Shown here piece after piece: positions 1-64,000 of a stretch of DNA of 64,000 bases (within the stretch, counting starts at the first letter, position 1; every line of letters starts with the position of its first letter). The notes beneath the pieces were generated by a model. The model saw only the letters and a program-made list of their open reading frames with translations. It was not told the DNA's origin and made no database searches. Location of the stretch: NCBI RefSeq assembly GCF_000212735.1, contig NC_015510.1, positions 5,085,001-5,149,000 of the forward strand, in the 5' to 3' direction. Source of the stretch: Haliscomenobacter hydrossis DSM 1100 (GTDB lineage: Bacteria > Bacteroidota > Bacteroidia > Chitinophagales > Saprospiraceae). Made by a program: the position numbers and the translations under genes.

Positions 1-2
1 CA

Positions 3-3000
3 GATTGTACCAAAGGCAATACCAGAGTGAGCATCACTACATCTACTGGCGAAGGGGTATCGGTAAGCCAATGGCGCATCAATGGTGGTGCCTGGACCTG
101 GTCGCCAGAATTTTATGGGCTAGGCCGGGATAGTATTTTTGTAGAGGTAAGGGCTTACGATGATGTTCGCTCCTGTGTAGTTGGTAAAAAACTCTTTGTC
201 AATGAACGCTCGATTCCGGATCTTACCCAATTGGCCTTGTCACAGCAGGAGGATTGCGTGCTGGGTAATGCCCAAATTAGTACCCAAAAAACGGGTGGCG
301 AGGGTAGCATGTCCTACAAATTGAATACAGGTTCTTTTGGTGCTAATCCTGTTTTTTCCAATCTGGGTTCGGGCAATTACCTGGTCACCGTGCGGGATGG
401 CAATGCTTGTCAAGACACCATGTCGGTACGCATCACCGAGCCCGCCCTATTGGCCGTCACGACCAGCAAAGCCAATGAGAGTGATTGTACCGGGGGCAAT
501 GCCCGCATTACGGTCAGTGCCACAGGAGCTCGTGGGATCTTGAGTTACAGCCTCAATGGAGGTACACCCCAAGTCAGCAATATTTTCAACAACCTCAGCA
601 ATGGCACCTACACCGTCACTGCACAGGATGGTGCAGGTTGTACGGCCAGTAGAACGGTGACGATCAATGAAACTGGTGCGTTAATTGCCACTCCATTTAA
701 AACGGGTGAAAATGATTGTGTGCTGGGCAATACCAGCGTTGCGATCAATGTAACTGGTGCCCTCAGTACGCTGAGTTACCGCTTGAACGGTGGTATGGCC
801 CAGTCCAGCAACGTCTTTAACAACCTTGGTAATGGCAGCCATACCATCAGCGTGCAAGACGCCGGGGGCTGCTCCACCAGCACCACGGTCACGGCAAATG
901 AGTCCACGCCAATGGCCTTGGGTACTCCCCAAATCCAGTCCGTCAAATGTTATGGCGATGCCAGTGGCAGCATAGGGTTGAACCTGAGTGGTGGCGTGAC
1001 GCCTTACACCATTACCTGGAGCAATGGAGCACAAGGTGCTTTCATTCAGCATCTGCCTGCGGGACACTATACCTTTACGGTAACGGATAGCCGTGGATGT
1101 AGCGTCGCAGCTGCGGCATCGGTTCCATCACCCTCCGCTTTTCAGGTGCAGTTGAGCAACTTTGTCGACGTAGCTTGCCACAACGGCACTACTGGCGCTA
1201 TCTCCGCAGTAGTCACGGGCGGAATGAGCCCTCACACCTACCGCTGGAGCAACAATGCTACCAGCAGCAGCATTACCAACATAGCAGCTGGCAACTATGG
1301 CCTCACCGTTACGGATGCCAATGGCTGTGTAGCCACGGGCACGGGCAGCCTGGCCAATCCTGCGCCCCTGAGCCTCAGCCACCAGGTGGCCAATGACCAG
1401 GATTGTATAGCCAACAACCTCAGCATTACGGCCATTGCCAGTGGAGGTAGAGGAAATTATGCCTTTAGCCTCAATGGCGGCATTCCCCAGGCTTCAGGCT
1501 TGTTTACAGGCAAAACGACGGGGAATTATACCCTTACCCTGCAAGATGGGGCTGGGTGTAGTGCGGAGGCGTTGGTGCTGGAGCTAATCGAGGCGCAACC
1601 ATTGGGCTTGAGCCATCAATTGCTCAAAGATCAGGATTGTATCCCTAATAATGCCGAAGTAGTACCCATACCAAGTCAGGCACAAGGCTCACTTAGTTAC
1701 CTGATTGCACCATTGGGAACCAACAATTTTACCAATCTTTTAACAGCTTGGGGCTCTGGTAGCTACCTACTAAAAGCCACGGACAATCGCAATTGTACCG
1801 CTATAGATACGGTGATCATCCAGGAAGTATCTCCTCCCAGCCTGATTGCTATCGCAGACGACTCCTTGTCCTGTATCCAACCTATCGCGGTATTGACCGC
1901 AACTTCTTCCACACCACTGCAATACCAATGGCGGACGGCTAATGGCACAATTTTATCGGACAATCACACGGTAAGTGTAGACAAACCTGGGGCCTATATC
2001 CTCATTCTCACCAACAATCATGCTTGTATAGCCTATGATACCGTACAGATTGTGTCCCTAATCCCCTTGGGCATCCGTGTCGATACTTTCCCCAGCACTC
2101 GTTGCGATTCGGCCAACGCTCAACTGCGCATCCGAGTGAGCAACCCAGGCTCCTGGTTGTACCGCATCGACAGCACGGCTTGGGATACCAGTGCTACTTT
2201 TACGCATTTGGCGGCGGGTACTTATCAGTTGTCGATTGCTTCGGCACTTGATACTACTTGCGTGCTGGATACTTTGGTACGAATCGGCAGTCGGGAAACC
2301 TGCATGGAAATTTGTGCAGGCGACTCCATCCTGATCGGAAAACCCGGCCTCAATCCCTGGTGTATGAAATGGTTGCCCGAGGATGGCCTCAGCAACCCGG
2401 ATAGTTCCTACACCTGGGTCAAACCGACGAATAGCACCAGGTACCGCCTGATCATCACCGATGACGATGGCAATATTCTGGATAGTTTGATGTACAATGT
2501 GACGATATGCCCGCAATTGAGTGTGAGTCCGTCGCAGCTGAATTTGTGTGCAGCGGATAATCCGACGTTGACGGTGATGGGGGGAGCGGGGCCTTATGTG
2601 TGGAGGAATGAAGCCGGACAAATTGTTGGCGAAGGGGCAGTGTACGCCCCTACTGAGCCTGGGTTATACACCGTTGAACAAGTAAGTAGCCTCAGCAAAG
2701 CTTCAGCGGCTTCGGCCCAGGTTAGCAAACAATTGGGCAACCAAAAGCTGCAAATTGAACCCGCATTGGCAGCTATTTGTGGGGATTCGGTGCGTTTGGC
2801 CGCAGCAGGAACATACCACAATTTTGTATGGAGGAACGCTGAAGGCCAAATTATAGGACAAGATGCGACGATTGACCTACACCAGATTGGTACCTATTCC
2901 CTCAGTGCAGAAGTGGGTGTGGGCTGTTTCATCGGCCCAGCCTTTGCCGAAATCGTGCCGGATACCTTTGCCTTTAGCGTTTACCCCGCGGCACTACAGT

Positions 3001-6000
3001 TGGAAGCGGGTCAAAACATCGACAGCCTCGATTTTGCCATCGAAAAAAGCAGTAGTAGTCATACCTATACCGCTGTAAAAGCGAACGGATATCAGATCAA
3101 TGCTAAAGTAAATGTAGGTTGTACACTTTATTGTGATAATCTATATCTGACCCACCAGGATCGCGAACTACCTGGAACTCCCAACTCTTGCGGTCAACAG
3201 ATAGAAAGAACCTGGACCATACGCGATGCCTGTGGCAATAAAGCTACCGCCATCCAGTTGATCACTTTCAGCGATAGCCAAGCACCAGTTTTTGTACAGG
3301 TGCCCGAAAATGCAACCATTCCCTGCGGATTCCCCTTGCCCAATGAAGCACCTATTATTGTAGATGCTGACGACGATGCACCCAGCCTTAGTATACAATC
3401 CGAGATCACTACGGGCTCTGGATGTACCCGAATGGTAACCCGCACCTGGTTGGCGCAAGACCGCTGTGGCAATACGGCTACACATGTACAGACCATTACC
3501 TATCTGGAAGAAACTACTCCAGATCCCATTCCAGATGTTACTCCCGACTACAACTGTGGGGATAGCTTCACTTTGCCTACAATCAATTCCAGTACCTCAA
3601 AATCCAGCTTGAGTGTTGGCGAACAGATCAACGTCGCCGGATTTGTATTGGGGCTTACCCAGGTATCGGGTAGCAATGGCTCTTTTTCCGGAGAAGGGGT
3701 GGTTCAACTGCCTTTTGGCAATAAAAAAGTCCTGGTTGAGTTCAGCAACATTTCGGTGAACGATCAAGGTCAAGTATCGGCAGGTGCAATCACGGCCAAA
3801 GTGGATGAAACCCTGATCATCCCCAACAATCCTATCACCCTGGGCGATGACATCTGTAAGCCTGTGCCCCCGAAAAACGCCAAAAATGCCGACGGCTCAG
3901 GAGAGACTGGATTCAATGAGGATGGCGAATACACCAAACAGCCCCCCTATGAAGACTATCAACCCGGTGATCCTTACGATCCTCAGTACGATCCCAATGG
4001 ATTCGATGCCGAAGGCAACTACCTGGGTACCGATAGCAAATACAATGAAGCAGGCTGTAACCAGGAGGGATTGGATGAAAGTGGGCAACCTTGCGATCCC
4101 TCCGCAGGCAATACCCCCTATTTTTGGCTCAACGAAAGTGAAGAAGGCCCGGCAACCCAGGAAGGAATTGCCCTGGCCAATGAGTACCGCGACGATCTTC
4201 GCGAAATGGTAGAGCAGGCGCTTGCCGCATTAGCCACTAAACTGCAAACCGATGCGGATGCTCAAGGTGTGGTATGCAATGGCATGCGTCAGGTACTCAA
4301 TACTACTTTTGGTAGCTTGGGCTTGGGGGATCGAAGATTCGTTTTTGGTGCCAGCGACGAGTACTTCAAAGAAGGTATGTGGTTACAATTCGCCACCGAG
4401 CCCAAACCACTTGAAGTCAATCTGGATCGTGAAGGTGGGATGGTTGAACTGGAAAAGAAACACGTCGAACTCTACCATTGTGACAAAGGCCATGATTTGC
4501 TCAAGCGGGCTCATGGGATAGTGGTAGCCCTGCAATCCAAAAGTGGAATTGATGAGCTGGTCTCTTTGCTGTTGGAGAAAATCCAGCGTTTTGATGCCCA
4601 AAAAGCGGCTCAATTCACCTCAGCTGAAGCACTTTTGGCCTGGGTAAAAACAGAAATAAAAACTACGACCGATTCTCGTGCAGCCGACAAACAAAAAGCG
4701 GCCAGCAATGGAACCCCTTCCACGGGTTTTCGCTCCAAACCAGCACCCGACCGGGGCAAAAAGATGGAATTGACCGCTGGTGCCCGCCAAACCGCCAATG
4801 AACTCAGTGCCGAAGCACTGGCCGAAGCGTTAGAAATGCACAAACAAGAACTGCGCTGGCAATTGGATCAAGGCTGGGAATACATCGGAGGCATTCACCG
4901 TGCTTATTACCTTGAAGAAATCATCAAAAACCGTAAAGCCAATTGGTTTGAACCTACTGTTGAGGAAGGCGATAAAACGATGTTGATGCCTTTGGAAATT
5001 TCCAAAACCATTAATGGGCAGAAATACAATATCCTCATTGATCAAGTGCGTTTTACCCCCACTGGAGCTTCTTGCAATGCCTACTTGATTCTGGAAATCC
5101 CGGAGAGTGGACAGAAAGTGGTTTTCCGGGCAGAGAACCTCAATTTTAGTCCGGCTGGAGCCGCCTCAAATGGCCCAACTACCTTATCCCTGGGGTCAGA
5201 TGTGCGGATTCGCATCAACAACTCAGCCCAACTGATCATCAAGGGCAACGAAAGTACTTTTGTTAGTCTGGACTGCTCTGGGTTTGCGGGCATGGGGATC
5301 GCCGCCGAAATTGAATTCTGCCGAGACAAGCTCACTCCTCTGGTACCTGGTTCATTGGCAATAGACGAAGACCCCACAAAACGGGTAAAGGCCTATTTTA
5401 CGGCGGCTATGCCAAGTTGGGGCGATTACATTGCCAGCATTTCGGTAGATCCCTTTGCCATCACCGGGGCGGAAGACTACAAATGGCAAGTGACGGACGC
5501 TACACTGGACATGAGCCAAAAGCTTGATCCAACAAGTATTGTTTTCCCCAATAACTATGCTGCTAGCGCAGGTGGTTCCTGGCGGGGTTTTTACCTCAAA
5601 ACCATCAGCATGACCATCCCGCGCCAACTCAACCCTGATGGTTTGACCGTTGGTGCAGAGAACCTGATCATTGATGACCAAGGTGTGACGGGCAGTGTAT
5701 TTGTACAAAATGTCATTCCGCTGGATCGGGGCAACCTGGGCGGTTGGCGTTTCTCTATTGACGAACTCAAAGTCAATGTAGTAGCCAATCAATTCACGGG
5801 TGGTGGTTTGAAGGGTTCCTTACACATCCCGCTGTTCACTGCGGAAGGCAATACTTCTGGCACCATTACCGCAGCCGATTGTTTTGAGTACCAGGCTACT
5901 ATTGAACCTCGCAATTTATACCGTTTCAGTGTCACGCCGCGCTCCAATATGCAAGCGCCACTTTGGAAGGCAAAAGTAAGCTTGTCTACGGGCTCCGGGG

Positions 6001-9000
6001 TAGAGGTGAAACTGGAAAATAATGAATTTACAGCCATTGCCAATTTGAGTGGTAGCTTGAGTATTGATACAGAGATCAAAGCTGGTTTTGCACTCAGTGT
6101 ACCCGAAATACACTTTGAAGGGGTGCGACTTTCCAATCGCGCGCCCTATTTCAGCGCAGGAACCTGGTCACTGCCCGCTTCCATCGGCACCCAAATTGGC
6201 GGATTTGAGCTGAGTGTACTCAATGCAGGGGTGAAAGGGCAAGGAGATCGCGCTACGCTCGACTTCATCACCCGCATTGGCCTAGCTACAGACGGCGTCG
6301 ACTTGGCTGCAGAAATGGGGTTGCTCTTGCATGGCAAACTCAGTACCGATGGAGGCCGACAACTTTGGATACCCGATGGCGCCGACATTTCGGAAATTTA
6401 CGTACGCGGCGACATCAAAGACCGGGTGTTCATCGAAGGGGGCTTGAAGTTTTTTGAACAAGATGGCACCTATGGTACCGGGTTCCGTGGCATCCTCAAT
6501 GCCGACTTCAAACTCATTGGTGACAAACGTTTTGGCATCACCGCGCTGGCACAATTCGGTAAAGTTTCCGACTTCAAATACTTCTTGGTTGATGCCATGG
6601 CGCTCTTGCCTTCGCCAGGTATTGCACTGGGTCCGATTGCTATCCGAGGCTTTGGTGGCGGGGTATTCAATCGTATGACCCGACCTGCTGAGGCACAAAG
6701 CTTGGGCACAGCGGCAACAGGCTTACCCGCATTGGGGGCTTCGCTATCTGGCGTAACCTATACGCCTAGCTCATCGGCAGGTTTAGGCTTCAAAGCCGCC
6801 GTGATCCTGGCCACAACCCCCAAGGAAGAGTTGTTCAACGCTTACGTGTCCTTTGAGGCAGGTTTTAGCTCAGCGGGTTCGATTGATTACCTCGGGTTTT
6901 CAGGAATTGCCCAGATGATGGCCAAGGTCAAAACCAGCCAGATGAGCACCAAATCTGGCAATCCGAACCAGGTCATGGGTAGCGATATTGCCGCCTTTGT
7001 GGATTTGGTGTACAATTTTGACGCCAAAACGCTGGATGGCAAATGTGATGTATCCATCGTTACCCCTACCTTTTATGGAGTTGTACAGGCAGAGCTACAT
7101 TTTAGTCCGCAGAAGTGGTACATTCTGATTGGGGAGCCGAGTGCGCCGGGTGAATTCACCTTTGGCTATTACACTCGCAAGAAAAACCCAAATACCGGAC
7201 AAAAGGAAAAAGTATTCCAATCCCTTGCTAACGTAAAGGCTTACCTCATGGCAGGTAGCCAGATACCTCCACTTGGTGAACTGCCTGCCGAGGTACAGAG
7301 CATTGCTGGCGCTAGTCTACGCAGTACTGGATCGCGTTCTTCTACGGGAGGTTTTGCCTTTGGGGCCAAACTTCAGGTAGGAACAGGCGGCCCGCAAGAT
7401 TTCCTCAAAATTTTCTACGCCGAAATCGACGCTGGAGTAGGCTTCGACGTGGCGCTGCGCGACTTCGGTGCTGCCGCAACTTGCTCCAACACAGGGGGCA
7501 ACATCGGCATCAATGGTTGGTATGCCACTGGGCGCGCTTACGCCTTTGTGAAGGCCGAAGTCGGGATTTTGTTCAAAAAGAAACCCTTCCCCATTGCTTC
7601 GCTGGCGGTGGCTGCCTCGCTGCAAGCCGAATTGCCGAATCCCTTTGTAGCTACCGGGGTGATCGGTGGCCGCTACAAACTCCTGGGTGGTCTGGTGAAA
7701 GGTAAATTCAGCTTCAAATTCCAATTGGGTGAGGCCTGCGAACTGGACTGTACCGATTGCCCAGTAGATGGCCAGGAGCAAAAGGTGGAGGTCATCACCG
7801 CCCTTAGCCCAGGTGCCAATGAGGAAGGAGTGAGCCCTTTCACTGCGCCTAAAGCGGAGTTCATCGGCACGCTGGGTGGCACCATCAACCTCTACGACGA
7901 TGAGGGTAACCCCATCGATTACCGTATTGATCTGGAATCTGTGAAACTAACCAGGGCGGATGCTTCGGAAGTATTCTGCCGTCAGGTTTTGTCCAACGAT
8001 GGCCGGGAGTTGTTGTATCAACCCTTTGAAGTACTGCCTGCCAATACATCGCTGATTTTTACGGTGAAGGTCAAGTTGTACCGCAATGGCGAGTACCTCG
8101 AATCGCAGGAGAAATCGGTAAACTTCAGTACTGGGGTACTGCCCGCTAATATTGCCGCCGAAAACATCGCCGCCAGTTACCCCATTGATGGCATGCAAAA
8201 CTTTTACCGCGATGAAGTGGCCAGTGGACGAGGTTTCCTGACCCTGCAGTATGGCCGCAGCGATTTGTTCTCAAATGGCTCCCAGGTAGAGGTGCTTTTC
8301 CTCAATGCCGCAGGGGCCAAAATAACCAGTACTCCTGCCGAGTACCTGGCCTACGAGCAACGCATCAATTTTGCCATCCCCAGCGCTCAACTGGCAGGGG
8401 AGCAAAACTATACCCTGCAACTGGTGCAAAAACAGGCGGGCAAAGAATTTACCCTCTGTGCTTTGCGCTTCCGCACCAGTCGCTACGCCAAATTCTGGGA
8501 CAAAGTGGAAGCTTTCCGCCAAAGTGCAACCCAAAGCCAAACCGGGCTCAATATAGTGCTCAGTGCCGGAACGGGTGCCGAAGCATTTGATGCCCTGGAG
8601 TTGGGCAAACTGATCCAGGTAGAAGCGGCACTGGCGGGGAATGCCTGGTATGAAGCCCAAATACGCCGACATGAACGCTGGCGCAATGAGACCAACCTTA
8701 GTATTTCCCAACGCCCGGATGTACCCTTGGAAAAAACGGTACACTTTTCCTCGGGCACAACGCTGGAATATGGTGCCTTTGCTGCGGCCAAATCCGATTT
8801 TGAGGAGTTGAAAGCGCAAGCTCAACAATTGGTGCAAGAGGAAAACGAGTATTGCGGACAGTTGCACGCTTCATCCGGCTGCGAACAGGCAGGTGGCTGT
8901 GTAAATTGTCCAGAGAATCCTAATGTGACTTTATATGAGGCGGCGGCGGCGAATTGGATAGGGGCGACTGGAGGGACTTACGGAGTAAGGTTTATTTACA

Positions 9001-9068
9001 GCATACCCGGGTTGAACCAGATTACGACCAACAAATCTTTGAACATCCCTATTTCGCCACAAAACTAA
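3..9068 (+). CDS. Giant secreted SprB-repeat surface protein, 5' end outside window
   Basis: About 3021 residues are visible. The frame is open to the window edge: the codons before the GTG at 27 read DCTKGNTR, matching the DC-x-x-GN start of the following repeats, so that GTG is internal. Roughly residues 1-760 are tandem SprB-type/Ig-like repeats of about 70 residues (DCxxGN ... SYxLNGG ... G-Y-TVTVxDxxGC). Residues about 1050-1170 hold two HYR-like units (TWxxxDxCGN). An acidic D/G/P/Y linker lies near 1293-1360, followed by a helical Ala/Glu-rich stretch and a very long beta-rich region with Cys clusters near nt 7737 and 8850. No T9SS C-terminal sorting domain is visible, and the last residues are ISPQN. 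SprB repeats are known from gliding adhesins. Only 12 bp separate it from the next gene, so it probably leads an operon ending in a polymorphic toxin. Its function is unknown; adhesion or toxin display is inference. Confidence 0.85.
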   Translation, partial: DCTKGNTRVSITTSTGEGVSVSQWRINGGAWTWSPEFYGLGRDSIFVEVRAYDDVRSCVVGKKLFVNERSIPDLTQLALSQQEDCVLGNAQISTQKTGGEGSMSYKLNTGSFGANPVFSNLGSGNYLVTVRDGNACQDTMSVRITEPALLAVTTSKANESDCTGGNARITVSATGARGILSYSLNGGTPQVSNIFNNLSNGTYTVTAQDGAGCTASRTVTINETGALIATPFKTGENDCVLGNTSVAINVTGALSTLSYRLNGGMAQSSNVFNNLGNGSHTISVQDAGGCSTSTTVTANESTPMALGTPQIQSVKCYGDASGSIGLNLSGGVTPYTITWSNGAQGAFIQHLPAGHYTFTVTDSRGCSVAAAASVPSPSAFQVQLSNFVDVACHNGTTGAISAVVTGGMSPHTYRWSNNATSSSITNIAAGNYGLTVTDANGCVATGTGSLANPAPLSLSHQVANDQDCIANNLSITAIASGGRGNYAFSLNGGIPQASGLFTGKTTGNYTLTLQDGAGCSAEALVLELIEAQPLGLSHQLLKDQDCIPNNAEVVPIPSQAQGSLSYLIAPLGTNNFTNLLTAWGSGSYLLKATDNRNCTAIDTVIIQEVSPPSLIAIADDSLSCIQPIAVLTATSSTPLQYQWRTANGTILSDNHTVSVDKPGAYILILTNNHACIAYDTVQIVSLIPLGIRVDTFPSTRCDSANAQLRIRVSNPGSWLYRIDSTAWDTSATFTHLAAGTYQLSIASALDTTCVLDTLVRIGSRETCMEICAGDSILIGKPGLNPWCMKWLPEDGLSNPDSSYTWVKPTNSTRYRLIITDDDGNILDSLMYNVTICPQLSVSPSQLNLCAADNPTLTVMGGAGPYVWRNEAGQIVGEGAVYAPTEPGLYTVEQVSSLSKASAASAQVSKQLGNQKLQIEPALAAICGDSVRLAAAGTYHNFVWRNAEGQIIGQDATIDLHQIGTYSLSAEVGVGCFIGPAFAEIVPDTFAFSVYPAALQLEAGQNIDSLDFAIEKSSSSHTYTAVKANGYQINAKVNVGCTLYCDNLYLTHQDRELPGTPNSCGQQIERTWTIRDACGNKATAIQLITFSDSQAPVFVQVPENATIPCGFPLPNEAPIIVDADDDAPSLSIQSEITTGSGCTRMVTRTWLAQDRCGNTATHVQTITYLEETTPDPIPDVTPDYNCGDSFTLPTINSSTSKSSLSVGEQINVAGFVLGLTQVSGSNGSFSGEGVVQLPFGNKKVLVEFSNISVNDQGQVSAGAITAKVDETLIIPNNPITLGDDICKPVPPKNAKNADGSGETGFNEDGEYTKQPPYEDYQPGDPYDPQYDPNGFDAEGNYLGTDSKYNEAGCNQEGLDESGQPCDPSAGNTPYFWLNESEEGPATQEGIALANEYRDDLREMVEQALAALATKLQTDADAQGVVCNGMRQVLNTTFGSLGLGDRRFVFGASDEYFKEGMWLQFATEPKPLEVNLDREGGMVELEKKHVELYHCDKGHDLLKRAHGIVVALQSKSGIDELVSLLLEKIQRFDAQKAAQFTSAEALLAWVKTEIKTTTDSRAADKQKAASNGTPSTGFRSKPAPDRGKKMELTAGARQTANELSAEALAEALEMHKQELRWQLDQGWEYIGGIHRAYYLEEIIKNRKANWFEPTVEEGDKTMLMPLEISKTINGQKYNILIDQVRFTPTGASCNAYLILEIPESGQKVVFRAENLNFSPAGAASNGPTTLSLGSDVRIRINNSAQLIIKGNESTFVSLDCSGFAGMGIAAEIEFCRDKLTPLVPGSLAIDEDPTKRVKAYFTAAMPSWGDYIASISVDPFAITGAEDYKWQVTDATLDMSQKLDPTSIVFPNNYAASAGGSWRGFYLKTISMTIPRQLNPDGLTVGAENLIIDDQGVTGSVFVQNVIPLDRGNLGGWRFSIDELKVNVVANQFTGGGLKGSLHIPLFTAEGNTSGTITAADCFEYQATIEPRNLYRFSVTPRSNMQAPLWKAKVSLSTGSGVEVKLENNEFTAIANLSGSLSIDTEIKAGFALSVPEIHFEGVRLSNRAPYFSAGTWSLPASIGTQIGGFELSVLNAGVKGQGDRATLDFITRIGLATDGVDLAAEMGLLLHGKLSTDGGRQLWIPDGADISEIYVRGDIKDRVFIEGGLKFFEQDGTYGTGFRGILNADFKLIGDKRFGITALAQFGKVSDFKYFLVDAMALLPSPGIALGPIAIRGFGGGVFNRMTRPAEAQSLGTAATGLPALGASLSGVTYTPSSSAGLGFKAAVILATTPKEELFNAYVSFEAGFSSAGSIDYLGFSGIAQMMAKVKTSQMSTKSGNPNQVMGSDIAAFVDLVYNFDAKTLDGKCDVSIVTPTFYGVVQAELHFSPQKWYILIGEPSAPGEFTFGYYTRKKNPNTGQKEKVFQSLANVKAYLMAGSQIPPLGELPAEVQSIAGASLRSTGSRSSTGGFAFGAKLQVGTGGPQDFLKIFYAEIDAGVGFDVALRDFGAAATCSNTGGNIGINGWYATGRAYAFVKAEVGILFKKKPFPIASLAVAASLQAELPNPFVATGVIGGRYKLLGGLVKGKFSFKFQLGEACELDCTDCPVDGQEQKVEVITALSPGANEEGVSPFTAPKAEFIGTLGGTINLYDDEGNPIDYRIDLESVKLTRADASEVFCRQVLSNDGRELLYQPFEVLPANTSLIFTVKVKLYRNGEYLESQEKSVNFSTGVLPANIAAENIAASYPIDGMQNFYRDEVASGRGFLTLQYGRSDLFSNGSQVEVLFLNAAGAKITSTPAEYLAYEQRINFAIPSAQLAGEQNYTLQLVQKQAGKEFTLCALRFRTSRYAKFWDKVEAFRQSATQSQTGLNIVLSAGTGAEAFDALELGKLIQVEAALAGNAWYEAQIRRHERWRNETNLSISQRPDVPLEKTVHFSSGTTLEYGAFAAAKSDFEELKAQAQQLVQEENEYCGQLHASSGCEQAGGCVNCPENPNVTLYEAAAANWIGATGGTYGVRFIYSIPGLNQITTNKSLNIPISPQN

Positions 9069-9080
9069 ATCCCAGCTTGA

Positions 9081-10367
9081 ATGAATCATTTTAAAAGCGT
9101 AGTGTCTATGCTGAGTATTTGCTGTTTGTTGGACATCAAGGTTGCTGCTGATCCGATAGATACTGTATTGTCTGCTGGAAAAGTGGTTATGGTGACGCCG
9201 GAGAAATTGTTGACACAACCACAGGATTCTCTATCCGAAGATGAAATAAACCTTGTGGTCAACAACTTGGCGAACGAGGATTATTTTGGCCACCAAGTTC
9301 AGACCGATGAAGTGGCCTACTTGGTTAAGGAATCGATCGTTTTATTCGCCAATCACGGTTTTGCTGTATTTCAGTTTAAACCGTATTATTTGATGCAAAA
9401 CTTTGGAAAAGGGAAAGCCAGCCAGGAAGAGGTGATCGAATTAGTCAATGATTTGCATAACTATAGTGGCCCTTTTCTCTTTTTCCAATATTCCATGTCT
9501 ACTGCCGGGCAGATCGAGCTGGAACTGTTCATCAATTGGGCGGATACTTATCCAGAATTGGCGGATGACGACAAACAAAATCTGCATGACCTGCTTTTGT
9601 CGACCTTTATTGATGAAGCGGATGGAGTGGTCAATCGCCTAACTAAGGCAACTGCACTAGCCATTAGCCGATTCAATTTTTCGCTTTCAAATCCTCCTAA
9701 TTTCAAGATCAGCTCGACCATGCCCTCTGCTACTTATTTTAAGGGGTTGTTGGCGAAGGCCGCACTTGTGACTCAGTTTCAAACTTTTTCTAAGGTAGCC
9801 GAGCAAAAAACGAATGTATCGATCTATTTCTATGTATTCAATTCACCCTGGTTGTACTTTAATGTGAAAGGTGTGATCGATGGTGACGGTAAAAAAGGAG
9901 TTACTAGGCTTTTTAAAAACAAGGCAGAACTCCTCGATAATAACCATATTACTCCATACAATGAAATTCCGCTTACGGACGCAGATGCAATCTTCAAAAC
10001 AGGTAAATACCTTTTATCAATAGGGATTGCTGACATTTACATCGATCCTAGCCATAATTATTTGGCAAATGGTAAATCCATTGCTGATGCTAAACAACAG
10101 CCAGATCCACAATTTCAAAAATTTGCATCCATTGAAGCTATTCAAACCATAATCCATGAATGTTTTGCACATGGACTAAAATATTTGAATAATGCCAACG
10201 TAGAGGGTGACTTAAAAGCCGAACATAAGGCTTATCATGGCGCTGCGACTCCTTACTCTCCGGGCTCATGGGAGGTACTGCAAGAAAGAAGCAGTGACCG
10301 TTACAAAAATTCACCTATGTTATCTGTGTTATTGCAGTTAATAAAAATACACGGATACAAACTTTAA
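9081..10367 (+). CDS. Secreted protein of unknown function with an HExxxH motif
   Basis: This 428-aa protein starts with a probable signal peptide (hydrophobic VVSMLSICCLL core, likely cleavage near AADP). I do not recognise the family. Near the C-terminus (nt about 10150-10190) is IIHECFAHGLKYL, an HExxxH arrangement, followed by a second acidic/His patch (AEHKAYHG). This resembles a metal-binding site but has one residue more than the classic HExxH zincin motif, so peptidase activity is not established. It lies 12 bp after the giant SprB-repeat gene and 4 bp before a lipoprotein gene, so co-transcription and probably joint function with the downstream toxin are likely. The ATG at 9081 is the first good start and gives a sensible signal peptide. 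Confidence 0.7.
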   Translation: MNHFKSVVSMLSICCLLDIKVAADPIDTVLSAGKVVMVTPEKLLTQPQDSLSEDEINLVVNNLANEDYFGHQVQTDEVAYLVKESIVLFANHGFAVFQFKPYYLMQNFGKGKASQEEVIELVNDLHNYSGPFLFFQYSMSTAGQIELELFINWADTYPELADDDKQNLHDLLLSTFIDEADGVVNRLTKATALAISRFNFSLSNPPNFKISSTMPSATYFKGLLAKAALVTQFQTFSKVAEQKTNVSIYFYVFNSPWLYFNVKGVIDGDGKKGVTRLFKNKAELLDNNHITPYNEIPLTDADAIFKTGKYLLSIGIADIYIDPSHNYLANGKSIADAKQQPDPQFQKFASIEAIQTIIHECFAHGLKYLNNANVEGDLKAEHKAYHGAATPYSPGSWEVLQERSSDRYKNSPMLSVLLQLIKIHGYKL

Positions 10368-10371
10368 TGTC

Positions 10372-11067
10372 ATGAAAAACATGCTTTTATACGCTTGGCT
10401 GCTTTTTTTGCTCGGTTGCGATCATTCTGCGCCTTGCGAGCCAGCATTTTTCAGTACCTCGACAGAATTAGTGAAAAATGGATTACTTGCGCTTGAACCC
10501 AAGCAACAAAAAATAGGGGAGACCTCTTACTGTGGTTTTGACATGAGCATCAATTTGTTATGCGACTTCAAAATCGACCCCAATTTTTACCCTACACACA
10601 CCTTTCGAGGCTTCATCTATCTGGATGCAAAGGGCAAACTCGTGCAGTATATTCCCTTCAACTCAAAGTCAAAAAGCTACCCTTTATTTGATTTTAGTAC
10701 AAAAAAGGGCGAAAGTTACACTACAACCTGGATAGGTGATTTTTTTCAAACCAAGACCAAACAGATGGTTGTAAAAAACATCCCTTGCCAGGTTACCCTG
10801 CGCGACAAGTTCACGGTTGTAGACTCCACTACCCAAAAAATAGATACGATCTATTCCTTCCACTTTAAGCATTTGAAGTTAGTCACCAATGAATATGACG
10901 AAGAAGAATTGGTGCTATTAACCAGTATCCGCAGAGGCATTGTAGGAATGTATCACTCCCTTCGAGGCGATGATTATGAAGGAATATTTTGCTGGAGGGG
11001 TAACATCCATCGCGAACGGCTAGACTCCACCAAAGTGGATTTTTTGAAAAACCTATTCCTGGAATAA
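10372..11067 (+). CDS. Predicted lipoprotein, unknown function
   Basis: This 231-aa protein has a clear lipoprotein signal: MKNMLLYAWLLFLLGC, with lipobox LLGC and Cys16 as the acylated residue. It should be anchored in the outer or inner membrane facing the periplasm or the surface. The rest is a beta-rich sequence that I cannot assign to a family. It starts 4 bp after the preceding stop and ends 22 bp before the Hint-nuclease toxin gene. That tight spacing suggests one transcript and a possible role in anchoring or exporting the toxin, but this is inference from position only. Confidence 0.7.
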   Translation: MKNMLLYAWLLFLLGCDHSAPCEPAFFSTSTELVKNGLLALEPKQQKIGETSYCGFDMSINLLCDFKIDPNFYPTHTFRGFIYLDAKGKLVQYIPFNSKSKSYPLFDFSTKKGESYTTTWIGDFFQTKTKQMVVKNIPCQVTLRDKFTVVDSTTQKIDTIYSFHFKHLKLVTNEYDEEELVLLTSIRRGIVGMYHSLRGDDYEGIFCWRGNIHRERLDSTKVDFLKNLFLE

Positions 11068-11089
11068 AAATTGCTGAATCCTAAAGTGA

Positions 11090-14071
11090 ATGATCATGAA
11101 GAACAAGTTGCATAAACCAATTCTTGCATCCTTTTTTCTACCCTTGCTGCTATTGTTTTCAGTTTATAAGCCATTAGGTGTAAATGAACAAGGGCTTAAA
11201 ACTACTCATTTCGATTTTTTAAAAGCTAGTAGCTACGCTGTCTTAAACAGTGTAGTAGAACGCCACGATTACTCGAAAATAGTTGACCTGACTTTTCCTG
11301 CACTGGATACAGAAGCGGGCAAATTAGTAGCAGTGCTTCAGCAAAAATACGGGAGTAGTATAAGCAATTTTAAAGTATACGAATTTGGGATGTATGCGCC
11401 GTCGGTATATGCGGGGAAAAGCCTGGAATTTGAACAGGCATTTTCAGATTTTGATGCGCAGTATTCAGGTGCGAGTGGTAATCCATATCTACTCATTGCA
11501 AGGCAATTGCAAGGGAGTGGGATTTCGATGCGCTTCAAAGTTAAGTTAAAACTACCTTTTCAAGCCCCTTTGACCGCTGCTGCTCAAGCCACCTTAGAAA
11601 GTGATTTTGCGGAAATTTGTGAGGATGCAATTGATGATGCCTATTCAGGAACAAGTGCTTTAGTCGGTTTGGCGGAGGCTGCAGGGATCGAAAAATTAAC
11701 CAAAATTCTTACCAATTGGAGCCCAGGGCAAACCTTGCCTCAAGACAATTTGGATGAATTGTTAGATGCCAAAGGATTCAGTGCCTTTCCAGTAGCCTGT
11801 CAAGGCATCGAGTTAGACCCGTCTCAAGTATCTTCGAATCGATCTGTTAAGGATTATGCGGGTGTCTTGATTCCCACCCAAGCAGGTACACCTGGGGCAA
11901 ATCGGCCAAACTTGAGGAGTGGGAAAATGAAAATGGCCGATTTTCTGGATCAACAAGCTGACGCCCTAGCCGAGGCAATGGGACTCTTGTCAGGAATGAG
12001 TATTCAGTTTATCCTCACGTCAGACAATAATTACGGCACTAGCGATTGGAGTGCTGCAGAATCCACATTTAATCAACAAAATGGATTTACCCTTTGGCTG
12101 AACTTTTCTGCTGAACTAAAAGATGGAAAATTGATCTGCAAGGAGGTATTTGTTGGGGGGGAGTTGAATGCTACCGATGCAGAAATAGATCAAATTCTAC
12201 AGGAGAAAAAAGATAAATATGCCAGCCAAGGCAATGAGCAAATCGCTAAAATTCCCTGGTCAGCTCATGACAATTGGTTGTTCAAGAAAAGCGGCGACGA
12301 TTTTGCTTACAATTACCAGCCCGTTTTTGGTTTCGGAGTCACATGTGGAGTAGTTGATGCTGTGGTTGAACAATTTAATTTGATTGCGTTCTTGGGGCAA
12401 TTGGCAGTTGAGGCAGGAAAGTACATCTTTGCAACCCATTGCGAGAATATTGCCACTTCTTTGAATTTTATTGCAGACTACATCCTGTATTCTTCTGCCT
12501 TGGAAAAAAAGCTTAAGCTAACGGCAGAGAAAATCAATCGTCAAGCCAAAAAAATTAAGGCGGATTTACAATTGATCAACGGATTGTGGGAAACCTTGAA
12601 AAACTTTGACCCTGTTGCTTTTGTGAAAGAATTCGTTGAGGATTTGAAAAAAACATTTGGCATCATCTTTGGTCCAGATGATCGGGAGAGAGGCTATACC
12701 ATTGGTAAAACAATAGGTGATCTGGTCATTGAATGGGTAACCGCTGGAGTGGGTAAGGCTACGAATGTCTTGTTCAAACGTTTTGGTGATGCCATTCGGA
12801 ATGGTCCCAAAGGTATTAAATCAACCATAGACGACGCCATTGTAGGCAATGAAACTCGAAAGTCTAATTGTCGAAGTTTACTGGGCTGTTTCGTGGCAGG
12901 CACTTTGGTTAGCACTCCCTTGGGAGCGATTCCTATCGAACAGTTTAACCCTGAGCCTCCGGTTCGATTAGAAGCCAGTACATCATTTTCATTTGCTGCT
13001 GGGGATGAACTCAAGAACACCTTAGCCGTAGATCAAGGCGTGTGGGCTTATGCTCCACCTGCACAAGATTCCTCGGATTGGATTGATATAGACTATGAAA
13101 CAGAGATAACGCCCGAAAATTGGCGCTGGCTCAAATTTGCCTACACCAAACCAGACAGTAGTATCAGTCAAGTCTATCTGCGTCGCTCACTGTGGTGGAT
13201 GGTCAAGCATCAAGCCAATCAGTCAGGGGACCAGGTATTCCTGTCTTTACCGGACATGGGCATTCGTGGACTCGGACGCCTAGAGGCTATCTTACCTAGT
13301 TATTTGGATACTCGGAAGGTGCCTGTACAACGCGAGGGCGATTTTGTAGTCAGTCCCGTAACTGGCTTTTTTACCCATGAAAGCACCGATGTTTGGGATT
13401 TTTATTTCACGGGATTGAAAGAACCTGTTTCCGGGACGTCTAATCATCCTTTTTACTCTTTAGATCGAAAAAAATATGTTGCGGCTGGGGATTTGACAAT
13501 TGGTGAAGAAATCAAGAATCGAGAGGGTTCAGGGGTACAGTTTTTGCTAAAAAGGGGTAGTAAAGAAAAAACAAGATGGGTTTATAACATTGAGGTTTGG
13601 AGGAGGCATAATTACTTGATAAGTGAAAGTCAATTGCTTGTTCATAACGCTTGCTATTATACTCCTGATTTAGATGAATGGGTAAAAAAACGGCCAATAC
13701 AGATTAAAAATTTTGACAAAAGGGGAAAAACTGTTAAGCATGGAAAATATAATGTTCCTTTTGATGAATATGGCTTCCCTGATTTTTCTGAATATGCTAA
13801 AAAAAGTGTGACTTTTGACTATGATGAACTAGTCGGAGAAAATGGAGTCGATTTTAGGAAAGCTAATTTTGAAGTATTTGGTAAAAAAACTGATGATGCC
13901 CATTTAACTCATTTTCCAAACCATACGTGGCATCATCACCAGGATACTAGAACCCTTTTGTTGGTTCCTCGCGATTTGAACACTGCAAGTTTTGGTGGAA
14001 TACCTCATACTGGAGGCGCTGCAATAATTCGCTATAATCGGGGCAAGAGTGACAAAATAGAATTCAAATAA
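11090..14071 (+). CDS. Polymorphic toxin: N-terminal export region, Hint domain, WHH-type nuclease tip
   Basis: This 993-aa protein has an N-terminal hydrophobic segment (residues about 8-25) acting as signal peptide or anchor; ATG 11096 is an alternative start two codons in. Residues about 30-595 are an unassigned, partly helical trunk. Residues about 600-853 form a Hint (hedgehog/intein) autoprocessing domain: it opens with CFVAGTLV (Cys600), has an internal GTSNHPFYS block and closes with LLVHN. Residues 854-993 form a toxin tip with HTWHHHQDTRTLLLVPRDLN (WHH at 947-949) and HTGG, the signature of the HNH/Endo VII-like WHH nuclease family. Hint domains in such toxins are known to release the C-terminal effector. 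The tip is visibly more AT-rich than the trunk, typical of module swapping. Two SUKH immunity genes follow directly. Target (DNA or RNA) and secretion route are not shown by the sequence. Confidence 0.85.
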   Translation: MIMKNKLHKPILASFFLPLLLLFSVYKPLGVNEQGLKTTHFDFLKASSYAVLNSVVERHDYSKIVDLTFPALDTEAGKLVAVLQQKYGSSISNFKVYEFGMYAPSVYAGKSLEFEQAFSDFDAQYSGASGNPYLLIARQLQGSGISMRFKVKLKLPFQAPLTAAAQATLESDFAEICEDAIDDAYSGTSALVGLAEAAGIEKLTKILTNWSPGQTLPQDNLDELLDAKGFSAFPVACQGIELDPSQVSSNRSVKDYAGVLIPTQAGTPGANRPNLRSGKMKMADFLDQQADALAEAMGLLSGMSIQFILTSDNNYGTSDWSAAESTFNQQNGFTLWLNFSAELKDGKLICKEVFVGGELNATDAEIDQILQEKKDKYASQGNEQIAKIPWSAHDNWLFKKSGDDFAYNYQPVFGFGVTCGVVDAVVEQFNLIAFLGQLAVEAGKYIFATHCENIATSLNFIADYILYSSALEKKLKLTAEKINRQAKKIKADLQLINGLWETLKNFDPVAFVKEFVEDLKKTFGIIFGPDDRERGYTIGKTIGDLVIEWVTAGVGKATNVLFKRFGDAIRNGPKGIKSTIDDAIVGNETRKSNCRSLLGCFVAGTLVSTPLGAIPIEQFNPEPPVRLEASTSFSFAAGDELKNTLAVDQGVWAYAPPAQDSSDWIDIDYETEITPENWRWLKFAYTKPDSSISQVYLRRSLWWMVKHQANQSGDQVFLSLPDMGIRGLGRLEAILPSYLDTRKVPVQREGDFVVSPVTGFFTHESTDVWDFYFTGLKEPVSGTSNHPFYSLDRKKYVAAGDLTIGEEIKNREGSGVQFLLKRGSKEKTRWVYNIEVWRRHNYLISESQLLVHNACYYTPDLDEWVKKRPIQIKNFDKRGKTVKHGKYNVPFDEYGFPDFSEYAKKSVTFDYDELVGENGVDFRKANFEVFGKKTDDAHLTHFPNHTWHHHQDTRTLLLVPRDLNTASFGGIPHTGGAAIIRYNRGKSDKIEFK

Positions 14072-14083
14072 AAAACTTTGCAC

Positions 14084-14587
14084 ATGAATGCTAACCTTTT
14101 TGTAATTCATGAATCATCTTCTCGTAGCGAAGATGTCATTCAGAAGTTAGAATCCGTCCTAACATTCAAGTTACCTAAGGATTATGTTGAATTTATTATT
14201 GAATTCGATAAATTTAATTTTCTAACGCTTCTAATTGATCCAATACCAAAAGTTCAGAGCCTTGATTTATATTTTTCCGAGCGAATGGTAATCGAAGAGA
14301 TATTTAACTTAGATACCATTGAAAAAATATACTTCGAAGAGAAATTCCTTGATCTCCAACTTATCAAAAAAACAGGAGTATTGCCAATAGGCACTTTCCT
14401 TGGATCTAGAGACATGATTGGACTCGGCTTCGCAGAAGGAAATTACGATCAAATTATTTTTCTAGACGCAGATCAATACCCTATGAGTAATGAAGAGCTT
14501 GAAGAGTTTCCAAATTTTGGTTTAAACTTGGAGATTTCATTCAATGAATTTATCTCTAGAGCAAAAGAGCCAGATTCTTTGGAATAA
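14084..14587 (+). CDS. SMI1/KNR4 (SUKH) family immunity protein, first copy
   Basis: This 167-aa acidic protein has the SUKH fold pattern: an N-terminal helix and LPKDYVEFI motif, then strands with GTFLGSRDMIGLGF and a C-terminal FNEFISRA helix. SUKH proteins are known immunity proteins for nuclease-type polymorphic toxins, so the partner is probably the WHH nuclease encoded 12 bp upstream. I placed the start at ATG 14084 rather than the TTG at 14078, because it follows the toxin stop with a cleaner initiator. Base composition is AT-rich like the toxin tip. It is a diverged paralogue of the next gene: both contain an IEExxxLxxxxxIYxExKFLDLxL block. Confidence 0.8.
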   Translation: MNANLFVIHESSSRSEDVIQKLESVLTFKLPKDYVEFIIEFDKFNFLTLLIDPIPKVQSLDLYFSERMVIEEIFNLDTIEKIYFEEKFLDLQLIKKTGVLPIGTFLGSRDMIGLGFAEGNYDQIIFLDADQYPMSNEELEEFPNFGLNLEISFNEFISRAKEPDSLE

Positions 14588-14613
14588 AATAAATCAATAA
14601 ACAATAATTTGAA

Positions 14614-15147
14614 ATGACAATTGAGCCTAAATTAATTGTGATGATGAATGATTTTTTTACACTCCGAGATAAAGTTTATTCTGTTTCGGACTTAAACAAA
14701 CTTGAAAACAGCTTGGGAATTCATTTTCCTAAAGAGTATCGTGACTTCCTGTCCGTATTTCATGCAATAAATTGTAGTTTACAATTAAATCTAAAATCAA
14801 AAACTTCTGAAATAGAGTTTTATTTTGGAGATCAAGCATTCATTGAAGAATTCTATGCTTTAGAAAAAATGCAAGAAATCTATCTCGAATATAAGTTTCT
14901 TGATCTTGATCTTGTCCATCATTCTAAAATACTAATCATTGGAGAATTTTTTGGCGGGCATGAATTTATAGGAATAGGATTTGGTGAAAACAACTACAAT
15001 AACATGTTTTGGATTGAAAGCAGTGAATGGCCAGATTTGGGCGATAAGGATAACTGGGATTTTAACACAATGAACAAGTACTGGTATGATTTCGGAATCA
15101 CTTTTGAGGAGTTTATGACTAGCATCGAATGTGAAAAAACAGAATAA
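14614..15147 (+). CDS. SMI1/KNR4 (SUKH) family immunity protein, second copy
   Basis: This 177-aa protein carries the SUKH hallmarks: HFPKEYRDFLSVF near residue 35, then GEFFGGHEFIGIGFG, and a C-terminal FEEFMTSIE helix. It is paralogous to the gene 26 bp upstream and equally AT-rich. Tandem SUKH genes behind one toxin are common, where extra copies protect against toxin variants of sister strains. Whether this copy neutralises the adjacent nuclease or a different one cannot be told from sequence. It ends 17 bp before the next gene, where composition returns to the GC-richer chromosomal style. Confidence 0.78.
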   Translation: MTIEPKLIVMMNDFFTLRDKVYSVSDLNKLENSLGIHFPKEYRDFLSVFHAINCSLQLNLKSKTSEIEFYFGDQAFIEEFYALEKMQEIYLEYKFLDLDLVHHSKILIIGEFFGGHEFIGIGFGENNYNNMFWIESSEWPDLGDKDNWDFNTMNKYWYDFGITFEEFMTSIECEKTE

Positions 15148-15164
15148 CCAACACAACCACAACC

Positions 15165-17408
15165 ATGAAGCACCTCATCACACTTTTCCTTTCCCTCTAC
15201 ACCCTCATCCCCGCTGTAGCCCAATTCACCTACACCGGCGGCCCGGAGGGTTACAACATCAGCCACATGGCCGCCCAAGGCGATAGCCTGCTCGCCGTCA
15301 CCGGCAATCAGGTATACCTCAACAGCGCCAAAGGCAGCAAGCAGTGGCTGCCCTTTAGCCAGGGCTTGTACAGCAAAGATTCTTTGGTACGCGTCTTTCA
15401 AGCCCATCAGGGGCGGTACTTTTTGGCGCAGGGCGATAAGGTTTTCAGCCGGACAGCCGGGAGTAGCAACTGGCAAAACCTGAGCAAAGGCATCAAAACG
15501 GGGCAGGTACCTGATCGTTTTGTCAGCCTGCAAGACCGGGAATTGTTGCTGCGCGTATTCGATGGGGCGCTGCGCCAAAACTTTTGGTACCATTATGAGG
15601 GCAGCAAGCAAGAATGGCTACCCATTGGTTCACAAGTCTTCGTGGGAGCCAGTCCGGCCATTGCTATGCTGCCCAATGGCAATATCCTGGCTTACAGTGC
15701 AGGTACTACCGCTCAATCGCAGCATCGCTCCCGTTTTGAGGCCAGTACGCGGCAATGGCGGCGGATAGATACCTTGAACCTGGCCGTGTTCAACAGTGTA
15801 GTCGCTCTGTCCAATACCGAACTCCTGGCGGGAGCCACCACCAATGGTATTCTGTATCGCTCCACCGACGGGGGCAAAGCCTGGTCACTGCTCAATACCG
15901 GGTCAGTACCCAGTACCGGGCGCAGTGTCAGTTTGTACCAGACGGGTAAAGCCGTCTATGCCGTAGCCAGTGCCTACATTGGTCGTACCCTGGACGGCGG
16001 TAAAACCTGGACGGATGTCAATGATTTTTCCCTACTATCTTCATTCAGTACCTTTGTGGGCAACGACAGCTCTTCCTATGTAGTTGCTCAGGGGATTCCT
16101 TTTTTCCACTTGAATTCAGCCCAGATTGACGCTGCGTTCAGCATAGAGCTGAATCCGCCTTTTTTCTGCAACAATGTGCTGCAGGCGAGAAACAACCTAT
16201 TCCTGTATGGTCGAGGAGGAATTTTTTCCTTTGACGACTCTAAGGATGAGCCAGAAATCGAGAACCATACCGGCAATTTGCCACAACTCGCCCTACTCAA
16301 TACCGGCCTGTACAAAGCGGGCACTGAGCTGGTTGGGCATACCGATTTTGGTTTCTATCGATACACGCCAGCGCAAGGTTGGCGATTGGCCATGGATAGT
16401 ATGGATTTGTACATCCCTTACCTCAATGCCCGGGGAGTAGCTACCCGTATGGACACTGTAGTCGTTTTTGACGGTTTTTCTTCCTATTATTCCACCAATC
16501 GGGCGCAAAAATGGAAGGAAGTAGCTGTCACTCCCTATTTGTCTACCTTCCAGGGCTTCGCCAATGGCCGCAAAGCATTGTTTGCTGCGTATGATGGGGG
16601 ACTGTACCGTTGGGCTGGCCCAAAACTGACCTGGGAAGCACTCAAACGCCCGGGTAATAACCTGAATATCATTGGCCTACTGGCAAAAGGGGATACCCTG
16701 ATGGTGCGTACGGCTTCCGGTTGGTTTTATTCTACCGACCTTGCTCAACAATGGAAAACCATGGTCGAACCAGCAAGTTCGGTCTTTTACTACTTTAGTT
16801 CGGAGGGTGGGGCTTATGCCTCCGAGTTCAGCAACTCGTTTGCCACAGCGAAGTTTTATGAAATTAGCCCGCTGTCCAAAACGCAACGCCTCTTGCTGAG
16901 CACCCCAATTGGTGTACGAATTCTCAATGTAGCCAGCCGCGATTCTTTCATCCTAGCCATGCCAACTCCCAACCAGGGTTTCATTTATTTCTCCAGCAAC
17001 GGAGGGCGCACCTGGCGCAACCTGGATACCCGCAGCTTGGGCTTCGTCAACAATGCCCTTTTTGATGGCGATAAAGTGTACCTGGGCACCACCACCGGAG
17101 TATGGACGATGCCCCTTTCTCGTTTGACAACGGGGCTTTTTGACCCCCAACCTTTATCTGCGCAGCCACTAGAGGTATGGCCTAACCCTGGGGCGGATCG
17201 GTTGCAAATCAAGGTTCCCGGCGAAGGGATTGAAGGCAGTGCACAACTCAAACTATACAATACATTAGGACAATTGGTACACAGCCAAAAAGTATCTATT
17301 TGGAACAGTAGCGTGGAATTGGACATGAGCCAGCAAGCTCCGGGGCAGTACCTGATCTTGCTGAGTACGCCCGAAAAGGTATGGTCGGCGAAGTGGATTA
17401 AACATTAA
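15165..17408 (+). CDS. Secreted Asp-box (BNR-like) beta-propeller protein with T9SS type A sorting domain
   Basis: This 747-aa protein has a signal peptide (MKHLITLFLSLYTLIPAVAQ). Asp-box motifs appear near residues 231 (STDGGKAW), 275 (TLDGGKTW) and 610 (SSNGGRTW), as in sialidase-like or Ycf48-like propellers; no sialidase catalytic set is recognisable. The last ~80 residues are a T9SS type A C-terminal domain: VWPNPGADRLQIKV, LKLYNTLGQLV, and the end APGQYLILL...KWIKH. T9SS cargo is known to cross the outer membrane through SprA-type translocons and be attached or released. The gene follows the immunity genes by 17 bp but has different composition. Substrate and role are unknown. Confidence 0.85.
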   Translation: MKHLITLFLSLYTLIPAVAQFTYTGGPEGYNISHMAAQGDSLLAVTGNQVYLNSAKGSKQWLPFSQGLYSKDSLVRVFQAHQGRYFLAQGDKVFSRTAGSSNWQNLSKGIKTGQVPDRFVSLQDRELLLRVFDGALRQNFWYHYEGSKQEWLPIGSQVFVGASPAIAMLPNGNILAYSAGTTAQSQHRSRFEASTRQWRRIDTLNLAVFNSVVALSNTELLAGATTNGILYRSTDGGKAWSLLNTGSVPSTGRSVSLYQTGKAVYAVASAYIGRTLDGGKTWTDVNDFSLLSSFSTFVGNDSSSYVVAQGIPFFHLNSAQIDAAFSIELNPPFFCNNVLQARNNLFLYGRGGIFSFDDSKDEPEIENHTGNLPQLALLNTGLYKAGTELVGHTDFGFYRYTPAQGWRLAMDSMDLYIPYLNARGVATRMDTVVVFDGFSSYYSTNRAQKWKEVAVTPYLSTFQGFANGRKALFAAYDGGLYRWAGPKLTWEALKRPGNNLNIIGLLAKGDTLMVRTASGWFYSTDLAQQWKTMVEPASSVFYYFSSEGGAYASEFSNSFATAKFYEISPLSKTQRLLLSTPIGVRILNVASRDSFILAMPTPNQGFIYFSSNGGRTWRNLDTRSLGFVNNALFDGDKVYLGTTTGVWTMPLSRLTTGLFDPQPLSAQPLEVWPNPGADRLQIKVPGEGIEGSAQLKLYNTLGQLVHSQKVSIWNSSVELDMSQQAPGQYLILLSTPEKVWSAKWIKH

Positions 17409-17409
17409 A

Positions 17410-17499
17410 GTTGAAAAGTTGAAGAGTTTAGGGATACCTGCGTCCAAGTCGCTGCGGAAGCCTTACTCTTCAACTTTTCAACCCTTCAACTTTTCAACT
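17410..17499. repeat. Intergenic inverted repeat, GTTGAAAAGTTGAAGAGT type
   Basis: A perfect 18-bp inverted repeat has its left arm at 17410-17427 and its right arm at 17465-17482; a second right-arm copy follows at 17483-17499. It fills the gap between the T9SS cargo gene and the fibronectin-III gene. It could fold as a terminator-like or mRNA-processing hairpin, but no long U-tract follows the first arm. Confidence 0.8.
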
Positions 17500-17507
17500 A
17501 AAAAAGT

Positions 17508-19655
17508 ATGAAAACAAAAGCTATCCTCCTCCTGTTGTTTTTAGGCCTACTGAGTCAGGGCTTTAGTCAAAGCACCAGCAGCACCATGCGCATTACCGGA
17601 GTACATTATCAGGGGCGTAACCTGTTGCGCTGGGTACCCGCCGATTTTGCCAATTGGCGCATTGGTTTGAGCAATGGATACCGACTGCAACGTTTTACGC
17701 TGAGTCAGGATGGGCAAACCCTCAGCCCTACTGCCCGCAATGCTTCCCTGCGCACCCTGGCAACCCGGATTCGACCCGCCGCTGAGACGGTGCTGGAAGC
17801 TATGGCCGATACCCTGGATGCGGCGGCAGTGGCAGCAGCGGCCATTTATTCGGATACCTTCACGGTAGTCGCGCTCGGACAAGATGACCTGACCCGCGCC
17901 AGCAACGAAACCGCCGAAAACGACAATCGGTATGGCTTTGGTTTGTTTGCCGCTGATGTCAACTATGGAGTAGCTTTGGCCTCTGGCCTGGCTTTTGTGG
18001 ATACGACAGCGCTTTCGCCCAACGCAGTATACGTTTACACCCTCTATTTTTATGACCCTGCAAATCCCAATACTGTAGGTACTGCCCTGGGCACAGGCAG
18101 CATCAACATCGGCCAGCCCCTGGTACTGCCGCCTGTACCCGCACCTAAAGTGATGGTGAGGGGGCAGGATGTACTCCTGTCTTGGTCAAAACAAGGACTG
18201 GAGGCCAGTTACATCGGTTATTTGGTGGAACGTTCCAGCGATAATGGCAGCAGTTGGGAACCGCGCAACAATACTCCGCTGCTGGCTACGGAGTCTGAAA
18301 CGCCTAATGCTGACAACCAAACACTTTATTTTACTGACACGCTCAATGCTGCCAATGTCAATTACCTCTATCGCATCCGGGGGCAATCTCCTTATGGGTT
18401 CAATGGACCATTTTCAGCGAGCAGCAGTGCCAGTTCCGCCCCGGAAGAATTGGGTGTTACACCCGACATACGCGAGCTGAGCCGCACGGCAAATAACACC
18501 TTGCAATTCAACTGGACTTTTGCGCCAGAAGCACTGCCCAAAATCCAGGGTTTTAAAGTCTATCGGGCCAAATTGATAGATGGCCCCTATACCGCCATCA
18601 CCGGGTTATTGAGCACCAGTACCACGGCTCACACCGATGATCAGCCTATGTCATCGAATTATTATGTGGTAAAGGCCGTTGATTTGAATGGCAAGGAATG
18701 GGAATCCATTCCAGTGTTGGGGCAGCCAGCCGATGTAACGCCCCCTGCTGCACCCAATAACCTACAAGGCCAAATTGAGGCCAACGGGAACATTACCCTC
18801 AACTGGACGGCCAATACCGAAAGTGATTTGTTGGGTTATCGAGTGTATAGCTCTAATTTGCCAAATGCGGAGTTTTTACAAATGACGGAGCAACCCATTG
18901 AACGGAATAGCTATACGCACAATATTGATCTAAAAACCTTGTCCGAAAACGTCTATTTCAAGATCATGGCGATAGATCAACGCCAAAACAACTCGGGTTT
19001 TTCCAACGTGCTGGTATTAAAACGGCCCGACGTCGTTCCTCCTGCACAACCCTTACTTTCAGGAGTAGAACCAATGAATAAAGGCGCAACCATACAGTGG
19101 ACGCCCAGCAGCAGTGATGATGTGGTCAAGCACACATTACAGCGCCGCCCCAAAGGCAATACCAAATGGACGGATGTACACACCTGGAATGACACCTTAT
19201 CGCAGGCCCAAACCTGGCTGGATAGTACCCATACCGATGAGGCAGAATGGGAGTATCGGGTACTGGCTTATGATGAAGCAGGATTGATCAGCAGTTCCGG
19301 GATTGGTAAGGTACGTATTCCCAACCCTCGCCGAGCTGTAGTGGCCGGGCTGAAAGCAGAATTGAGTACCAGCAGCAATCAGTTGGCAGTGAAGTTGAGT
19401 TGGGAGTACCCCGAAGACGCTCGTGTACACGATTTTTTAATTTATCGATCCATTGGAGCAGAGCCTTTTGTAATATACAGAACGGTCGCGTTGAGTGAGA
19501 ACCCTCCATTGATGACAACTCCTTCGGGCAAAAAACTGTACACCTGGAAAGATGTGGAAGTGGATCAAGGTCTAAGCTACCGCTATCAAATAGTAGCTCG
19601 ATATTTGGACGGCGTTAGCTCTCCTCAATCTTTAGTTGTTCAACAAGGACTTTAA
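17508..19655 (+). CDS. Secreted protein with several fibronectin type III domains
   Basis: This 715-aa protein has a clean signal peptide (MKTKAILLLLFLGLLSQGFSQ). After an N-terminal region of about 180 residues there are roughly five fibronectin type III-like modules, recognisable by repeated L-W-x-A / GYRVYSS / YxYRIxA patterns (for example NITLNWTANTESDLLGYRVY and SYRYQIVARY). Fn3 arrays are adhesion or spacer modules in surface proteins. There is no T9SS sorting domain at the end (VVQQGL), unlike its neighbours, so it may be periplasmic, surface-bound by a partner, or exported with the adjacent T9SS cargo. It is separated by one base from the following small T9SS protein gene, so the two are very probably translated together. 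Confidence 0.8.
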   Translation: MKTKAILLLLFLGLLSQGFSQSTSSTMRITGVHYQGRNLLRWVPADFANWRIGLSNGYRLQRFTLSQDGQTLSPTARNASLRTLATRIRPAAETVLEAMADTLDAAAVAAAAIYSDTFTVVALGQDDLTRASNETAENDNRYGFGLFAADVNYGVALASGLAFVDTTALSPNAVYVYTLYFYDPANPNTVGTALGTGSINIGQPLVLPPVPAPKVMVRGQDVLLSWSKQGLEASYIGYLVERSSDNGSSWEPRNNTPLLATESETPNADNQTLYFTDTLNAANVNYLYRIRGQSPYGFNGPFSASSSASSAPEELGVTPDIRELSRTANNTLQFNWTFAPEALPKIQGFKVYRAKLIDGPYTAITGLLSTSTTAHTDDQPMSSNYYVVKAVDLNGKEWESIPVLGQPADVTPPAAPNNLQGQIEANGNITLNWTANTESDLLGYRVYSSNLPNAEFLQMTEQPIERNSYTHNIDLKTLSENVYFKIMAIDQRQNNSGFSNVLVLKRPDVVPPAQPLLSGVEPMNKGATIQWTPSSSDDVVKHTLQRRPKGNTKWTDVHTWNDTLSQAQTWLDSTHTDEAEWEYRVLAYDEAGLISSSGIGKVRIPNPRRAVVAGLKAELSTSSNQLAVKLSWEYPEDARVHDFLIYRSIGAEPFVIYRTVALSENPPLMTTPSGKKLYTWKDVEVDQGLSYRYQIVARYLDGVSSPQSLVVQQGL

Positions 19656-19656
19656 A

Positions 19657-20301
19657 ATGAAACAAACCATGAAAAAGATAATTATTGCTTTGAGCATACT
19701 GCTGCTCCCCAGCATCAGCCTTCTGGCCACCATCCGCATCATCAGCACCTCCCCAGCCACGGCCTCTTGCAATGGCAACATCTACATCGAAGCCACTGGC
19801 ACCGCAGGCCCTTTCAGCCTCGTGGTTAGCAATGGCAGCGGCATAGTATACCAGGCCCCCATGAGCCGCACGACCGAAACCGTGGCAGGACTGTGCAGTG
19901 GTGCCTACACGGTGCAAGTGTTCAATGCCTTTGGCTGTGCCAAAACTTTGCTGACCAATGTGGGCAGCGCGAGTGGAAATCTGGATGCACGGCCTACCGG
20001 AGCTTATCTACAAACTCGGGTAGTAGCCACTACGCTCAAAGCCAAAGCCTATCCCAACCCCTTCAATGCCGACTTTCAGGTGGAGCTGGACTGGGATGCC
20101 TCGGCACGCGAGTTGATCCAAATGGACATCCTCAATGCTCTGGGGCAGGTGGTACACCACCAGCGGCAGGAGGTGCACACTGGGCGCAACGTTTTTAGAG
20201 TGGAGTTGAATGATCCAGCATCACGGGGGTTGTTGCAGGTGGTCTTGCGGGATCAGCGGGGACGGCAAGTGGTGCTGAAGGTGATGCAGGTGCGGGAATG
20301 A
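19657..20301 (+). CDS. Small T9SS-exported protein with type A sorting domain
   Basis: This 214-aa protein begins at ATG 19657, one base after the upstream stop; a longer reading from 19636 would overlap the previous gene. A signal peptide (KKIIIALSILLLPSISLLA) is followed by one SprB-like/Ig-like unit with C-xGNIYIEATG and GAYTVQVFNAFGC. From residue about 128 (KAYPNPFNADFQVEL) to the end it is a T9SS type A C-terminal domain (MDILNALGQVV). It is probably secreted and surface-attached. The single-repeat passenger resembles one module of the giant protein at the start of the window. The 3' end meets a broken Rpn-family gene on the other strand. Confidence 0.8.
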   Translation: MKQTMKKIIIALSILLLPSISLLATIRIISTSPATASCNGNIYIEATGTAGPFSLVVSNGSGIVYQAPMSRTTETVAGLCSGAYTVQVFNAFGCAKTLLTNVGSASGNLDARPTGAYLQTRVVATTLKAKAYPNPFNADFQVELDWDASARELIQMDILNALGQVVHHQRQEVHTGRNVFRVELNDPASRGLLQVVLRDQRGRQVVLKVMQVRE

Positions 20302-20667
20302 TGGCGGAATGGCGAATGATTCGCCAGGCGTTTGCGCAGGGCTTCCAATTCTTTTTTGAGTTTTTCGATCTCCTGCTTAACCTGTTCATTTTCGGCCCTT
20401 ACTTCGTCAACGATGACGCCCAACTCCTCAATTTCGCGTTCTTTGTCTTCCAATTCTTCAATGATGCCGTCTTCCAGTTGCATTTTTTTCTTGATTTCGG
20501 GGTTTGTCAATTTTTTCTTTGTCAATATCACTCACGAATTCTTGCGGCAAAAAAGCCAATTCTTCGATGGCTTCGCCAATGATAGAAGATAGCAAGAGCT
20601 TGGCAATCTTGGCATCCTCCAGCAAGAATTTGAAAACAACATCGTAAATTGGATTGGCGACGAGCAT
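20302..20667 (-). pseudogene. Remnant of Rpn/PD-(D/E)XK-type putative transposase with internal deletion
   Basis: The N-terminal reading frame (from ATG at 20667) encodes MLVANPIYDVVFKFLLED...AKLLLSSIIGE...LPQEFVSDID, the typical start of Bacteroidota Rpn-family recombination-promoting nucleases. Around 20530 the homologous reading jumps to another frame that encodes PEIKKKMQLEDGIIEELE and a coiled-coil Glu/Lys tail, the typical C-terminus. The catalytic core of roughly 200 residues (D, E-x-Q/K motifs) between these parts is missing. So this is an internally deleted, frame-disrupted gene that cannot encode an active nuclease. Its C-terminal frame has no stop before running into the opposite-strand T9SS gene. 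Confidence 0.75.
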
Positions 20668-20791
20668 TATTTAACGCAATTTGTGGTAAAAATAAGGGTT
20701 ATTTGCGAAAAAATCAACGATTTTATTGCAAAAATCCTCTTTCTTTTTCACCAATTTTACCGATTTTTGCACTCGCAACAAAAATACTCGT

Positions 20792-21358
20792 ATGACGCAG
20801 GAGGAAATTGACCTAATCATGGAAGATGCTGAGGAGCAAATGGACAAAGCCATTGAACACCTCAAGATCGAATTGTCCAAAATCACGACTGGTAAAGCCA
20901 GTCCAGCACTGGTTACCAGTTTGATGGTTGCTTATTATGGCACGCCCACGCCGATGAGCCAAGTGGCTAGCGTGAGTACTTCGGATTCGCGTACCATCGT
21001 CATTCAACCCTGGGAGAGATCGATGTTGGCTCCGATTGAAAAATCAATCTTTGAAGCAAACCTAGGCGTTACGCCCATGAACGACGGCCAGGTAGTGCGT
21101 TTGTCGATTCCACCGCTGACCGAAGAACGCCGCCGTGATTTGGTCAAACGTTGTGCACATTTGGGTGAGGAATCCAAAGTGGGTGTTCGGAGTGGCCGCA
21201 GAGATGCGATTGAAGCCATCAAAAAGGCTGTGAAAAATGGTACACCCGAGGACTTGGGCAAAAAGTTGGAAGAAGATGCGGACAACCTTTCCAAAAGATA
21301 CATCGGTCAAGTAGATGAACTGGTCAAAGGAAAGGAAAAAGAGATCATGACGATATAG
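20792..21358 (+). CDS. frr: Ribosome recycling factor
   Basis: This 188-aa protein matches RRF across its whole length: KAIEHLKIELSKITTGKASP near residue 20, YYGTPTPMSQVASVS, ITIQPWE-like IVIQPWERSM, the RLSIPPLTEERRRDLVK block and the C-terminal DNLSKRYIGQVDELVKGKEKEIM. RRF with EF-G splits the post-termination ribosome and is essential. The start is ATG 20792, which gives the usual length of ~185 aa; the open frame upstream to 20726 is not supported by family length. It is followed by an intergenic stretch with GTGTGA repeats and then rpmH, so the two translation genes are neighbours on the + strand. Confidence 0.97.
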   Translation: MTQEEIDLIMEDAEEQMDKAIEHLKIELSKITTGKASPALVTSLMVAYYGTPTPMSQVASVSTSDSRTIVIQPWERSMLAPIEKSIFEANLGVTPMNDGQVVRLSIPPLTEERRRDLVKRCAHLGEESKVGVRSGRRDAIEAIKKAVKNGTPEDLGKKLEEDADNLSKRYIGQVDELVKGKEKEIMTI

Positions 21359-21443
21359 GGTGTGGGTGTGAGGTGTGAAAGTGTGAGGTGTGAAAGCGAC
21401 ATGAAGGGCATAGCCAAAATGGAATTTATTTATACCTCAAAGA

Positions 21444-21475
21444 TTTGGTCTTTTCCAAATTAAGTTCTACTTTTG
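21444..21475 (+). promoter_or_regulatory. Bacteroidota-type promoter of rpmH
   Basis: TTTG at 21444-21447 and TACTTTTG at 21468-21475 are 20 bp apart, matching the primary sigma consensus of Bacteroidota (TTTG, 17-23 bp, TAnnTTTG). The start codon of rpmH is 43 bp downstream. Confidence 0.55.
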
Positions 21476-21517
21476 CCCCACTTTTTTAAGAGCCAAAGCG
21501 CATAAAAGCAAAATAAA

Positions 21518-21673
21518 ATGAAAAGGACTTATCAACCTTCCCGTCGTAAACGTGCCAACAAGCACGGCTTCCGTACTCGTATGAGTTCGAAGAACGGACG
21601 TAGAGTATTGGCGGCACGCCGTGCCAAGGGTCGTCACAAGCTGACGGTTTCTGACGAAAAACGGCTGAAATAG
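21518..21673 (+). CDS. rpmH: 50S ribosomal protein bL34
   Basis: A 51-residue, strongly basic protein: [21 protein letters not shown] at the start and [20 protein letters not shown] near the end are the bL34 signature. It binds 23S rRNA in the large subunit. It is preceded by a good TTTG/TAnnTTTG promoter at 21444-21475 and an A-rich leader, and followed by an intergenic hairpin repeat shared with the convergent TPR gene. Length and sequence leave little doubt. The more common neighbours rnpA and dnaA are not next to it here. Confidence 0.97.
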
Positions 21674-21765
21674 TGAAGAGCGAATAGCGAATAGCTAAAA
21701 GCGAACAGCTCTCTTTCTAAAAGGTCGTTTCGCTTTTTGCTTTTCACTTTTCGCTTTTCGCTTTA
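21674..21765. repeat. Intergenic imperfect palindrome of AGCGAATAGC / GCTTTTCGC words
   Basis: It lies between convergent rpmH and the TPR gene. The left half is built of repeated AGCGAATAGC and AGCTAAAAGCG words, and the right half of GCTTTTCGC, GCTTTTTGC and CACTTTTCGC words, giving a long imperfect hairpin. The same word family occurs at 32443-32541. It probably serves as a bidirectional terminator. Confidence 0.65.
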
Positions 21766-23577
21766 TTGTATTTTATCTCCTCTCAGCAGTCGATACCGTT
21801 TTCTTGCCTCTACGGCAAAAGTGCTTCCAGAGAAGTCGATGAACAGCTTCTCGAATAGTTTCGACGCTTTCTCTTTGTCATTCAACTGGTTCACGTTTTC
21901 ATACAATTCGGCCAGAGCAAAAATGGAATTGTCGGCGCGAATCTCGTCGGGATAATTGTCGATGATCATTTGGTACATCTTGCCCGCCTGGGCGTAATCG
22001 CGTTTTTTGGTGAATACTTTGGCCTTGAGGTACCAAACATCGTCCTCTAAAGAGTGGTTGGGGTATTCCACGATCAAACTATCCAGTTTGCTGAATGCCT
22101 CTGTAAAGCGGTTTTGAAAAATCAACATGTCCGCTTCCGCGTAATACTCCAGTGCGGTTGCGGTAGTATCCAGGTTGAGGTTGTCCGAAATGAACACCGA
22201 CATATCGAGGGCATCATTGGCAATCAGTTTGGCAGTTGACGCTTTGAGGATTTCAAATTGCGCTTGCGCCCATTCAAAATCACCGGAATAGTAGGCCAAA
22301 CGGGCATTGCGGAAACGGGCTTCGTGGCCCAGGATGTCATCTTTGTACGATTTGTCGACTTGTGAGTACAATAAAGTCGACTCCCAAACCTCGGTTTTCA
22401 TCAAGTAATAATCGCCCAGGTTGAGCTTGGCTTGCCCCAAGGTTCCGGCTGTAATGCCGGGCAAGGTGATCAATTCAGCCAGCAGGGTAATTGACTTATC
22501 CAGATTATTGAGGTAAATGGCTTCCAGATCGGCCAATTCCATAATCAGCGCAGCCGTACTGCGCGATTTGCCGTAATCGTTGATAAAGGTTTCGTATTGT
22601 CGCTCCAATTCCAGGAGTTCCTCTTTGCTATAGGTGTACCCTTCCACCAGTTTATTGCGGCGGCAACGCAGGTATTCTTGTTTTGATTCTACAAAGAAAG
22701 GGGTTCCTGCGCCTTTATCGATGACGTATTGGTAGGCTTCAATGGCTACATCGTAGTCTTTGTCATTGGAGGCAATTTGCGCCAGTTGATATACCCGTAG
22801 GCCGTCCCCTTTTTGCTGTTTGTCCAGCGCACGTACCTGACGCAGGGCATTCTTGTAGTCTTTTTTCTGCAAAAAAGCCCAGGCCAGCATGTCAATGTAT
22901 TGCACCGAACCGGAGTTACTCGCCGTTTGGATGCGGTCGTAAAGTTGTTGCTGCAATACGTTCATGTCCTCTGCGGAAAGGTAGCGCTGAAAGATACTCT
23001 TGATGTTGTCTACCCTTTCCGGAAAAGCATCCAGACTATTGAGGTATTGTTCGATCATTTTCCCGACATCACCTTTGCGGCGGTAAAGATCGGCCAGGCT
23101 GTAGGAAAAAAATTGCCGGTCGTTGAGCATGGTTGCTCCTTTCTCGTACGTTTCTACCGCCAAATCGTATTTGTTGGCCGCACTAAAAGCGTTGGCCAGT
23201 TTGCTCACTGCATAACGATCTTTGGGCAATTGTTCAATGGCTTTGCGGTACTGCTTTCTGGCATCTTCTTCTTTGCCTTGCTGCTCGTACATGCGGCCAT
23301 AGTTGACGTACAGGCGGCTTTCGTTGGGGCGTCGGCGGATCTGTTTGACCAGGCTGCGTTCAAGATCCTCATAGCGTTGCAACTCCATCAGGCACTCGAT
23401 GTATCGATCAAAATAATAATCGTTGTCGTTATCCTGGGTGTACAATTTTTCAAAAAGCACTACGGCCTTTTCAAATTCCCCATCGGCCAGGTATTGCTGC
23501 GCCAACTTGGCGTCCTGCGCCATCGACCATCCTACACAGAGCAACATCGTTGCTACAAGTAACCACATCTTTCTCAT
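21763..23577 (-). CDS. Periplasmic tetratricopeptide repeat (TPR) protein
   Basis: This 604-aa protein has a signal peptide (MRKMWLLVATMLLCVGWSMAQ) followed by at least eight TPR-like helical hairpins, for example LADGEFEKAVVLFEKLY, YGRMYEQQGKEEDARKQYRKA, LANAFSAANKYDLAVETYEKGA, AYQYVIDKG and, near the end, AKVFTKKRDYAQAGKMYQMII and LAELYENVNQLNDKEKASKLFEKL. TPRs mediate protein-protein contacts; periplasmic ones in Bacteroidota serve envelope assembly and secretion, but the partner here cannot be identified. It is transcribed alone, convergent with rpmH and after the VanZ-like gene. Confidence 0.85.
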   Translation of the reverse strand: MRKMWLLVATMLLCVGWSMAQDAKLAQQYLADGEFEKAVVLFEKLYTQDNDNDYYFDRYIECLMELQRYEDLERSLVKQIRRRPNESRLYVNYGRMYEQQGKEEDARKQYRKAIEQLPKDRYAVSKLANAFSAANKYDLAVETYEKGATMLNDRQFFSYSLADLYRRKGDVGKMIEQYLNSLDAFPERVDNIKSIFQRYLSAEDMNVLQQQLYDRIQTASNSGSVQYIDMLAWAFLQKKDYKNALRQVRALDKQQKGDGLRVYQLAQIASNDKDYDVAIEAYQYVIDKGAGTPFFVESKQEYLRCRRNKLVEGYTYSKEELLELERQYETFINDYGKSRSTAALIMELADLEAIYLNNLDKSITLLAELITLPGITAGTLGQAKLNLGDYYLMKTEVWESTLLYSQVDKSYKDDILGHEARFRNARLAYYSGDFEWAQAQFEILKASTAKLIANDALDMSVFISDNLNLDTTATALEYYAEADMLIFQNRFTEAFSKLDSLIVEYPNHSLEDDVWYLKAKVFTKKRDYAQAGKMYQMIIDNYPDEIRADNSIFALAELYENVNQLNDKEKASKLFEKLFIDFSGSTFAVEARKRYRLLRGDKIQ

Positions 23578-23682
23578 TGGTACCGCTTAAATTTTGGTTA
23601 GCCTAAATATAAGGCACTAAAGATAAACTTTGATTCATAAAAAAAACGGTTGCCAGCCCCAATGTGTTGAAGCACGACCAAA

Positions 23683-24033
23683 CTATTTACGTAGAAAGGG
23701 TAAAAGATGCGCAAAACGGGAAAAAAACCATACGCCAAACAAACAACCTACCAGATTGGCGACCATGTCAAAAACATCGAGCTGACGGCCATGAAAGAAG
23801 GCTTGTTGCATGAATTCAATACAAATCCCGTAGACAGTGCCCAAAACGACTGGCATCAGCGGCTGCCTAAAACCGTAGTGCAACAAGAAGGCAAGTAGGG
23901 CATAAGCTCCGGCATGGGCAATTTTGTCTGGTTGAATCACCCAAACTGGGTGAGGAACGCCCATTTGGGGATGCGCAGAAAGAAATAAAATGATCGAGGC
24001 CCAGAGTAGCGCAGGCAGCAAGGATTTAAGCAT
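23683..24033 (-). CDS. VanZ-like family small membrane protein
   Basis: A 116-aa protein with four hydrophobic segments: residues about 3-20, 38-56, 60-76 and 90-108. The family motifs are visible: LSAHP after the first segment, KIAHAGAYALLAFLLHYG in the second and CIEFMQQAFFHGRQLDVFDMVANLVG, where the E-x-x-Q and R-x-x-D-x-x-D-x-x-x-N residues are the conserved VanZ core. VanZ-like proteins give low-level teicoplanin resistance in enterococci; in Bacteroidota the role is unknown and probably relates to the envelope. It lies 105 bp upstream of the TPR gene on the same strand. Confidence 0.85.
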   Translation of the reverse strand: MLKSLLPALLWASIILFLSAHPQMGVPHPVWVIQPDKIAHAGAYALLAFLLHYGFRQPLMPVVLGTVYGICIEFMQQAFFHGRQLDVFDMVANLVGCLFGVWFFSRFAHLLPFLRK

Positions 24034-24150
24034 TTACCGTGATTTTGACTCGGCTAAAGTAAACTTTGTCCAGTAGTTGAAGATCACAAAAGCCGCTTTT
24101 TTTGGCTAAAAAAGTCCAGAAACTGAAACTTTTTTTACATCCGGTTAATA

Positions 24151-24181
24151 AAAAAAGATGCCACGCAAGTTTGCGTGGCAT
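24151..24181 (-). terminator. Intrinsic terminator reading leftwards
   Basis: A perfect 11-bp stem ATGCCACGCAA (24158-24168) / TTGCGTGGCAT (24171-24181) is followed on the - strand by a run of seven T. No - strand gene is evident immediately upstream of it (higher coordinates), so it may end an unannotated short transcript. Confidence 0.65.
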
Positions 24182-24233
24182 GCCAATACGGATTAGTATG
24201 AAAAAACTCTCTTAAATTCTTGCATTAATTTTC

Positions 24234-24277
24234 AAGAATGGGTTGTTGGGATATTGCTCAACAATCCATTCTTTTTT
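24234..24277 (+). terminator. Intrinsic terminator reading rightwards
   Basis: A 15-bp stem AAGAATGGGTTGTTG (24234-24248) / CAACAATCCATTCTT (24259-24273), with one G-U pair, runs straight into T6 on the + strand. No + strand gene precedes it within the gap. Confidence 0.6.
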
Positions 24278-24683
24278 AGCGCTTGTTTTAATTTTTTTGC
24301 GTGAAACAAAAAAATTAGACATGCGCTTAGCTGACTTGAGACAAAACAAGGCAGTGCTTACAGATGTAAACTCTTTGGAAGTATTTGGTCGGTTTCAAGG
24401 CTTGAAAAAACTGACACACTCCAAATCAGACGATTTGTTATGGTATGTTATAGCTCAGTTTAGCCAAGCCCTCAGGCAAGTCAGCCGGATGATTATATTG
24501 TTAAAGACGATAAAGCCTCATAAAAGTTGCATGCAAGATGATTTTTTTTTTGCTCCGAAACCGCAATAATCGACAAAATGCAGGAATGTTGCTATAAACG
24601 CTAAAAGCATGCGGAGAAAATCCGTATTTGTCGTTCATTATCAGATGAACTTTTTAATAAAGTCTTAACTTTATCGCCAGTCT
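24278..24683. other. Gene-poor stretch, no supported gene
   Basis: About 400 bp between the rightward terminator and the TonB-receptor promoter. A 108-codon + strand reading from 24243 starts inside the terminator stem and has no family resemblance or ribosome binding site, so I do not call it. I see no RNA gene signature. Confidence 0.5.
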
Positions 24684-24691
24684 TACTTTTG
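24684..24691 (+). promoter_or_regulatory. Candidate -7 element of the TonB-receptor gene
   Basis: TACTTTTG matches the Bacteroidota TAnnTTTG element. A clear TTTG -33 element is not visible. Its overlap with the GTG at 24691 argues that the real start codon is the ATG at 24709 or 24712, with a very short leader. Confidence 0.4.
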
Positions 24692-24708
24692 TGGAAAACA
24701 CCCTGCAT

Positions 24709-27700
24709 ATGATGCATAAATTACTCTTGTGTTGTTTATTGTTTTTTAGCATTACAACGCTGTCTCTTGCGCAGACCTCTTTGGGCGGTAAAGTTACCGA
24801 TAAAGAAAGCAAAGAGCCGATATCCTTTGGCTCTGTGGCGCTTTATAAAAACGGTGTACAGCTTACCGGGACCGATTCGGACGACAAAGGCAATTTCAAT
24901 TTTCCGGATCTTGATCCTGGAAATTACGAGATTCGCGCCTTCTTGATTGGATACCAGGAAGCCCGAATCACCGACATCAAGGTATTGGCCGGTAAGGCGA
25001 ACAAAGTTGAAATTGAGATGGAGTCGCAGGGCGGGATTGTGCTGGACGTGTTCACCACCACTCAATACCGCATTCCTTTGATCGAGCAGGACAATACCAC
25101 TTCGGGTGCGGTCATCACCAGCGAACAAATCCGCAATCTGCCTACCCGCAACATCAACGCATTGGCCGCAACTTCGGCGGGTTTGGCCTCATCCGATGAA
25201 GGGCGTGCCATTACTGTAAGGGGTTCCCGCACCACCAATACCGATTATTACATCGATGGTATTCGGGTACGTGGCAACCTCATTCCCGAAACCGAAATCG
25301 AACAACTTCAGGTGATTACAGGAGGTATGGAAGCCCAATATGGCGACGTGACCGGGGGCATCATTTCCATTACCACCAAAGGGCCTGCCAGTGAGTTTAC
25401 GGGCGGCGCGGAAGTGGAAAGTTCCAAGTACCTTGATAATTTCAGCAATACCCTGGCGGGGGTCAATTTGAGCGGGCCAATCCTTAAAAACAAAAAAGGA
25501 CATTCAATCCTGGGGTATCGCTTTTCGGGGCGTTATACCGATCAGTTGGACGACAATCCTTCGGCCGTTCCCTTGTTTCAGGTTAAACCGGAAAAACTGC
25601 TGGAATTGGAAGCCAATCCAATCATCAGCAGCCAGGGCTCCTTTTTGGTGAATGCCGATTACTTGAAACAAGACGACGTCAATTCACTCAGTACGCGCCC
25701 CAACGAACGGTATAAAAGGATTGATGTGACCGGAAAATTGGATGCGAGACTGAACAAGGCCATTGATCTTTCTTTCAGCGGATCTTATGTTGATGAAGAA
25801 GACCAATTTACGCCCGGTGGCTGGCGACTACTCAACAGTGAAAACAACCCCTTAAACAATACCAATACCTACCGGGGGGTATTCCGCTTTCGGCATCGAC
25901 TCGGAGGAGCTGCGAATCCGGGGCAAAACAATACCAACAATAGCTCACTCATTCAAAATGCTTCCTACACCTTGCAGTTTGGATATGAAAAAACCAAAGG
26001 AGATGTAGCCGATGCCCGGCACGGACAAAATTATTTTGCATACGGACACGTAGGCAAATTCGACATCGAGTGGGTGCCTACTTTCAATTTTGTCTTCGAT
26101 CGGGTTACGCAACAAAACGTGCTGCAACATACGGATTACCGGCAAGTCTTGCGCAAATATACCCCAGGTACCTCCAATCCGGTTTTGTCCAATTACAACA
26201 ATGTGATGGGTTTAACGCCGAATGAAGGTGTCAATTCCCAAATTGGCAGAATTTTTATTCCCAGTGTTCAGGAGGGGGGATCAGTACTTGCTTTGGGAAA
26301 TTTTGTGGCACCCAATGGCTTGATTTCCGATGTGTATACTGGGTCTTGGGGCTTTCATACCAATGTGGGTTCGGTCTACAATCAGGCCAGCTTCAACAAT
26401 GGCGACTTGTATACTTTTCATGGGCGAACGAACTTTGACCTGGTGCCAGGGAACTCGGATCAGGGGCGCCACAACATCCAGATCGGATTCATCTATGAAC
26501 AACGCACCGACCGCGGATACGTGGTTGCGCCAAGAACCTTGTGGAACATCGCCCGTCAACAAGCCAATAACCATATTTTGGGAATTGTAGAGGGTGCTGA
26601 AAACATTGGCAGCATTACAGATACCGTTAATGGGCAGCCGCTCACGCTAAATTTGCGGCAACTCTCGATTGCCCAAAACGAAGACAACAAGTTTTATCGT
26701 TCCATTCGGGCAAAAAACAACATTCCACTGACCGATTATGTAAACGTGGATGGAATGGATCCAAGTGAATTGAGTTTGAGTATGTTTTCGGCTAAAGAAC
26801 TCAACGATCAGGGCATCATCAGCTATTACGGGTATGATTATTTGGGAAAACAATTTGATGGTACCTTTAATGATTTCTTTACCGCCACCGATGCGGATGG
26901 GGTACGTACCTTCCCGGTAGCCCCCAACCGGCCCATCTACTCGGCATTTTACATTCAGGACAAATTTACTTTCCGCGACATCATCCTGCGTTTAGGTTTG
27001 CGGGTAGATCGTTACGACGCCAATACCAAAGTGCTCAAGGATCCTTATTCCTTGTACGAAATCATGGGCGCCAGTGAATACCACGACCAGTTTGGAGGTG
27101 CCCGCCCCGGGAATATTGGGGATGAATACAAAGTGTACCTCAACGACGCCGGAACCAATATTGAGGCCTACCGGGATGGCGATCAATGGTATCGCCCCAA
27201 TGGTTCGCCGGTGAATAGCCCGATTGAAATTTTCTCTGGGGGCCTGGTTTTTCCCAAATACAAGGATGAAAATGCTTCGAAAATTTCTAACTACATCAAA
27301 TCGAGGGATTTTAATCCGGAAGCTTCTTTTGAAGATTACAAGGCACAAATCAACATCATGCCTCGTCTGGCCTTTTCTTTCCCCATTTCAGACGACGCCA
27401 ACTTTTTTGCCCACTACGATATTCTGGTTCAACGCCCAGCTACGAACACCATCTCTACGGCCGTAGATTATTTTTACTTTACGGACAACCCGGGAGCGGT
27501 GAAAAATAATCCGAACCTTAAGCCTGAGCGCACCATCGACTACGAAGTGGGTTTCCAGCAACGATTGACCGAAACTTCAAAGCTGAAAGTATCGGCATAC
27601 TATAAGGAGATCCGCAACTGGATTCAATTGCGTACCTTTTTTCCGATACCCATTATTACCCAATATACCACTTACGACAACCTGGATTTTGGTACCGTAA

Positions 27701-28365
27701 AAGGATTTAGTTTTGAATATGAGCTGCGCCGCACGGGCAACGCCACCCTCAACGCCAATTACACCTTACAGTTTGCAGATGGAACCGGCTCTGATGCCAA
27801 TTCTCAACGTGGCTTGACCAGCCGCGGCAACCTGCGCACCCTTTTTCCGCTCAACTACGATGAACGGCATCGCCTTAACTTCAATTTTGACTACCGCTTT
27901 TTTAAGGATCAATCCAATATCCCCAAATTTTTGGGTGATGCCGGCTTGAACCTGCAAGCCATTGGCGTGTCTGGTCGTCCTTACACTGCCCGGAGAACTC
28001 CATTGGAATTGGATGGAACCCAAACGATTGGCTCAATCAACGGGGCCCGCAAGCCCTGGACCTTTACCATCAATGCCCGGATCGATAAAACCATCAACTT
28101 TGCCAAAGGGGGTGGTTTGAACATCTATTGCCGGGTATCCAACTTGTTGAACCGACAAAATGTACTCAACGTTTATCCAGCAACCGGCTCCGCTACCGAT
28201 GATGGTTTCCTTGCATCGGCCAATGGCCAGGACAAACTGCGCAACATCCAGAACTCGATTCGTGAGGTGGAAGCGTATTTGGCTTCTTACCAATGGGCGA
28301 TCATCAACCCGGGTTTGTACAGCCTGCCACGCCGGATTTACATCGGGGCCATTTATAATTTCTAA
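24709..28365 (+). CDS. TonB-dependent outer-membrane receptor with carboxypeptidase-regulatory head
   Basis: 1218 residues from ATG 24709 (ATG 24712 is equally possible; a GTG at 24691 lies inside the putative promoter). A signal peptide (HKLLLCCLLFFSITTLSLAQ) is followed by a carboxypeptidase-regulatory-like beta-sandwich (residues about 23-105: GGKVTDKESKEPISFGSVAL, GNYEIRAFLIGYQ). The plug domain spans about 115-235 (NALAATSAGL, YYIDGIRVRG, GGMEAQYGDVTGGIISITTKG). The rest is a 22-strand-type barrel ending in an aromatic residue (AIYNF), as in outer-membrane barrels. Such receptors import large ligands using TonB energy. No SusD partner follows; instead there is a large secreted protein and a PorV-like barrel, suggesting a T9SS-linked role rather than glycan import. 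Ligand unknown. Confidence 0.9.
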   Translation: MMHKLLLCCLLFFSITTLSLAQTSLGGKVTDKESKEPISFGSVALYKNGVQLTGTDSDDKGNFNFPDLDPGNYEIRAFLIGYQEARITDIKVLAGKANKVEIEMESQGGIVLDVFTTTQYRIPLIEQDNTTSGAVITSEQIRNLPTRNINALAATSAGLASSDEGRAITVRGSRTTNTDYYIDGIRVRGNLIPETEIEQLQVITGGMEAQYGDVTGGIISITTKGPASEFTGGAEVESSKYLDNFSNTLAGVNLSGPILKNKKGHSILGYRFSGRYTDQLDDNPSAVPLFQVKPEKLLELEANPIISSQGSFLVNADYLKQDDVNSLSTRPNERYKRIDVTGKLDARLNKAIDLSFSGSYVDEEDQFTPGGWRLLNSENNPLNNTNTYRGVFRFRHRLGGAANPGQNNTNNSSLIQNASYTLQFGYEKTKGDVADARHGQNYFAYGHVGKFDIEWVPTFNFVFDRVTQQNVLQHTDYRQVLRKYTPGTSNPVLSNYNNVMGLTPNEGVNSQIGRIFIPSVQEGGSVLALGNFVAPNGLISDVYTGSWGFHTNVGSVYNQASFNNGDLYTFHGRTNFDLVPGNSDQGRHNIQIGFIYEQRTDRGYVVAPRTLWNIARQQANNHILGIVEGAENIGSITDTVNGQPLTLNLRQLSIAQNEDNKFYRSIRAKNNIPLTDYVNVDGMDPSELSLSMFSAKELNDQGIISYYGYDYLGKQFDGTFNDFFTATDADGVRTFPVAPNRPIYSAFYIQDKFTFRDIILRLGLRVDRYDANTKVLKDPYSLYEIMGASEYHDQFGGARPGNIGDEYKVYLNDAGTNIEAYRDGDQWYRPNGSPVNSPIEIFSGGLVFPKYKDENASKISNYIKSRDFNPEASFEDYKAQINIMPRLAFSFPISDDANFFAHYDILVQRPATNTISTAVDYFYFTDNPGAVKNNPNLKPERTIDYEVGFQQRLTETSKLKVSAYYKEIRNWIQLRTFFPIPIITQYTTYDNLDFGTVKGFSFEYELRRTGNATLNANYTLQFADGTGSDANSQRGLTSRGNLRTLFPLNYDERHRLNFNFDYRFFKDQSNIPKFLGDAGLNLQAIGVSGRPYTARRTPLELDGTQTIGSINGARKPWTFTINARIDKTINFAKGGGLNIYCRVSNLLNRQNVLNVYPATGSATDDGFLASANGQDKLRNIQNSIREVEAYLASYQWAIINPGLYSLPRRIYIGAIYNF

Positions 28366-28431
28366 GCAGAATTGTACGCGATTCAAACTGCTTAATGACA
28401 CAACATTTTGATTAGTAAATATTTATCGAAT

Positions 28432-31400
28432 ATGCGACATTTGAAATCCTGGCTGTTGGTTCTTTGTGGATTGGCGCTACTGAATACTTCAGCATTGGCC
28501 TATCATACGGGGAAAAACAATCCGAAACGGCCAGCTCCCACCAAACCGGAGCTGCGCTACCTGGAGGATTGCAACAATGCCGTGGCCCAGATTGATCAAG
28601 CCATCAACAACGTTCGTGCCCGCCTAACTACAGGTGGAGATGTTTGGTGGAACAGTACCGATGGACGTTATGTCGTCCCTAAAGTTGCCCCTGGTTTGCC
28701 AGAGGTGTCGTCCATTTTTGCTGGGGCAGTTTGGTTGGGTGGGGTAGACCCCGCAGGCAACCTCAAATTGGCCGCCCAAACTTTTGGCCGGGCCGATCGG
28801 CAGTTTGATTTTTTCCCGGGTCCGCTGAATGCCAGTGGCAAAACCGATAAAGAAACTTGTGCTCGTTGGGACCGTTTTTTTGTGGTAAAAGGTGAAAGTA
28901 TCCGGGAGCACCTGCGGAATTGGAATGCCGCGGTAAATGCGGGTAAAACCTACAATCCAGATCAAATTCCACGGGAGATCAAAGGGTGGCCTGCCTCGGG
29001 CAATGAGTTTTTTGAAGAGATTCACGGCTTTTCTCTACCCTCCACTCGCCAGGGTTTGGCCGGGTTTTGGGACCAGGACGGAGACGGGAACTACAATCCC
29101 GAACTGGGCGACTTTCCAGTGATCGAAATCCGGGGTTGTTTGGATAAACCCCAGTTTCCCGATGAAATGATCTTCTGGATTTACAACGATGCCGGAAACA
29201 TCCACGCCGAATCTCAAGGCGATCCCATTCAAATGGAGGTACAAGTACAGGCTTTTTCCTACGCCACCAACGATGAGATCAACGACATGACCTTCCAACG
29301 GTATAAATTGATCAACCGTGCCGTCGAAAGTATTGATTCTACTTATTTTGCCATGTGGGTTGACCCCGATTTGGGTTGTTTTACCGACGATTACGTCGGT
29401 TGTGATACCAGCCGGAGTCTGGCTTATATTTACAATGAAGACGCCCTGGATGGCACCACAGGATGTACTTGTGATGGAGCAGTGAACACCTATTGTGAAG
29501 AAATTCCCTTATTGGGCATTGATTACTTCCGCGGGCCCTTGGATGAAAATGGCGAGGAAATCGGCATGTCCTCTTTTACCTACTACAACAACATCCAGGT
29601 CGGCAGCCCCATACCAGGCACTACCGACCCAGCCAATGCGCAAGAATATTACAATTATTTGTCGGGCTCCTGGCGCGATGGCACTCCCTTCACCTTTGGA
29701 GATGATGCCTATCAGGATGGCGCCGCAATTAAATATGCCTTTACGGATACCCCCAACAACACCCGGGGATGGACCATGTGTTCGGCGGATTTACCCTTTG
29801 GCGATCGCCGGACCATTCAGGCTTCGGGGCCTTTCCGCCTGGATCCGGGGGCTTTGAACGAACTGATCGTTGGAGCCGTATGGGTAGCAGATCAGCAATA
29901 TCCTTGTCCGGATATTTCGAAGTTATTGGAAGCTGATGACATTGCTCAAGCGCTGTTCGACAACTGCTTTGAATTGACCGATGGTCCAGACGCACCGGAT
30001 GTGGATTTCATTGAAATGGACAAAGAAATCATTGCCGTGTTTACCAATGATACCATCACGTCGAACAATGCTTATGAAGCTTATGCCCAAAGAGGGCTAC
30101 AAATTCCTGCCGGTGTTGTCGACAGTTTATTCCGCTTTGAAGGCTACAAACTGTATCAACTTTCTGGCTCGGATGTAACCGTGTCCAGTTTGGAAGATCC
30201 CGACAAAGCCCGGTTGATTTATCAGGTTGACATCAAGAATAATGTTGGAAGGGTGTTCAATTGGAGTTCAGTGGACAACCCCACCGGGGCAGACTATTAC
30301 ATCCCTCAGCTAAAAGTGGAGGGCAATGACCAGGGCATTCAACACACTTTCCGCATTACCGAAGACCAATTTGCCTCTGGCGACCGCCGTTTGGTCAACC
30401 ATAAAAAGTATTATTTTGTAGCCATAGCCTATGCGTACAACAACTATCGACCTTTTGAACCCAAGGTAGTGCTGGGGCAACGGCGACCCTATCTCGAAGG
30501 CCGTCGCAACATCGGGGATGGATTTAATCCTTTTTATACGGTGATTCCACGACCCATTACTGACCGAAACCTCAATGCGACCTACGGAGATGGAGCGGTG
30601 GTCACTCGCCTGGCTGGTGCAGGTACGGGGCTGAATTTCCTGGACATGAACAGCGAAACCCGCAACGCCATTGTTCAGGGAACTTTTGCCCAAAAACCGG
30701 AGATTACCTACCGCGCTGGACGGGGCCCGATTGGGGTCAAAATATTCAACCCACTGGAAGTTCAGGACGGTGAATTTGAGTTGCGAATTGTCGATGGAGA
30801 CATGAACAACGATCGTTTTGATCCGCCAGTGCGCTGGGAATTGCGCAATTTAAGCAATCCACAAAGTGCGGTAATCCGTTCCGAAAAATCCATTGATGAC
30901 CTCAATGAGCAGATTGTCAAAGAATTTGGATTTTCCATCTCGGTAGGACAAACCAATGAACCGGGGGTAGATCAAGACGAACAGAACGGCCGGATTGGTT
31001 ATGAAGAAGAATACCTGCGCACAGGTGCCACTCCCTGGGTATTTGGCATCAAAGATGAATTCATCCCCGGACAAACTGAATTTGATACCGAGGTATTTGA
31101 TTTTGTGGCCACTGGAGATGGAGAGCCGGATCAATTATTCGACCCACGCGAGGCATTGACCAATATTGGGCCGGGTTATTTTGTTCCGTTTTTCCTCGCC
31201 AATTACCGCATCAAGGACGAGCAAAATACACCTTATATTACACCAGCCTGGTCGGATTTATCGGGTAGTGCTTTCTTGCGCACCCAAGCCAGACTTGCCG
31301 ATGTCAACAACGTAGACATCGTATTCACTGCCGATAAAAACCTCTGGAGCCGTTGTATCGTGATTGAATCAGCCAACCGATATTATCCCTTGCAGGGTTT

Positions 31401-32442
31401 TGAAACCGAACGCGCTCCCGGAGAAACGGTCATTCGCCGGCACTTTGACTTGCGGGGTTCACCCAATGTAACGAAAGAAGACGCCAACAATGATGGATTG
31501 CCCGACGTAGAGACCAATCCCGATCCGACACTCTCCAGAGTAGGGTTTGGCTGGTTTCCTGGTTATGCCATTGATGTAGAAACCGGGCAACGATTGAATG
31601 TTTTCTTTGGGGAAAACTCGGTTTACGGTGGAACCAACGATCCTTTGATCAATGTTGGGCGCGACATGATGTTTAACCCCAACAGTTTGATCAATTTGGG
31701 TGGCTCGGCCAACGGTAATTTAGGTGCTTATTTTGCTGGTGGACAACATTTCGTGTATGTCACCCGTACCGCTTACGATAGCTGCAAGGTATTGAGCCGT
31801 CAATTGCGGCCCAACAATAGCCCGGTCAACAAGGGTCGGGTGTTGAGAGAAGTTTCCTGGGCGGGCCTGGTTTTGCCACGACCAGGAATCAGCTTCAAAA
31901 CTTATCGGAATGGGTTGATTCCTGAAGATGTAGTGGTCAAACTGAGGGTCACCAACCCTTATCAGGTGGATCGCCGCACGGGTGTCGCCGGACTAAAAGA
32001 AAGGGGCTATCCAGTGTACCGCTTCCGCATCGACGGGAAACAGGCCGAAACCCTGGATCGAAGAGGAGTAGACAGCGCAATGACCCTCATCAAGGTGTCA
32101 CCTAACCCGTACTACGGATTCTCCGATTACGAAGTTTCGCAGTTTACTACTACGGTGAAAGTTACCAACTTGCCAGCCAAGTGTATCATCACGATTTATT
32201 CGCTGGACGGCAAATTCATTCGCCAGTATCGGCGCGATGAAGTAGGTGAAATTCCGAGGGGTAACAACCGGGCCATTCAACAAAAACAGATTACACCTGC
32301 GCTGGAATGGGATCTCAAGAACAACAAGGGAATCCCCATCTCCAGTGGTGTGTACCTGATTCATGTGGATGCCGGAGAGTTGGGACAACGTACCATAAAG
32401 TGGTTTGGGGTAAACCGGAAATTTGATCCATCGGGACTTTAA
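28432..32442 (+). CDS. Large secreted protein with T9SS-like C-terminal region
   Basis: 1336 residues from ATG 28432; a longer reading from TTG 28408 spoils the signal peptide (RHLKSWLLVLCGLALLNTSALA). The body is beta-rich with D-x-D-x-D calcium-like motifs (DQDGDGNYNPELGDFP; DANNDGLPDVETNPD) and no enzyme signature. Near the C-terminus are VSPNPYYGFSDYE, IITIYSLDGKFIRQY and GIPISSGVYLIHVD, the pattern of a T9SS type A sorting domain, but with a ~15-residue extension (KWFGVNRKFDPSGL). It lies 66 bp after the TonB receptor and is followed by a PorV/PorQ-family gene, so the three probably form one functional unit at the outer membrane. Function not recognised. Confidence 0.8.
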   Translation: MRHLKSWLLVLCGLALLNTSALAYHTGKNNPKRPAPTKPELRYLEDCNNAVAQIDQAINNVRARLTTGGDVWWNSTDGRYVVPKVAPGLPEVSSIFAGAVWLGGVDPAGNLKLAAQTFGRADRQFDFFPGPLNASGKTDKETCARWDRFFVVKGESIREHLRNWNAAVNAGKTYNPDQIPREIKGWPASGNEFFEEIHGFSLPSTRQGLAGFWDQDGDGNYNPELGDFPVIEIRGCLDKPQFPDEMIFWIYNDAGNIHAESQGDPIQMEVQVQAFSYATNDEINDMTFQRYKLINRAVESIDSTYFAMWVDPDLGCFTDDYVGCDTSRSLAYIYNEDALDGTTGCTCDGAVNTYCEEIPLLGIDYFRGPLDENGEEIGMSSFTYYNNIQVGSPIPGTTDPANAQEYYNYLSGSWRDGTPFTFGDDAYQDGAAIKYAFTDTPNNTRGWTMCSADLPFGDRRTIQASGPFRLDPGALNELIVGAVWVADQQYPCPDISKLLEADDIAQALFDNCFELTDGPDAPDVDFIEMDKEIIAVFTNDTITSNNAYEAYAQRGLQIPAGVVDSLFRFEGYKLYQLSGSDVTVSSLEDPDKARLIYQVDIKNNVGRVFNWSSVDNPTGADYYIPQLKVEGNDQGIQHTFRITEDQFASGDRRLVNHKKYYFVAIAYAYNNYRPFEPKVVLGQRRPYLEGRRNIGDGFNPFYTVIPRPITDRNLNATYGDGAVVTRLAGAGTGLNFLDMNSETRNAIVQGTFAQKPEITYRAGRGPIGVKIFNPLEVQDGEFELRIVDGDMNNDRFDPPVRWELRNLSNPQSAVIRSEKSIDDLNEQIVKEFGFSISVGQTNEPGVDQDEQNGRIGYEEEYLRTGATPWVFGIKDEFIPGQTEFDTEVFDFVATGDGEPDQLFDPREALTNIGPGYFVPFFLANYRIKDEQNTPYITPAWSDLSGSAFLRTQARLADVNNVDIVFTADKNLWSRCIVIESANRYYPLQGFETERAPGETVIRRHFDLRGSPNVTKEDANNDGLPDVETNPDPTLSRVGFGWFPGYAIDVETGQRLNVFFGENSVYGGTNDPLINVGRDMMFNPNSLINLGGSANGNLGAYFAGGQHFVYVTRTAYDSCKVLSRQLRPNNSPVNKGRVLREVSWAGLVLPRPGISFKTYRNGLIPEDVVVKLRVTNPYQVDRRTGVAGLKERGYPVYRFRIDGKQAETLDRRGVDSAMTLIKVSPNPYYGFSDYEVSQFTTTVKVTNLPAKCIITIYSLDGKFIRQYRRDEVGEIPRGNNRAIQQKQITPALEWDLKNNKGIPISSGVYLIHVDAGELGQRTIKWFGVNRKFDPSGL

Positions 32443-32541
32443 AGCGAATAGCTAAAAGCGAATAGCGAATAGCACAAATTTACTATTCGCTTTTAGCTAT
32501 TCGCTTTTAGCTTTTAGCTATTCGCTATTCACTTTTCGCTT
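32443..32541. repeat. Intergenic inverted repeat of AGCGAATAGCTAAAAGCG words
   Basis: A perfect 23-bp inverted repeat has arms at 32443-32465 and 32483-32505, followed by further CTATTCGC / GCTTTTAGC words to 32541. It occupies the gap before the PorV-like gene and shares its word family with 21674-21765. It is a hairpin, perhaps a processing or partial-termination site inside the operon. Confidence 0.8.
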
Positions 32542-32554
32542 AAAAAGGCTTTTT

Positions 32555-33598
32555 ATGCAAAAAATATACTTTTCCCTCATCATTATTTCATTGTGCTACA
32601 GCGCAGTTCAGGCAGGTAACCCCGACCGTCAAGGTGAGGCAGGTGCCTATGAGTTGCTGATGGACCCCTGGGCACGTACAGCAGGGTTGCACAGCATGAG
32701 TACCTCGCTCGTGCGCGGGGTGGAATCCATGAACCTCAATGTAGCGGGGATGGCCCGGATCAATAAACTGGATTTTGGTTTTGGCAGTACCCAATACTTA
32801 CAAGGTACGGGCATCAACCTGAGTTCAGCCGCAGTGAGCGCCAAAATTGGCAAAAAGAGTGTGATGGGTTTGAGTTTGATGGCGGTGGATTTTGGAGACA
32901 TCGAGGTAACCACGACCAATCAACCGGAAGGTACTGGCGGAACCTACTCCCCCAGCTTTTTTAACCTGGGCTTTGCATTTGCCCATGAGTTTGAAAACAA
33001 AGTATCGGTGGGTGTGCTTTTTCGGGCAATTTCAGAGTCTTTGGCTAACGTCTCTGCTTTTGGCTTTGCCATTGATGCCGGAATCCAGTACGTTACGGGT
33101 GAGGAAGACAATTTCAAGTTTGGCATCAGCCTGCGCAACGTAGGTTCGCCGATGACGTATAAAGGGGAAGCACTTTCCATCCAGCGGCCCAGCCCGAATG
33201 GCCAACCGTACGACATCACCGTTGACCAACGGGGTGCCCGTTTTGAATTGCCTTCCTTGCTCAATATCGGCGCTTCTTATGATTTACTTTTTTTGGAAAA
33301 ACACCGTTTTACCGTATTGGGTAATTTCACTTCCAACTCTTTTTCACGCGACAACCTCGGAGCCGGAGCAGAATACGCCTTCGATGAGCGTTTTATGTTG
33401 CGTGCGGGTTACAAGTCCGATTTGAATGTAGCGGATCCCATTCAAGCACCCATTTATACCGGATTGAGTGCGGGTGGTTCGGTGACTTTTCCCTTGAGTA
33501 AAGTGGAAAAAAACACCAAAATCAGCGTGGATTATGCTTATCGTGCCAGCAAGGTTTGGAGCGGTACGCACAATGTTTCCGTGCGGATTGCTCTGTAA
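32555..33598 (+). CDS. PorV/PorQ-family outer-membrane barrel protein
   Basis: This 347-aa protein has a signal peptide (QKIYFSLIIISLCYSAVQA) and the family start GAYELLMDPWARTAGLHSMSTSL, then NVAGMARI and alternating amphipathic strands (LGLSL/ FNLGFAFAHEF / FGISLRNVGSPMTYKG) to a barrel-like end (VSVRIAL). PorV shuttles T9SS cargo from the translocon to the attachment complex. PorV/PorQ paralogues are numerous in Bacteroidota and this one sits behind a TonB receptor and a protein with a T9SS-like tail, so a cargo-handling role is reasonable but unproven. A GAGAEYAFDERFMLRAGYKSD segment near residue 265 is also typical. Confidence 0.8.
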   Translation: MQKIYFSLIIISLCYSAVQAGNPDRQGEAGAYELLMDPWARTAGLHSMSTSLVRGVESMNLNVAGMARINKLDFGFGSTQYLQGTGINLSSAAVSAKIGKKSVMGLSLMAVDFGDIEVTTTNQPEGTGGTYSPSFFNLGFAFAHEFENKVSVGVLFRAISESLANVSAFGFAIDAGIQYVTGEEDNFKFGISLRNVGSPMTYKGEALSIQRPSPNGQPYDITVDQRGARFELPSLLNIGASYDLLFLEKHRFTVLGNFTSNSFSRDNLGAGAEYAFDERFMLRAGYKSDLNVADPIQAPIYTGLSAGGSVTFPLSKVEKNTKISVDYAYRASKVWSGTHNVSVRIAL

Positions 33599-33677
33599 AC
33601 TGTATGATCTTGGTGACGCAAGAGGGGCGTTTAGTCTATTGAAAACCAGCTTTTAACACCATTTTAACGTAAGTTCA

Positions 33678-33708
33678 TTTGACCAGTTTCCTGCGTTGTT
33701 GTACCTTG
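33678..33708 (+). promoter_or_regulatory. Promoter of the Asn-rich lipoprotein gene
   Basis: TTTG at 33678-33681 and TACCTTG at 33702-33708, separated by 20 bp, fit the Bacteroidota promoter pattern with one T missing in the -7 element. The start codon at 33731 is 22 bp downstream. Confidence 0.45.
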
Positions 33709-33730
33709 TAGGGTACAAAACCCGACGCAA

Positions 33731-34531
33731 ATGAAACTGAAAATTTACGCAAAAGCGCTGATGTATGGCCTATTGATGGTATTTGGCCTGAGTGCCTGTT
33801 TTGCCCCACAAGCGGTGATCCGCATGGAACCAGCTGCCGACCAAAAGGTGCGCTGGGATTATGGACAAGCCATCGTGGAACAAAGTGTGGACAGCCTTTT
33901 TGGCCGAGCCGCTTTTGACCATGCCGAGAAAGATTTCTTAGTTTTCAATGTGGATATTACCAATTTAAGCCAACATGATCAATTGGTGGCACCAGAACAA
34001 TTCTATCTGACCACCAATACCGGAACCCGCTACTTTGCTATCGATCCAGAGAAAGAACTCTTCTCGATGGAGGTGCGGGAAAACGTCCGCGAAGCCAATG
34101 CAAAAAACGCAGCGGTACTGGCAGGCGTTGTAGCGGTGGCTGCGGTTACCGCTGCGGTCGTCTCGGAAGTGAACGACAAGGACAACAACAACAACGGTAA
34201 TAACAACAACAACGAAATACGCAACAACCGCAACAACGACAATACCAACCTGTTTTTATCCGTCCCGCTGGTGATCAATTCTGCTTCTGCTTCTGAATCC
34301 ATGACCCAACCAAACGTTGGTCCTTTTGAACCCAATGCACCCACCATCAGGGAGCGTGGCTTTTGGATGGACTATACCTTGCGCAAAACTACCCTGGCGC
34401 CGGGAGAGAAGGTGCGGGGCAAAGTTTTGTTTCGCAGGCAAGATGCCTTGAGGGATTTTTTGCTGATGGTTCCGGTGGAGAAGTCGGTGTTTTCTTTTGG
34501 GTTTAAGCAGAAGGTGTTTCAGCCGCAGTAA
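33731..34531 (+). CDS. Predicted lipoprotein with Asn/Asp-rich insert
   Basis: This 266-aa protein has a lipoprotein signal with lipobox LSAC (LLMVFGLSACFAPQ). Residues about 40-110 look like a beta-sandwich (FLVFNVDITNLSQHDQLVAPEQFYL). A short hydrophobic Ala/Val stretch (AAVLAGVVAVAAVTAAVV) is followed by a low-complexity Asn/Asp tract of about 25 residues encoded by AAC/AAT runs. The final ~90 residues return to a beta-rich pattern (LAPGEKVRGKVLFRR). The family is not recognised. The repetitive AAC tract could vary in length by slippage. It has its own promoter and stands apart from the PorV-like gene by 132 bp. Confidence 0.75.
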   Translation: MKLKIYAKALMYGLLMVFGLSACFAPQAVIRMEPAADQKVRWDYGQAIVEQSVDSLFGRAAFDHAEKDFLVFNVDITNLSQHDQLVAPEQFYLTTNTGTRYFAIDPEKELFSMEVRENVREANAKNAAVLAGVVAVAAVTAAVVSEVNDKDNNNNGNNNNNEIRNNRNNDNTNLFLSVPLVINSASASESMTQPNVGPFEPNAPTIRERGFWMDYTLRKTTLAPGEKVRGKVLFRRQDALRDFLLMVPVEKSVFSFGFKQKVFQPQ

Positions 34532-34581
34532 ATGTGTTTCGATGATGAATTAATGTCGACTTAACAATAGACTCATTTCTA

Positions 34582-36081
34582 TTGGTTTTATTTGCTTTGT
34601 ACAAAGATGTGTTGTTCATCACCATGGACTCCAATGACGGCGATGGCTTGAGCATCAGCCGCAGCCAAATTGATTACGTAACCAAGGCCATCAAAGATAA
34701 CCCGAATGTGCGCTGGACGATGTTGTTCATGCACCACCCGGTGTGGAATTACAAGGATTTTAATGGGTTTAGCGAAATTGAAACGGCACTACAATCCCGC
34801 CCCTATACAGTATTTGCTGGCCACAACCACCAATACCTCAAAACCCAGCGCAACAACCGCAATTATTACATCCTCGCTTCAACAGGTGGCGGTAGTCAAT
34901 TGCGCGGCCCCCGCTTCCAGGAGTTTGACCACGTGACTTGGGTAACCATGACCGAGAATGGTCCCGAACTGCTGAACCTGGCACTCAGTGGCATGCACAA
35001 CGATGACATTGTTGACGAAGTGGGTCTTGCGAAAGCCAAAGCCATGCTGGATGCCGTCAACTTTAAACCGCAGTTGTTGAAAATCAATGAGCAAAAGGCG
35101 CAAGTTTTACTGAGCATCCAAAATAAGGGTAAGGATACCCTGTTTTTTGATGGAAAACTATACCATCACCATCAGTTGAGTCCAGCCCAGAGCAAGTTCA
35201 AATTGAAAATTGCACCACAAAGCACCGGGCAGCTTGATGTTGAATTTGCCCTCCTCGGGAAAGGTTCTTTTGACAAAGTTGCGCCGCTGGAACTGGATTG
35301 GCAAATGAACTTGCCTTCTGCGTTTATGGAAGCGCCCTATCGTTTGGAAGGGACCCTGCCCATCACGATTGATTTTACGCCTCCCAGTCCGGCAGGTGAA
35401 GAACGGGCCATTTTTTTGACGGACAAAAAAGTGGAATTGCAACAGCCGCAGCCCGGACTAAGTTTGCGCTACACCCTGGATGGCACGGAACCTAGCCTCA
35501 ATGCCAAAACTTACCAAGGTCCAATTTCCATAACCAACACCACGACCCTGAAAGTTCGTTATTTCAATACCAAAAACGGTGCAAGCAGTAACACCTGGCA
35601 GCAGGTTTACCGCAAAGTCGTGCCAATCGAACCCAGCAAAGCCAAGCCCAGCAAACCGGGGATGGCGTATCGCTATTACGAGGGGAATTTCCAGACTTTA
35701 CCCGATTTTAAAACCTTGACGCCACTTCGAACGGGCACGGTGCAGGATTTTAACGTAGCATTACTGGCCGGCAAACGCATTGACCATTACGCAGTGGTTT
35801 ACGAAGGTTTTGTGGACATCCCCGAAGATGGCCTGTACTACTTTTATACTCGCTCCGACGACGGCTCCAAATTCTACGTGCAAGACCAATTGGTGGTCGA
35901 CAATGATGGTTCACACGAAGAGCGTGCCCGCGGAGGAGATATAGCTTTGAAAAAAGGGTTGCATCCGTTCCGGGTGGAGTATTTTGAGGATTTTGAAGGA
36001 CAGAGTTTGTTTGTGGGGTACAGCGGGTCGGATGGGAAAAGGAAGCCTTTGGTGGGTTTGCCGTTGTTTTGTAAGGAGTAG
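34582..36081 (+). pseudogene. 5'-truncated calcineurin-like phosphoesterase with PA14 domain
   Basis: The open frame (499 codons, starting only at a TTG) begins in the middle of a metallophosphoesterase domain: LYKDVLFITMDSNDGD, then MLFMHHPVW and VFAGHNHQYL, which are the C-terminal metal-binding motifs. The N-terminal D-x-H, GD and GNHD motifs that complete the di-metal site are absent, and no upstream sequence supplies them in any frame before the lipoprotein stop at 34531. Downstream are a chitobiase/hexosaminidase C-terminal-like module (residues about 265-350, YTLDGTEPS) and a PA14 domain (about 355-490, GLYYFYTRSDDGSKFYV). The rest of the frame is intact, so truncation is probably recent. 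It would be inactive as a phosphoesterase. Confidence 0.65.
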
Positions 36082-36101
36082 AGGTGATTGGTTTGGTGAC
36101 G

Positions 36102-36138
36102 AAAAAAGGCTTATCCAGGTATTGGGTAAGCCTTTTTT
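36102..36138. terminator. Bidirectional intrinsic terminator
   Basis: A 12-bp stem AAAAAAGGCTTA (36102-36113) / TAAGCCTTTTTT (36127-36138) has a 13-nt loop, with A- and T-tracts on both sides. It follows the truncated phosphoesterase by 20 bp. Confidence 0.8.
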
Positions 36139-36282
36139 CATTCTAAACTATTTCTCGGGTTGATTGAGCATTTGCTTGAAGGTGGAGACGATACAGGGAA
36201 CCAAAGTGGGATTTAATGATTGAAGGATTTCTAAAAATTGCTATCAAAAGTTCAAAAACTGGATTCTTCCCTCCAAAAACAC

Positions 36283-36290
36283 TAGTTTTG
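36283..36290 (+). promoter_or_regulatory. Candidate -7 element for the 259-aa gene / mazF pair
   Basis: TAGTTTTG matches TAnnTTTG exactly and lies 16 bp before the start codon at 36307. The -33 region is weak (CTGG). Confidence 0.35.
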
Positions 36291-36306
36291 TAGTAAATAA
36301 CTAAAA

Positions 36307-37086
36307 ATGTCCGCACTGAGCCAAAGAATCAACGCTTTTGTACCGATGCACGTATACTACGGAGGAAAACATCCTGAGGGTAGTACCACTGGCGATGAAC
36401 AAGCATTGGAAGGTAGGATCATAGGATATGCCCATACGGCCAATTCCATCGAGGACTGTGCTGAAGAAGCGCTTGACCTGCTTTTTTTACGCCGCATCCA
36501 GGATGTACAACTCTCCATAAAGACTGGCAGAATAGGAACTGTTGACCATGAATTAAATATAGATTTGCACCAATTGAGCAAGGATTCTCGATATACTGTG
36601 CTTAAGGAAAATATGAACTTTGCCTTTCGGGTCATCAAGCGTTCTGCCAAAGGATTATCACTGGCCAATCAGGAAATGAGTGTTGATGTAGCCGCTAAAC
36701 TCCTGATAGATTTAACGGCGAAGTTGTCTTACCGCGAGATGTTGGCTACTTTGTTCATCATCGTTCCTGATGAAGTAGCAGAGACATCCATAAATCGATT
36801 CACCGCATCCCTCCACCTCGATTTTGCCATTACTTTGGGCTTATTTTATTTGCAAAATGACAACCTGCTTGCTGATGCAAAAATTGCAGAACTCACAACA
36901 TTCATTGCCCACACTGCCCAGCGCTATGGCGCTTATTCTCGCATGATGCAACCCAAGAAGGAGCGTCGGAAATACGAAGCGTTGCCCGATAACTTGTCGG
37001 CAGAGGAACGTGCAGCATTTATGGAAGAAAATTATTTGCTCGCTGAGGCTGGCTTACAAGACTGGGCCAACAATATCGAATGGTAA
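36307..37086 (+). CDS. Unrecognised 259-aa protein coupled to MazF-like toxin, candidate antitoxin
   Basis: A mostly helical, soluble protein without signal peptide. I do not recognise a family: it has no AbrB/MazE, RHH or HTH motif I can see. A central segment (VDVAAKLLIDLTAKLSYREMLATLFIIV) and a charged C-terminal third (QPKKERRKYEALPDNLSAEERAAFMEE) are the main features. Its TAA stop (37084-37086) directly abuts the ATG of the mazF-like gene at 37087, with no spacer, so the two must be translated together. Antitoxins usually precede the toxin in this arrangement but are ~70-90 aa; this one is three times longer. It could be a new antitoxin type, a bifunctional regulator, or a gene merely sharing the operon. 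Confidence 0.7.
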   Translation: MSALSQRINAFVPMHVYYGGKHPEGSTTGDEQALEGRIIGYAHTANSIEDCAEEALDLLFLRRIQDVQLSIKTGRIGTVDHELNIDLHQLSKDSRYTVLKENMNFAFRVIKRSAKGLSLANQEMSVDVAAKLLIDLTAKLSYREMLATLFIIVPDEVAETSINRFTASLHLDFAITLGLFYLQNDNLLADAKIAELTTFIAHTAQRYGAYSRMMQPKKERRKYEALPDNLSAEERAAFMEENYLLAEAGLQDWANNIEW

Positions 37087-37434
37087 ATGTCTAGGTATTC
37101 GCGTGCAGACATATTAATGGTTGATTTTGGGTCAACACCAAATGAGGCAAGAGGCCATGAACAAGCCTTTGTGCGGCCTGCCCTTGTTGTCCAGGTTTTT
37201 GAGAATAGCAAACTTTTGGTAGTGGTACCCTTTAGCTCCAGATCATATGCTGTGCAAGCTTTTCCAGTAGTTATGATACCCGCCAATACAGGTGGACTCA
37301 CCCAGGATAGTTGGGCATTGTGCCATCAGGTGCGCTCTGTGTCCGAAATGCGGGTCAAAAGACAACTGGGGACGTTACCTGCCCTAGAATTTGAAATGGT
37401 AGTGGAGGTATTGTCTGATTTTCTGGAGTTGTAA
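37087..37434 (+). CDS. MazF/PemK family endoribonuclease toxin
   Basis: This 115-aa protein has the PemK/MazF layout: SRADILMVDFGSTPNEARGHEQAFVRPALVVQ at the start (the R-G-D/DxxxVDFG strand and RPALVV strand), LLVVVPFSS in the middle, and QDSWALCHQVRSVSEMRV, where the conserved S/D-x-x-R-S/T-xx region lies, then LGTLP near the end. MazF-type toxins cleave RNA at short sequence motifs and inhibit translation. There is no recognisable MazE; the gene instead abuts a 259-aa upstream gene. An active-site Arg/Thr pair is plausible but cannot be proven by eye. Confidence 0.8.
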   Translation: MSRYSRADILMVDFGSTPNEARGHEQAFVRPALVVQVFENSKLLVVVPFSSRSYAVQAFPVVMIPANTGGLTQDSWALCHQVRSVSEMRVKRQLGTLPALEFEMVVEVLSDFLEL

Positions 37435-37489
37435 ATCATACTATCGGATTGCTTCCTCGTTTTCTTGTTCTCTTTGCAAAGGTGCTTTA

Positions 37490-38191
37490 ATGGACGAAAA
37501 TAACATTATGGATTCAGAAAATATAGAATTCGAACTTAACCTTGGCTTTGATGGGCAACGACGTCGAACAAAGCCAGATCTAAGAACGGTTTGTATCAAT
37601 AAATTTAAAGATGAAATTGCATTCCACGAAGCCAGCCATTTTGTTTTTATTATTTTGGCTCTGAACCATTTTGCAACAGGTACTTTTTCACTTATAGACT
37701 TTCTTACTTGTTGCACCGAAAAAATAAAGGTAAAAGGACATAATCTTGTTAGCGGTTTTGCCCCTGCCAACATTACTAAGGATAAAATGCAGGATGGAAC
37801 TAAATGGAATGATGAACCGGAAGGATATCTTGAGTTCTATAATGAAGACAGGAGACGACTAGCTGCATCAATGTTAGTGGATATTGCTGGTTACAGTTCT
37901 TATCAAGTGTTTATACAGAATAGTGAATATTACATTTTTTCAGAACCTAAACTTGATTACCCTCAAATAGGTTCTTGTACAATAAATTATTATGATAAAT
38001 ACAATACCTTAAAAAGTGAAGCTGGGGATTTTGTGAAAATTGATCGTAGATTAGGAATCTATTATTGGGACTGCTTGCAATCCGGCAAATCAAAAGTGGA
38101 GGCAATAACCAACTTCACAAATGCCGCTCAAAGTCTAATGAAAAAACAATCCATAAACGACAGTATCAGATTTGTAAAAAAGAACTCTTAA
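37490..38191 (+). CDS. Unrecognised protein with M41/FtsH-like HEASH motif
   Basis: This 233-aa protein contains EIAFHEASHFVFIILAL near residues 42-58, an HExxH zinc-peptidase signature whose surroundings resemble the AYHEAGHALV helix of FtsH (M41). Further on, RRLAASMLVDIAGYSSYQVF corresponds in position to the FtsH segment that follows with LLGGRAAE, where a third metal ligand sits; a clear Asp ligand is present (VDIAG). There is no AAA domain and no membrane segment, so it would be a stand-alone M41-like peptidase domain. A weak promoter-like TCTCTTTG lies at 37469. It stands between the mazF-like gene and the integrative element, a position typical for accessory genes. Confidence 0.6.
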   Translation: MDENNIMDSENIEFELNLGFDGQRRRTKPDLRTVCINKFKDEIAFHEASHFVFIILALNHFATGTFSLIDFLTCCTEKIKVKGHNLVSGFAPANITKDKMQDGTKWNDEPEGYLEFYNEDRRRLAASMLVDIAGYSSYQVFIQNSEYYIFSEPKLDYPQIGSCTINYYDKYNTLKSEAGDFVKIDRRLGIYYWDCLQSGKSKVEAITNFTNAAQSLMKKQSINDSIRFVKKNS

Positions 38192-38420
38192 GGCATGAAT
38201 GTTGCAAGATTAATGGATTCAGATTGAGGAATTTAATTAGAAAAGTGACACGATTAACAAACAGAATCCAGATAGAAAGCATATTGGACTCTCTTAAGGA
38301 TACAATCTAATAGAATTTTTCCTTCGATTTGTCTGACTTGATTTGCTAATTTGTTTTTTTTGAATGTATTTATTTCTTAACTTATATTAATTAAAAGCTT
38401 TTTTTGATACAATATCCTGA

Positions 38421-38720
38421 CTACCAAGTGTCATGAAAGAATAGAATCTGCCCGCCATTTTCTCGTTGAACAATAGTTCCTTGCAGATCTTTAATACTAA
38501 ACGACTTAATGGCTCCTGTTCCAATGCCTGTGGCTTTGTCAATCAAATAGCAGCTTATGCTTTGGTTTGGACAACTGGATATGTGTGAAACTTGCTGTTC
38601 GTCGATGATATTTTTGTAAACGGAACGAGGAAAATAATACAGTTCCTGTGATTGCTTATGGCAAACAACAAGGTTGCTTTCAAGGAAAACATCGGGAAAT
38701 GAAAAATTATATTTCTTCAT
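38421..38720 (-). CDS. Hypothetical small protein
   Basis: 99 residues, start ATG 38720, preceded by an A/T-rich leader. It has no signal peptide and no recognised domain; four Cys residues are spread through the sequence (CHKQ, SCPN, SCYL) and could bind metal. It lies just outside the left attachment repeat of the integrative element, convergent with the M41-like gene. Supported only by an intact frame and a reasonable start. Confidence 0.4.
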   Translation of the reverse strand: MKKYNFSFPDVFLESNLVVCHKQSQELYYFPRSVYKNIIDEQQVSHISSCPNQSISCYLIDKATGIGTGAIKSFSIKDLQGTIVQRENGGQILFFHDTW

Positions 38721-38775
38721 ATTTTGATTTTTATTTACTGGTTAGTTGTCTTCGCCCTAAAATAGCCTACACAAA

Positions 38776-38804
38776 ATAAAAAAGGACCACTAACGCAGTC
38801 CTTT
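38776..38804 (-). terminator. Intrinsic terminator, probably the original downstream terminator of the tRNA-Thr gene
   Basis: Stem AAAGGAC (38781-38787) / GTCCTTT (38798-38804), followed on the - strand by T6ATTTT. It lies 17 bp beyond the left attachment repeat, so before integration it would have stood right after the tRNA gene. Confidence 0.6.
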
Positions 38805-38820
38805 CCTTCAAAACCATTCT

Positions 38821-38835
38821 GAGCCGCCCAAGGGA
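38821..38835. repeat. Left attachment-site repeat of the integrative element
   Basis: GAGCCGCCCAAGGGA, identical to 48666-48680. It is a truncated copy of the tRNA-Thr 3' end and is not followed by the rest of a tRNA. Confidence 0.85.
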
Positions 38836-38938
38836 ATCTATTTTCCATTACAAGGGCTTAGAAATCAATAAAAAACACACAAACGGCTGTTTTGCTTAGA
38901 AAATCATTAGGTTATTCTCTTCTTTTGCTCCAATTTCG

Positions 38939-39146
38939 ATTGATATCAATTTCATCGGCCGGCCAGCTCACCGGCACTTGTTTTTGATATCACTCACCCT
39001 GCATCGATGTTTGCGATCGCCGGCCTGTGTCTAATGAATTGATATCAATTTGATGCCTGAGCCAGGCCAGCGCCATGTGAACCAGGCTTACAATTGATAT
39101 CAAATCTTCACCAGGAGATCCTTCCAGGTTGTTAGTTCTGATATCA
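38939..39146. repeat. Helically phased palindrome array, five TGATATCA sites
   Basis: TGATATCA occurs at 38941, 38985, 39040, 39095 and 39139. Start-to-start distances are 44, 55, 55 and 44 bp, all multiples of 11, so the sites face the same side of the helix. The extended consensus is TTGATATCAAT, and the spacers are GC-rich. A related three-site array is at 45510-45616. It is probably a binding platform for a dimeric protein in replication, partition or regulation. Confidence 0.85.
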
Positions 39147-39147
39147 A

Positions 39148-39179
39148 ACAAAAAAAGCCAGCCCTGAAAGGACTGGCTT
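39148..39179 (-). terminator. Intrinsic terminator of the RadC-like gene
   Basis: Stem AAGCCAGCCC (39155-39164) / GGACTGGCTT (39170-39179) with one mismatch and a 5-nt loop, followed on the - strand by T7. It lies 21 bp beyond the stop codon and directly beside the last TGATATCA site. Confidence 0.75.
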
Positions 39180-39200
39180 AGTTAAATTCTCTTGGCTTGG

Positions 39201-39680
39201 TTAATCTGCAAGAAGTAGGCTGGAGTCGGCGAAGCTAAAGTACTTTATCTCTCCATCTACAGGATTTTGGCACAGGATAATATCATCCCGGTATTTGATC
39301 CCCAAGAACCGACCTATTGCCTCCCCTTTGATTGCGGATTCAATATCTTCCTCAGATGGGTTGATTTCTCCCCCTGGGTGGTTATGCGCAACGACTACCT
39401 GCTGCGCACCACAAACGAGGGCCAATTGGTAGATGATCCTCCAATCCAGGTTAACAAGGGAACGAGTGCCCGAGAATAGAACTTTTCCTCCGATAGGAAC
39501 ATCTGATTCATCCAGAAACAGAACTACAATTTTCTCTTGAATTTGAAAATCGTCTTTGTCGAAAAACGCCATTAGGAACTCTATAATTTCTTCCGTATCT
39601 CTTACTGGCTTCCGTTCAATGGCCAGTCGACGGTATTTTACAGAAATTTCAGGCAAGTATTTTCTACCATTAATAGACAT
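39201..39680 (-). CDS. RadC-like JAB-domain protein
   Basis: This 159-aa protein is built of the JAB/MPN domain alone: E at ~54 (KIVVLFLDES), then GTRSLVNLDWRIIYQLALV, VVVAHNHPGGEINPSEEDIE (H-x-H-PxG-x7-SxxD, the JAMM zinc motif) and FLGIKYRDDIILC. RadC-family proteins with only the JAB domain are very common on Bacteroidota mobile elements, where their role is unknown despite the old DNA-repair name. It is the last gene of the element before the left end. An inverted repeat at 39759-39797 separates it from the integrase gene. Confidence 0.9.
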   Translation of the reverse strand: MSINGRKYLPEISVKYRRLAIERKPVRDTEEIIEFLMAFFDKDDFQIQEKIVVLFLDESDVPIGGKVLFSGTRSLVNLDWRIIYQLALVCGAQQVVVAHNHPGGEINPSEEDIESAIKGEAIGRFLGIKYRDDIILCQNPVDGEIKYFSFADSSLLLAD

Positions 39681-39758
39681 TGGTTTTGATTTTTAGGTTA
39701 GAAATCAGCGACTGATCTGCGCATCATATGCGCATTTTCAAATCGCCCAAATTGGAAT

Positions 39759-39797
39759 TCGCTCATTATACGCGCAACATACGCGCATAATGAGCGA
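39759..39797. repeat. Inverted repeat with TACGCGC units between integrase and radC-like genes
   Basis: Arms TCGCTCATTAT (39759-39769) and ATAATGAGCGA (39787-39797) enclose two direct ACGCGC units; a related GCGCAT-CAT-ATGCGC palindrome lies at 39719-39733. There is no T-tract, so an operator or recombination site is more likely than a terminator. Confidence 0.6.
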
Positions 39798-39802
39798 TGT
39801 AC

Positions 39803-40972
39803 TTAATTAAAGAACTCGTAATCACTTGCAACTAAGGCAACGTCCATGCCACTAGCTAGAAGGTAGTGCCTTAAAGTATCAATCCTTGTCCAGCCTCCCA
39901 GCTGTGCAATCATTTTTAGGCTAACTCCATCCAAATAAAGGTTGGTAGCGCCTGATCGACGCGCAGTGTGGGTAGAGACGAACCCGCATTTAGGACCCGA
40001 TTTATTGCCCTGTTTAATGACGGTGTTGATCCCTGCCAAACTCGCAATCTGCTTGATCTTTACATTGGCTTTCACATTGCTGACTTTTGGAAGTTGGTAA
40101 TCGTACCTCTTCATAATATCCAACGCGGCAGGTTTTAATGGAAGCACAACTTCTACTTCCGTTTTTTCTGATGTGTAGCTATAGAAGAGTTTACCCTTTG
40201 ATTCAACGATGTTGTCTCTATTGATCTTCATGCTATCTCCAAATCGAATTAAGAGGTAATAACTGATCAAAAACCTGTCTTTTTCAAGTTGCAGGGATGG
40301 CCACTCCGAAAGATCAAGAGCTTCAATTTTTTGAATTTCCTCCTGAGTGAGGTAAAACTTAATGCCCTTGCTTTTTTTATGCATCCTAAACTCCTTGTCT
40401 CTGAAAGCCAAATTGTTGTGCAGTTTCCGGTCAAGGCCTAATTTCATGAACTTTTTCAGGTTCTTGACATGATTGGCAAAGCCTTGTAATTCAGTCTTAC
40501 ATACAGTATTAAGGAAATTCCAATAGCTTTTGTAAAACTTCATATCAATGTCCTCAAAATGAAGGTCAGACAATCCAGTGTACCGACAATATTGTAGAAG
40601 CCTGTTCTTCAAGGCTACGTAGCTTTTTATGGTCGTTTTTCTTATTGGATGTAATCCATCCTGAACCTCAGCAATGTATTGGTTGATCAATTCGATCAAT
40701 GACTGTTTTTTTGATCGCCCTTGGACGTCCTGAATGCTTTCACCTTCTCGGAGACGTCGTTCTACTTCTATACACTTTGCAGTCAGTATACTATTGTAGG
40801 TTGTGGCAAGTGGATGACTAGGCTTTACTTTTCGGTTTTTTTTGTTCCAGTGATCAGGCAAAATTGCAATGTCAGTGCCGATATACTTTGCTTTGCCTGT
40901 GTACACATAGATTTTGATGGAGCATGTCCCGTTATCTCTAGGTTGCGTCCACAGTATTGGATAAACTGTCAT
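39803..40972 (-). CDS. int: Tyrosine recombinase (integrase) of the element
   Basis: This 389-aa protein has the domains of Bacteroidota phage-type integrases: an N-terminal arm-binding domain (residues about 1-50, YVYTGKAKYIGTDIAILPDHW), a SAM-like core-binding domain (about 100-195) and a catalytic domain (about 205-389). Catalytic residues visible are Arg in LLIRFGDSMKI, Lys in TSEKTEVEV, H335-T-A-R338 (HTARRSGATN), W361 in the H/W position (LGGWTRID) and the nucleophile Tyr370 (LRHYLL). It should catalyse insertion into and excision from the tRNA-Thr site. The excision partner is probably the HTH protein at 47153-47386. Confidence 0.92.
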   Translation of the reverse strand: MTVYPILWTQPRDNGTCSIKIYVYTGKAKYIGTDIAILPDHWNKKNRKVKPSHPLATTYNSILTAKCIEVERRLREGESIQDVQGRSKKQSLIELINQYIAEVQDGLHPIRKTTIKSYVALKNRLLQYCRYTGLSDLHFEDIDMKFYKSYWNFLNTVCKTELQGFANHVKNLKKFMKLGLDRKLHNNLAFRDKEFRMHKKSKGIKFYLTQEEIQKIEALDLSEWPSLQLEKDRFLISYYLLIRFGDSMKINRDNIVESKGKLFYSYTSEKTEVEVVLPLKPAALDIMKRYDYQLPKVSNVKANVKIKQIASLAGINTVIKQGNKSGPKCGFVSTHTARRSGATNLYLDGVSLKMIAQLGGWTRIDTLRHYLLASGMDVALVASDYEFFN

Positions 40973-40990
40973 TTATTGAGATTTGAAAGG

Positions 40991-41338
40991 TTAAGCAATT
41001 GGTTTCATTTGTTTCAATGCTCGCTCTTTGAAAAGCTTATAAGCTTGTTCTTTGGCCTTTAGTTGGTTCTCCCAAAACAGAACCCAAACTTCATTATTCG
41101 CAATTGCATTGGTCAGTCGATTTGATACCTTCCTACCTTTTCTTTTTGCTGCTATCTGTTGCTGGATATAGCGGGAGTGGCGTTTACGGTAGTGCCTGAT
41201 ACGTTGCTGCAATTGCCAGAACTCAAATTTTTCGTGTGCTGTTAAGGGTGTTTCCCGTTTCCGTTGCCATTCGTGGAACTCCCGTTCAATATGCCCGGCG
41301 CAATCTTTGGCCGTGTACCGTTGCGCCGGGGTGATCCG
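40991..41338 (-). CDS. -1 frame extension of the membrane/coiled-coil protein (frameshift product tail)
   Basis: In the -1 frame relative to the upstream gene, codons from 41338 (CGG) encode 115 residues to a stop at 40991. The sequence reads as a real basic helical protein (RITPAQRYTAKD, HIEREFHEWQRKRET, QQRIRHYRKRHSRYIQQQI, AKRKGRKVSNRLTNAI, LKQMKPIA). The frame is open back to 41456 but has no ATG or GTG; its only standard start is TTG 41212, which would drop half of it. The slippery heptamer and stem-loop at 41294-41344 can deliver ribosomes into it, giving a 535-aa fusion. The basic composition suggests nucleic acid or membrane-surface contact. The alternative is an ordinary frameshift mutation. 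Confidence 0.65.
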   Translation of the reverse strand, partial: RITPAQRYTAKDCAGHIEREFHEWQRKRETPLTAHEKFEFWQLQQRIRHYRKRHSRYIQQQIAAKRKGRKVSNRLTNAIANNEVWVLFWENQLKAKEQAYKLFKERALKQMKPIA

Positions 41339-42597
41339 TTTCCCGTTCCACTTGGTTGAGGAGTAGATGGGGCATGGTTCCCGGTACCATTCCCCGTACT
41401 TCCGGTATTGCCTTGCATACGATTGGCCACTATAATATTCGGATCGATCAGGTCTTCAAAAGCTACATTGAAGACAGGTTGTTTCAAGTTTTCCAAAGAA
41501 TACAGCTCATTAGGCGAAAGGGGCAAGGGTGGCGGCGGTGTAGATTCCTCGATACTACGGATACCTGACCGGATAAACTGATTCCATTTGCCACTCAGGG
41601 CGTGTAGCAATTCACTCATCACAGAACCGCTAAAGTCGTATTGTGTGGGTAGTACCTTGTCCTCGATGCCTGATCCTTTCTTGAATGTTTCATCCACTGC
41701 GATGGATACAATGAGCACTAAATGGCAAATCACCGTGAACCAACTCAAGCCGCCTTTGTAGCGGTTCGTTTTACGGTCTCCATCGCTTACCGTTTTAGTA
41801 TTGGTCAGCTCTGTCTTTTGCTTCGCCTGCTCCAGCTCAGTATTTGCCTTTGCCAAGGCTTTGGTTTTTCGATCGGTAGCAGCGCTTAGCTCTTTGGCCT
41901 TGTCGGTTTCCAAAGCTGCAAGTTTTGCGGCCTGGTCTGATTCGGCTGTGGCCAATCTTTCGCGGGCTTGAGCTTTGGCAGTACTAAACCTTTGCCCGGC
42001 ACGCTCTTTGGCTTCCAGCGTTTGTATCTGTCCGGTCACTTGTGCAATCACCGCGGCGTACTGTGTCTTTGTTGCGTTGGACTGCGCGGCGTAACGTTGA
42101 GCAATCTCCGTACTGTCTGCGCGGTAGTGCTGGAAGGTATTCCGTTCGGCAAGCATGTACTTGTCTTCGGCTTGCTTATTGTTGTGAAGCTGCGGCATAG
42201 GCTTGACTGCGTCCACCACGTCACGGGAGCCGTGGTAACTCATTAGCGTGCCTGCGCTGAGCAATACCGCACAGGCCAGAAACACAATGGCCGTAATGAC
42301 TCGGTCAAGCCCGGAAAAGCGGCGGTACAACACCGCACGGGCACTGTATGGCAAAAGCACACGTAAGCCAGCTTCAATGATGACCACCCCAAGCAATGCC
42401 CCAGATGTGGCCCCCCACGTTGCAAAACTGGGCGAAAAGAAAACCAAACTCGCATGAATGGCAGTGTACAACACCGCAATCTCGGTAAGGGCGCTAACCA
42501 CTTGCCCCAGGTAGCCCGATAACTTTAGCGCCGGGATCAAACGGGCATAGCGGTTAAAAAATGCCTGGTCCGTTGGCAACGATAGAAATGTTTTCAT
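41242..42597 (-). CDS. Membrane protein with coiled coil; zero-frame product of a frameshift gene
   Basis: 451 residues from ATG 42597; a reading from 42708 would cross a hairpin and has no support. Predicted membrane segments lie at about residues 25-50, 60-80, 95-120 and 280-300 (SWFTVICHLVLIVSIAV). Between the third and fourth is a long Ala/Glu/Lys/Gln coiled coil (residues about 145-270: YAAVIAQVTGQIQTLEAKE, ARERLATAESDQAAKLAALE). The C-terminal ~45 residues are Gly/Asn/Thr/Ser-rich. Codon 419-420 is GGA AAC inside G GGA AAC, followed by a strong stem-loop, so a fraction of ribosomes may continue in the -1 frame. I do not recognise the family. A membrane scaffold for the element is a guess. 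Confidence 0.75.
   Translation of the reverse strand: MKTFLSLPTDQAFFNRYARLIPALKLSGYLGQVVSALTEIAVLYTAIHASLVFFSPSFATWGATSGALLGVVIIEAGLRVLLPYSARAVLYRRFSGLDRVITAIVFLACAVLLSAGTLMSYHGSRDVVDAVKPMPQLHNNKQAEDKYMLAERNTFQHYRADSTEIAQRYAAQSNATKTQYAAVIAQVTGQIQTLEAKERAGQRFSTAKAQARERLATAESDQAAKLAALETDKAKELSAATDRKTKALAKANTELEQAKQKTELTNTKTVSDGDRKTNRYKGGLSWFTVICHLVLIVSIAVDETFKKGSGIEDKVLPTQYDFSGSVMSELLHALSGKWNQFIRSGIRSIEESTPPPPLPLSPNELYSLENLKQPVFNVAFEDLIDPNIIVANRMQGNTGSTGNGTGNHAPSTPQPSGTGNGSPRRNGTRPKIAPGILNGSSTNGNGNGKHP
41294..41344 (-). promoter_or_regulatory. Candidate programmed -1 ribosomal frameshift signal
   Basis: The slippery heptamer G GGA AAC (41344-41338, - strand) is in the correct phase: GGA and AAC are zero-frame codons 419 and 420. 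A 7-nt spacer (GGATCAC) is followed by a perfect 10-bp stem CCCGGCGCAA (41330-41321) / TTGCGCCGGG (41303-41294) with a 17-nt loop. Heptamer, phase, spacer and stem all fit the established -1 frameshift architecture; GGGAAAC is a known slippery sequence. Confidence 0.7.
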
Positions 42598-42628
42598 AAA
42601 TTTGTGAAAATTAGAATGTTGACTAATT

Positions 42629-42673
42629 CCCTCGATGGTTCGTCCGCCAAGATTACGCCATTGAGGGTTTTTT
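42629..42673 (+). terminator. Hairpin with T-tract on the + strand, upstream of the membrane-protein start
   Basis: Stem CCCTCGATGG (42629-42638) / CCATTGAGGG (42658-42667), with one G-U pair, is followed by T6 on the + strand, against the direction of all genes here. It is either the end of an antisense RNA or a 5'-UTR hairpin of the - strand gene starting 32 bp away. Confidence 0.5.
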
Positions 42674-42705
42674 GTTTTTGGCCCATCCCCGGGCGTTTTT
42701 TGGAT

Positions 42706-42734
42706 CACCTGTATCAGGTGCCCGAATCATTCGG
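42706..42734. repeat. Two small adjacent palindromes
   Basis: CACCTG-TAT-CAGGTG (42706-42720) and CCGAA-TCA-TTCGG (42722-42734) stand back to back beside the iteron array. They are possible protein-binding sites or origin hairpins. Confidence 0.5.
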
Positions 42735-42770
42735 TTTTTCATCTTTCCAGTGTTTTAGCATTTTTTAAAA

Positions 42771-43050
42771 AGTTACTTACTTAGTTACTTAGTTACTTGG
42801 TTGTGGCTTAACTTTTTGATTATCAATTATGATGACCACCCAACCAAGTAAGTAACTCTTTTCAACCAAGTAAGTAAAATTTGAAAATTTGCGTTTGTGG
42901 CACCTCGTTTGGCACCCTTTCGATACTCTCAGACTCTTTCCAACCAAGTAACTAAGTAAGTAACCAAGTAAGTAGATTTGATAGTTACTTACTTGGTCTA
43001 TACAATTGATCTTCTTACTCTTAAGCTTAACCAAGTAACTAAGTAAGTAG
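42771..43050. repeat. Iteron-like array of AACCAAGTAAGTAA units
   Basis: Units of AACCAAGTAAGTAA or AACCAAGTAACTAAGTAAG occur at 42842, 42864, 42942-42975 and 43029-43050 in direct orientation, and inverted (TTACTTACTTGGTT type) at 42772-42802 and 42984-42997. The array fills the gap just downstream of the primase-helicase gene. Such arrays next to replication genes are typical of plasmid and phage origins, so this is a candidate replication origin of the element. Confidence 0.75.
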
Positions 43051-43073
43051 AAAATCAGCTTTTAACGGATTCT

Positions 43074-45335
43074 TCAATCTTCTGGAACATTGGAGAGCCT
43101 GCGTACATAATAGCCTTTCACCTGGTAGTTCGTTCTTCGATCGTGCCGCTGGGTCTTTTCAAAGGCTAAAACCTTGAGAGCCCGTCCAACTGGGACTTTG
43201 TAGAGTGTGGTCTTTATATTCTCCTGGAGCGCCGACATGATTTCCGTAGCGGTCATAAATTCACAGCCTTCCTCTTCCTTGGAAGCTGGAGCAAAGTATT
43301 TTTGAATCAATTCTTGCTCAACGGTAGCGACCTGGTAACTCTGATTGTTACGCTCTGATTTGGCGATCTCGTCTTTGCTCAAGTGCATCTCAAAACCTGA
43401 CAATAAGAGGCTATACGCTTGGCTGTACACCTGATCAATTTTAACCTTGGCATTGTAGCCATTTGGGCCTCCGTTTTCATGCCGAACACCTTTGATTTCA
43501 AAAACCAACCATCGAACGTTACCCGTTTCATCCACCAAAAATTCGTCTTCGTTGGTGCTGGCAATGAAGGAAGCCCGGCGCTTGATGGTTGACGCTTTGC
43601 GGTCGTAAGGAAGGCGCTCTTTGATCTTTTCAATGGTGAAAAGCGCCTTGGCTTTCTTGACGTCACTTTTGGAAAAAACTGAGAGCTCATCCAGGTTGAT
43701 GAGGTAGTTTTGGCAAAGGGCAATGCGGCCATCTTTTGATTCCATATCAATGAAGTCGGTCATGTAGTCCGACAATTGAGGAGGGCAGAGGAAACGAATA
43801 AAGGAACTCTTACCGTCGTTTTGGCCACTCTTCAAAACGAAACAATGTTTGTTAAACGGAATGCGCCCAATTGCACAGGCGACCGTTCGTACAAGCATCT
43901 TTTTGAACTGCTTTTCAAACCATACCTTATCAATAGCTTCAACATAGCTGGCCAATAGCTTAATATAGTCTGTATCCTGTGGTGTCCACTTAGGTAAGGA
44001 TTGGAAGTATTCCTGGAATGGATCATAATCTTGTACAAAGCTAGACTTGATCAAGGCGATGACGGGACCTTCAACACCTGTAAAGCCTACTTCCATCAAT
44101 TCACAAAAAAGGTCATTTTCGTTGAGCGGCTTCCAGGTCGAGCTTTTGCTTTTACGTCGGGCTTCAATATCCAAGCTGACCAGGTTGCGGCGGAATTCAT
44201 ATCGGTTGGAAATGTATTTTTTAATCCGCATGAACTTCGACTTTTCAGCACTTTCGCTTTCCCCTTGATTGTCCTCTTCATCATCATCGCTGACCTGGTC
44301 AGCTTCAATAGCTTGTACAGTGTTTTGAGTCAACATGGCTGCTACCGTAGATCCAGGCTCTATTTTACTGGCATAACTCAATATCTGCTGATCGCTGTAC
44401 TCTCTGCTTTTACTTTTGAAGGCACTCTCAACCGTTTTCTTTATTTCCTCCTGGTCAAAGCCATTTTCTTCGTACTGAAGTAAGTTGGCCAAAGCGATTT
44501 CATTTTCTACGCCAAAGCGAGCCATTTCGCAAGCTGCGGCAAAGACAAAGTTGTTGCGACCTCCAGGGATGTTCTGCCTGTTAACTTTGTTCATGCACAA
44601 TTCAATTTTGTGTGAATCGGTCAAAGGTGCTGCATGTGGTTGGGTGGTCTTTTTAATTGGCCTTTGTTCCTTTTGGGGCGCTTGCTCCAGCGTAAAGACA
44701 TGGCTGTGCGGATTGTGGTAAAATAGATCTGCTGGAACATGAGCATAGAACCACAAGCGGGCTAGATTGGAGGTACTACTGTCTAAATGCTCCCTGCGTT
44801 TGATTTCCGCATCGATGTCGGTTTTATTTAGCCCTTGCACACTTAATTCTTTACGGATGTGTTTGTCTGTGGGAATGCCCAAAAAGTCGCTCAGGTAAGC
44901 GCTTATAGCCTCGTAGTAGGTTTTATGTGTGTCCGGCGTGGATTCACACTCTACGAAGATGCGCAACCCCGTACGGCTAGGGCTAGGGTAGGCCGCACGT
45001 ACAAAAGGGCATTCACGCAATTGTTTGATGTATTCTTCTACAATGGCCTCAAAGCCAATAGCATCAACATCAAAGCCTAACAAAGGAATGTATTCCTGAC
45101 AAGCATTGTTTTTCCGTTCGGGGAATTTTCCGATAATAAAGGCAGGTGATTCTGTTTCCTTCATCTTCTTGAAATCATCAGTACCCTTAGCCGCCAACAG
45201 CTTATTTGTCCATTCAATGAGTATGCTATTATTGGGATCAATCATCCGGTTCCAAACCACTTCAATGCCTTCAAATTGTTGGGTTTTATTGCTTCCTGTA
45301 GCGCCCCGATAGATAGAAACAGTAAAATTATTCAT
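43074..45335 (-). CDS. VapE-type primase-helicase (BT4734/VirE-like N-terminus)
   Basis: This 753-aa protein has three parts. Residues about 1-215 resemble the BT4734/VirE N-terminal primase-like domain (LLGFDVDAIGFE, AYPSPSRTGLRIFVECE, STSNLARLWFYAHVP). Residues about 245-320 resemble a primase C-terminal helical domain (GGRNNFVFAAACEMARFGV). Residues about 400-700 are a virulence-associated-E superfamily 3-like helicase/ATPase with Walker A GQNDGKSS at 504-511, Walker B-like LINLDELSVF, and FIASTNEDEFLVDETGNVRW. Proteins of this type initiate replication of phage satellites and mobilisable elements. It starts 66 bp after the preceding gene's stop, with a hairpin between. The iteron array lies directly downstream, giving a plausible replicon. 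Confidence 0.88.
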   Translation of the reverse strand: MNNFTVSIYRGATGSNKTQQFEGIEVVWNRMIDPNNSILIEWTNKLLAAKGTDDFKKMKETESPAFIIGKFPERKNNACQEYIPLLGFDVDAIGFEAIVEEYIKQLRECPFVRAAYPSPSRTGLRIFVECESTPDTHKTYYEAISAYLSDFLGIPTDKHIRKELSVQGLNKTDIDAEIKRREHLDSSTSNLARLWFYAHVPADLFYHNPHSHVFTLEQAPQKEQRPIKKTTQPHAAPLTDSHKIELCMNKVNRQNIPGGRNNFVFAAACEMARFGVENEIALANLLQYEENGFDQEEIKKTVESAFKSKSREYSDQQILSYASKIEPGSTVAAMLTQNTVQAIEADQVSDDDEEDNQGESESAEKSKFMRIKKYISNRYEFRRNLVSLDIEARRKSKSSTWKPLNENDLFCELMEVGFTGVEGPVIALIKSSFVQDYDPFQEYFQSLPKWTPQDTDYIKLLASYVEAIDKVWFEKQFKKMLVRTVACAIGRIPFNKHCFVLKSGQNDGKSSFIRFLCPPQLSDYMTDFIDMESKDGRIALCQNYLINLDELSVFSKSDVKKAKALFTIEKIKERLPYDRKASTIKRRASFIASTNEDEFLVDETGNVRWLVFEIKGVRHENGGPNGYNAKVKIDQVYSQAYSLLLSGFEMHLSKDEIAKSERNNQSYQVATVEQELIQKYFAPASKEEEGCEFMTATEIMSALQENIKTTLYKVPVGRALKVLAFEKTQRHDRRTNYQVKGYYVRRLSNVPED

Positions 45336-45346
45336 GTTGGACTAGG

Positions 45347-45382
45347 TTAAAAGATGGTCGGAGACTAGGCTCCAACCATCTT
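45347..45382 (-). terminator. Hairpin between the 122-aa gene and the primase-helicase gene
   Basis: Stem AAGATGGT-C-GGAG (45351-45363) / CTCC-A-ACCATCTT (45370-45382) with a 6-nt loop; on the - strand it is followed by TTTTAACC. It ends 16 bp before the primase-helicase start, so it can act as a weak terminator or attenuator. Confidence 0.55.
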
Positions 45383-45401
45383 AAAATGAGTACAATTTCA
45401 A

Positions 45402-45770
45402 TTAATGCATAACATTCATCAAAGCAGGTTCTTTTACCGCTTTTCTTCGCCTACGTTTGGGCTTGATCTCTTTTTTGGGAGGCAAGCCATTAAGGCTATA
45501 TCTTTTATTTGATATCAATTCTATTCCGGCCGCGCCGTACCTGGTGATTGTTTTGATATCAATTTCATCCTGCGCGGGCGCGGATCCCGGCTCTGAAGCC
45601 AGGCCATTTGATATCAATCTTTGGATATCCAGCAAAGCACCATAAATAGGCATCAAAAGCGGTTTATCGGATTTTTCCTCTAAAGAGATCATCTTACCTT
45701 GGCACCAGGTAATGATTTCTTCAAGGTGATTCACACCTTGATTTTCAGGCGTTGTTTGTATATTTGCCAT
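45402..45770 (-). CDS. Small protein with basic tail; gene contains three phased TGATATCA sites
   Basis: 122 residues from ATG 45770; a longer reading from 45836 would overlap the preceding gene. The N-terminal half is helical (NHLEEIITWCQGKMISLEE, LLDIQRLISNG) and the C-terminal part strongly basic (KKEIKPKRRRRKAVKEP). No family is recognised; a DNA-binding role is possible. Unusually, the coding sequence itself contains a three-site TGATATCA array (45510-45616) with 44 and 55 bp spacing, like the array at the left end. The gene may therefore encode a protein and carry a cis-acting site. It follows the previous gene by 7 bp, so they are co-translated. Confidence 0.65.
   Translation of the reverse strand: MANIQTTPENQGVNHLEEIITWCQGKMISLEEKSDKPLLMPIYGALLDIQRLISNGLASEPGSAPAQDEIDIKTITRYGAAGIELISNKRYSLNGLPPKKEIKPKRRRRKAVKEPALMNVMH
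45510..45616. repeat. Second phased array, three TGATATCA sites inside a coding sequence
   Basis: TGATATCA lies at 45510, 45554 and 45609; the spacings of 44 and 55 bp repeat those of the first three sites of the array at 38941. The spacers are GC-rich, and the context TTTTGATATCAATTTCATC is shared with the left array. Confidence 0.85.
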
Positions 45771-45777
45771 GGCTATA

Positions 45778-46098
45778 TTAATTAAGCGCTCCGTCAGACG
45801 GTAAATCGGTCTGTACGGAGCGCTTGGTGTTTTCAATAGTCAGTATGTACATGATCGAACGTAAAGACTCAATCGCATAGATAAAATCAGCATTGCCCAA
45901 TGCTTCATGATCCATGTACAAAATCACATTCTTGAGGCTATCATAAAAGGATTCAGGCTCTTGTATGATGTTCTCAAAAGTATCAGCTAGGAGTTTGATG
46001 TTTTTGGGGTCACTAGCCAGGACAAGAGCAATAAGATGTCCTCTAGCATCGTCAGCGCTATTGCGTGCTGACGCAAAAGAATTTAACTTTGCATTCAT
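45778..46098 (-). CDS. Small helical protein of the element, unknown function
   Basis: 106 residues, starting at ATG 46098 after an AAATAAA leader. The sequence is all-helical in appearance (SARNSADDARGHLIALVLAS, KLLADTFENIIQEPESFYDSLKNVILYMD, YAIESLRSIMYILTIE), without membrane segments or known motifs. It lies 7 bp upstream of the 122-aa gene. A GC-rich hairpin at 46116-46145 stands 17 bp before the start codon. It may be a regulator or replication accessory protein; nothing in the sequence decides this. Confidence 0.6.
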   Translation of the reverse strand: MNAKLNSFASARNSADDARGHLIALVLASDPKNIKLLADTFENIIQEPESFYDSLKNVILYMDHEALGNADFIYAIESLRSIMYILTIENTKRSVQTDLPSDGALN

Positions 46099-46115
46099 TT
46101 TATTTGACTTTTTTT

Positions 46116-46152
46116 AAGCGGCGGGAATGCTCTTCCCCGCCGCTTTTTTTGT
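46116..46152 (+). terminator. GC-rich hairpin with T-tract on the + strand
   Basis: Stem AAGCGGCGGG (46116-46125) / CCCGCCGCTT (46136-46145), followed by T7 on the + strand. On the - strand it sits 17 bp before the start codon at 46098. Same arrangement as at 42629 and 47081. Confidence 0.55.
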
Positions 46153-46161
46153 TAGGAAAAA

Positions 46162-46512
46162 CTACGCTCTTTTCAGTAGTGCAGCACCCAGTAGCGCGAT
46201 AGTGCCCAATCCAGCTAATACAGCCATCGAATTATCTTTTTTCTTGACCGTCCGCTTGCGCTTGCGCTTAGGCTTTGGTGGCTCTGTCGTAGGCTCCGTT
46301 AAGGTTACCAGGTTACCGACAGTCGACGTTCCACAGGTGCATCCTACTGTGGCGGGTGAACCTGTGCTAGCCATTGGAGCTTCTACCTTTGTTTGCTCTA
46401 CAGAGCATGCAACAACGGGAACTCCTGGCGCTAATGCGAGAATTTCGCCCACTTTCGATTTTTTTGATCGTTTCACTTTGGAATTAATTTGCGACAGGAA
46501 GGTTCCTATCAT
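46162..46512 (-). CDS. Small basic single-membrane-span protein of the element (1)
   Basis: 116 residues from ATG 46512. A basic N-terminus (NSKVKRSKKSK) is followed by a Pro/Thr/Cys-containing middle (VGCTCGTSTVGNLVTL), a strong Lys/Arg tract (PKPKRKRKRTVKKK) and one C-terminal membrane span (MAVLAGLGTIALLGAALL) ending KRA. The topology, basic tract then terminal anchor, is shared with the next gene. No family is recognised. Runs of small single-span basic proteins occur among virion membrane proteins of internal-membrane phages; that comparison is only suggestive. Confidence 0.6.
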   Translation of the reverse strand: MIGTFLSQINSKVKRSKKSKVGEILALAPGVPVVACSVEQTKVEAPMASTGSPATVGCTCGTSTVGNLVTLTEPTTEPPKPKRKRKRTVKKKDNSMAVLAGLGTIALLGAALLKRA

Positions 46513-46534
46513 TTTTATTAAGAAAATTTAAAAG

Positions 46535-46786
46535 CTAAGTACGGACACTCCGGATGTAGATTTTAATCCCCAGATATAGCAAACCTCCAGCCACTCCAAG
46601 AAGGATAGAATTATTCATCTTCTTTCTTTTTGCGTCTTGTGCCCACTTTGATTTATATCCGGTAACTCTACGGTTTCGTTTAGATTTGCCGGATATTTTA
46701 CTTTCATCAGAATTAGAAGAGCATTGACATACATCTGCTCCTACGACTACATGGCTGACACTGTCTGGCAGTTTTTCTTGATTCAT
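46535..46786 (-). CDS. Small basic single-membrane-span protein of the element (2)
   Basis: 83 residues from ATG 46786. An acidic/polar N-terminus with a C-x-C pair (GADVCQCSSNSDE) is followed by a basic tract (GKSKRNRRVTGYKSKWAQDAKRKK) and a C-terminal membrane span (SILLGVAGGLLYLGIKIYI). It has the same plan as the 116-aa protein encoded 22 bp downstream, so the two may be distant paralogues or act together. Function not recognised. Confidence 0.6.
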   Translation of the reverse strand: MNQEKLPDSVSHVVVGADVCQCSSNSDESKISGKSKRNRRVTGYKSKWAQDAKRKKMNNSILLGVAGGLLYLGIKIYIRSVRT

Positions 46787-46816
46787 GCCGTTTGATTTAT
46801 GGTGAAAAATAAGTTA

Positions 46817-47053
46817 CTACCGCTTTGGCGCAAACACCCCACCTTGCCCAAATAGGGTATTAGCCAGGTTAGCTAAAAAGCCAGTTGCTTGAGCCGCTGT
46901 TTCCCATCCTTTACCCTTCTGCTGTTGTGGGTAGTTACTAGGGTACGCGGGATAAACAGGCGTTTGTACAGGTGGGCGCTTTTGACTTTGGATAAGCGAA
47001 AAGGCTGCTACGCCTACCCCCAAGGCTATAAGGATTTTTGTTTTAGAATCCAT
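46817..47053 (-). CDS. Small single-membrane-span protein of the element (3)
   Basis: 78 residues from ATG 47053. One N-terminal membrane span (KILIALGVGVAAFSLI) is followed by a Pro/Tyr/Gln-rich linker (PVYPAYPSNYPQQQKGK) and a short amphipathic C-terminus (AAQATGFLANLANTLFGQGG). No signal-peptidase site is obvious. A hairpin at 47081-47102 precedes the start codon by 27 bp. It is third in a row of small membrane protein genes; function unknown. Confidence 0.55.
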   Translation of the reverse strand: MDSKTKILIALGVGVAAFSLIQSQKRPPVQTPVYPAYPSNYPQQQKGKGWETAAQATGFLANLANTLFGQGGVFAPKR

Positions 47054-47080
47054 TGGTTTGAAATTGAATTTGAAAAATGT

Positions 47081-47111
47081 GCGGCGCTAAAATCAGCGCC
47101 GCTTTTCTTTT
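47081..47111 (+). terminator. GC-rich hairpin with T-rich tail on the + strand
   Basis: Stem GCGGCGCT (47081-47088) / AGCGCCGC (47095-47102) with a 6-nt loop, then TTTTCTTTT on the + strand. On the - strand it precedes the start codon at 47053 by 27 bp and has a weaker T5 on that side. Confidence 0.5.
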
Positions 47112-47152
47112 GCGCCTCGTTTTGCCTATGTAACCCTGATTACTTGGCTGCT

Positions 47153-47386
47153 CTACGCGGCATTAGAAGTTGGTGAAGAGTCCGGGGAAATTCTGATCAG
47201 TTTGCCATAACCGCTTCGGTATTTCAGAACTTCCTGTAAATCAAAAAGAACCTTGCGTCCCATCTTATAAAAAGGGACAGCGCGAATTTTGATCCAGCGA
47301 TCGATAGTTGGAATTGACACTTTCAATTCCCCTGCTAACTGCTTTCTAGTAAGCAATAGCTTCTGCTCATTTTGTTCTTCAGTCAT
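47153..47386 (-). CDS. Helix-turn-helix excisionase-like protein
   Basis: 77 residues: LLTRKQLAGELKVSIPTIDRWIKIRAVPFYKMGRKVLFDLQEVLKY is the compact MerR-like winged HTH (HTH_17) of Bacteroidota excisionases and AlpA-like regulators, with the recognition helix at PTIDRWI and the wing at KMGRKVLF. It probably directs integrase towards excision and may repress the element's own transcription. Upstream, at 47404-47534, are an inverted repeat and 14-bp direct repeats that may be its operators. Confidence 0.85.
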   Translation of the reverse strand: MTEEQNEQKLLLTRKQLAGELKVSIPTIDRWIKIRAVPFYKMGRKVLFDLQEVLKYRSGYGKLIRISPDSSPTSNAA

Positions 47387-47403
47387 GATTAATTTTTTAA
47401 TTT

Positions 47404-47534
47404 ATTCATGTTTTTTTCGCAAAAAAAAATGCTTGCATTTGTATGAGAACTAATCGAATTACATCCAAATGCAAGTACTTAATGCAATGATAGTAATTAA
47501 ATGAATAAAAATCAAATTCTATTCATGTTTTTTT
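47404..47534. repeat. Candidate operator region of the HTH gene
   Basis: The inverted repeat CTTGCATTTG (47432-47441) / CAAATGCAAG (47466-47475) is flanked by two direct copies of ATTCATGTTTTTTT (47404-47417 and 47521-47534). It covers the 184-bp gap between the HTH gene and the arm-domain-like gene. Confidence 0.6.
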
Positions 47535-47570
47535 GGCTAAATTTTTTACCCATTAGCCTAGTTTATTCAA

Positions 47571-48479
47571 TTATTCTGACTGAAACTGTTTGATTTCCTC
47601 GTCTACAAGACTTCTTATACTTTCTAATTCATTGGTTGTGAATGAAAAAAACTCTCTAAATCCATCGCAGAATGGGGACTCGTATTTAAATGCCGCAATT
47701 TTATTGCTGATTGCTCCTACTGCCTCTAATCGTTCTATCGACTCCAACACGAAGCCAATAAAATCATCTCTATCCTCACCATTCTCCCAAGAAAAGATGG
47801 TAGACCTCTCTGTTGGTATGTAATTTAAATTATCTCTAACGCTCTTCTTAATTTGAAATAGGCATCTGTTGAAATACTCAATTGCTATCAAACTTGATCC
47901 CACTTTTTTTGCTCTATCTGAGATTTGACCTTCTTTAAGAACGTGTTTCCATTTGTTGAACTCAGATTCAGAGTAAGTGATGTGCTCTAGTGCTATCTCA
48001 TTAAAATCATTCCAAGACTCTGTTAATTTCACTGTCTCACTTTTCACTACATCTATAAATCTATCATAAAGTAGAGAATATATATCTTTTTCCCAGCGCC
48101 TATACTTTTGAGTAAAAACCTTGAAGCTGAAGCGATCCTGTTGTTTTGAATATTCAAAAAGGATGCTTTTTTCCATCAATTCTTCCCGATTCAATATGTG
48201 TAACTGTATGCCTCCTTTGTGCAATAGCCATCTAGGATACTTACCTGAATACATTACATCCTCAATTTCCTCAAACTGCTCCTCATTCAGCATTATTGGT
48301 CTTCCTGACCTAGTACTAACTCTAACGCTTGTATTGTTTCCTAAAAAATTAATCCTGGCATACACAGGGTAATATGTAATTCCTTTGAATTCTTCTCCTT
48401 TTAACTTCTTGTTGAGATAAATCTTTATTGAGACTTTTTTAGAATCAATCATTTCCACTGATTTTGCAGTTGGTTGCAT
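47571..48479 (-). CDS. Unrecognised protein with integrase arm-domain-like N-terminus, next to att site
   Basis: 302 residues from ATG 48479; the longer reading to 48563 runs through a repeat region and is not supported. Residues about 10-60 (KKVSIKIYLNKK, YYPVYARINFLGNNTSVRVST) look like the arm-type DNA-binding domain at the front of Bacteroidota tyrosine recombinases. The rest is helical and charged (KWHVLKEG-like, IAIEYFNRCLFQIKKSV), and I see no R/K/HxxR/Y catalytic set. So it may bind the same arm sites as the integrase without cutting: an accessory or competitor factor. Three CGCCAA repeats lie just upstream, 100-170 bp from the tRNA end. AT-rich relative to the chromosome. Confidence 0.65.
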   Translation of the reverse strand: MQPTAKSVEMIDSKKVSIKIYLNKKLKGEEFKGITYYPVYARINFLGNNTSVRVSTRSGRPIMLNEEQFEEIEDVMYSGKYPRWLLHKGGIQLHILNREELMEKSILFEYSKQQDRFSFKVFTQKYRRWEKDIYSLLYDRFIDVVKSETVKLTESWNDFNEIALEHITYSESEFNKWKHVLKEGQISDRAKKVGSSLIAIEYFNRCLFQIKKSVRDNLNYIPTERSTIFSWENGEDRDDFIGFVLESIERLEAVGAISNKIAAFKYESPFCDGFREFFSFTTNELESIRSLVDEEIKQFQSE

Positions 48480-48493
48480 CTTGATAACCGTTT

Positions 48494-48563
48494 TCTTAGA
48501 AAAAACATTTCGCCAAAGAACAATCTTAGAAAAACGCCAACAATTAAAGCCGCCAAAGAACAA
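48494..48563. repeat. Direct repeats near the right attachment site
   Basis: CGCCAAAGAACAA occurs at 48511-48523 and 48551-48563, with a shorter CGCCAA at 48535. TCTTAGAAAAA occurs near 48494 and 48524. These are short sites within 170 bp of the right attachment repeat, candidates for integrase arm sites. Confidence 0.6.
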
Positions 48564-48621
48564 AAAGAATCAGTTATCAAGTAACAAAAAGATGATAAGA
48601 GGCCAATAAAATCAATATAAA

Positions 48622-48649
48622 TGAGAAAAAGCCCGATTTACAGGCTTTT
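48622..48649 (-). terminator. Intrinsic terminator of the tRNA-Thr transcript, supplied by the element
   Basis: Stem AAAAGCC (48627-48633) / GGCTTTT (48643-48649), followed on the - strand by a T-rich tail. It lies 17 bp after the tRNA 3' end, inside the element, and replaces the chromosomal terminator now at 38776-38804. Confidence 0.6.
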
Positions 48650-48666
48650 CCTTATTGGCATTCCAG

Positions 48667-48739
<73 letters not shown>

Positions 48740-48761
48740 ATAATCAAAAATGACCGGAGCG

Positions 48762-48769
48762 CAAATATA
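48762..48769 (-). promoter_or_regulatory. Candidate -7 element of the tRNA-Thr promoter
   Basis: On the - strand, TATATTTG matches TAnnTTTG exactly, 23 bp before the mature tRNA 5' end. A second match (TATTTTTG) lies at 48773-48780. The -33 region reaches into the neighbouring palindromic repeat. Confidence 0.45.
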
Positions 48770-48783
48770 GAACAAAAATAGAC

Positions 48784-48947
48784 TAAGTACCAGCTCACAA
48801 TTAATTAATGTTATTTGAAGGGCAAATTTCAACCCATACTGCGTTAAAAAGCCTCGCCATAGCCCTGCTATGGCTGCGTTTTTTGCCTTGTCTGGATTGA
48901 AATTTCCACCTTCAAATAGACATCATTAATTATGATCTGGTACTTAC
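48784..48947. repeat. MITE-like palindromic element, 164 bp
   Basis: Ends TAAGTACCAG (48784-48793) and CTGGTACTTA (48938-48947) form perfect 10-bp terminal inverted repeats. Inside, TATTTGAAGG / CCTTCAAATA-like, AAATTTCAA / TTGAAATTT and GCCATAGC / GCTATGGC pairs make nearly the whole sequence one imperfect hairpin. No coding capacity. It is probably a small non-autonomous repeat. Confidence 0.75.
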
Positions 48948-48958
48948 TTGTCAAGCCA

Positions 48959-49603
48959 TCAAACAGTTTTTATCTGCGCAAATTTTTTGGCGGCGGCGGC
49001 AAATTGAATGAAGAATTGCCCGGCGTGCCATCCATCCATCAGGGCGTGGTGTGCTTCGAGTGAAATGGGCATTTGGAGCCCACCGTTTTCAGCAAAATAT
49101 TTGCCAAATACAATTTTGGGGATACTGTCTTCAAAACCAAATTGGCGGGCGTGTTTGATGCCTGTGAACGCAACCCAAGGCGTGCTGGAATAATGAATCA
49201 GGTCATGCCGATGGTTTTCAGGCAATAAAGTTTTGCGGATTTTTTGTTGCGTTATCGCCGTGCGGGCAGCTTCAGCAAAGCTGGGAAAGTCCTCCTGAAA
49301 ATCAAAATAACAAAAAGAAAAACTGTGGTCTTCGTGGGCAATCGTCGTGCCGATGTGGATCCGGTCGTAGGCACGTACCTCACCATGCACCAAGCGGTAG
49401 CGAAACTCGGGAATGGCGTTCACTACCTTGCTTGAGAGGTACAAACAGGCCAGGAAAAAAGACCAGCCATTTTTTTTACACGTCGCGCTTAACGCTGTTA
49501 CATCCACCGGGGCGGTGACATTAAAAAATGGGTCCTGAAAATTTTTGAAAAAGTGGAAATGTTCACGTCGCGACCACTGCTCGACGTCAATAATTTGGTA
49601 CAT
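48959..49603 (-). CDS. Chloramphenicol acetyltransferase-like (CatA family) acyltransferase
   Basis: This 214-aa protein has the type A CAT layout: a short N-terminal WSRREHFHFFKN (family start), FNVTAPVDVTAL, FRYRLVHGEVRAYDRIHIG, DFPSFAEAARTAI, and the catalytic HHALMDGWHAGQF, where the first His region of HHxxxDG supplies the general base. It forms trimers in known members and uses acetyl-CoA. Many chromosomal CatA homologues in Bacteroidota have unknown substrates, so resistance to chloramphenicol should not be assumed. It stands directly after the palindromic repeat and may be transcribed with the TPM gene 24 bp upstream. Confidence 0.85.
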   Translation of the reverse strand: MYQIIDVEQWSRREHFHFFKNFQDPFFNVTAPVDVTALSATCKKNGWSFFLACLYLSSKVVNAIPEFRYRLVHGEVRAYDRIHIGTTIAHEDHSFSFCYFDFQEDFPSFAEAARTAITQQKIRKTLLPENHRHDLIHYSSTPWVAFTGIKHARQFGFEDSIPKIVFGKYFAENGGLQMPISLEAHHALMDGWHAGQFFIQFAAAAKKFAQIKTV

Positions 49604-49626
49604 GAAAAACTTGTTTTATTCAACCA

Positions 49627-50850
49627 TTACCAGCTCACCCCAGCGCCACCGCCACCGGAAGAACCACCGCCCCAGCTGCCACCGCCGCCTGAAGAACCGC
49701 CTCCTCCTCCCGAAGAAGAACTACGGGTCAGCATCGGAATCGCGACCCGTTTGACTTCGTGGTAGTTGCAACTTTTGCACTCATTGGTCACTTCTTTGGT
49801 GCCCGTGGAGGAGTAAGTGGCAGAAACGATGGTTTGAGTATGGGAATTGTAATAGGTGATGTAACTGCATTTGGGACAGCGCCGGTATTGTAAATTGCTT
49901 TTGGAGTAGCGCAGAATGAGGATGTCGTCGGCGTCATTGTCGTTTGCCCACACATCGTAGTCGGCTACGCCGATTTCTTCTTCGGTGATCTGGCCTTTTT
50001 GCAAGTATGGATCTTCCTCATTGTCGGGAATGAGGCGCAGTTCTTGCCCGGTTTTTTTGCTGAAACGTTTTCCGTAGCGCAATTCTTTCATCTTGCGACC
50101 CACAAACCACCACACAAAAATATAAGGAATGGGAAACAAAATCAAAAAGCCCCACATCCGCGATTTGCGCAGGGAATTGTATTTGTCGTACGCATCTTCT
50201 TTGCTGCTGAGGCTTTTGTACACAAACATCAGCGACAACAGGTGAAAAATGGCGTTGAAGATAGAGTGCCCAAAGAGGATTTGTAACCAGCCGCCCTTGT
50301 CATTTGAACTATAAGTTTGATCTTCGATTTCGCTGACGTTGTCCGGGTTTTCCAGGATGTATTTGAACTTGTTTACGGCGGCGATCAACCCGGTCCCATA
50401 TTCGCCTTTTTGAAAATGAGGCACCAGTTCTTGCATGCCCACCCGGTAACAAATGGCATCGGGCAACACGCTTTCGGTGCCCAGGCCCGTTTCAAACTCC
50501 GTACGCCGCTGGTCCATGACCGTCAGGATCAAGAGGCCATTGTCTTTCTCGGCCATACCAATGCCCCATTTTTGGAACAGCTTGGTGGCAAACTCTTTGG
50601 GGTTTTCTTCGCCGATGGAATACAGGACAACTACCGCTGCCTGGGCAGTGGTAGAATCTTCCATCGCGTTGATCAGCTGATTGAGCACCGCTTCGTCCGA
50701 CGCAGAGAGGTAATCGTCGGGGTCACTGACGCTGCTGTTCCGGTTCTTGGGGTCGGGTACGGTATTGACGGTGTAGGACTTCCCCGTTTTTTGGCTGAAG
50801 AGCAAACTGGTCGAAAAGAGCAGAGCGAGGAGTATGAATGAGTGGCGCAT
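49627..50850 (-). CDS. TPM-domain (YgcG-like) membrane protein with zinc ribbon and Gly-rich tail
   Basis: This 407-aa protein has a signal peptide (RHSFILLALLFSTSLLFSQ) and a TPM domain at about residues 45-170 (YLSASDEAVLNQLINAMED, FQKWGIGMAEKDNGLLILTVMDQRR, ETGLGTESVLPDAIC). Two membrane segments follow at about 200-220 and 240-262. After these is a soluble part with a four-Cys zinc ribbon (RRCPKCSY ... ECKSCNY, residues about 325-365) and a terminal Gly/Ser-rich tail (GGGGSSGGGGSWGGGSS). TPM proteins are linked to photosystem repair in plants and to envelope stress in bacteria; the function here is unknown. The Gly-rich tail is the usual YgcG feature. Confidence 0.85.
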   Translation of the reverse strand: MRHSFILLALLFSTSLLFSQKTGKSYTVNTVPDPKNRNSSVSDPDDYLSASDEAVLNQLINAMEDSTTAQAAVVVLYSIGEENPKEFATKLFQKWGIGMAEKDNGLLILTVMDQRRTEFETGLGTESVLPDAICYRVGMQELVPHFQKGEYGTGLIAAVNKFKYILENPDNVSEIEDQTYSSNDKGGWLQILFGHSIFNAIFHLLSLMFVYKSLSSKEDAYDKYNSLRKSRMWGFLILFPIPYIFVWWFVGRKMKELRYGKRFSKKTGQELRLIPDNEEDPYLQKGQITEEEIGVADYDVWANDNDADDILILRYSKSNLQYRRCPKCSYITYYNSHTQTIVSATYSSTGTKEVTNECKSCNYHEVKRVAIPMLTRSSSSGGGGGSSGGGGSWGGGSSGGGGAGVSW

Positions 50851-50984
50851 GGATTTGCAGCGGTTTTTGAGGTGTTTTAGCGATGAATCTTAAAAACCGG
50901 ACTAAAGATCGCGATTTCTTGCCAATTGTGTGGGCTTATTCGACACAGGGTAGGAATTGTCGAATGAATGTATAAAATCAAGGC

Positions 50985-51163
50985 ATATGTTTAGCACTCC
51001 GCCTGCGGCGAAGTCTAGTAAGATAAAGTAGCCCGCAGATCAAGCAGATTTACGCAGATAATGTCCGTTTTTTTGAAAAAATCTGTGGAAATCTGCGCGA
51101 TCTGCGGGAGAAAATTCATTGGATTCACTCCGACGAAGTCGGGGTGTTAAACATTTACAAGTA
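50985..51163. repeat. Nested palindromic intergenic repeat
   Basis: This 334-bp gap (50851-51183) holds CCCGCAGATC (51032-51041) / GATCTGCGGG (51099-51108) around repeated GCAGATTT / AAATCTGC words. An outer imperfect pair is ATGTTTAGCACTCCG / GGGGTGTTAAACAT, with CCGCCTGCGGCG and CCGACGAAGTCGG palindromes. No gene is evident in the gap. Confidence 0.65.
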
Positions 51164-51183
51164 ATGGAAATGAAAGAAGATTC

Positions 51184-51600
51184 CTAAGGATGAGCCGCTA
51201 CCCAAACCTCCCCGTCTTCAAAAATCTCCTTTTTCCAAATGGGCACACTTTCCTTGAGCGTATCAATGGCGTATTGACAAGCTTCAAAGGCTGCTTTGCG
51301 GTGGGGGGTAGCCACGGCGATGATGACCGCAATTTCGCCAATGGCCAAACTGCCTACGCGGTGGTGAATGACCACGTGGTGCGCATGCCAGCGCTGCTCA
51401 ACTTCGGCAGCAATCTTGCGCATCTCGGAAACCGCCATGGGTGCATAAGCTTCAAACTCCAGGCGAAGCACCTTGCGCCCTTTGGTTTCGTCACGCACCG
51501 TGCCGATGAATACCGTAGATCCACCTGAACCTGGATGCGCAGCGAGGTCGATGCATTCCTGGGGAGAGAGGGTGGTTGATTTGAGTTGGATGTCGAGCAT
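51184..51600 (-). CDS. moaE: Molybdopterin synthase catalytic subunit MoaE
   Basis: A 138-aa protein with the full MoaE pattern: GSTVFIGTVRDETKGRKVLRLEFEAY near residue 28, HRVGSLAIGEIAVIIAVATPHRKAAFEACQYAID (the conserved HR and the R/H region) and SVPIWKKEIFEDGEVWV at the end, where the two Lys residues act in catalysis. MoaE with thiocarboxylated MoaD adds sulfur to precursor Z in molybdenum cofactor synthesis. MoaD and other moa genes are not in the window, so it is an isolated gene here. A hairpin repeat separates it from the next gene. Confidence 0.95.
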   Translation of the reverse strand: MLDIQLKSTTLSPQECIDLAAHPGSGGSTVFIGTVRDETKGRKVLRLEFEAYAPMAVSEMRKIAAEVEQRWHAHHVVIHHRVGSLAIGEIAVIIAVATPHRKAAFEACQYAIDTLKESVPIWKKEIFEDGEVWVAAHP

Positions 51601-51605
51601 GGATG

Positions 51606-51712
51606 TAGGGTTCGGGGGTTCGGGGGGTCCAGGGTTCGGGGGTTCAATCGGTCGCCGAGCGGAGTCGAGGTGCCCGATTGAACCCTCGAACCCCCTAGGT
51701 CCCGAAAACCCC
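51606..51712. repeat. GGGTTCGGGGG repeat hairpin between moaE and the aspartoacylase-like gene
   Basis: Tandem GGGTTCGGGGGTTC words on the left and CTCGAACCCCC words on the right, with a perfect 11-bp pair GGTTCAATCGG (51641-51651) / CCGATTGAACC (51674-51684). It overlaps the very end of the aspartoacylase-like gene. Confidence 0.7.
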
Positions 51713-52678
51713 CAAATGAATGATTCTTCCTCCTGTCTGGTTGATCGGATCTACACTTTTGCCAATCACGATGCCATTCTCGGGAGAAGTATATTCTTTG
51801 ATGACATCGCCAAAAATGTCGCGCAAGGTCGCAATGGTTTCGCCGGCATACACCAGTTCTCCCACGTTGGGCGCAACGGTGAGAATGCCCCCCGAGTCGG
51901 AGTAAATCCAATACGAGTTTTTGCAGATGTAGGGGCGGGCTTCGGGCAATTCGATGGCGCCTTCGGTCATTTGCAACTGGCGCAAGAGGTTGTAGATGCC
52001 CGTCAATCCCGAACGGATAAAACCTTTGTGAAACGTATGCGGACTGCCTACCTCTAGCGTGATGGCATAAATACCCAGCGAGTCGGCAGCACCACGGAGC
52101 GAGCCATCTGAAGGCAAATTGTGTACAATCACCTGCGCGTTTTGCAGAATGGCCATTTCGCGACAAATGGGATCGTCCAAATCGGCGCGAATGTAATGGG
52201 CGTTGACCCGGCCAAAACTAGCAGTATGCAGGTCCAATAAATAGTCGAAATAACGGATGACCCGGTCTACCAAACGAAATGCATACACCTGGCTATTGCT
52301 GCCATCAGCCCGACCGGGCATGACCCGATTGAGGTCGGCACCATCAATAAAATTGCGCTCTTTGATGAGCAAAGAGGGAATATTGATGACTGGAATCCCT
52401 ATCACCACACCGGCCAAATCGTCGAGTGAAATTTCCTGAAACAAACGTTGAATGAGCGGGATGCCATTGATCTCGTTGCCCCGAATGGCGGCAGTGATGC
52501 CGAGCACCGGCCCATCTTTACGGCCTCGCGCAACTATGACAGGCACATGTACGGGCATACCCATTCCATCGGAGATCAGGTGCAACCAAAAACGGCGTAT
52601 CGTTCCTTTGGGAACCTTGCCCAAATCGAGGCGGCGGATCACTTCAATCGGTATGTCGGTACGGGTGAGTGGGTTCAT
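51695..52678 (-). CDS. Succinylglutamate desuccinylase/aspartoacylase-family protein with altered zinc motif
   Basis: This 327-aa protein has the AstE/AspA-type carboxypeptidase-like fold: GPVLGITAAIRGNEINGIPLIQRL, IPVINIPSLLIKERNFIDGADLNRVMPG, YLLDLHTASFGR and ITLEVGSPHTFHKG, with a C-terminal beta domain (VAPNVGELVYAGETIATLRD). The family binds zinc through H-x-x-E and a later His; here the first motif reads R-G-N-E, so the first His is Arg, while the LHT His remains. Activity may be changed or lost. The start codon overlaps the stop of the upstream ATP-grasp-like gene by ATGA, so the two are translationally coupled. The substrate is unknown; an N-acyl or peptide-like bond made by its neighbour is an attractive guess. 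Confidence 0.8.
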   Translation of the reverse strand: MNPLTRTDIPIEVIRRLDLGKVPKGTIRRFWLHLISDGMGMPVHVPVIVARGRKDGPVLGITAAIRGNEINGIPLIQRLFQEISLDDLAGVVIGIPVINIPSLLIKERNFIDGADLNRVMPGRADGSNSQVYAFRLVDRVIRYFDYLLDLHTASFGRVNAHYIRADLDDPICREMAILQNAQVIVHNLPSDGSLRGAADSLGIYAITLEVGSPHTFHKGFIRSGLTGIYNLLRQLQMTEGAIELPEARPYICKNSYWIYSDSGGILTVAPNVGELVYAGETIATLRDIFGDVIKEYTSPENGIVIGKSVDPINQTGGRIIHLGVFGT

Positions 52679-54138
52679 AGCGCAATCTCTTCAATCAAGG
52701 ATGGATCATTATTGATCGATTTGAACAATTTCATGCGAAAGCGTCCTTGACTATTGACCAGGGTTTCAGCCATTTTGTCAATTGCTACCGTAGAAAGTAC
52801 CGTTTGAATGTATGCTTCAATGAGGTCGTCCAAACCTATGCCCAATTTATTAAAATCCCGGCGATCCATGAGCACCAAGCGATTGGTATCGCTGTCCCAG
52901 GTACCATCGGGGTTTCTGATCGAAAGATTGGTACCCAGCATGTCCCAGGAATCGCTGCCTTCTTCGATGCGGTCTTCCAGGGGCTTTCTGGCCCGGCGAG
53001 CGTACACGCAAAGCGGTAAAATACCTTCTTCGGTAGAGCTGACCATCATGCGCAGGTCCGCTACGTAAGTTTTGCCGTTGGCCGTGGGAATGGTGCCCAC
53101 GTGATACAATTTGCCCGAAGAAGTGGTCGAGCTCCAATTGTAATTGCCGATGAGGCTTTGTACAATGAAGCGATCGTAAGTGAAGTCTTCAGCCATAAAC
53201 CTGGCCAATTCCTCTTCCGAAACGATGGTAAAAACCCCCTGGCCAGCATTGCTGTAAGGAACTTTGACCACAGCTTGTCCGCCCATTTCGGCAACCCTCT
53301 TGGGGATATCTTCTTTACGCACATCCCAGATGGTTTGCGGAATGTTGATGCGCAAACCCTGCTCTTCCCATTCGCTGTTGAATTGTTCATAAGCTTTGGC
53401 TGCCATCATTTTATTCCGGCCTCCGGCCAAACAAGCCACCACAGGGTTGAAAATCCGGGTTTTGGTGTGCATGTGTAGCCGGTTCCAGGGGCGTTGGGTG
53501 ACGTAGCGGAAGGCGGCCCTGATCAGGTGCCATTCGTCGTTTTCGTCCCGAACCTCCATTTGTGCATCTGCATTGTAGCGCACTGGAGGGTTGGGATCAT
53601 CGTTAAAAAACGGTACGTAAAACACGTCCTCTTTCATTACGTCGGCAATGACTGCGGCGTAACCAGAGGCCTCCATCGGGTTTTTGTCGTATAAAACGGC
53701 CAATGCCCCTTGCAGTCCGCTGCGTTTTTTTTGTACAAAAGGTTTGAAGCTACGTTCGATCAGCAGGCGATACCCTCCCTGTTCTTTGTGATCATCGGTC
53801 AGGGGCATCGATTTTTGCCCGGACGGGCAGGAGTTGTTTTCAATGATGACCATCTGGCGGCGGGCACTAGCAGAGGTAACATTGAGTAAATCCGCACCAG
53901 CCCAGAGGAAGTGTTTACACTTGTAGTCAAGCAATTCAGCCAATGCTTCGGCTTTGACAATAGGGTGTAGGTGACAATAACGATTGATCATTCTTTCTCT
54001 ACTCAGGTTGAGAAAAAAATTGACCATTGGGTGGATGGTTGCATTGAGCGCTTTGGGATACCAATGCCTGTACGCTTCGAATTCTCCTGGATGAATGCGC
54101 TTAGCCGATTTGGGCGGCAGTACTTCTGAGAGGATCAT
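52675..54138 (-). CDS. ATP-grasp-like ligase, unknown substrate
   Basis: This 487-aa cytosolic protein has, in its second half, an ATP-grasp-like core: AVVKVPYSNAGQGVFTI (Lys and Gly-rich loop, residues about 288-305), YDRFIVQSLIGNY, then YVADLRMMVS, an acidic/Arg metal-site region. The first half is a distinct domain (ADLLNVTSASARRQMVIIENNSCPSGQKSMPL) that I do not recognise. ATP-grasp enzymes join carboxylates to amines through acyl-phosphates. It overlaps the aspartoacylase-like gene by 4 bp, so a ligase/deacylase pair acting on the same amide or peptide product is plausible. The family assignment is by motif only. Confidence 0.65.
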   Translation of the reverse strand: MILSEVLPPKSAKRIHPGEFEAYRHWYPKALNATIHPMVNFFLNLSRERMINRYCHLHPIVKAEALAELLDYKCKHFLWAGADLLNVTSASARRQMVIIENNSCPSGQKSMPLTDDHKEQGGYRLLIERSFKPFVQKKRSGLQGALAVLYDKNPMEASGYAAVIADVMKEDVFYVPFFNDDPNPPVRYNADAQMEVRDENDEWHLIRAAFRYVTQRPWNRLHMHTKTRIFNPVVACLAGGRNKMMAAKAYEQFNSEWEEQGLRINIPQTIWDVRKEDIPKRVAEMGGQAVVKVPYSNAGQGVFTIVSEEELARFMAEDFTYDRFIVQSLIGNYNWSSTTSSGKLYHVGTIPTANGKTYVADLRMMVSSTEEGILPLCVYARRARKPLEDRIEEGSDSWDMLGTNLSIRNPDGTWDSDTNRLVLMDRRDFNKLGIGLDDLIEAYIQTVLSTVAIDKMAETLVNSQGRFRMKLFKSINNDPSLIEEIAL

Positions 54139-54350
54139 TGGTAAAGGATGTTGTAAGTAGTGGAAGTGTGTTAATCGACATAATTCAACGTAGAGATTTT
54201 GGATTTCAGCGACTTATTTTTTCGTGACAATGCAGCGCCTTGTCACGAAAAAATAAGGAAGATGAAATTCGAAAGATCAAGTTGAAGATGTTGATTAACA
54301 CAGTTCTACTACTTCGGCGTTAACTGGGGGGAAAAGTACGGAGAATAATC

Positions 54351-54406
54351 AAAAAAACAAGGGTCATTTGGCGGGTAGAAAATTGCCAAATGACCCTTGT
54401 TTTTTT
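54351..54406. terminator. Strong bidirectional terminator
   Basis: A 22-bp stem: A7-CAAGGGTCATTTGGC (54351-54372) pairs with GCCAAATGACCCTTG-T7 (54385-54406) around a 12-nt loop. A- and T-tracts on both sides allow action in both directions. Its edge overlaps the stop codon of the small charged gene. Confidence 0.85.
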
Positions 54407-54566
54407 AATCTTCGTCGTCGTCAGTATAGGATAACCATTTTTTAGGGTTATTGTATTTGGGTTTTTCCTTGGAAGCACCCATGGCCTTCTTGTTTTTGTC
54501 CTTGACAAACTCGGTGTCATCGAACTGACGATTCACGTTCTTTTTTTTGTTCTTTTCTTTTTTCAT
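54405..54566 (-). CDS. Small highly charged protein
   Basis: 53 residues from ATG 54566: a Lys/Asn-rich start (MKKEKNKKKNVNRQFDD), a middle with KDKNKKAMGASKEKPKYNN and an acidic end (SYTDDDED). The gene is short but has a good start, steady coding character and a strong terminator overlapping its stop, so I believe it is real. No known domain. Small proteins of this charge pattern are often ribosome- or nucleic acid-associated; nothing here proves it. Confidence 0.6.
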   Translation of the reverse strand: MKKEKNKKKNVNRQFDDTEFVKDKNKKAMGASKEKPKYNNPKKWLSYTDDDED

Positions 54567-54770
54567 GACTCTGCGAATTTACAGGGAAAGTGCACAGCGG
54601 ATTTTCAGATTTTTTTCGCTTGCAACTTTTAACCAGCACAGATTTTGGTGAAACAATGTTAAGTCGCGTCCAAATGTCAATGAAAAGATAAAGGGTATTT
54701 TTATTTGTTGCAAGTGTTGGGTAGGAAAAAATTTTTGCAGGGTGGGTAAAAGTGCAGTTTGAGCCTGGAT

Positions 54771-56114
54771 TTATTCTAGTTTTTCATCTACCCATTTGCT
54801 GATTTCCATAAAATTTGTGGCCAGAATTTTGCCATCGGGACCAATCAGGAAAATGGCAGGAAAGTCTTTTACCTGGAGTTGCCGGACGGGGGAACTGGCA
54901 TTGTTGAACAGGTTGGAATCGTCAAAGGCTTGAGGCCAACTGCGGTTGTAGCGCTCAATGTAGGATCTAACCTTGTTGATGTCCTCGTCGTAAGCCACGC
55001 TGATCATGTCCACCTTTTTCAATCTGGAAATTTTATCGTATAAATCTTGCACTTCCGGCATTCTTTTGATGCTGGGCGGCGACCAGGTTCCCCAAAAATC
55101 AATCACCAGGTACTGGTCGTTTTTTAAACAATCGGACAAACGCCGGGAAGCCCCGGTTACATCAATAAACACCATGTCGCGTGCAAAAAAACCAGGCTCT
55201 TTTCCCCAGAGTTTAATTTGCTCCGGCAATTCAATAAGGCGCAAGGAATCGCCATACATGGACAGGCCTGCCAATATCACCGGGTGTCCATCAAGCAACA
55301 GGGTATCGCCCCGCAATAATCCTTGTGTAAGATTCATCGGGCGATATTTGGGGCTGATGTGTGTGCGAACCGTTGGCCCTAAGTAAGTAGATGCAGATGG
55401 GGCTTTATGAAAAACCCTTACTTTGTACTCCAGTCCTTTGAAGCTGAAAATCCCGTCCAAATATTCATCCTGGATGATGCGCAACTCCAACAGGCGCTCA
55501 ATTTCATCTTTTACCCGGCGTAGGCGGATGATGCGGTAGGGATCAAAACGCAGCCAGGCGGTTCTTTTTTGGATCTGCTGTCCATCGAAGTGTTCGTAGT
55601 TCAGTTCTATTTCCGGAAGTTCAAAGCGGTGGTTTTCGTCCATCCTGAGGTTGAAACTGTTGTGTGTTGTATCAAACTCCAAAAGCACCTCGTCGGAAAA
55701 ATCCCGGTTTTGGTTTTTATCAAAAATCACCACCTTTTTTCCAGCGGTGTTGAACCCGACCAGCACATGGATCGTATGTCGATAAGTCGTGTCGGCGATC
55801 ATGGCGGTATCGCGATTGGACATGGGGATGGCCCGATAGGCTTGCTCGGAAAGCCTCCCCGCGCGGTAGTTTTCGTAGTCTTTTTGGGCCTGATTGAAAC
55901 AGATTTCCTGCACGCGGTGCAAGTTCAAATCAACCGGGATGCCATTGAAAGGGTAGGGGTTTTGGGTAGTCCGCAGCATGATGGAAATTCCACCCAGCGC
56001 GGCTTCTCCTTTTTGAGGATTAAGGTAAACGGAAAAAGGCCGCCCCATGCTGGTTTGACTACTGGCCAAAACCGGCAGGAGCATGATTATGGAGAGCAGA
56101 CTGAATTTCATCAC
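54771..56114 (-). CDS. TlpA/redoxin-like thioredoxin-fold protein lacking the active-site cysteines
   Basis: This 447-aa secreted protein has a signal peptide (KFSLLSIIMLLPVLASSQ). Residues about 25-300 form an N-terminal beta-rich domain of unknown type. Residues about 310-447 are a TlpA-type thioredoxin fold: LVIDFWGTWSPPSIKRMPEVQDLY, VDMISVAYDEDINKVRSYIE, VKDFPAIFLIGPDGKI. The usual WCxxC is replaced by W-S-P-P-S, so both redox cysteines are missing while the cis-Pro loop (DFPAIF) remains. It is therefore probably a binding or structural protein rather than a disulfide reductase. It lies just downstream of the FtsX-type permease cluster. Confidence 0.8.
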   Translation of the reverse strand: MMKFSLLSIIMLLPVLASSQTSMGRPFSVYLNPQKGEAALGGISIMLRTTQNPYPFNGIPVDLNLHRVQEICFNQAQKDYENYRAGRLSEQAYRAIPMSNRDTAMIADTTYRHTIHVLVGFNTAGKKVVIFDKNQNRDFSDEVLLEFDTTHNSFNLRMDENHRFELPEIELNYEHFDGQQIQKRTAWLRFDPYRIIRLRRVKDEIERLLELRIIQDEYLDGIFSFKGLEYKVRVFHKAPSASTYLGPTVRTHISPKYRPMNLTQGLLRGDTLLLDGHPVILAGLSMYGDSLRLIELPEQIKLWGKEPGFFARDMVFIDVTGASRRLSDCLKNDQYLVIDFWGTWSPPSIKRMPEVQDLYDKISRLKKVDMISVAYDEDINKVRSYIERYNRSWPQAFDDSNLFNNASSPVRQLQVKDFPAIFLIGPDGKILATNFMEISKWVDEKLE

Positions 56115-56220
56115 ATCCGTTTACATCCCAAGATGCAAAAAAATGGCGAATTGGTGGGTGGGAAAAATGATTTCAGGAGGAATTCATCCCTCACTTGTAT
56201 CCAGCTACCCACTCATGCAC

Positions 56221-58641
56221 TTACTCGCTGCGCATCGAGTTCACCGGATTGGCGGTTGCCGCCCGAATACTCTGCCAACCCACCGTTAACCCGGCAATCA
56301 GCACCACGCCCAAAATCGGCAATACAAAAAACCACCACCCTACCTGGATGCGGAAAACGTAGCTCTTCAACCATTGTTGCATCAATACATAAGCCAGTGG
56401 TAAGGCAACCACGCCAGCAATTAAGATGAGGCGAAAATACTCACTTGTCACCAGACTTACAATTTGTCCAATGTTGGCCCCCAACACCTTGCGGATGCTG
56501 ATTTCTTTGGCGCGTTTGCTCAAAATAAAGGCCGATAAGCCTAACAAACCGAGGCAAGCTACCACAATCGCCAGCAAAGTAAAACACCAGAGGATGGCAT
56601 TAAACTGCCGATCGACTTTGTATTGTTGATCGTAAAATTCGTCCAGGAAAACGTATTGAAAGGGGTTCCCCGGGAAGTAAGATTTCCAGGTACTTTCCAC
56701 TTTGGCCAGGGTTTCTTGCATGTTGGGGGTATTTACTTTGAGCGAATAGTATTGCCAAAAATTGGAGGCAGCATAAAAAACAATTGGATCATAATCGTTG
56801 CGCAGGGATTCCTGATGGTAATCCTTCATTACACCCACCACGTTCAAATCACCATCGGAATAGGTGACCTTTTGTCCAATGGCCGCTTCGGGTGTTTCAA
56901 ACCCGATGATGCGGGCAGCGGTTTCGTTCAGAATGATGTTTTGTTGAGCTGCGTCAGAAGCAAAGTTTTCCCGAAACTGCCGGCCAGCGATGATTTTTAG
57001 GCCATAGTTGTCCAGAAAGTTTTCATCTACACCCAAAGTCCGACAACGTTTTTCATTGCGCGTATTTTTCCGCCAAAAGGTAGTGGAATTGCCCACTTCT
57101 TTGCCAGGTATATCCGTGGAGGCACTGGTATTGAGGATGTCCGGATATCGCTCCAATTCCTGCAAGTAAGATTTTACCTTCAGCAAACCCAGGCTGTCGC
57201 GGGGCATGGTTTCTTGTATCACCAGGGTTTGATCAATGTTGACCCCCAAATCCAGGTTGCGCATGTACTGCATTTGTTGGTACAAACCCAGGATGACTGC
57301 AACCAAAATAATGGCCGCCGAAAACTGCCCGACCACCAAAATTTTGCGCAAAAGATTGTTCCCAATTTTGCCCGTTTCGGTCAATGCTACACTTTTTAGG
57401 GTTTGAATGGGCCGGAAACCAGACATTACAAAGGCGGGATAAAAACCTGCCAGCAGAGAACCTGCGATAAAAATGCCCGCCAATGTCGCCCAAAACGTCC
57501 AGTTTTGTAAACTAAGCCCCGGGATTTTTTTGCCCACCAAGTCACTGAAATACGGCAAGGACAATTGAAAGATCAGCAGCCCCAGCACAATGGCAATCAG
57601 ATTGACCAGCAGCGCTTCCACCAAAAACTGCCGGATCAATTGTTGTCGGATAGCCCCCACGACCTTGCGAATGCCAATTTCCTTGGAGCGATCCAAAGCC
57701 CGGGCGGTAGCGAGGTTGATGTAATTGATCCAGGCAATCACCAAAATCAAGAAACCCGCAATGGCCAAAAAGCCCAGGTATTTGAAGTTGCCATTGCCCT
57801 GCAATTCGTAGTCGTAGTGGGATTTGAGATGAATGTCTTTCAGGGGTTGCAACAAGAACTGCATGGTGTAACTGGTAGCCTTCATATCTTCACCCTTGTA
57901 ACGTTCGGCGAAGGAGGGCATTTTGGTGCGTAAAGTATTGACGTCGGCCCCAGGTTTCAGCAGGACATAGGTGTAATAATCCGACCAGCCCCAATTGTCG
58001 CGGATGCGACCACCGTCTGCTTCCACCAATTGAATGTATTTGTCAAAATTGAACAGGATCCCAAAGCGGATATGGGAGTTTTCAGGCAAGTCTTTCAAGA
58101 CGGCTTTGACCACAAAATCTTCATCACGATAACGAATGGTTCGGCCAAGGGCTTCCCCGCCACCAAAGTATTTTTGCGCGAGGGTCTCGGTTAGTACCAC
58201 GTCGTTGAGTTCCTTGAGCGCAGTGCCTGCATTACCTTTCGCAAAGGGGAAGGAAAAAACCTCGAACACGGAACGATCCACAAAAAAGAGCAATCCGGGT
58301 TCCAAATACACCTGCTCCCCAATTTGAAGAGGCCCACCTTGGCCTCGCCAGCGCACTGCATTTTCTACCTCCGGAAAATCCTTCATCATGGACGTAGCCA
58401 CGGGTGGATAGGTAAAAGCAAAGGTTTGGGTGGCGCCGCCCTTTTCGGTGATCTCCATCGGTACCCGGTAAATGCGCTCAGCATTCACATGGAAAGTATC
58501 ATAACTCCGCTCAAAATTCAGGTAATTGAGGATCACCAAAGACGCCGCCATCCCCAAGGACAAACCCATGATGTTCACGATGGAAAATGCGCGCTGTTTG
58601 CGCAGGTTGCGCAGGGCGATTTTGAAATAATTCTTCCACAT
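56221..58641 (-). CDS. FtsX/MacB-type ABC transporter permease (1)
   Basis: This 806-aa protein follows the MacB-PCD / FtsX double plan: N-terminal span (FSIVNIMGLSLGMAASLVIL), periplasmic MacB core, three central spans with the FtsX motif RSKEIGIRKVVGAIRQQL, a second short N-terminal-like repeat and periplasmic domain, then a second set of three spans with SKRAKEISIRKVLGANIGQI and the end AATANPVNSMRSE. Such duplicated permeases are widespread in Bacteroidota and probably act as mechanotransmission exporters with a separate ATPase, which is not in this window. It is one of four tandem paralogues, with 45 bp to the next. Confidence 0.9.
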   Translation of the reverse strand: MWKNYFKIALRNLRKQRAFSIVNIMGLSLGMAASLVILNYLNFERSYDTFHVNAERIYRVPMEITEKGGATQTFAFTYPPVATSMMKDFPEVENAVRWRGQGGPLQIGEQVYLEPGLLFFVDRSVFEVFSFPFAKGNAGTALKELNDVVLTETLAQKYFGGGEALGRTIRYRDEDFVVKAVLKDLPENSHIRFGILFNFDKYIQLVEADGGRIRDNWGWSDYYTYVLLKPGADVNTLRTKMPSFAERYKGEDMKATSYTMQFLLQPLKDIHLKSHYDYELQGNGNFKYLGFLAIAGFLILVIAWINYINLATARALDRSKEIGIRKVVGAIRQQLIRQFLVEALLVNLIAIVLGLLIFQLSLPYFSDLVGKKIPGLSLQNWTFWATLAGIFIAGSLLAGFYPAFVMSGFRPIQTLKSVALTETGKIGNNLLRKILVVGQFSAAIILVAVILGLYQQMQYMRNLDLGVNIDQTLVIQETMPRDSLGLLKVKSYLQELERYPDILNTSASTDIPGKEVGNSTTFWRKNTRNEKRCRTLGVDENFLDNYGLKIIAGRQFRENFASDAAQQNIILNETAARIIGFETPEAAIGQKVTYSDGDLNVVGVMKDYHQESLRNDYDPIVFYAASNFWQYYSLKVNTPNMQETLAKVESTWKSYFPGNPFQYVFLDEFYDQQYKVDRQFNAILWCFTLLAIVVACLGLLGLSAFILSKRAKEISIRKVLGANIGQIVSLVTSEYFRLILIAGVVALPLAYVLMQQWLKSYVFRIQVGWWFFVLPILGVVLIAGLTVGWQSIRAATANPVNSMRSE

Positions 58642-58686
58642 GGCATAACGATTTTAGTGGTGATTATAAAAAAAGTCCGCAGCAGA

Positions 58687-61131
58687 TCACTCGTTGCGCA
58701 AAGACTTCACCGGATTGTTAAAGGCGGCTCGCAGCGCCTGAAAACTGACCGTCAGGAGTGCAATCCCTAGTGCAGCAAGTCCGGCCAAGGCAAAGACCCA
58801 CCAGTGCAACTGGATGCGGTAAGCAAAGTTTTCCAACCAACGGATCATGGCATACCAGGCGATGGGACTGGCGATGACAAAGGCCAAAAGGGTAAGTCCC
58901 AGGAAGTTTTTATTGAGCAGGAATAAAATGTCCAATGCCGAAGCCCCGATGATTTTGCGGATGCCAATTTCTTTTCTGCGCCGCTCGATGATGAACAGGA
59001 CCAGGCCGTACAAGCCCAAACAGGCAATGAACAAAGCCAAACCTGTAAAGAGATTCAACACCCGACTCAATTGGGTTTCTGCCTGGAAATGCTGATCCAA
59101 TTTTTGATCCAGAAAATTGTAGGTGATGGGTACATTGGGTTCAAAAGCTTTCCATTGTTGCTCCACAAAAGCAACAGATTTTTCCAAATCACCCCCGCTA
59201 ATGCGAATGGCAACGTAGTCTTTAAACACAAAATCACTGAGCAATTGTAAAGCCAATGGTTTGATGGTATGGTGCAGCGATTCAAAGTTGAAGTCTTTGA
59301 TGACCCCGATGACTTGTAATTTCTGCTCGTCATTGGCACCCGCATTTTTGATCAAATATTTGCCAATGGGGTCCTGTAGACCCAGTGCCCGAACGGCGGA
59401 TTCATTTAAAACAAGTCCAAATGTATCAGAAGCGATGGTTTTGGAAAAATTGCGCCCGGCCACGAGTTCCATGCCCATGGTGGGCAGGTAGGCATCATCA
59501 ATTTGGTACCAATTGATGCCCTTTCCTTTGTCACTATTGCCTTCGGTAGAAAAATCCCGGGTTTGGTACGTTTGTAATCCTGGAACTCCGGTTGAAAATG
59601 AAGCCTGCACGATCGCGCTGTTTTGCCGGAGAGCCGCTTTAAATGCTTCACGCGCTTCTTCGATCTCGCGGTCATTTTGAATGACCAGTACGTTTTCTTT
59701 GTCAAAACCCAGTTGCCGGTTTTTGAAATAGCTAACCTGTTGGTTCACGATCAGCGTTGTGGCAATCAATCCGATGGAAATTACAAATTGGAACACCACC
59801 AGCGCATTGCGTATGTTGCCACCCTGCAATCCATTGGGTAAGCTGTCTTTTAATACCTGGAGCGGTTGAAAACGGGGCATGTACAAAGCAGGATAAATCC
59901 CGGCCAATAATCCGATCCCAGCCACGATCCCCAGGCCGATGAGCAGCATTTGAGGTGCCGACCAAAGTTGTTGCAACATCCCTTTGCCAAAAAGGCTTGC
60001 CGCGCCTTGATAAAATCCCTGCATGAAGACAAAACCCAGTAAGGTTGCCATGCTGCACAATACCAAAGATTCAGTCAAAAACTGGGTCACCAATTGTTTG
60101 CCCCTTGCACCCACGGCTTTTTTAACGCCAACTTCCTTAGCGCGTAGTGTAGCCTGAGCGGTGAACAAGTTGATGTAATTGATACAGGCCAGCAATAGAA
60201 TGAACAGGGAGATGGTGCTGAGCGTATTGACATAAGTGGCATTGCCATTGGGAGCCATTTCTTGCAACAAATCGGATTTCAGGTGGATGTCTCTTAGCCC
60301 TTGTAGGGGAAAACGCAGGAACAAACTGGCACTTTTTGTGGCCTCGTTGTTTTTCTGCAAGCTTGGCAAGGCATAGGTTTGCGCCAATTGATTCAACTTG
60401 CGTTGAGCAGCAGCGGTGGCAATGTCTTTTTTAAGCAGCATGTACGTGTGCATGACGGGCCAGGTCCAAATCTGATTGCGGTGCAGGTCCTCGGGATAAG
60501 AATTGGAAGATACCAAAAAATCAAATTGCAGATGGGTATTGGCGGGGAGGTCCTCGATCAAACCAGTAATTTTCCAGGGTGTACCCCCATCTTTCCCGCC
60601 TTTGAGGTAGCGGCCAAGGATGTGATTGTTTTCCACTGCTTTTTTCCCGAAGTAGCGGATGGCTACTTTCCGTGGCATCACCACTGAGGTAGGATTTTGT
60701 AGCGCCGTGGCTGGATCACCGGCCAGGAATTTGAATTTCAATACCTTGAAAAAATCCGCATCAGCGGCATATACTTTGGTTTCTCGAAATATTTTATCAA
60801 AATCATGATCGGGTCGCATCGTAAAGTCTGACCAGTAATACAATCTGCTCACAGCTTCTACCTCCGGGATGTTGTTGCGGATGGCCTCTGCCAAGGGCGG
60901 TGGCGTGGTGGCGAAACGCTCCTCCAGTTTGCCGTCGCCCCAATGGGTATTCAGCCTATAGATGCGCTGGGCATCCGGGAAAAATGCGTCGTAACTGCGC
61001 TCCCATTGTACATACTGCCAAATGACCAAACACGCAGCAATGCCAATCCCAAGACCGAGGATATTGATGCCTGCGGTAAGTTTGTTGCGCAAGAGATTGC
61101 GTTGCGCGATTTTCAGGTAATTCAGAAGCAT
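58687..61131 (-). CDS. FtsX/MacB-type ABC transporter permease (2)
   Basis: This 814-aa protein has the same plan: N-terminal span (LTAGINILGLGIGIAACLVIW), MacB periplasmic core, central FtsX block with LRAKEVGVKKAVGARGKQLV, second periplasmic part with the LVLNESAVRALGLQDPIGK motif, C-terminal FtsX block ERRRKEIGIRKIIGASALDI and the end AAFNNPVKSLRNE. It is a clear paralogue of its neighbours, 45 bp from permease 1. The ATP-binding partner is not visible here. A palindromic gap of about 300 bp separates it from permease 3. Substrate unknown. Confidence 0.9.
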   Translation of the reverse strand: MLLNYLKIAQRNLLRNKLTAGINILGLGIGIAACLVIWQYVQWERSYDAFFPDAQRIYRLNTHWGDGKLEERFATTPPPLAEAIRNNIPEVEAVSRLYYWSDFTMRPDHDFDKIFRETKVYAADADFFKVLKFKFLAGDPATALQNPTSVVMPRKVAIRYFGKKAVENNHILGRYLKGGKDGGTPWKITGLIEDLPANTHLQFDFLVSSNSYPEDLHRNQIWTWPVMHTYMLLKKDIATAAAQRKLNQLAQTYALPSLQKNNEATKSASLFLRFPLQGLRDIHLKSDLLQEMAPNGNATYVNTLSTISLFILLLACINYINLFTAQATLRAKEVGVKKAVGARGKQLVTQFLTESLVLCSMATLLGFVFMQGFYQGAASLFGKGMLQQLWSAPQMLLIGLGIVAGIGLLAGIYPALYMPRFQPLQVLKDSLPNGLQGGNIRNALVVFQFVISIGLIATTLIVNQQVSYFKNRQLGFDKENVLVIQNDREIEEAREAFKAALRQNSAIVQASFSTGVPGLQTYQTRDFSTEGNSDKGKGINWYQIDDAYLPTMGMELVAGRNFSKTIASDTFGLVLNESAVRALGLQDPIGKYLIKNAGANDEQKLQVIGVIKDFNFESLHHTIKPLALQLLSDFVFKDYVAIRISGGDLEKSVAFVEQQWKAFEPNVPITYNFLDQKLDQHFQAETQLSRVLNLFTGLALFIACLGLYGLVLFIIERRRKEIGIRKIIGASALDILFLLNKNFLGLTLLAFVIASPIAWYAMIRWLENFAYRIQLHWWVFALAGLAALGIALLTVSFQALRAAFNNPVKSLRNE

Positions 61132-61227
61132 AATTTTTTAATTTATTCGCTCAATTATACAGCCCCGATACCATAGAATGGAGTATGTTAAACACAACGA
61201 TTTCTTGATTTGGCTTCGCCAAATCGA

Positions 61228-61362
61228 TTTTTAACACGACGACGCGACGAAACGACGACGCGACGTCCTCAGTGCTTCGCGCTTCGTGACACGACGCCAT
61301 GCGTCGTGTTTTAGCGGTAGCTATCGTCGCGTCGTCGTTTCGTCGCGTCGTCGTGTTAAAAA
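61228..61362. repeat. Perfect 38-bp inverted repeat, CGACG-rich
   Basis: The left arm 61228-61265 and right arm 61325-61362 are exact reverse complements built of CGACGACGCGACG words. A smaller ACACGACGC / GCGTCGTGT hairpin lies in the loop, and a GATTTGGC-TTC-GCCAAATC hairpin lies just to the left. It occupies the gap 61132-61433 between two permease genes; no gene is present there. Confidence 0.9.
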
Positions 61363-61433
61363 ATTAAGCAGCGCAGCTGCTTCCTAAAAATCTATGTGTA
61401 CATAAGGTTTAGTTCTACAGGAGTTGCGAAGAG

Positions 61434-63893
61434 TTACTCACTCCGCAATGAATCCACCGGGTTCACTACCGCCGCTCGAATCGCCTGATAACTCAGCGTG
61501 AGCAGCGCAAAAGCAATCGCCATCCCACCTGCCAATGCGAACATCCACCACTCAATCGCAATGTGGAACGCAAAATCCTTTAACCATTGCTGTGCAAAAT
61601 ACCAGGCAATCGGTGATCCCAGCAAAATGGAGATACCCACCAACACCAAAAGGTCTTTGGACAACAAGGCTACAATATTCGAAATGGAAGCACCCAGAAT
61701 TTTGCGTACCCCAATTTCCTTGGTCCGCCGACCGATCATGAAGGAGACCAGACCAAACAAACCAATACAGGAAATAAAAATGGCAATCCCTGTAGCTGCA
61801 CCCATGATTTTGGAGGTGCGTTGTTCGTTTTCATAAAACTTCGCAATGTCTTCGTCCACAAAGGTGTATTCAAATTTTTCGCCGGGATAAACGGATTCCC
61901 AGCTTTGTTCCACCCGCTCCATGGTCTCTTTAAAGGAATCTGTTCCCTTACCCTGGGTAGCCAATTTAAGGCTCAGTTCACGGCGCTGCCCCAGCGGACT
62001 CATGGCAAGCACCAAGGGGCGGATGGGCTCATGCAAAGACCGGCTGTGAAAATCTTTGACTACGCCCACAATCGGATACGCCGTTTTGTCCTCGATCAAA
62101 CTTTTGCCCAAGGCTTCTTGCGGATGTTTAAAACCCAACTGTTTTAGCGCGGTTTCATTGATCAGGTACTCCCGCGTGGAGTCGGTAGGCAGTAGATTGC
62201 GCCCAGCCAACAGGGTAATATCGTACATACGCAGGTACGCGGTATCTGCGCCTTTGACCAAAAATTCATGGTCTTCGGTTTCTTTTTTGCCTTTAAAATT
62301 GAAAATGCGGGTATTGATTCCCTGGGAAGCGGGTGCATCGGCATGAATCGAAACCCCTTTTACCCCGATCAACTGCCGGACTTGATCGCCCAACAATGTT
62401 CTTTTCTCCGGCTCATATTGAAAAGGTGGCCGAAAATGTACCACTGCATCCGCATTGAAGCCCATTTCCGCATTTTGCATAAACTTGATCTGCCGCCCGA
62501 TGATGAGTGTTCCGGCAATCAGCGCCAGGGAAAAGGTAAATTGAAAAACGATCAAACCTTTGCGCAGCCATTCCACCCCGCTACCCGTACCTTTGCTGGA
62601 TAACTTGGCCTTCAATGCGACTGCTGGCCGAAAACCCGAGAGCACAAAGGCCGGATACAAACCTGCCAACACACTGACCAGCAAAAGTACAGCACCCATA
62701 AAAGCCAAAACAGTAGGGGAAAAGAGATTGAACGTTAAACCTTCGGGCAAAAATTCGGTAAAAAATAAGAGGGCACCCTTGGCCAGTGCAATGGAGAACA
62801 GCATGGCGACCAAAGTAATCAGCAAAGTCTCTCCCAAAAACTGACCGATCAACACGCCTCTGGTACCGCCCAAAACCTTGCGTACACCTACTTCTTTAGA
62901 ACGTTGAATCGATTGGGCGGTGGCCAGGTTGATAAAATTGATGCAGGCAATCAACAAGAGTAATCCTGCCACCAATGCCAAGGCATTGAGCGTTTTGCGG
63001 TTCGCAGGAGCAGCGCTGTCATTGAAAATCCCGATGGTGGAATAACGCAAGTCGGCCAGGGCTTGTAAGGGGTAAACCAGCTTGAGTTTGGGATCTTTAT
63101 CTACCTGGTATTTTTTGACCAATTGTGCCAACTGTTTGCTGAGTCGTTCGGCCTCGGCATCTTTAGACAATTTGATAAAAACCTGGGAAGAACTCGTGGT
63201 ACTGCCCCATTCTTTCATGCCTTCCAAGCCACCTACGTCATTTTTCAACCAGCTTTGAGGAATCGTGCTGAAAGAAATGAAATCGGTGAAATTCAGGTCG
63301 GTCTGTTTTGGCAAATCACTGACAATGCCGGAAACAGTCACCAGCAAGGAATCGTTGTAACTGATCTCCTGACCAAGTGCAGCGCGGGGTTCAATGTTGC
63401 CAAAATAAAATCTGGCCCTGCTCTCAGTGAGTACCACTTTAAAGGGCTCACTCAAGGCCGTTTGGGGCGTCCCGGCCAACCAGTGGTAGCTATCAAACAC
63501 CCGAAAATAGTCGGGTTCGGCGGCAATGACCCGGTTTTGCTCTTCAAAAATCTTGCCCTGCTCTTTTTGTGCGCCCAGACTTATTTTGAGGTTGCTCAAA
63601 GTCATAAAATGCCCCACCGCATCTACCCCGGTGCATTCCTTGCGTATGGCATTGGGCACCGGAAAAGCGATACCGCTGTTGGTCGCATCAAACAAACCAC
63701 TGTATACGCTGTACACGCGGTAAATGCGCTCTTTGTCGGGATGAAAAGTATCAAAGCTGCGTTGGTGATGAACCAGCAGAAAAATAACCAAACATGCGCT
63801 GATGCCAATGGCCAGTCCCATCACGTTGATGGTGCTGTGCAATTTGTACCGCAACAAATTGCGGAAAGCGATTTTGAAATGGTTTTTCAGCAT
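61434..63893 (-). CDS. FtsX/MacB-type ABC transporter permease (3)
   Basis: This 819-aa protein is a paralogue of permeases 1 and 2: N-terminal span (STINVMGLAIGISACLVIFLLV), MacB core, central FtsX block with IQRSKEVGVRKVLGGTRGVL, second periplasmic part (YLINETALKQLGFKHPQEALGK) and C-terminal block GRRTKEIGVRKILGASISNI, ending AAVVNPVDSLRSE. Its start codon lies 3 bp after the stop of the fourth permease, so those two are probably co-transcribed. Expected in the inner membrane with a separate ATPase. Substrate unknown. Confidence 0.9.
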   Translation of the reverse strand: MLKNHFKIAFRNLLRYKLHSTINVMGLAIGISACLVIFLLVHHQRSFDTFHPDKERIYRVYSVYSGLFDATNSGIAFPVPNAIRKECTGVDAVGHFMTLSNLKISLGAQKEQGKIFEEQNRVIAAEPDYFRVFDSYHWLAGTPQTALSEPFKVVLTESRARFYFGNIEPRAALGQEISYNDSLLVTVSGIVSDLPKQTDLNFTDFISFSTIPQSWLKNDVGGLEGMKEWGSTTSSSQVFIKLSKDAEAERLSKQLAQLVKKYQVDKDPKLKLVYPLQALADLRYSTIGIFNDSAAPANRKTLNALALVAGLLLLIACINFINLATAQSIQRSKEVGVRKVLGGTRGVLIGQFLGETLLITLVAMLFSIALAKGALLFFTEFLPEGLTFNLFSPTVLAFMGAVLLLVSVLAGLYPAFVLSGFRPAVALKAKLSSKGTGSGVEWLRKGLIVFQFTFSLALIAGTLIIGRQIKFMQNAEMGFNADAVVHFRPPFQYEPEKRTLLGDQVRQLIGVKGVSIHADAPASQGINTRIFNFKGKKETEDHEFLVKGADTAYLRMYDITLLAGRNLLPTDSTREYLINETALKQLGFKHPQEALGKSLIEDKTAYPIVGVVKDFHSRSLHEPIRPLVLAMSPLGQRRELSLKLATQGKGTDSFKETMERVEQSWESVYPGEKFEYTFVDEDIAKFYENEQRTSKIMGAATGIAIFISCIGLFGLVSFMIGRRTKEIGVRKILGASISNIVALLSKDLLVLVGISILLGSPIAWYFAQQWLKDFAFHIAIEWWMFALAGGMAIAFALLTLSYQAIRAAVVNPVDSLRSE

Positions 63894-63896
63894 GAT

Positions 63897-64000
63897 TTAT
63901 TCCGTTTTTAAGGATTCTACTGGATTGACGATGGCCGCTTTGAACGCCTGATAACCAACAGTCAGGATGGCAATACCCAAGGCTGCCACTCCAGCCAATA
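63897..64000 (-). CDS. FtsX/MacB-type ABC transporter permease (4), C-terminal end only
   Basis: The last 34 codons of a gene running in from beyond the window: LAGVAALGIAILTVGYQAFK, then AAIVNPVESLKTE and a TAA stop (63899-63897). The sequence matches the C-termini of the three neighbouring permeases (last membrane span, then N-P-V-x-S-L-x-x-E). It shows that the tandem cluster continues to the right. Confidence 0.85.
   Translation of the reverse strand, partial: LAGVAALGIAILTVGYQAFKAAIVNPVESLKTE

Follow-up and report, generated by a model that had tools for sequence, protein, structure and literature searches.

The window, that is, the whole stretch of 64,000 nucleotides of Haliscomenobacter hydrossis DSM 1100 DNA that was analysed, carries on its minus strand a membrane-protein gene flanked by replication and integration genes. 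The features of this locus are given in Table 1. The 0 frame of the membrane-protein gene was read from the ATG at 42597 and is open further upstream, to a GTG at 42708. Its stop codon (41244-41242) lies 31 codons downstream of a GGGAAAC heptamer in slip phase. The arms of the stem, CCCGGCGCAA (41330-41321) and TTGCGCCGGG (41303-41294), pair without a mismatch. From one stop to the next, the -1 frame spans 154 open codons, of which 115 follow the slip, and it ends at a stop codon at 40993-40991; the predicted fusion has 535 aa versus 451 aa for the 0-frame product. The tyrosine integrase gene begins 18 nt past this -1 stop. A preliminary description, made from the sequence alone, had reported the heptamer, its slip phase, the 7-nt spacer, the 10-bp stem and the 17-nt loop, and all of these coordinates were correct on recheck. 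The 115-codon -1 frame to 40991 and the products of 451 and 535 aa were borne out by the ORF check, and the tail described as basic has a net charge of +16. It had also noted that the -1 frame lacks an ATG or GTG start: GTG was indeed absent, the sole ATG was codon 110 of 115, and TTG occurred at codons 42 and 107. The region 46162-47386, upstream of the VapE gene, holds three small ORFs of 116, 83 and 78 aa, in which hydrophobic stretches were recognised by eye, and a small ORF (47153-47386) that by eye is helix-turn-helix-like. None of the 116-, 83- and 78-aa ORFs matched anything below E 0.03 in the single library used for each.

Table 1. Features of the H. hydrossis frameshift locus in the window.
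Feature	Position	Strand	Evidence
0-frame membrane-protein gene, 451 aa + stop codon	41242..42597	-	ORF analysis, hydropathy
Slip heptamer G_GGA_AAC, -1 phase	41338..41344	-	Sequence, phase control
Spacer, 7 nt	41331..41337	-	Sequence
Putative stimulatory stem-loop, 10 bp + 17-nt loop	41294..41330	-	Sequence, folding
-1 frame extension, 115 codons + stop, net charge +16	40991..41338	-	ORF analysis; selection; structure model
Diverged palindromic DNA site, start of tail module	41231..41249	-	Scores 16/26, p 0.03; consensus TTCGTGTGMCCTTTATAGCACACGAA
Tyrosine integrase	39803..40972	-	Pfam Arm-DNA-bind_5, Phage_int_SAM_5, Phage_integrase
Primase/VapE-type replication protein, upstream	43074..45335	-	Pfam VapE-like_dom, PriCT_1, BT4734-like_N

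Hydropathy analysis gave four hydrophobic segments in the window 0-frame protein. The model of an in-frame homologue (L014, pLDDT 83) contained a long coiled-coil hairpin and an Asn/Gly-rich linker, and its residues 355-422 (68 residues) fell below pLDDT 50. This linker is presumably disordered, and judging from the model the window slip site falls in the corresponding linker. The window tail was modelled as two long helices with pLDDT 86. Searched against Pfam and PHROG, the 0-frame protein had no match up to E 1; its NCBIfam matches were all sub-threshold, and its residues 1-387 had no match among phage and plasmid records. The tail had no Pfam match, and its PHROG matches were weak (best E 0.048). 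Fold searches with the tail model and the full-length model returned nothing at E<=0.001. Profile searches of the PDB by sequence gave nothing convincing, with a best E of 0.12 in one search and no match in the other. Matches to ABC transporters and seryl-tRNA synthetase were read as generic long helices.

Matches to the window protein were found in 11 of 100 relatives and in 68 of 398 family genomes. From about 96 listed places, roughly half were left out, mostly weak matches of 19-29% identity, and 47 distinct loci were classified; L042 was removed as the same as L020, and L010 and L015 stand outside this set. Among the 47, the tail was in the -1 frame in 4 and in frame 0 in 21, a C4 zinc finger was in frame 0 in 17, and 5 had neither, so that 38 members need no frameshift. 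The four -1 frame copies were those of the window, L012, which is the second copy in H. hydrossis, and L002 and L003, which come from two genomes of its genus; the last three share 58-63% protein identity with the window protein. GGGAAAC in slip phase and an open -1 tail were present in 4/4 tail-bearing family members found in the genus, and CCCGGCG/CGCCGGG stem arms followed the heptamer after 6-7 nt in all of them. The preliminary description had proposed a comparison of homologues for heptamer, phase, stem and -1 frame, and within these four copies of one genus all were kept. The fifth family member in the genus (L013) has a zinc finger in frame. Among viral contigs, no relative of the main alignment, the window tail or the newly found tails was detected; the tail of L012 had one match, contig L114, in which the tail is in frame. 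The L162 tail had no match among phage records. The second H. hydrossis copy (L061, 8276-9709) adjoins a gene for a replication-initiation protein (phrog_20614, E 1.5e-14; weak Rep_trans match), a replicon type that differs from the VapE element of the window.

The search was extended beyond this gene family. A profile of the window tail matched in 23 of 398 family genomes, and short open frames drew in two additional genera and a third element of H. hydrossis. An in-phase GGGAAAC occurs in the membrane-protein genes of L060, which lies next to a DUF3987 gene in H. hydrossis, and of L080 (genome G228); neither of the two upstream proteins convincingly resembles the other (E 0.026) or the window family (hhalign probabilities 1.3 and 0.8). 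L015 (genome G005) uses GGGAAAG, and its protein is related to the window protein remotely at best (E 1e-6, residues 101-271). Together with the window, L012, L002 and L003, these formed the first seven loci. The upstream proteins of L060 and L080 were each searched in 388 family genomes, which gave 29 further loci after L141 and L132, the loci of the queries themselves, had been left out. The domain was in the -1 frame in 24 of the 29, in frame in two (zinc finger in L142, tail-like in L154), and absent from either frame in three (L140, L144 and L152), of which L144 looks broken and L152 stops at a contig end. In total, 31 loci carry a C-terminal domain in the -1 frame; they come from 20 genera, all in the family Saprospiraceae, and each of the 31 upstream proteins contains 2-4 hydrophobic segments. 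The frameshift reading of the preliminary description was supported by this set, in which 27 loci beyond the four window-family copies share the design, mostly with the same heptamer class.

The domains appended at the 24 loci were tail-like in 13, zinc fingers in 6 (L136, L139, L143, L145, L148 and L153) and helix-turn-helix domains in 5 (L133, L134, L135, L137 and L138). The 13 tail-like domains are possibly, not securely, related to the window tail (hhalign probability 10%, E 0.003). Pfam searches with nine zinc-finger and helix-turn-helix peptides gave one match above the cut-off (HTH_36 in L138), L145 reached just E 0.44, and the zinc fingers of L136 and L148 were called by eye from their cysteines. 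Of the 21 loci L142-L162, 17 have an integrase-like stretch upstream, in the same orientation, whose match stops 19-168 nt short of the membrane-protein match; for L142 and L145, two of these 17, it was weak, at about 24% identity. Four wider views contained Phage_integrase, SAM-like and Arm-DNA-bind_5 matches, some of the latter two just below the cut-off. DUF3987 homologues occurred near L060, L134, L135 and L148, and VapE homologues near L062 and L137.

The heptamer was evaluated by its frequency and phase. In ORFs of at least 200 aa from the window and eight loci, three of which are other copies of the window gene, in-phase GGGAAAC occurred 8 times in 41,850 codons, and 6 of these 8 were frameshift sites of the window kind. 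Within the 31 overlaps, GGGAAA(A/C/G) was found 24 times at the slip phase versus 4 and 1 times at the other phases, and any X_XXY_YYZ with Y = A or T 30 times versus 9 and 9; codon preference could contribute to this bias. A canonical heptamer in slip phase was present in 27 of 31 loci. It was GGGAAA(A/C/G) in 23 loci of 14 genera (12 GGGAAAC, 10 GGGAAAG and 1 GGGAAAA) and CCCTTTC, CCCTTTT or an A-run in 4 further loci. No canonical heptamer was found in L134, L136, L138 and L145. GGGAAAN was missing from three helix-turn-helix versions (L134, L135 and L138), and GGGAAC and GTTCCC arms flank the 0-frame stop in both L134 and L135, a pattern that suggests another slip site in these two.

Where a canonical heptamer was present (27 loci), the best stem with its start 4-9 nt past the heptamer was compared with 300 dinucleotide shuffles. 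At the window, none of the shuffles gave as good a stem at the same position (p 0.003), and the folding energy by itself was unremarkable (z -1.6 / -1.9). The stem was better than in the shuffles at p<0.05 in 19 of the 27 loci, with spacers of 4-8 nt. The pooled values (Fisher p 2e-18; folding-energy Stouffer z -8.2) overstate independence, because the loci share ancestry and frameshift loci were the starting point of the searches. No stem beat the shuffles at p<0.05 in L060, L080, L015, L137, L139, L143, L148 and L153; L015 has a strong fold further downstream (z -3.3). In L012, the conserved stem was not the lowest-energy fold. The arms varied by group with pairing kept, as in CCCGGCG/CGCCGGG, GCCCTTC/GAAGGGC, GCCCGT/ACGGGC and GCCCTTTTCC/GGGGAAGGGC. 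Among the seven sequences whose arms are of the GCCCTTC/GAAGGGC type, pairing holds in 95.7% of the cells, versus 41-64% for slid versions; within this group, 325 of 500 shuffles reached the count of doubly changed pairs and 49 of 500 reached the covariation score. Covariation here was not clearly above the shuffled level; the argument for a stem at the RNA level comes mainly from different arms that pair at equal spacing across groups. In the window family, the conservation of the stem is confounded by double coding.

Selection on the two frames was then estimated from pairwise differences. Synonymous differences between the window 0-frame gene and L012, L002 and L003 were 0.73-0.78, and 0.60 between L012 and L002. 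Downstream of the 0-frame stop, all six pairs of the window family had pN (0.18-0.45) below pS (0.37-0.89). Nine loci of the extended set gave pN<pS in the -1 extension in 36/36 pairs (means of 0.21 and 0.79), like the 0-frame gene of the same loci (0.20 and 0.80). The -1 extension beyond the 0-frame stop is under purifying selection. In the overlap of 27-30 codons, the -1 frame showed no purifying signal in the window family pairs (pN 0.11-0.37, pS 0.06-0.46), and double coding could be the cause. Low synonymous change, which the preliminary description had named as a check, was seen in part: the 0-frame synonymous difference was smaller in the overlap than elsewhere in the gene in 6/6 pairs, but for the window and L002 the reduction was marginal (0.72 versus 0.73).

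The proposal that best accommodates these results is that two proteins are made from one message by programmed -1 ribosomal frameshifting, and we consider it highly probable from the sequence evidence. A mutation or sequencing error might instead have split an ancestral in-frame fusion, leaving a decaying tail or a wrong sequence. The preliminary description had taken homologues with both parts in one frame as a sign of such a simple mutation. Such homologues do exist, with the tail in frame 0 in 21 and the zinc finger in frame 0 in 17 of the 47 classified members; a mutation is not implied by them, because the out-of-frame form is conserved, selected and tied to the slip site and stem. In-frame fused relatives are also known for published programmed-frameshift genes, such as Mg chelatase, in the sections of PMC3711429 that treat them. 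The same -1 offset and in-phase heptamer recur in 4/4 tail-bearing copies of the genus, and the offset is found in other gene families across the 20 genera. Moreover, decay predicts pN close to pS, at odds with the purifying selection past the 0-frame stop. A split fusion is hence extremely improbable.

The tail might also be a separate overlapping gene, translated from an internal start or by stop-start coupling. Potential starts exist in the -1 frame: counted in codons from the slip, an ATG at 51 in both L012 and L002, at 31 in L080 and at 36 in L015, an ATG 5 nt past the 0-frame stop position in L161 and a GTG 2 nt past it in L156. Against this, both ATG and GTG are missing in 22 of the 31 loci between the slip and a point 75 nt beyond the 0-frame stop (TTG was excluded from this count), and the first ATG, GTG or TTG appears only at codon 84 in L003 and at codon 87 in L060. 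A separate gene would also leave the heptamer's phase bias and the stems unexplained, and it is accordingly judged very unlikely. RNA polymerase rather than the ribosome might slip, and in favour of this L137 and L143 have long A-runs at the junction; GGGAAAC, in contrast, holds no more than three identical bases consecutively. A downstream stem at near-constant 6-7-nt spacing is a ribosomal feature, and the stems here point to the ribosome. Polymerase slippage can be given very little credence.

From the design, its conservation and the selection on the extension, we infer slippage, a product ratio and a function along the following lines. Most ribosomes would terminate at 41242 and release the 451-aa membrane protein. 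The stem-loop 7 nt downstream of the heptamer would pause a fraction of them, which would slip backwards by one base on G_GGA_AAC and produce the 535-aa form with its basic helical C-terminal domain. The common part would serve as a membrane anchor. The extension would bind nucleic acid, because sister genes have a zinc finger or a helix-turn-helix domain at the same -1 position, these assignments coming mostly from sub-threshold Pfam matches. A set ratio of the two forms may fix how much element DNA, or an integrase or replication site, is tethered, sensed or regulated at the membrane. We regard this proposal for the function as a working hypothesis, somewhat less likely than not.

A palindromic site was observed in the coding linker of the tail genes. 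Sites scoring at least 16/26 against TTCGTGTGMCCTTTATAGCACACGAA, a consensus drawn from the scored loci themselves, stand before 36 of 41 distinct tails. With 200 first-order resampled sequences for each, p was <=0.005 for 34 of the 36 and 0.03 for two (the window copy and L130). The score of 16 was not reached before five of the 41 tails, the frameshift copy L003/L062 among them. The core, CCTTTATA, is asymmetric; 25 sites were forward and 11 inverted, and 14 forward and 11 inverted sites fell in one reading frame, 10 in another and 1 in the third. Iteron-like CACACGAA repeats also occurred in the coding linker of the 41 tail genes, for example in L126, L127, L128, L125 and L131. The 300 nt that precede the tails contain CACACGAA/TTCGTGTG 39 times, 25 of them outside the site, versus once in an equal stretch 600-900 nt upstream. 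This looks like a DNA-level element within the coding sequence, and the palindrome is a possible binding, origin or recombination site. Its use as attP of the neighbouring integrase, as a present crossover point, was rejected, as chromosomal copies hold the site uninterrupted within a single gene; in L060 and L061, no integrase gene was noted beyond the tail. A dispersed genomic repeat was not supported by a search of seven genomes, in which H. hydrossis had 2 matches at <=1 mismatch, both at tail modules.

The new set is defined by a recurrent order of G_GGA_AAN, about 7 nt and a stem; the membrane proteins encoded upstream are of several types, and the appended domains of three. The coexistence of in-frame and -1 versions makes it testable when and why evolution keeps a ratio-setting slip over a plain fusion, and the set directs attention to a step of integrative elements that is linked to the membrane and has not been described. 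A broader reading is more speculative and, in our judgement, rather unlikely to hold as a whole. It envisages a recoding platform of Saprospiraceae, in which a membrane anchor would receive an exchangeable nucleic-acid-binding C-terminus at a set -1 ratio, often adjoining an integrase, with the linker palindrome of the tail genes as the DNA target or exchange point of the module. If so, the gene would carry the binding or shuffling site of its own protein.

Few conserved programmed frameshifts lie outside mobile elements according to a review (PMC5009743, in its relevant sections), and the bacterial mobile-element cases described there are insertion sequences and phage tail genes. A total of 146 recoding clusters was predicted in PMC3711429. 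Among the top-ranked titles of literature searches, no paper on this frameshift family was recognised, and a mention as an unnamed cluster elsewhere, for example in supplements, is possible. The OrfA/OrfAB transposases of insertion sequences such as IS911 are alike in combining a -1 frameshift with a downstream structure in a mobile element (PMC5009743, same sections). An OrfAB transposase does not fit here, since no transposase domain or Pfam match was found in either part and a membrane protein is encoded instead. Mg chelatase resembles the present genes in that its parts are in one frame in some species and joined by frameshifting in others (PMC3711429, as above); it differs in its A-run slip sites, and the enzyme is unrelated to the membrane protein. 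The dnaX products tau and gamma are likewise a set ratio of short and long forms with a common N-terminus, from an unrelated gene, and the long form needs the shift here as in the two-ORF dnaX genes covered in parts of PMC5009743 and PMC3711429. A phage tail-assembly chaperone of the G/GT type does not fit either, since the neighbours are integrase and VapE-type genes, not tail tube or tape-measure genes, and the 0-frame protein has no PHROG match. The heptamer of phage lambda gpG/gpGT is G_GGA_AAG, and its class is shared here, with GGGAAAG in L015 and nine other loci. In lambda too, a -1 slip near the end of the upstream ORF adds a C-terminal domain in a mobile element (PMC5009743, section on this case). 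Unlike in lambda, the upstream gene here encodes a membrane protein beside an integrase, primase/VapE or DUF3987 gene, and the appended domain varies among a tail, a zinc finger and a helix-turn-helix.
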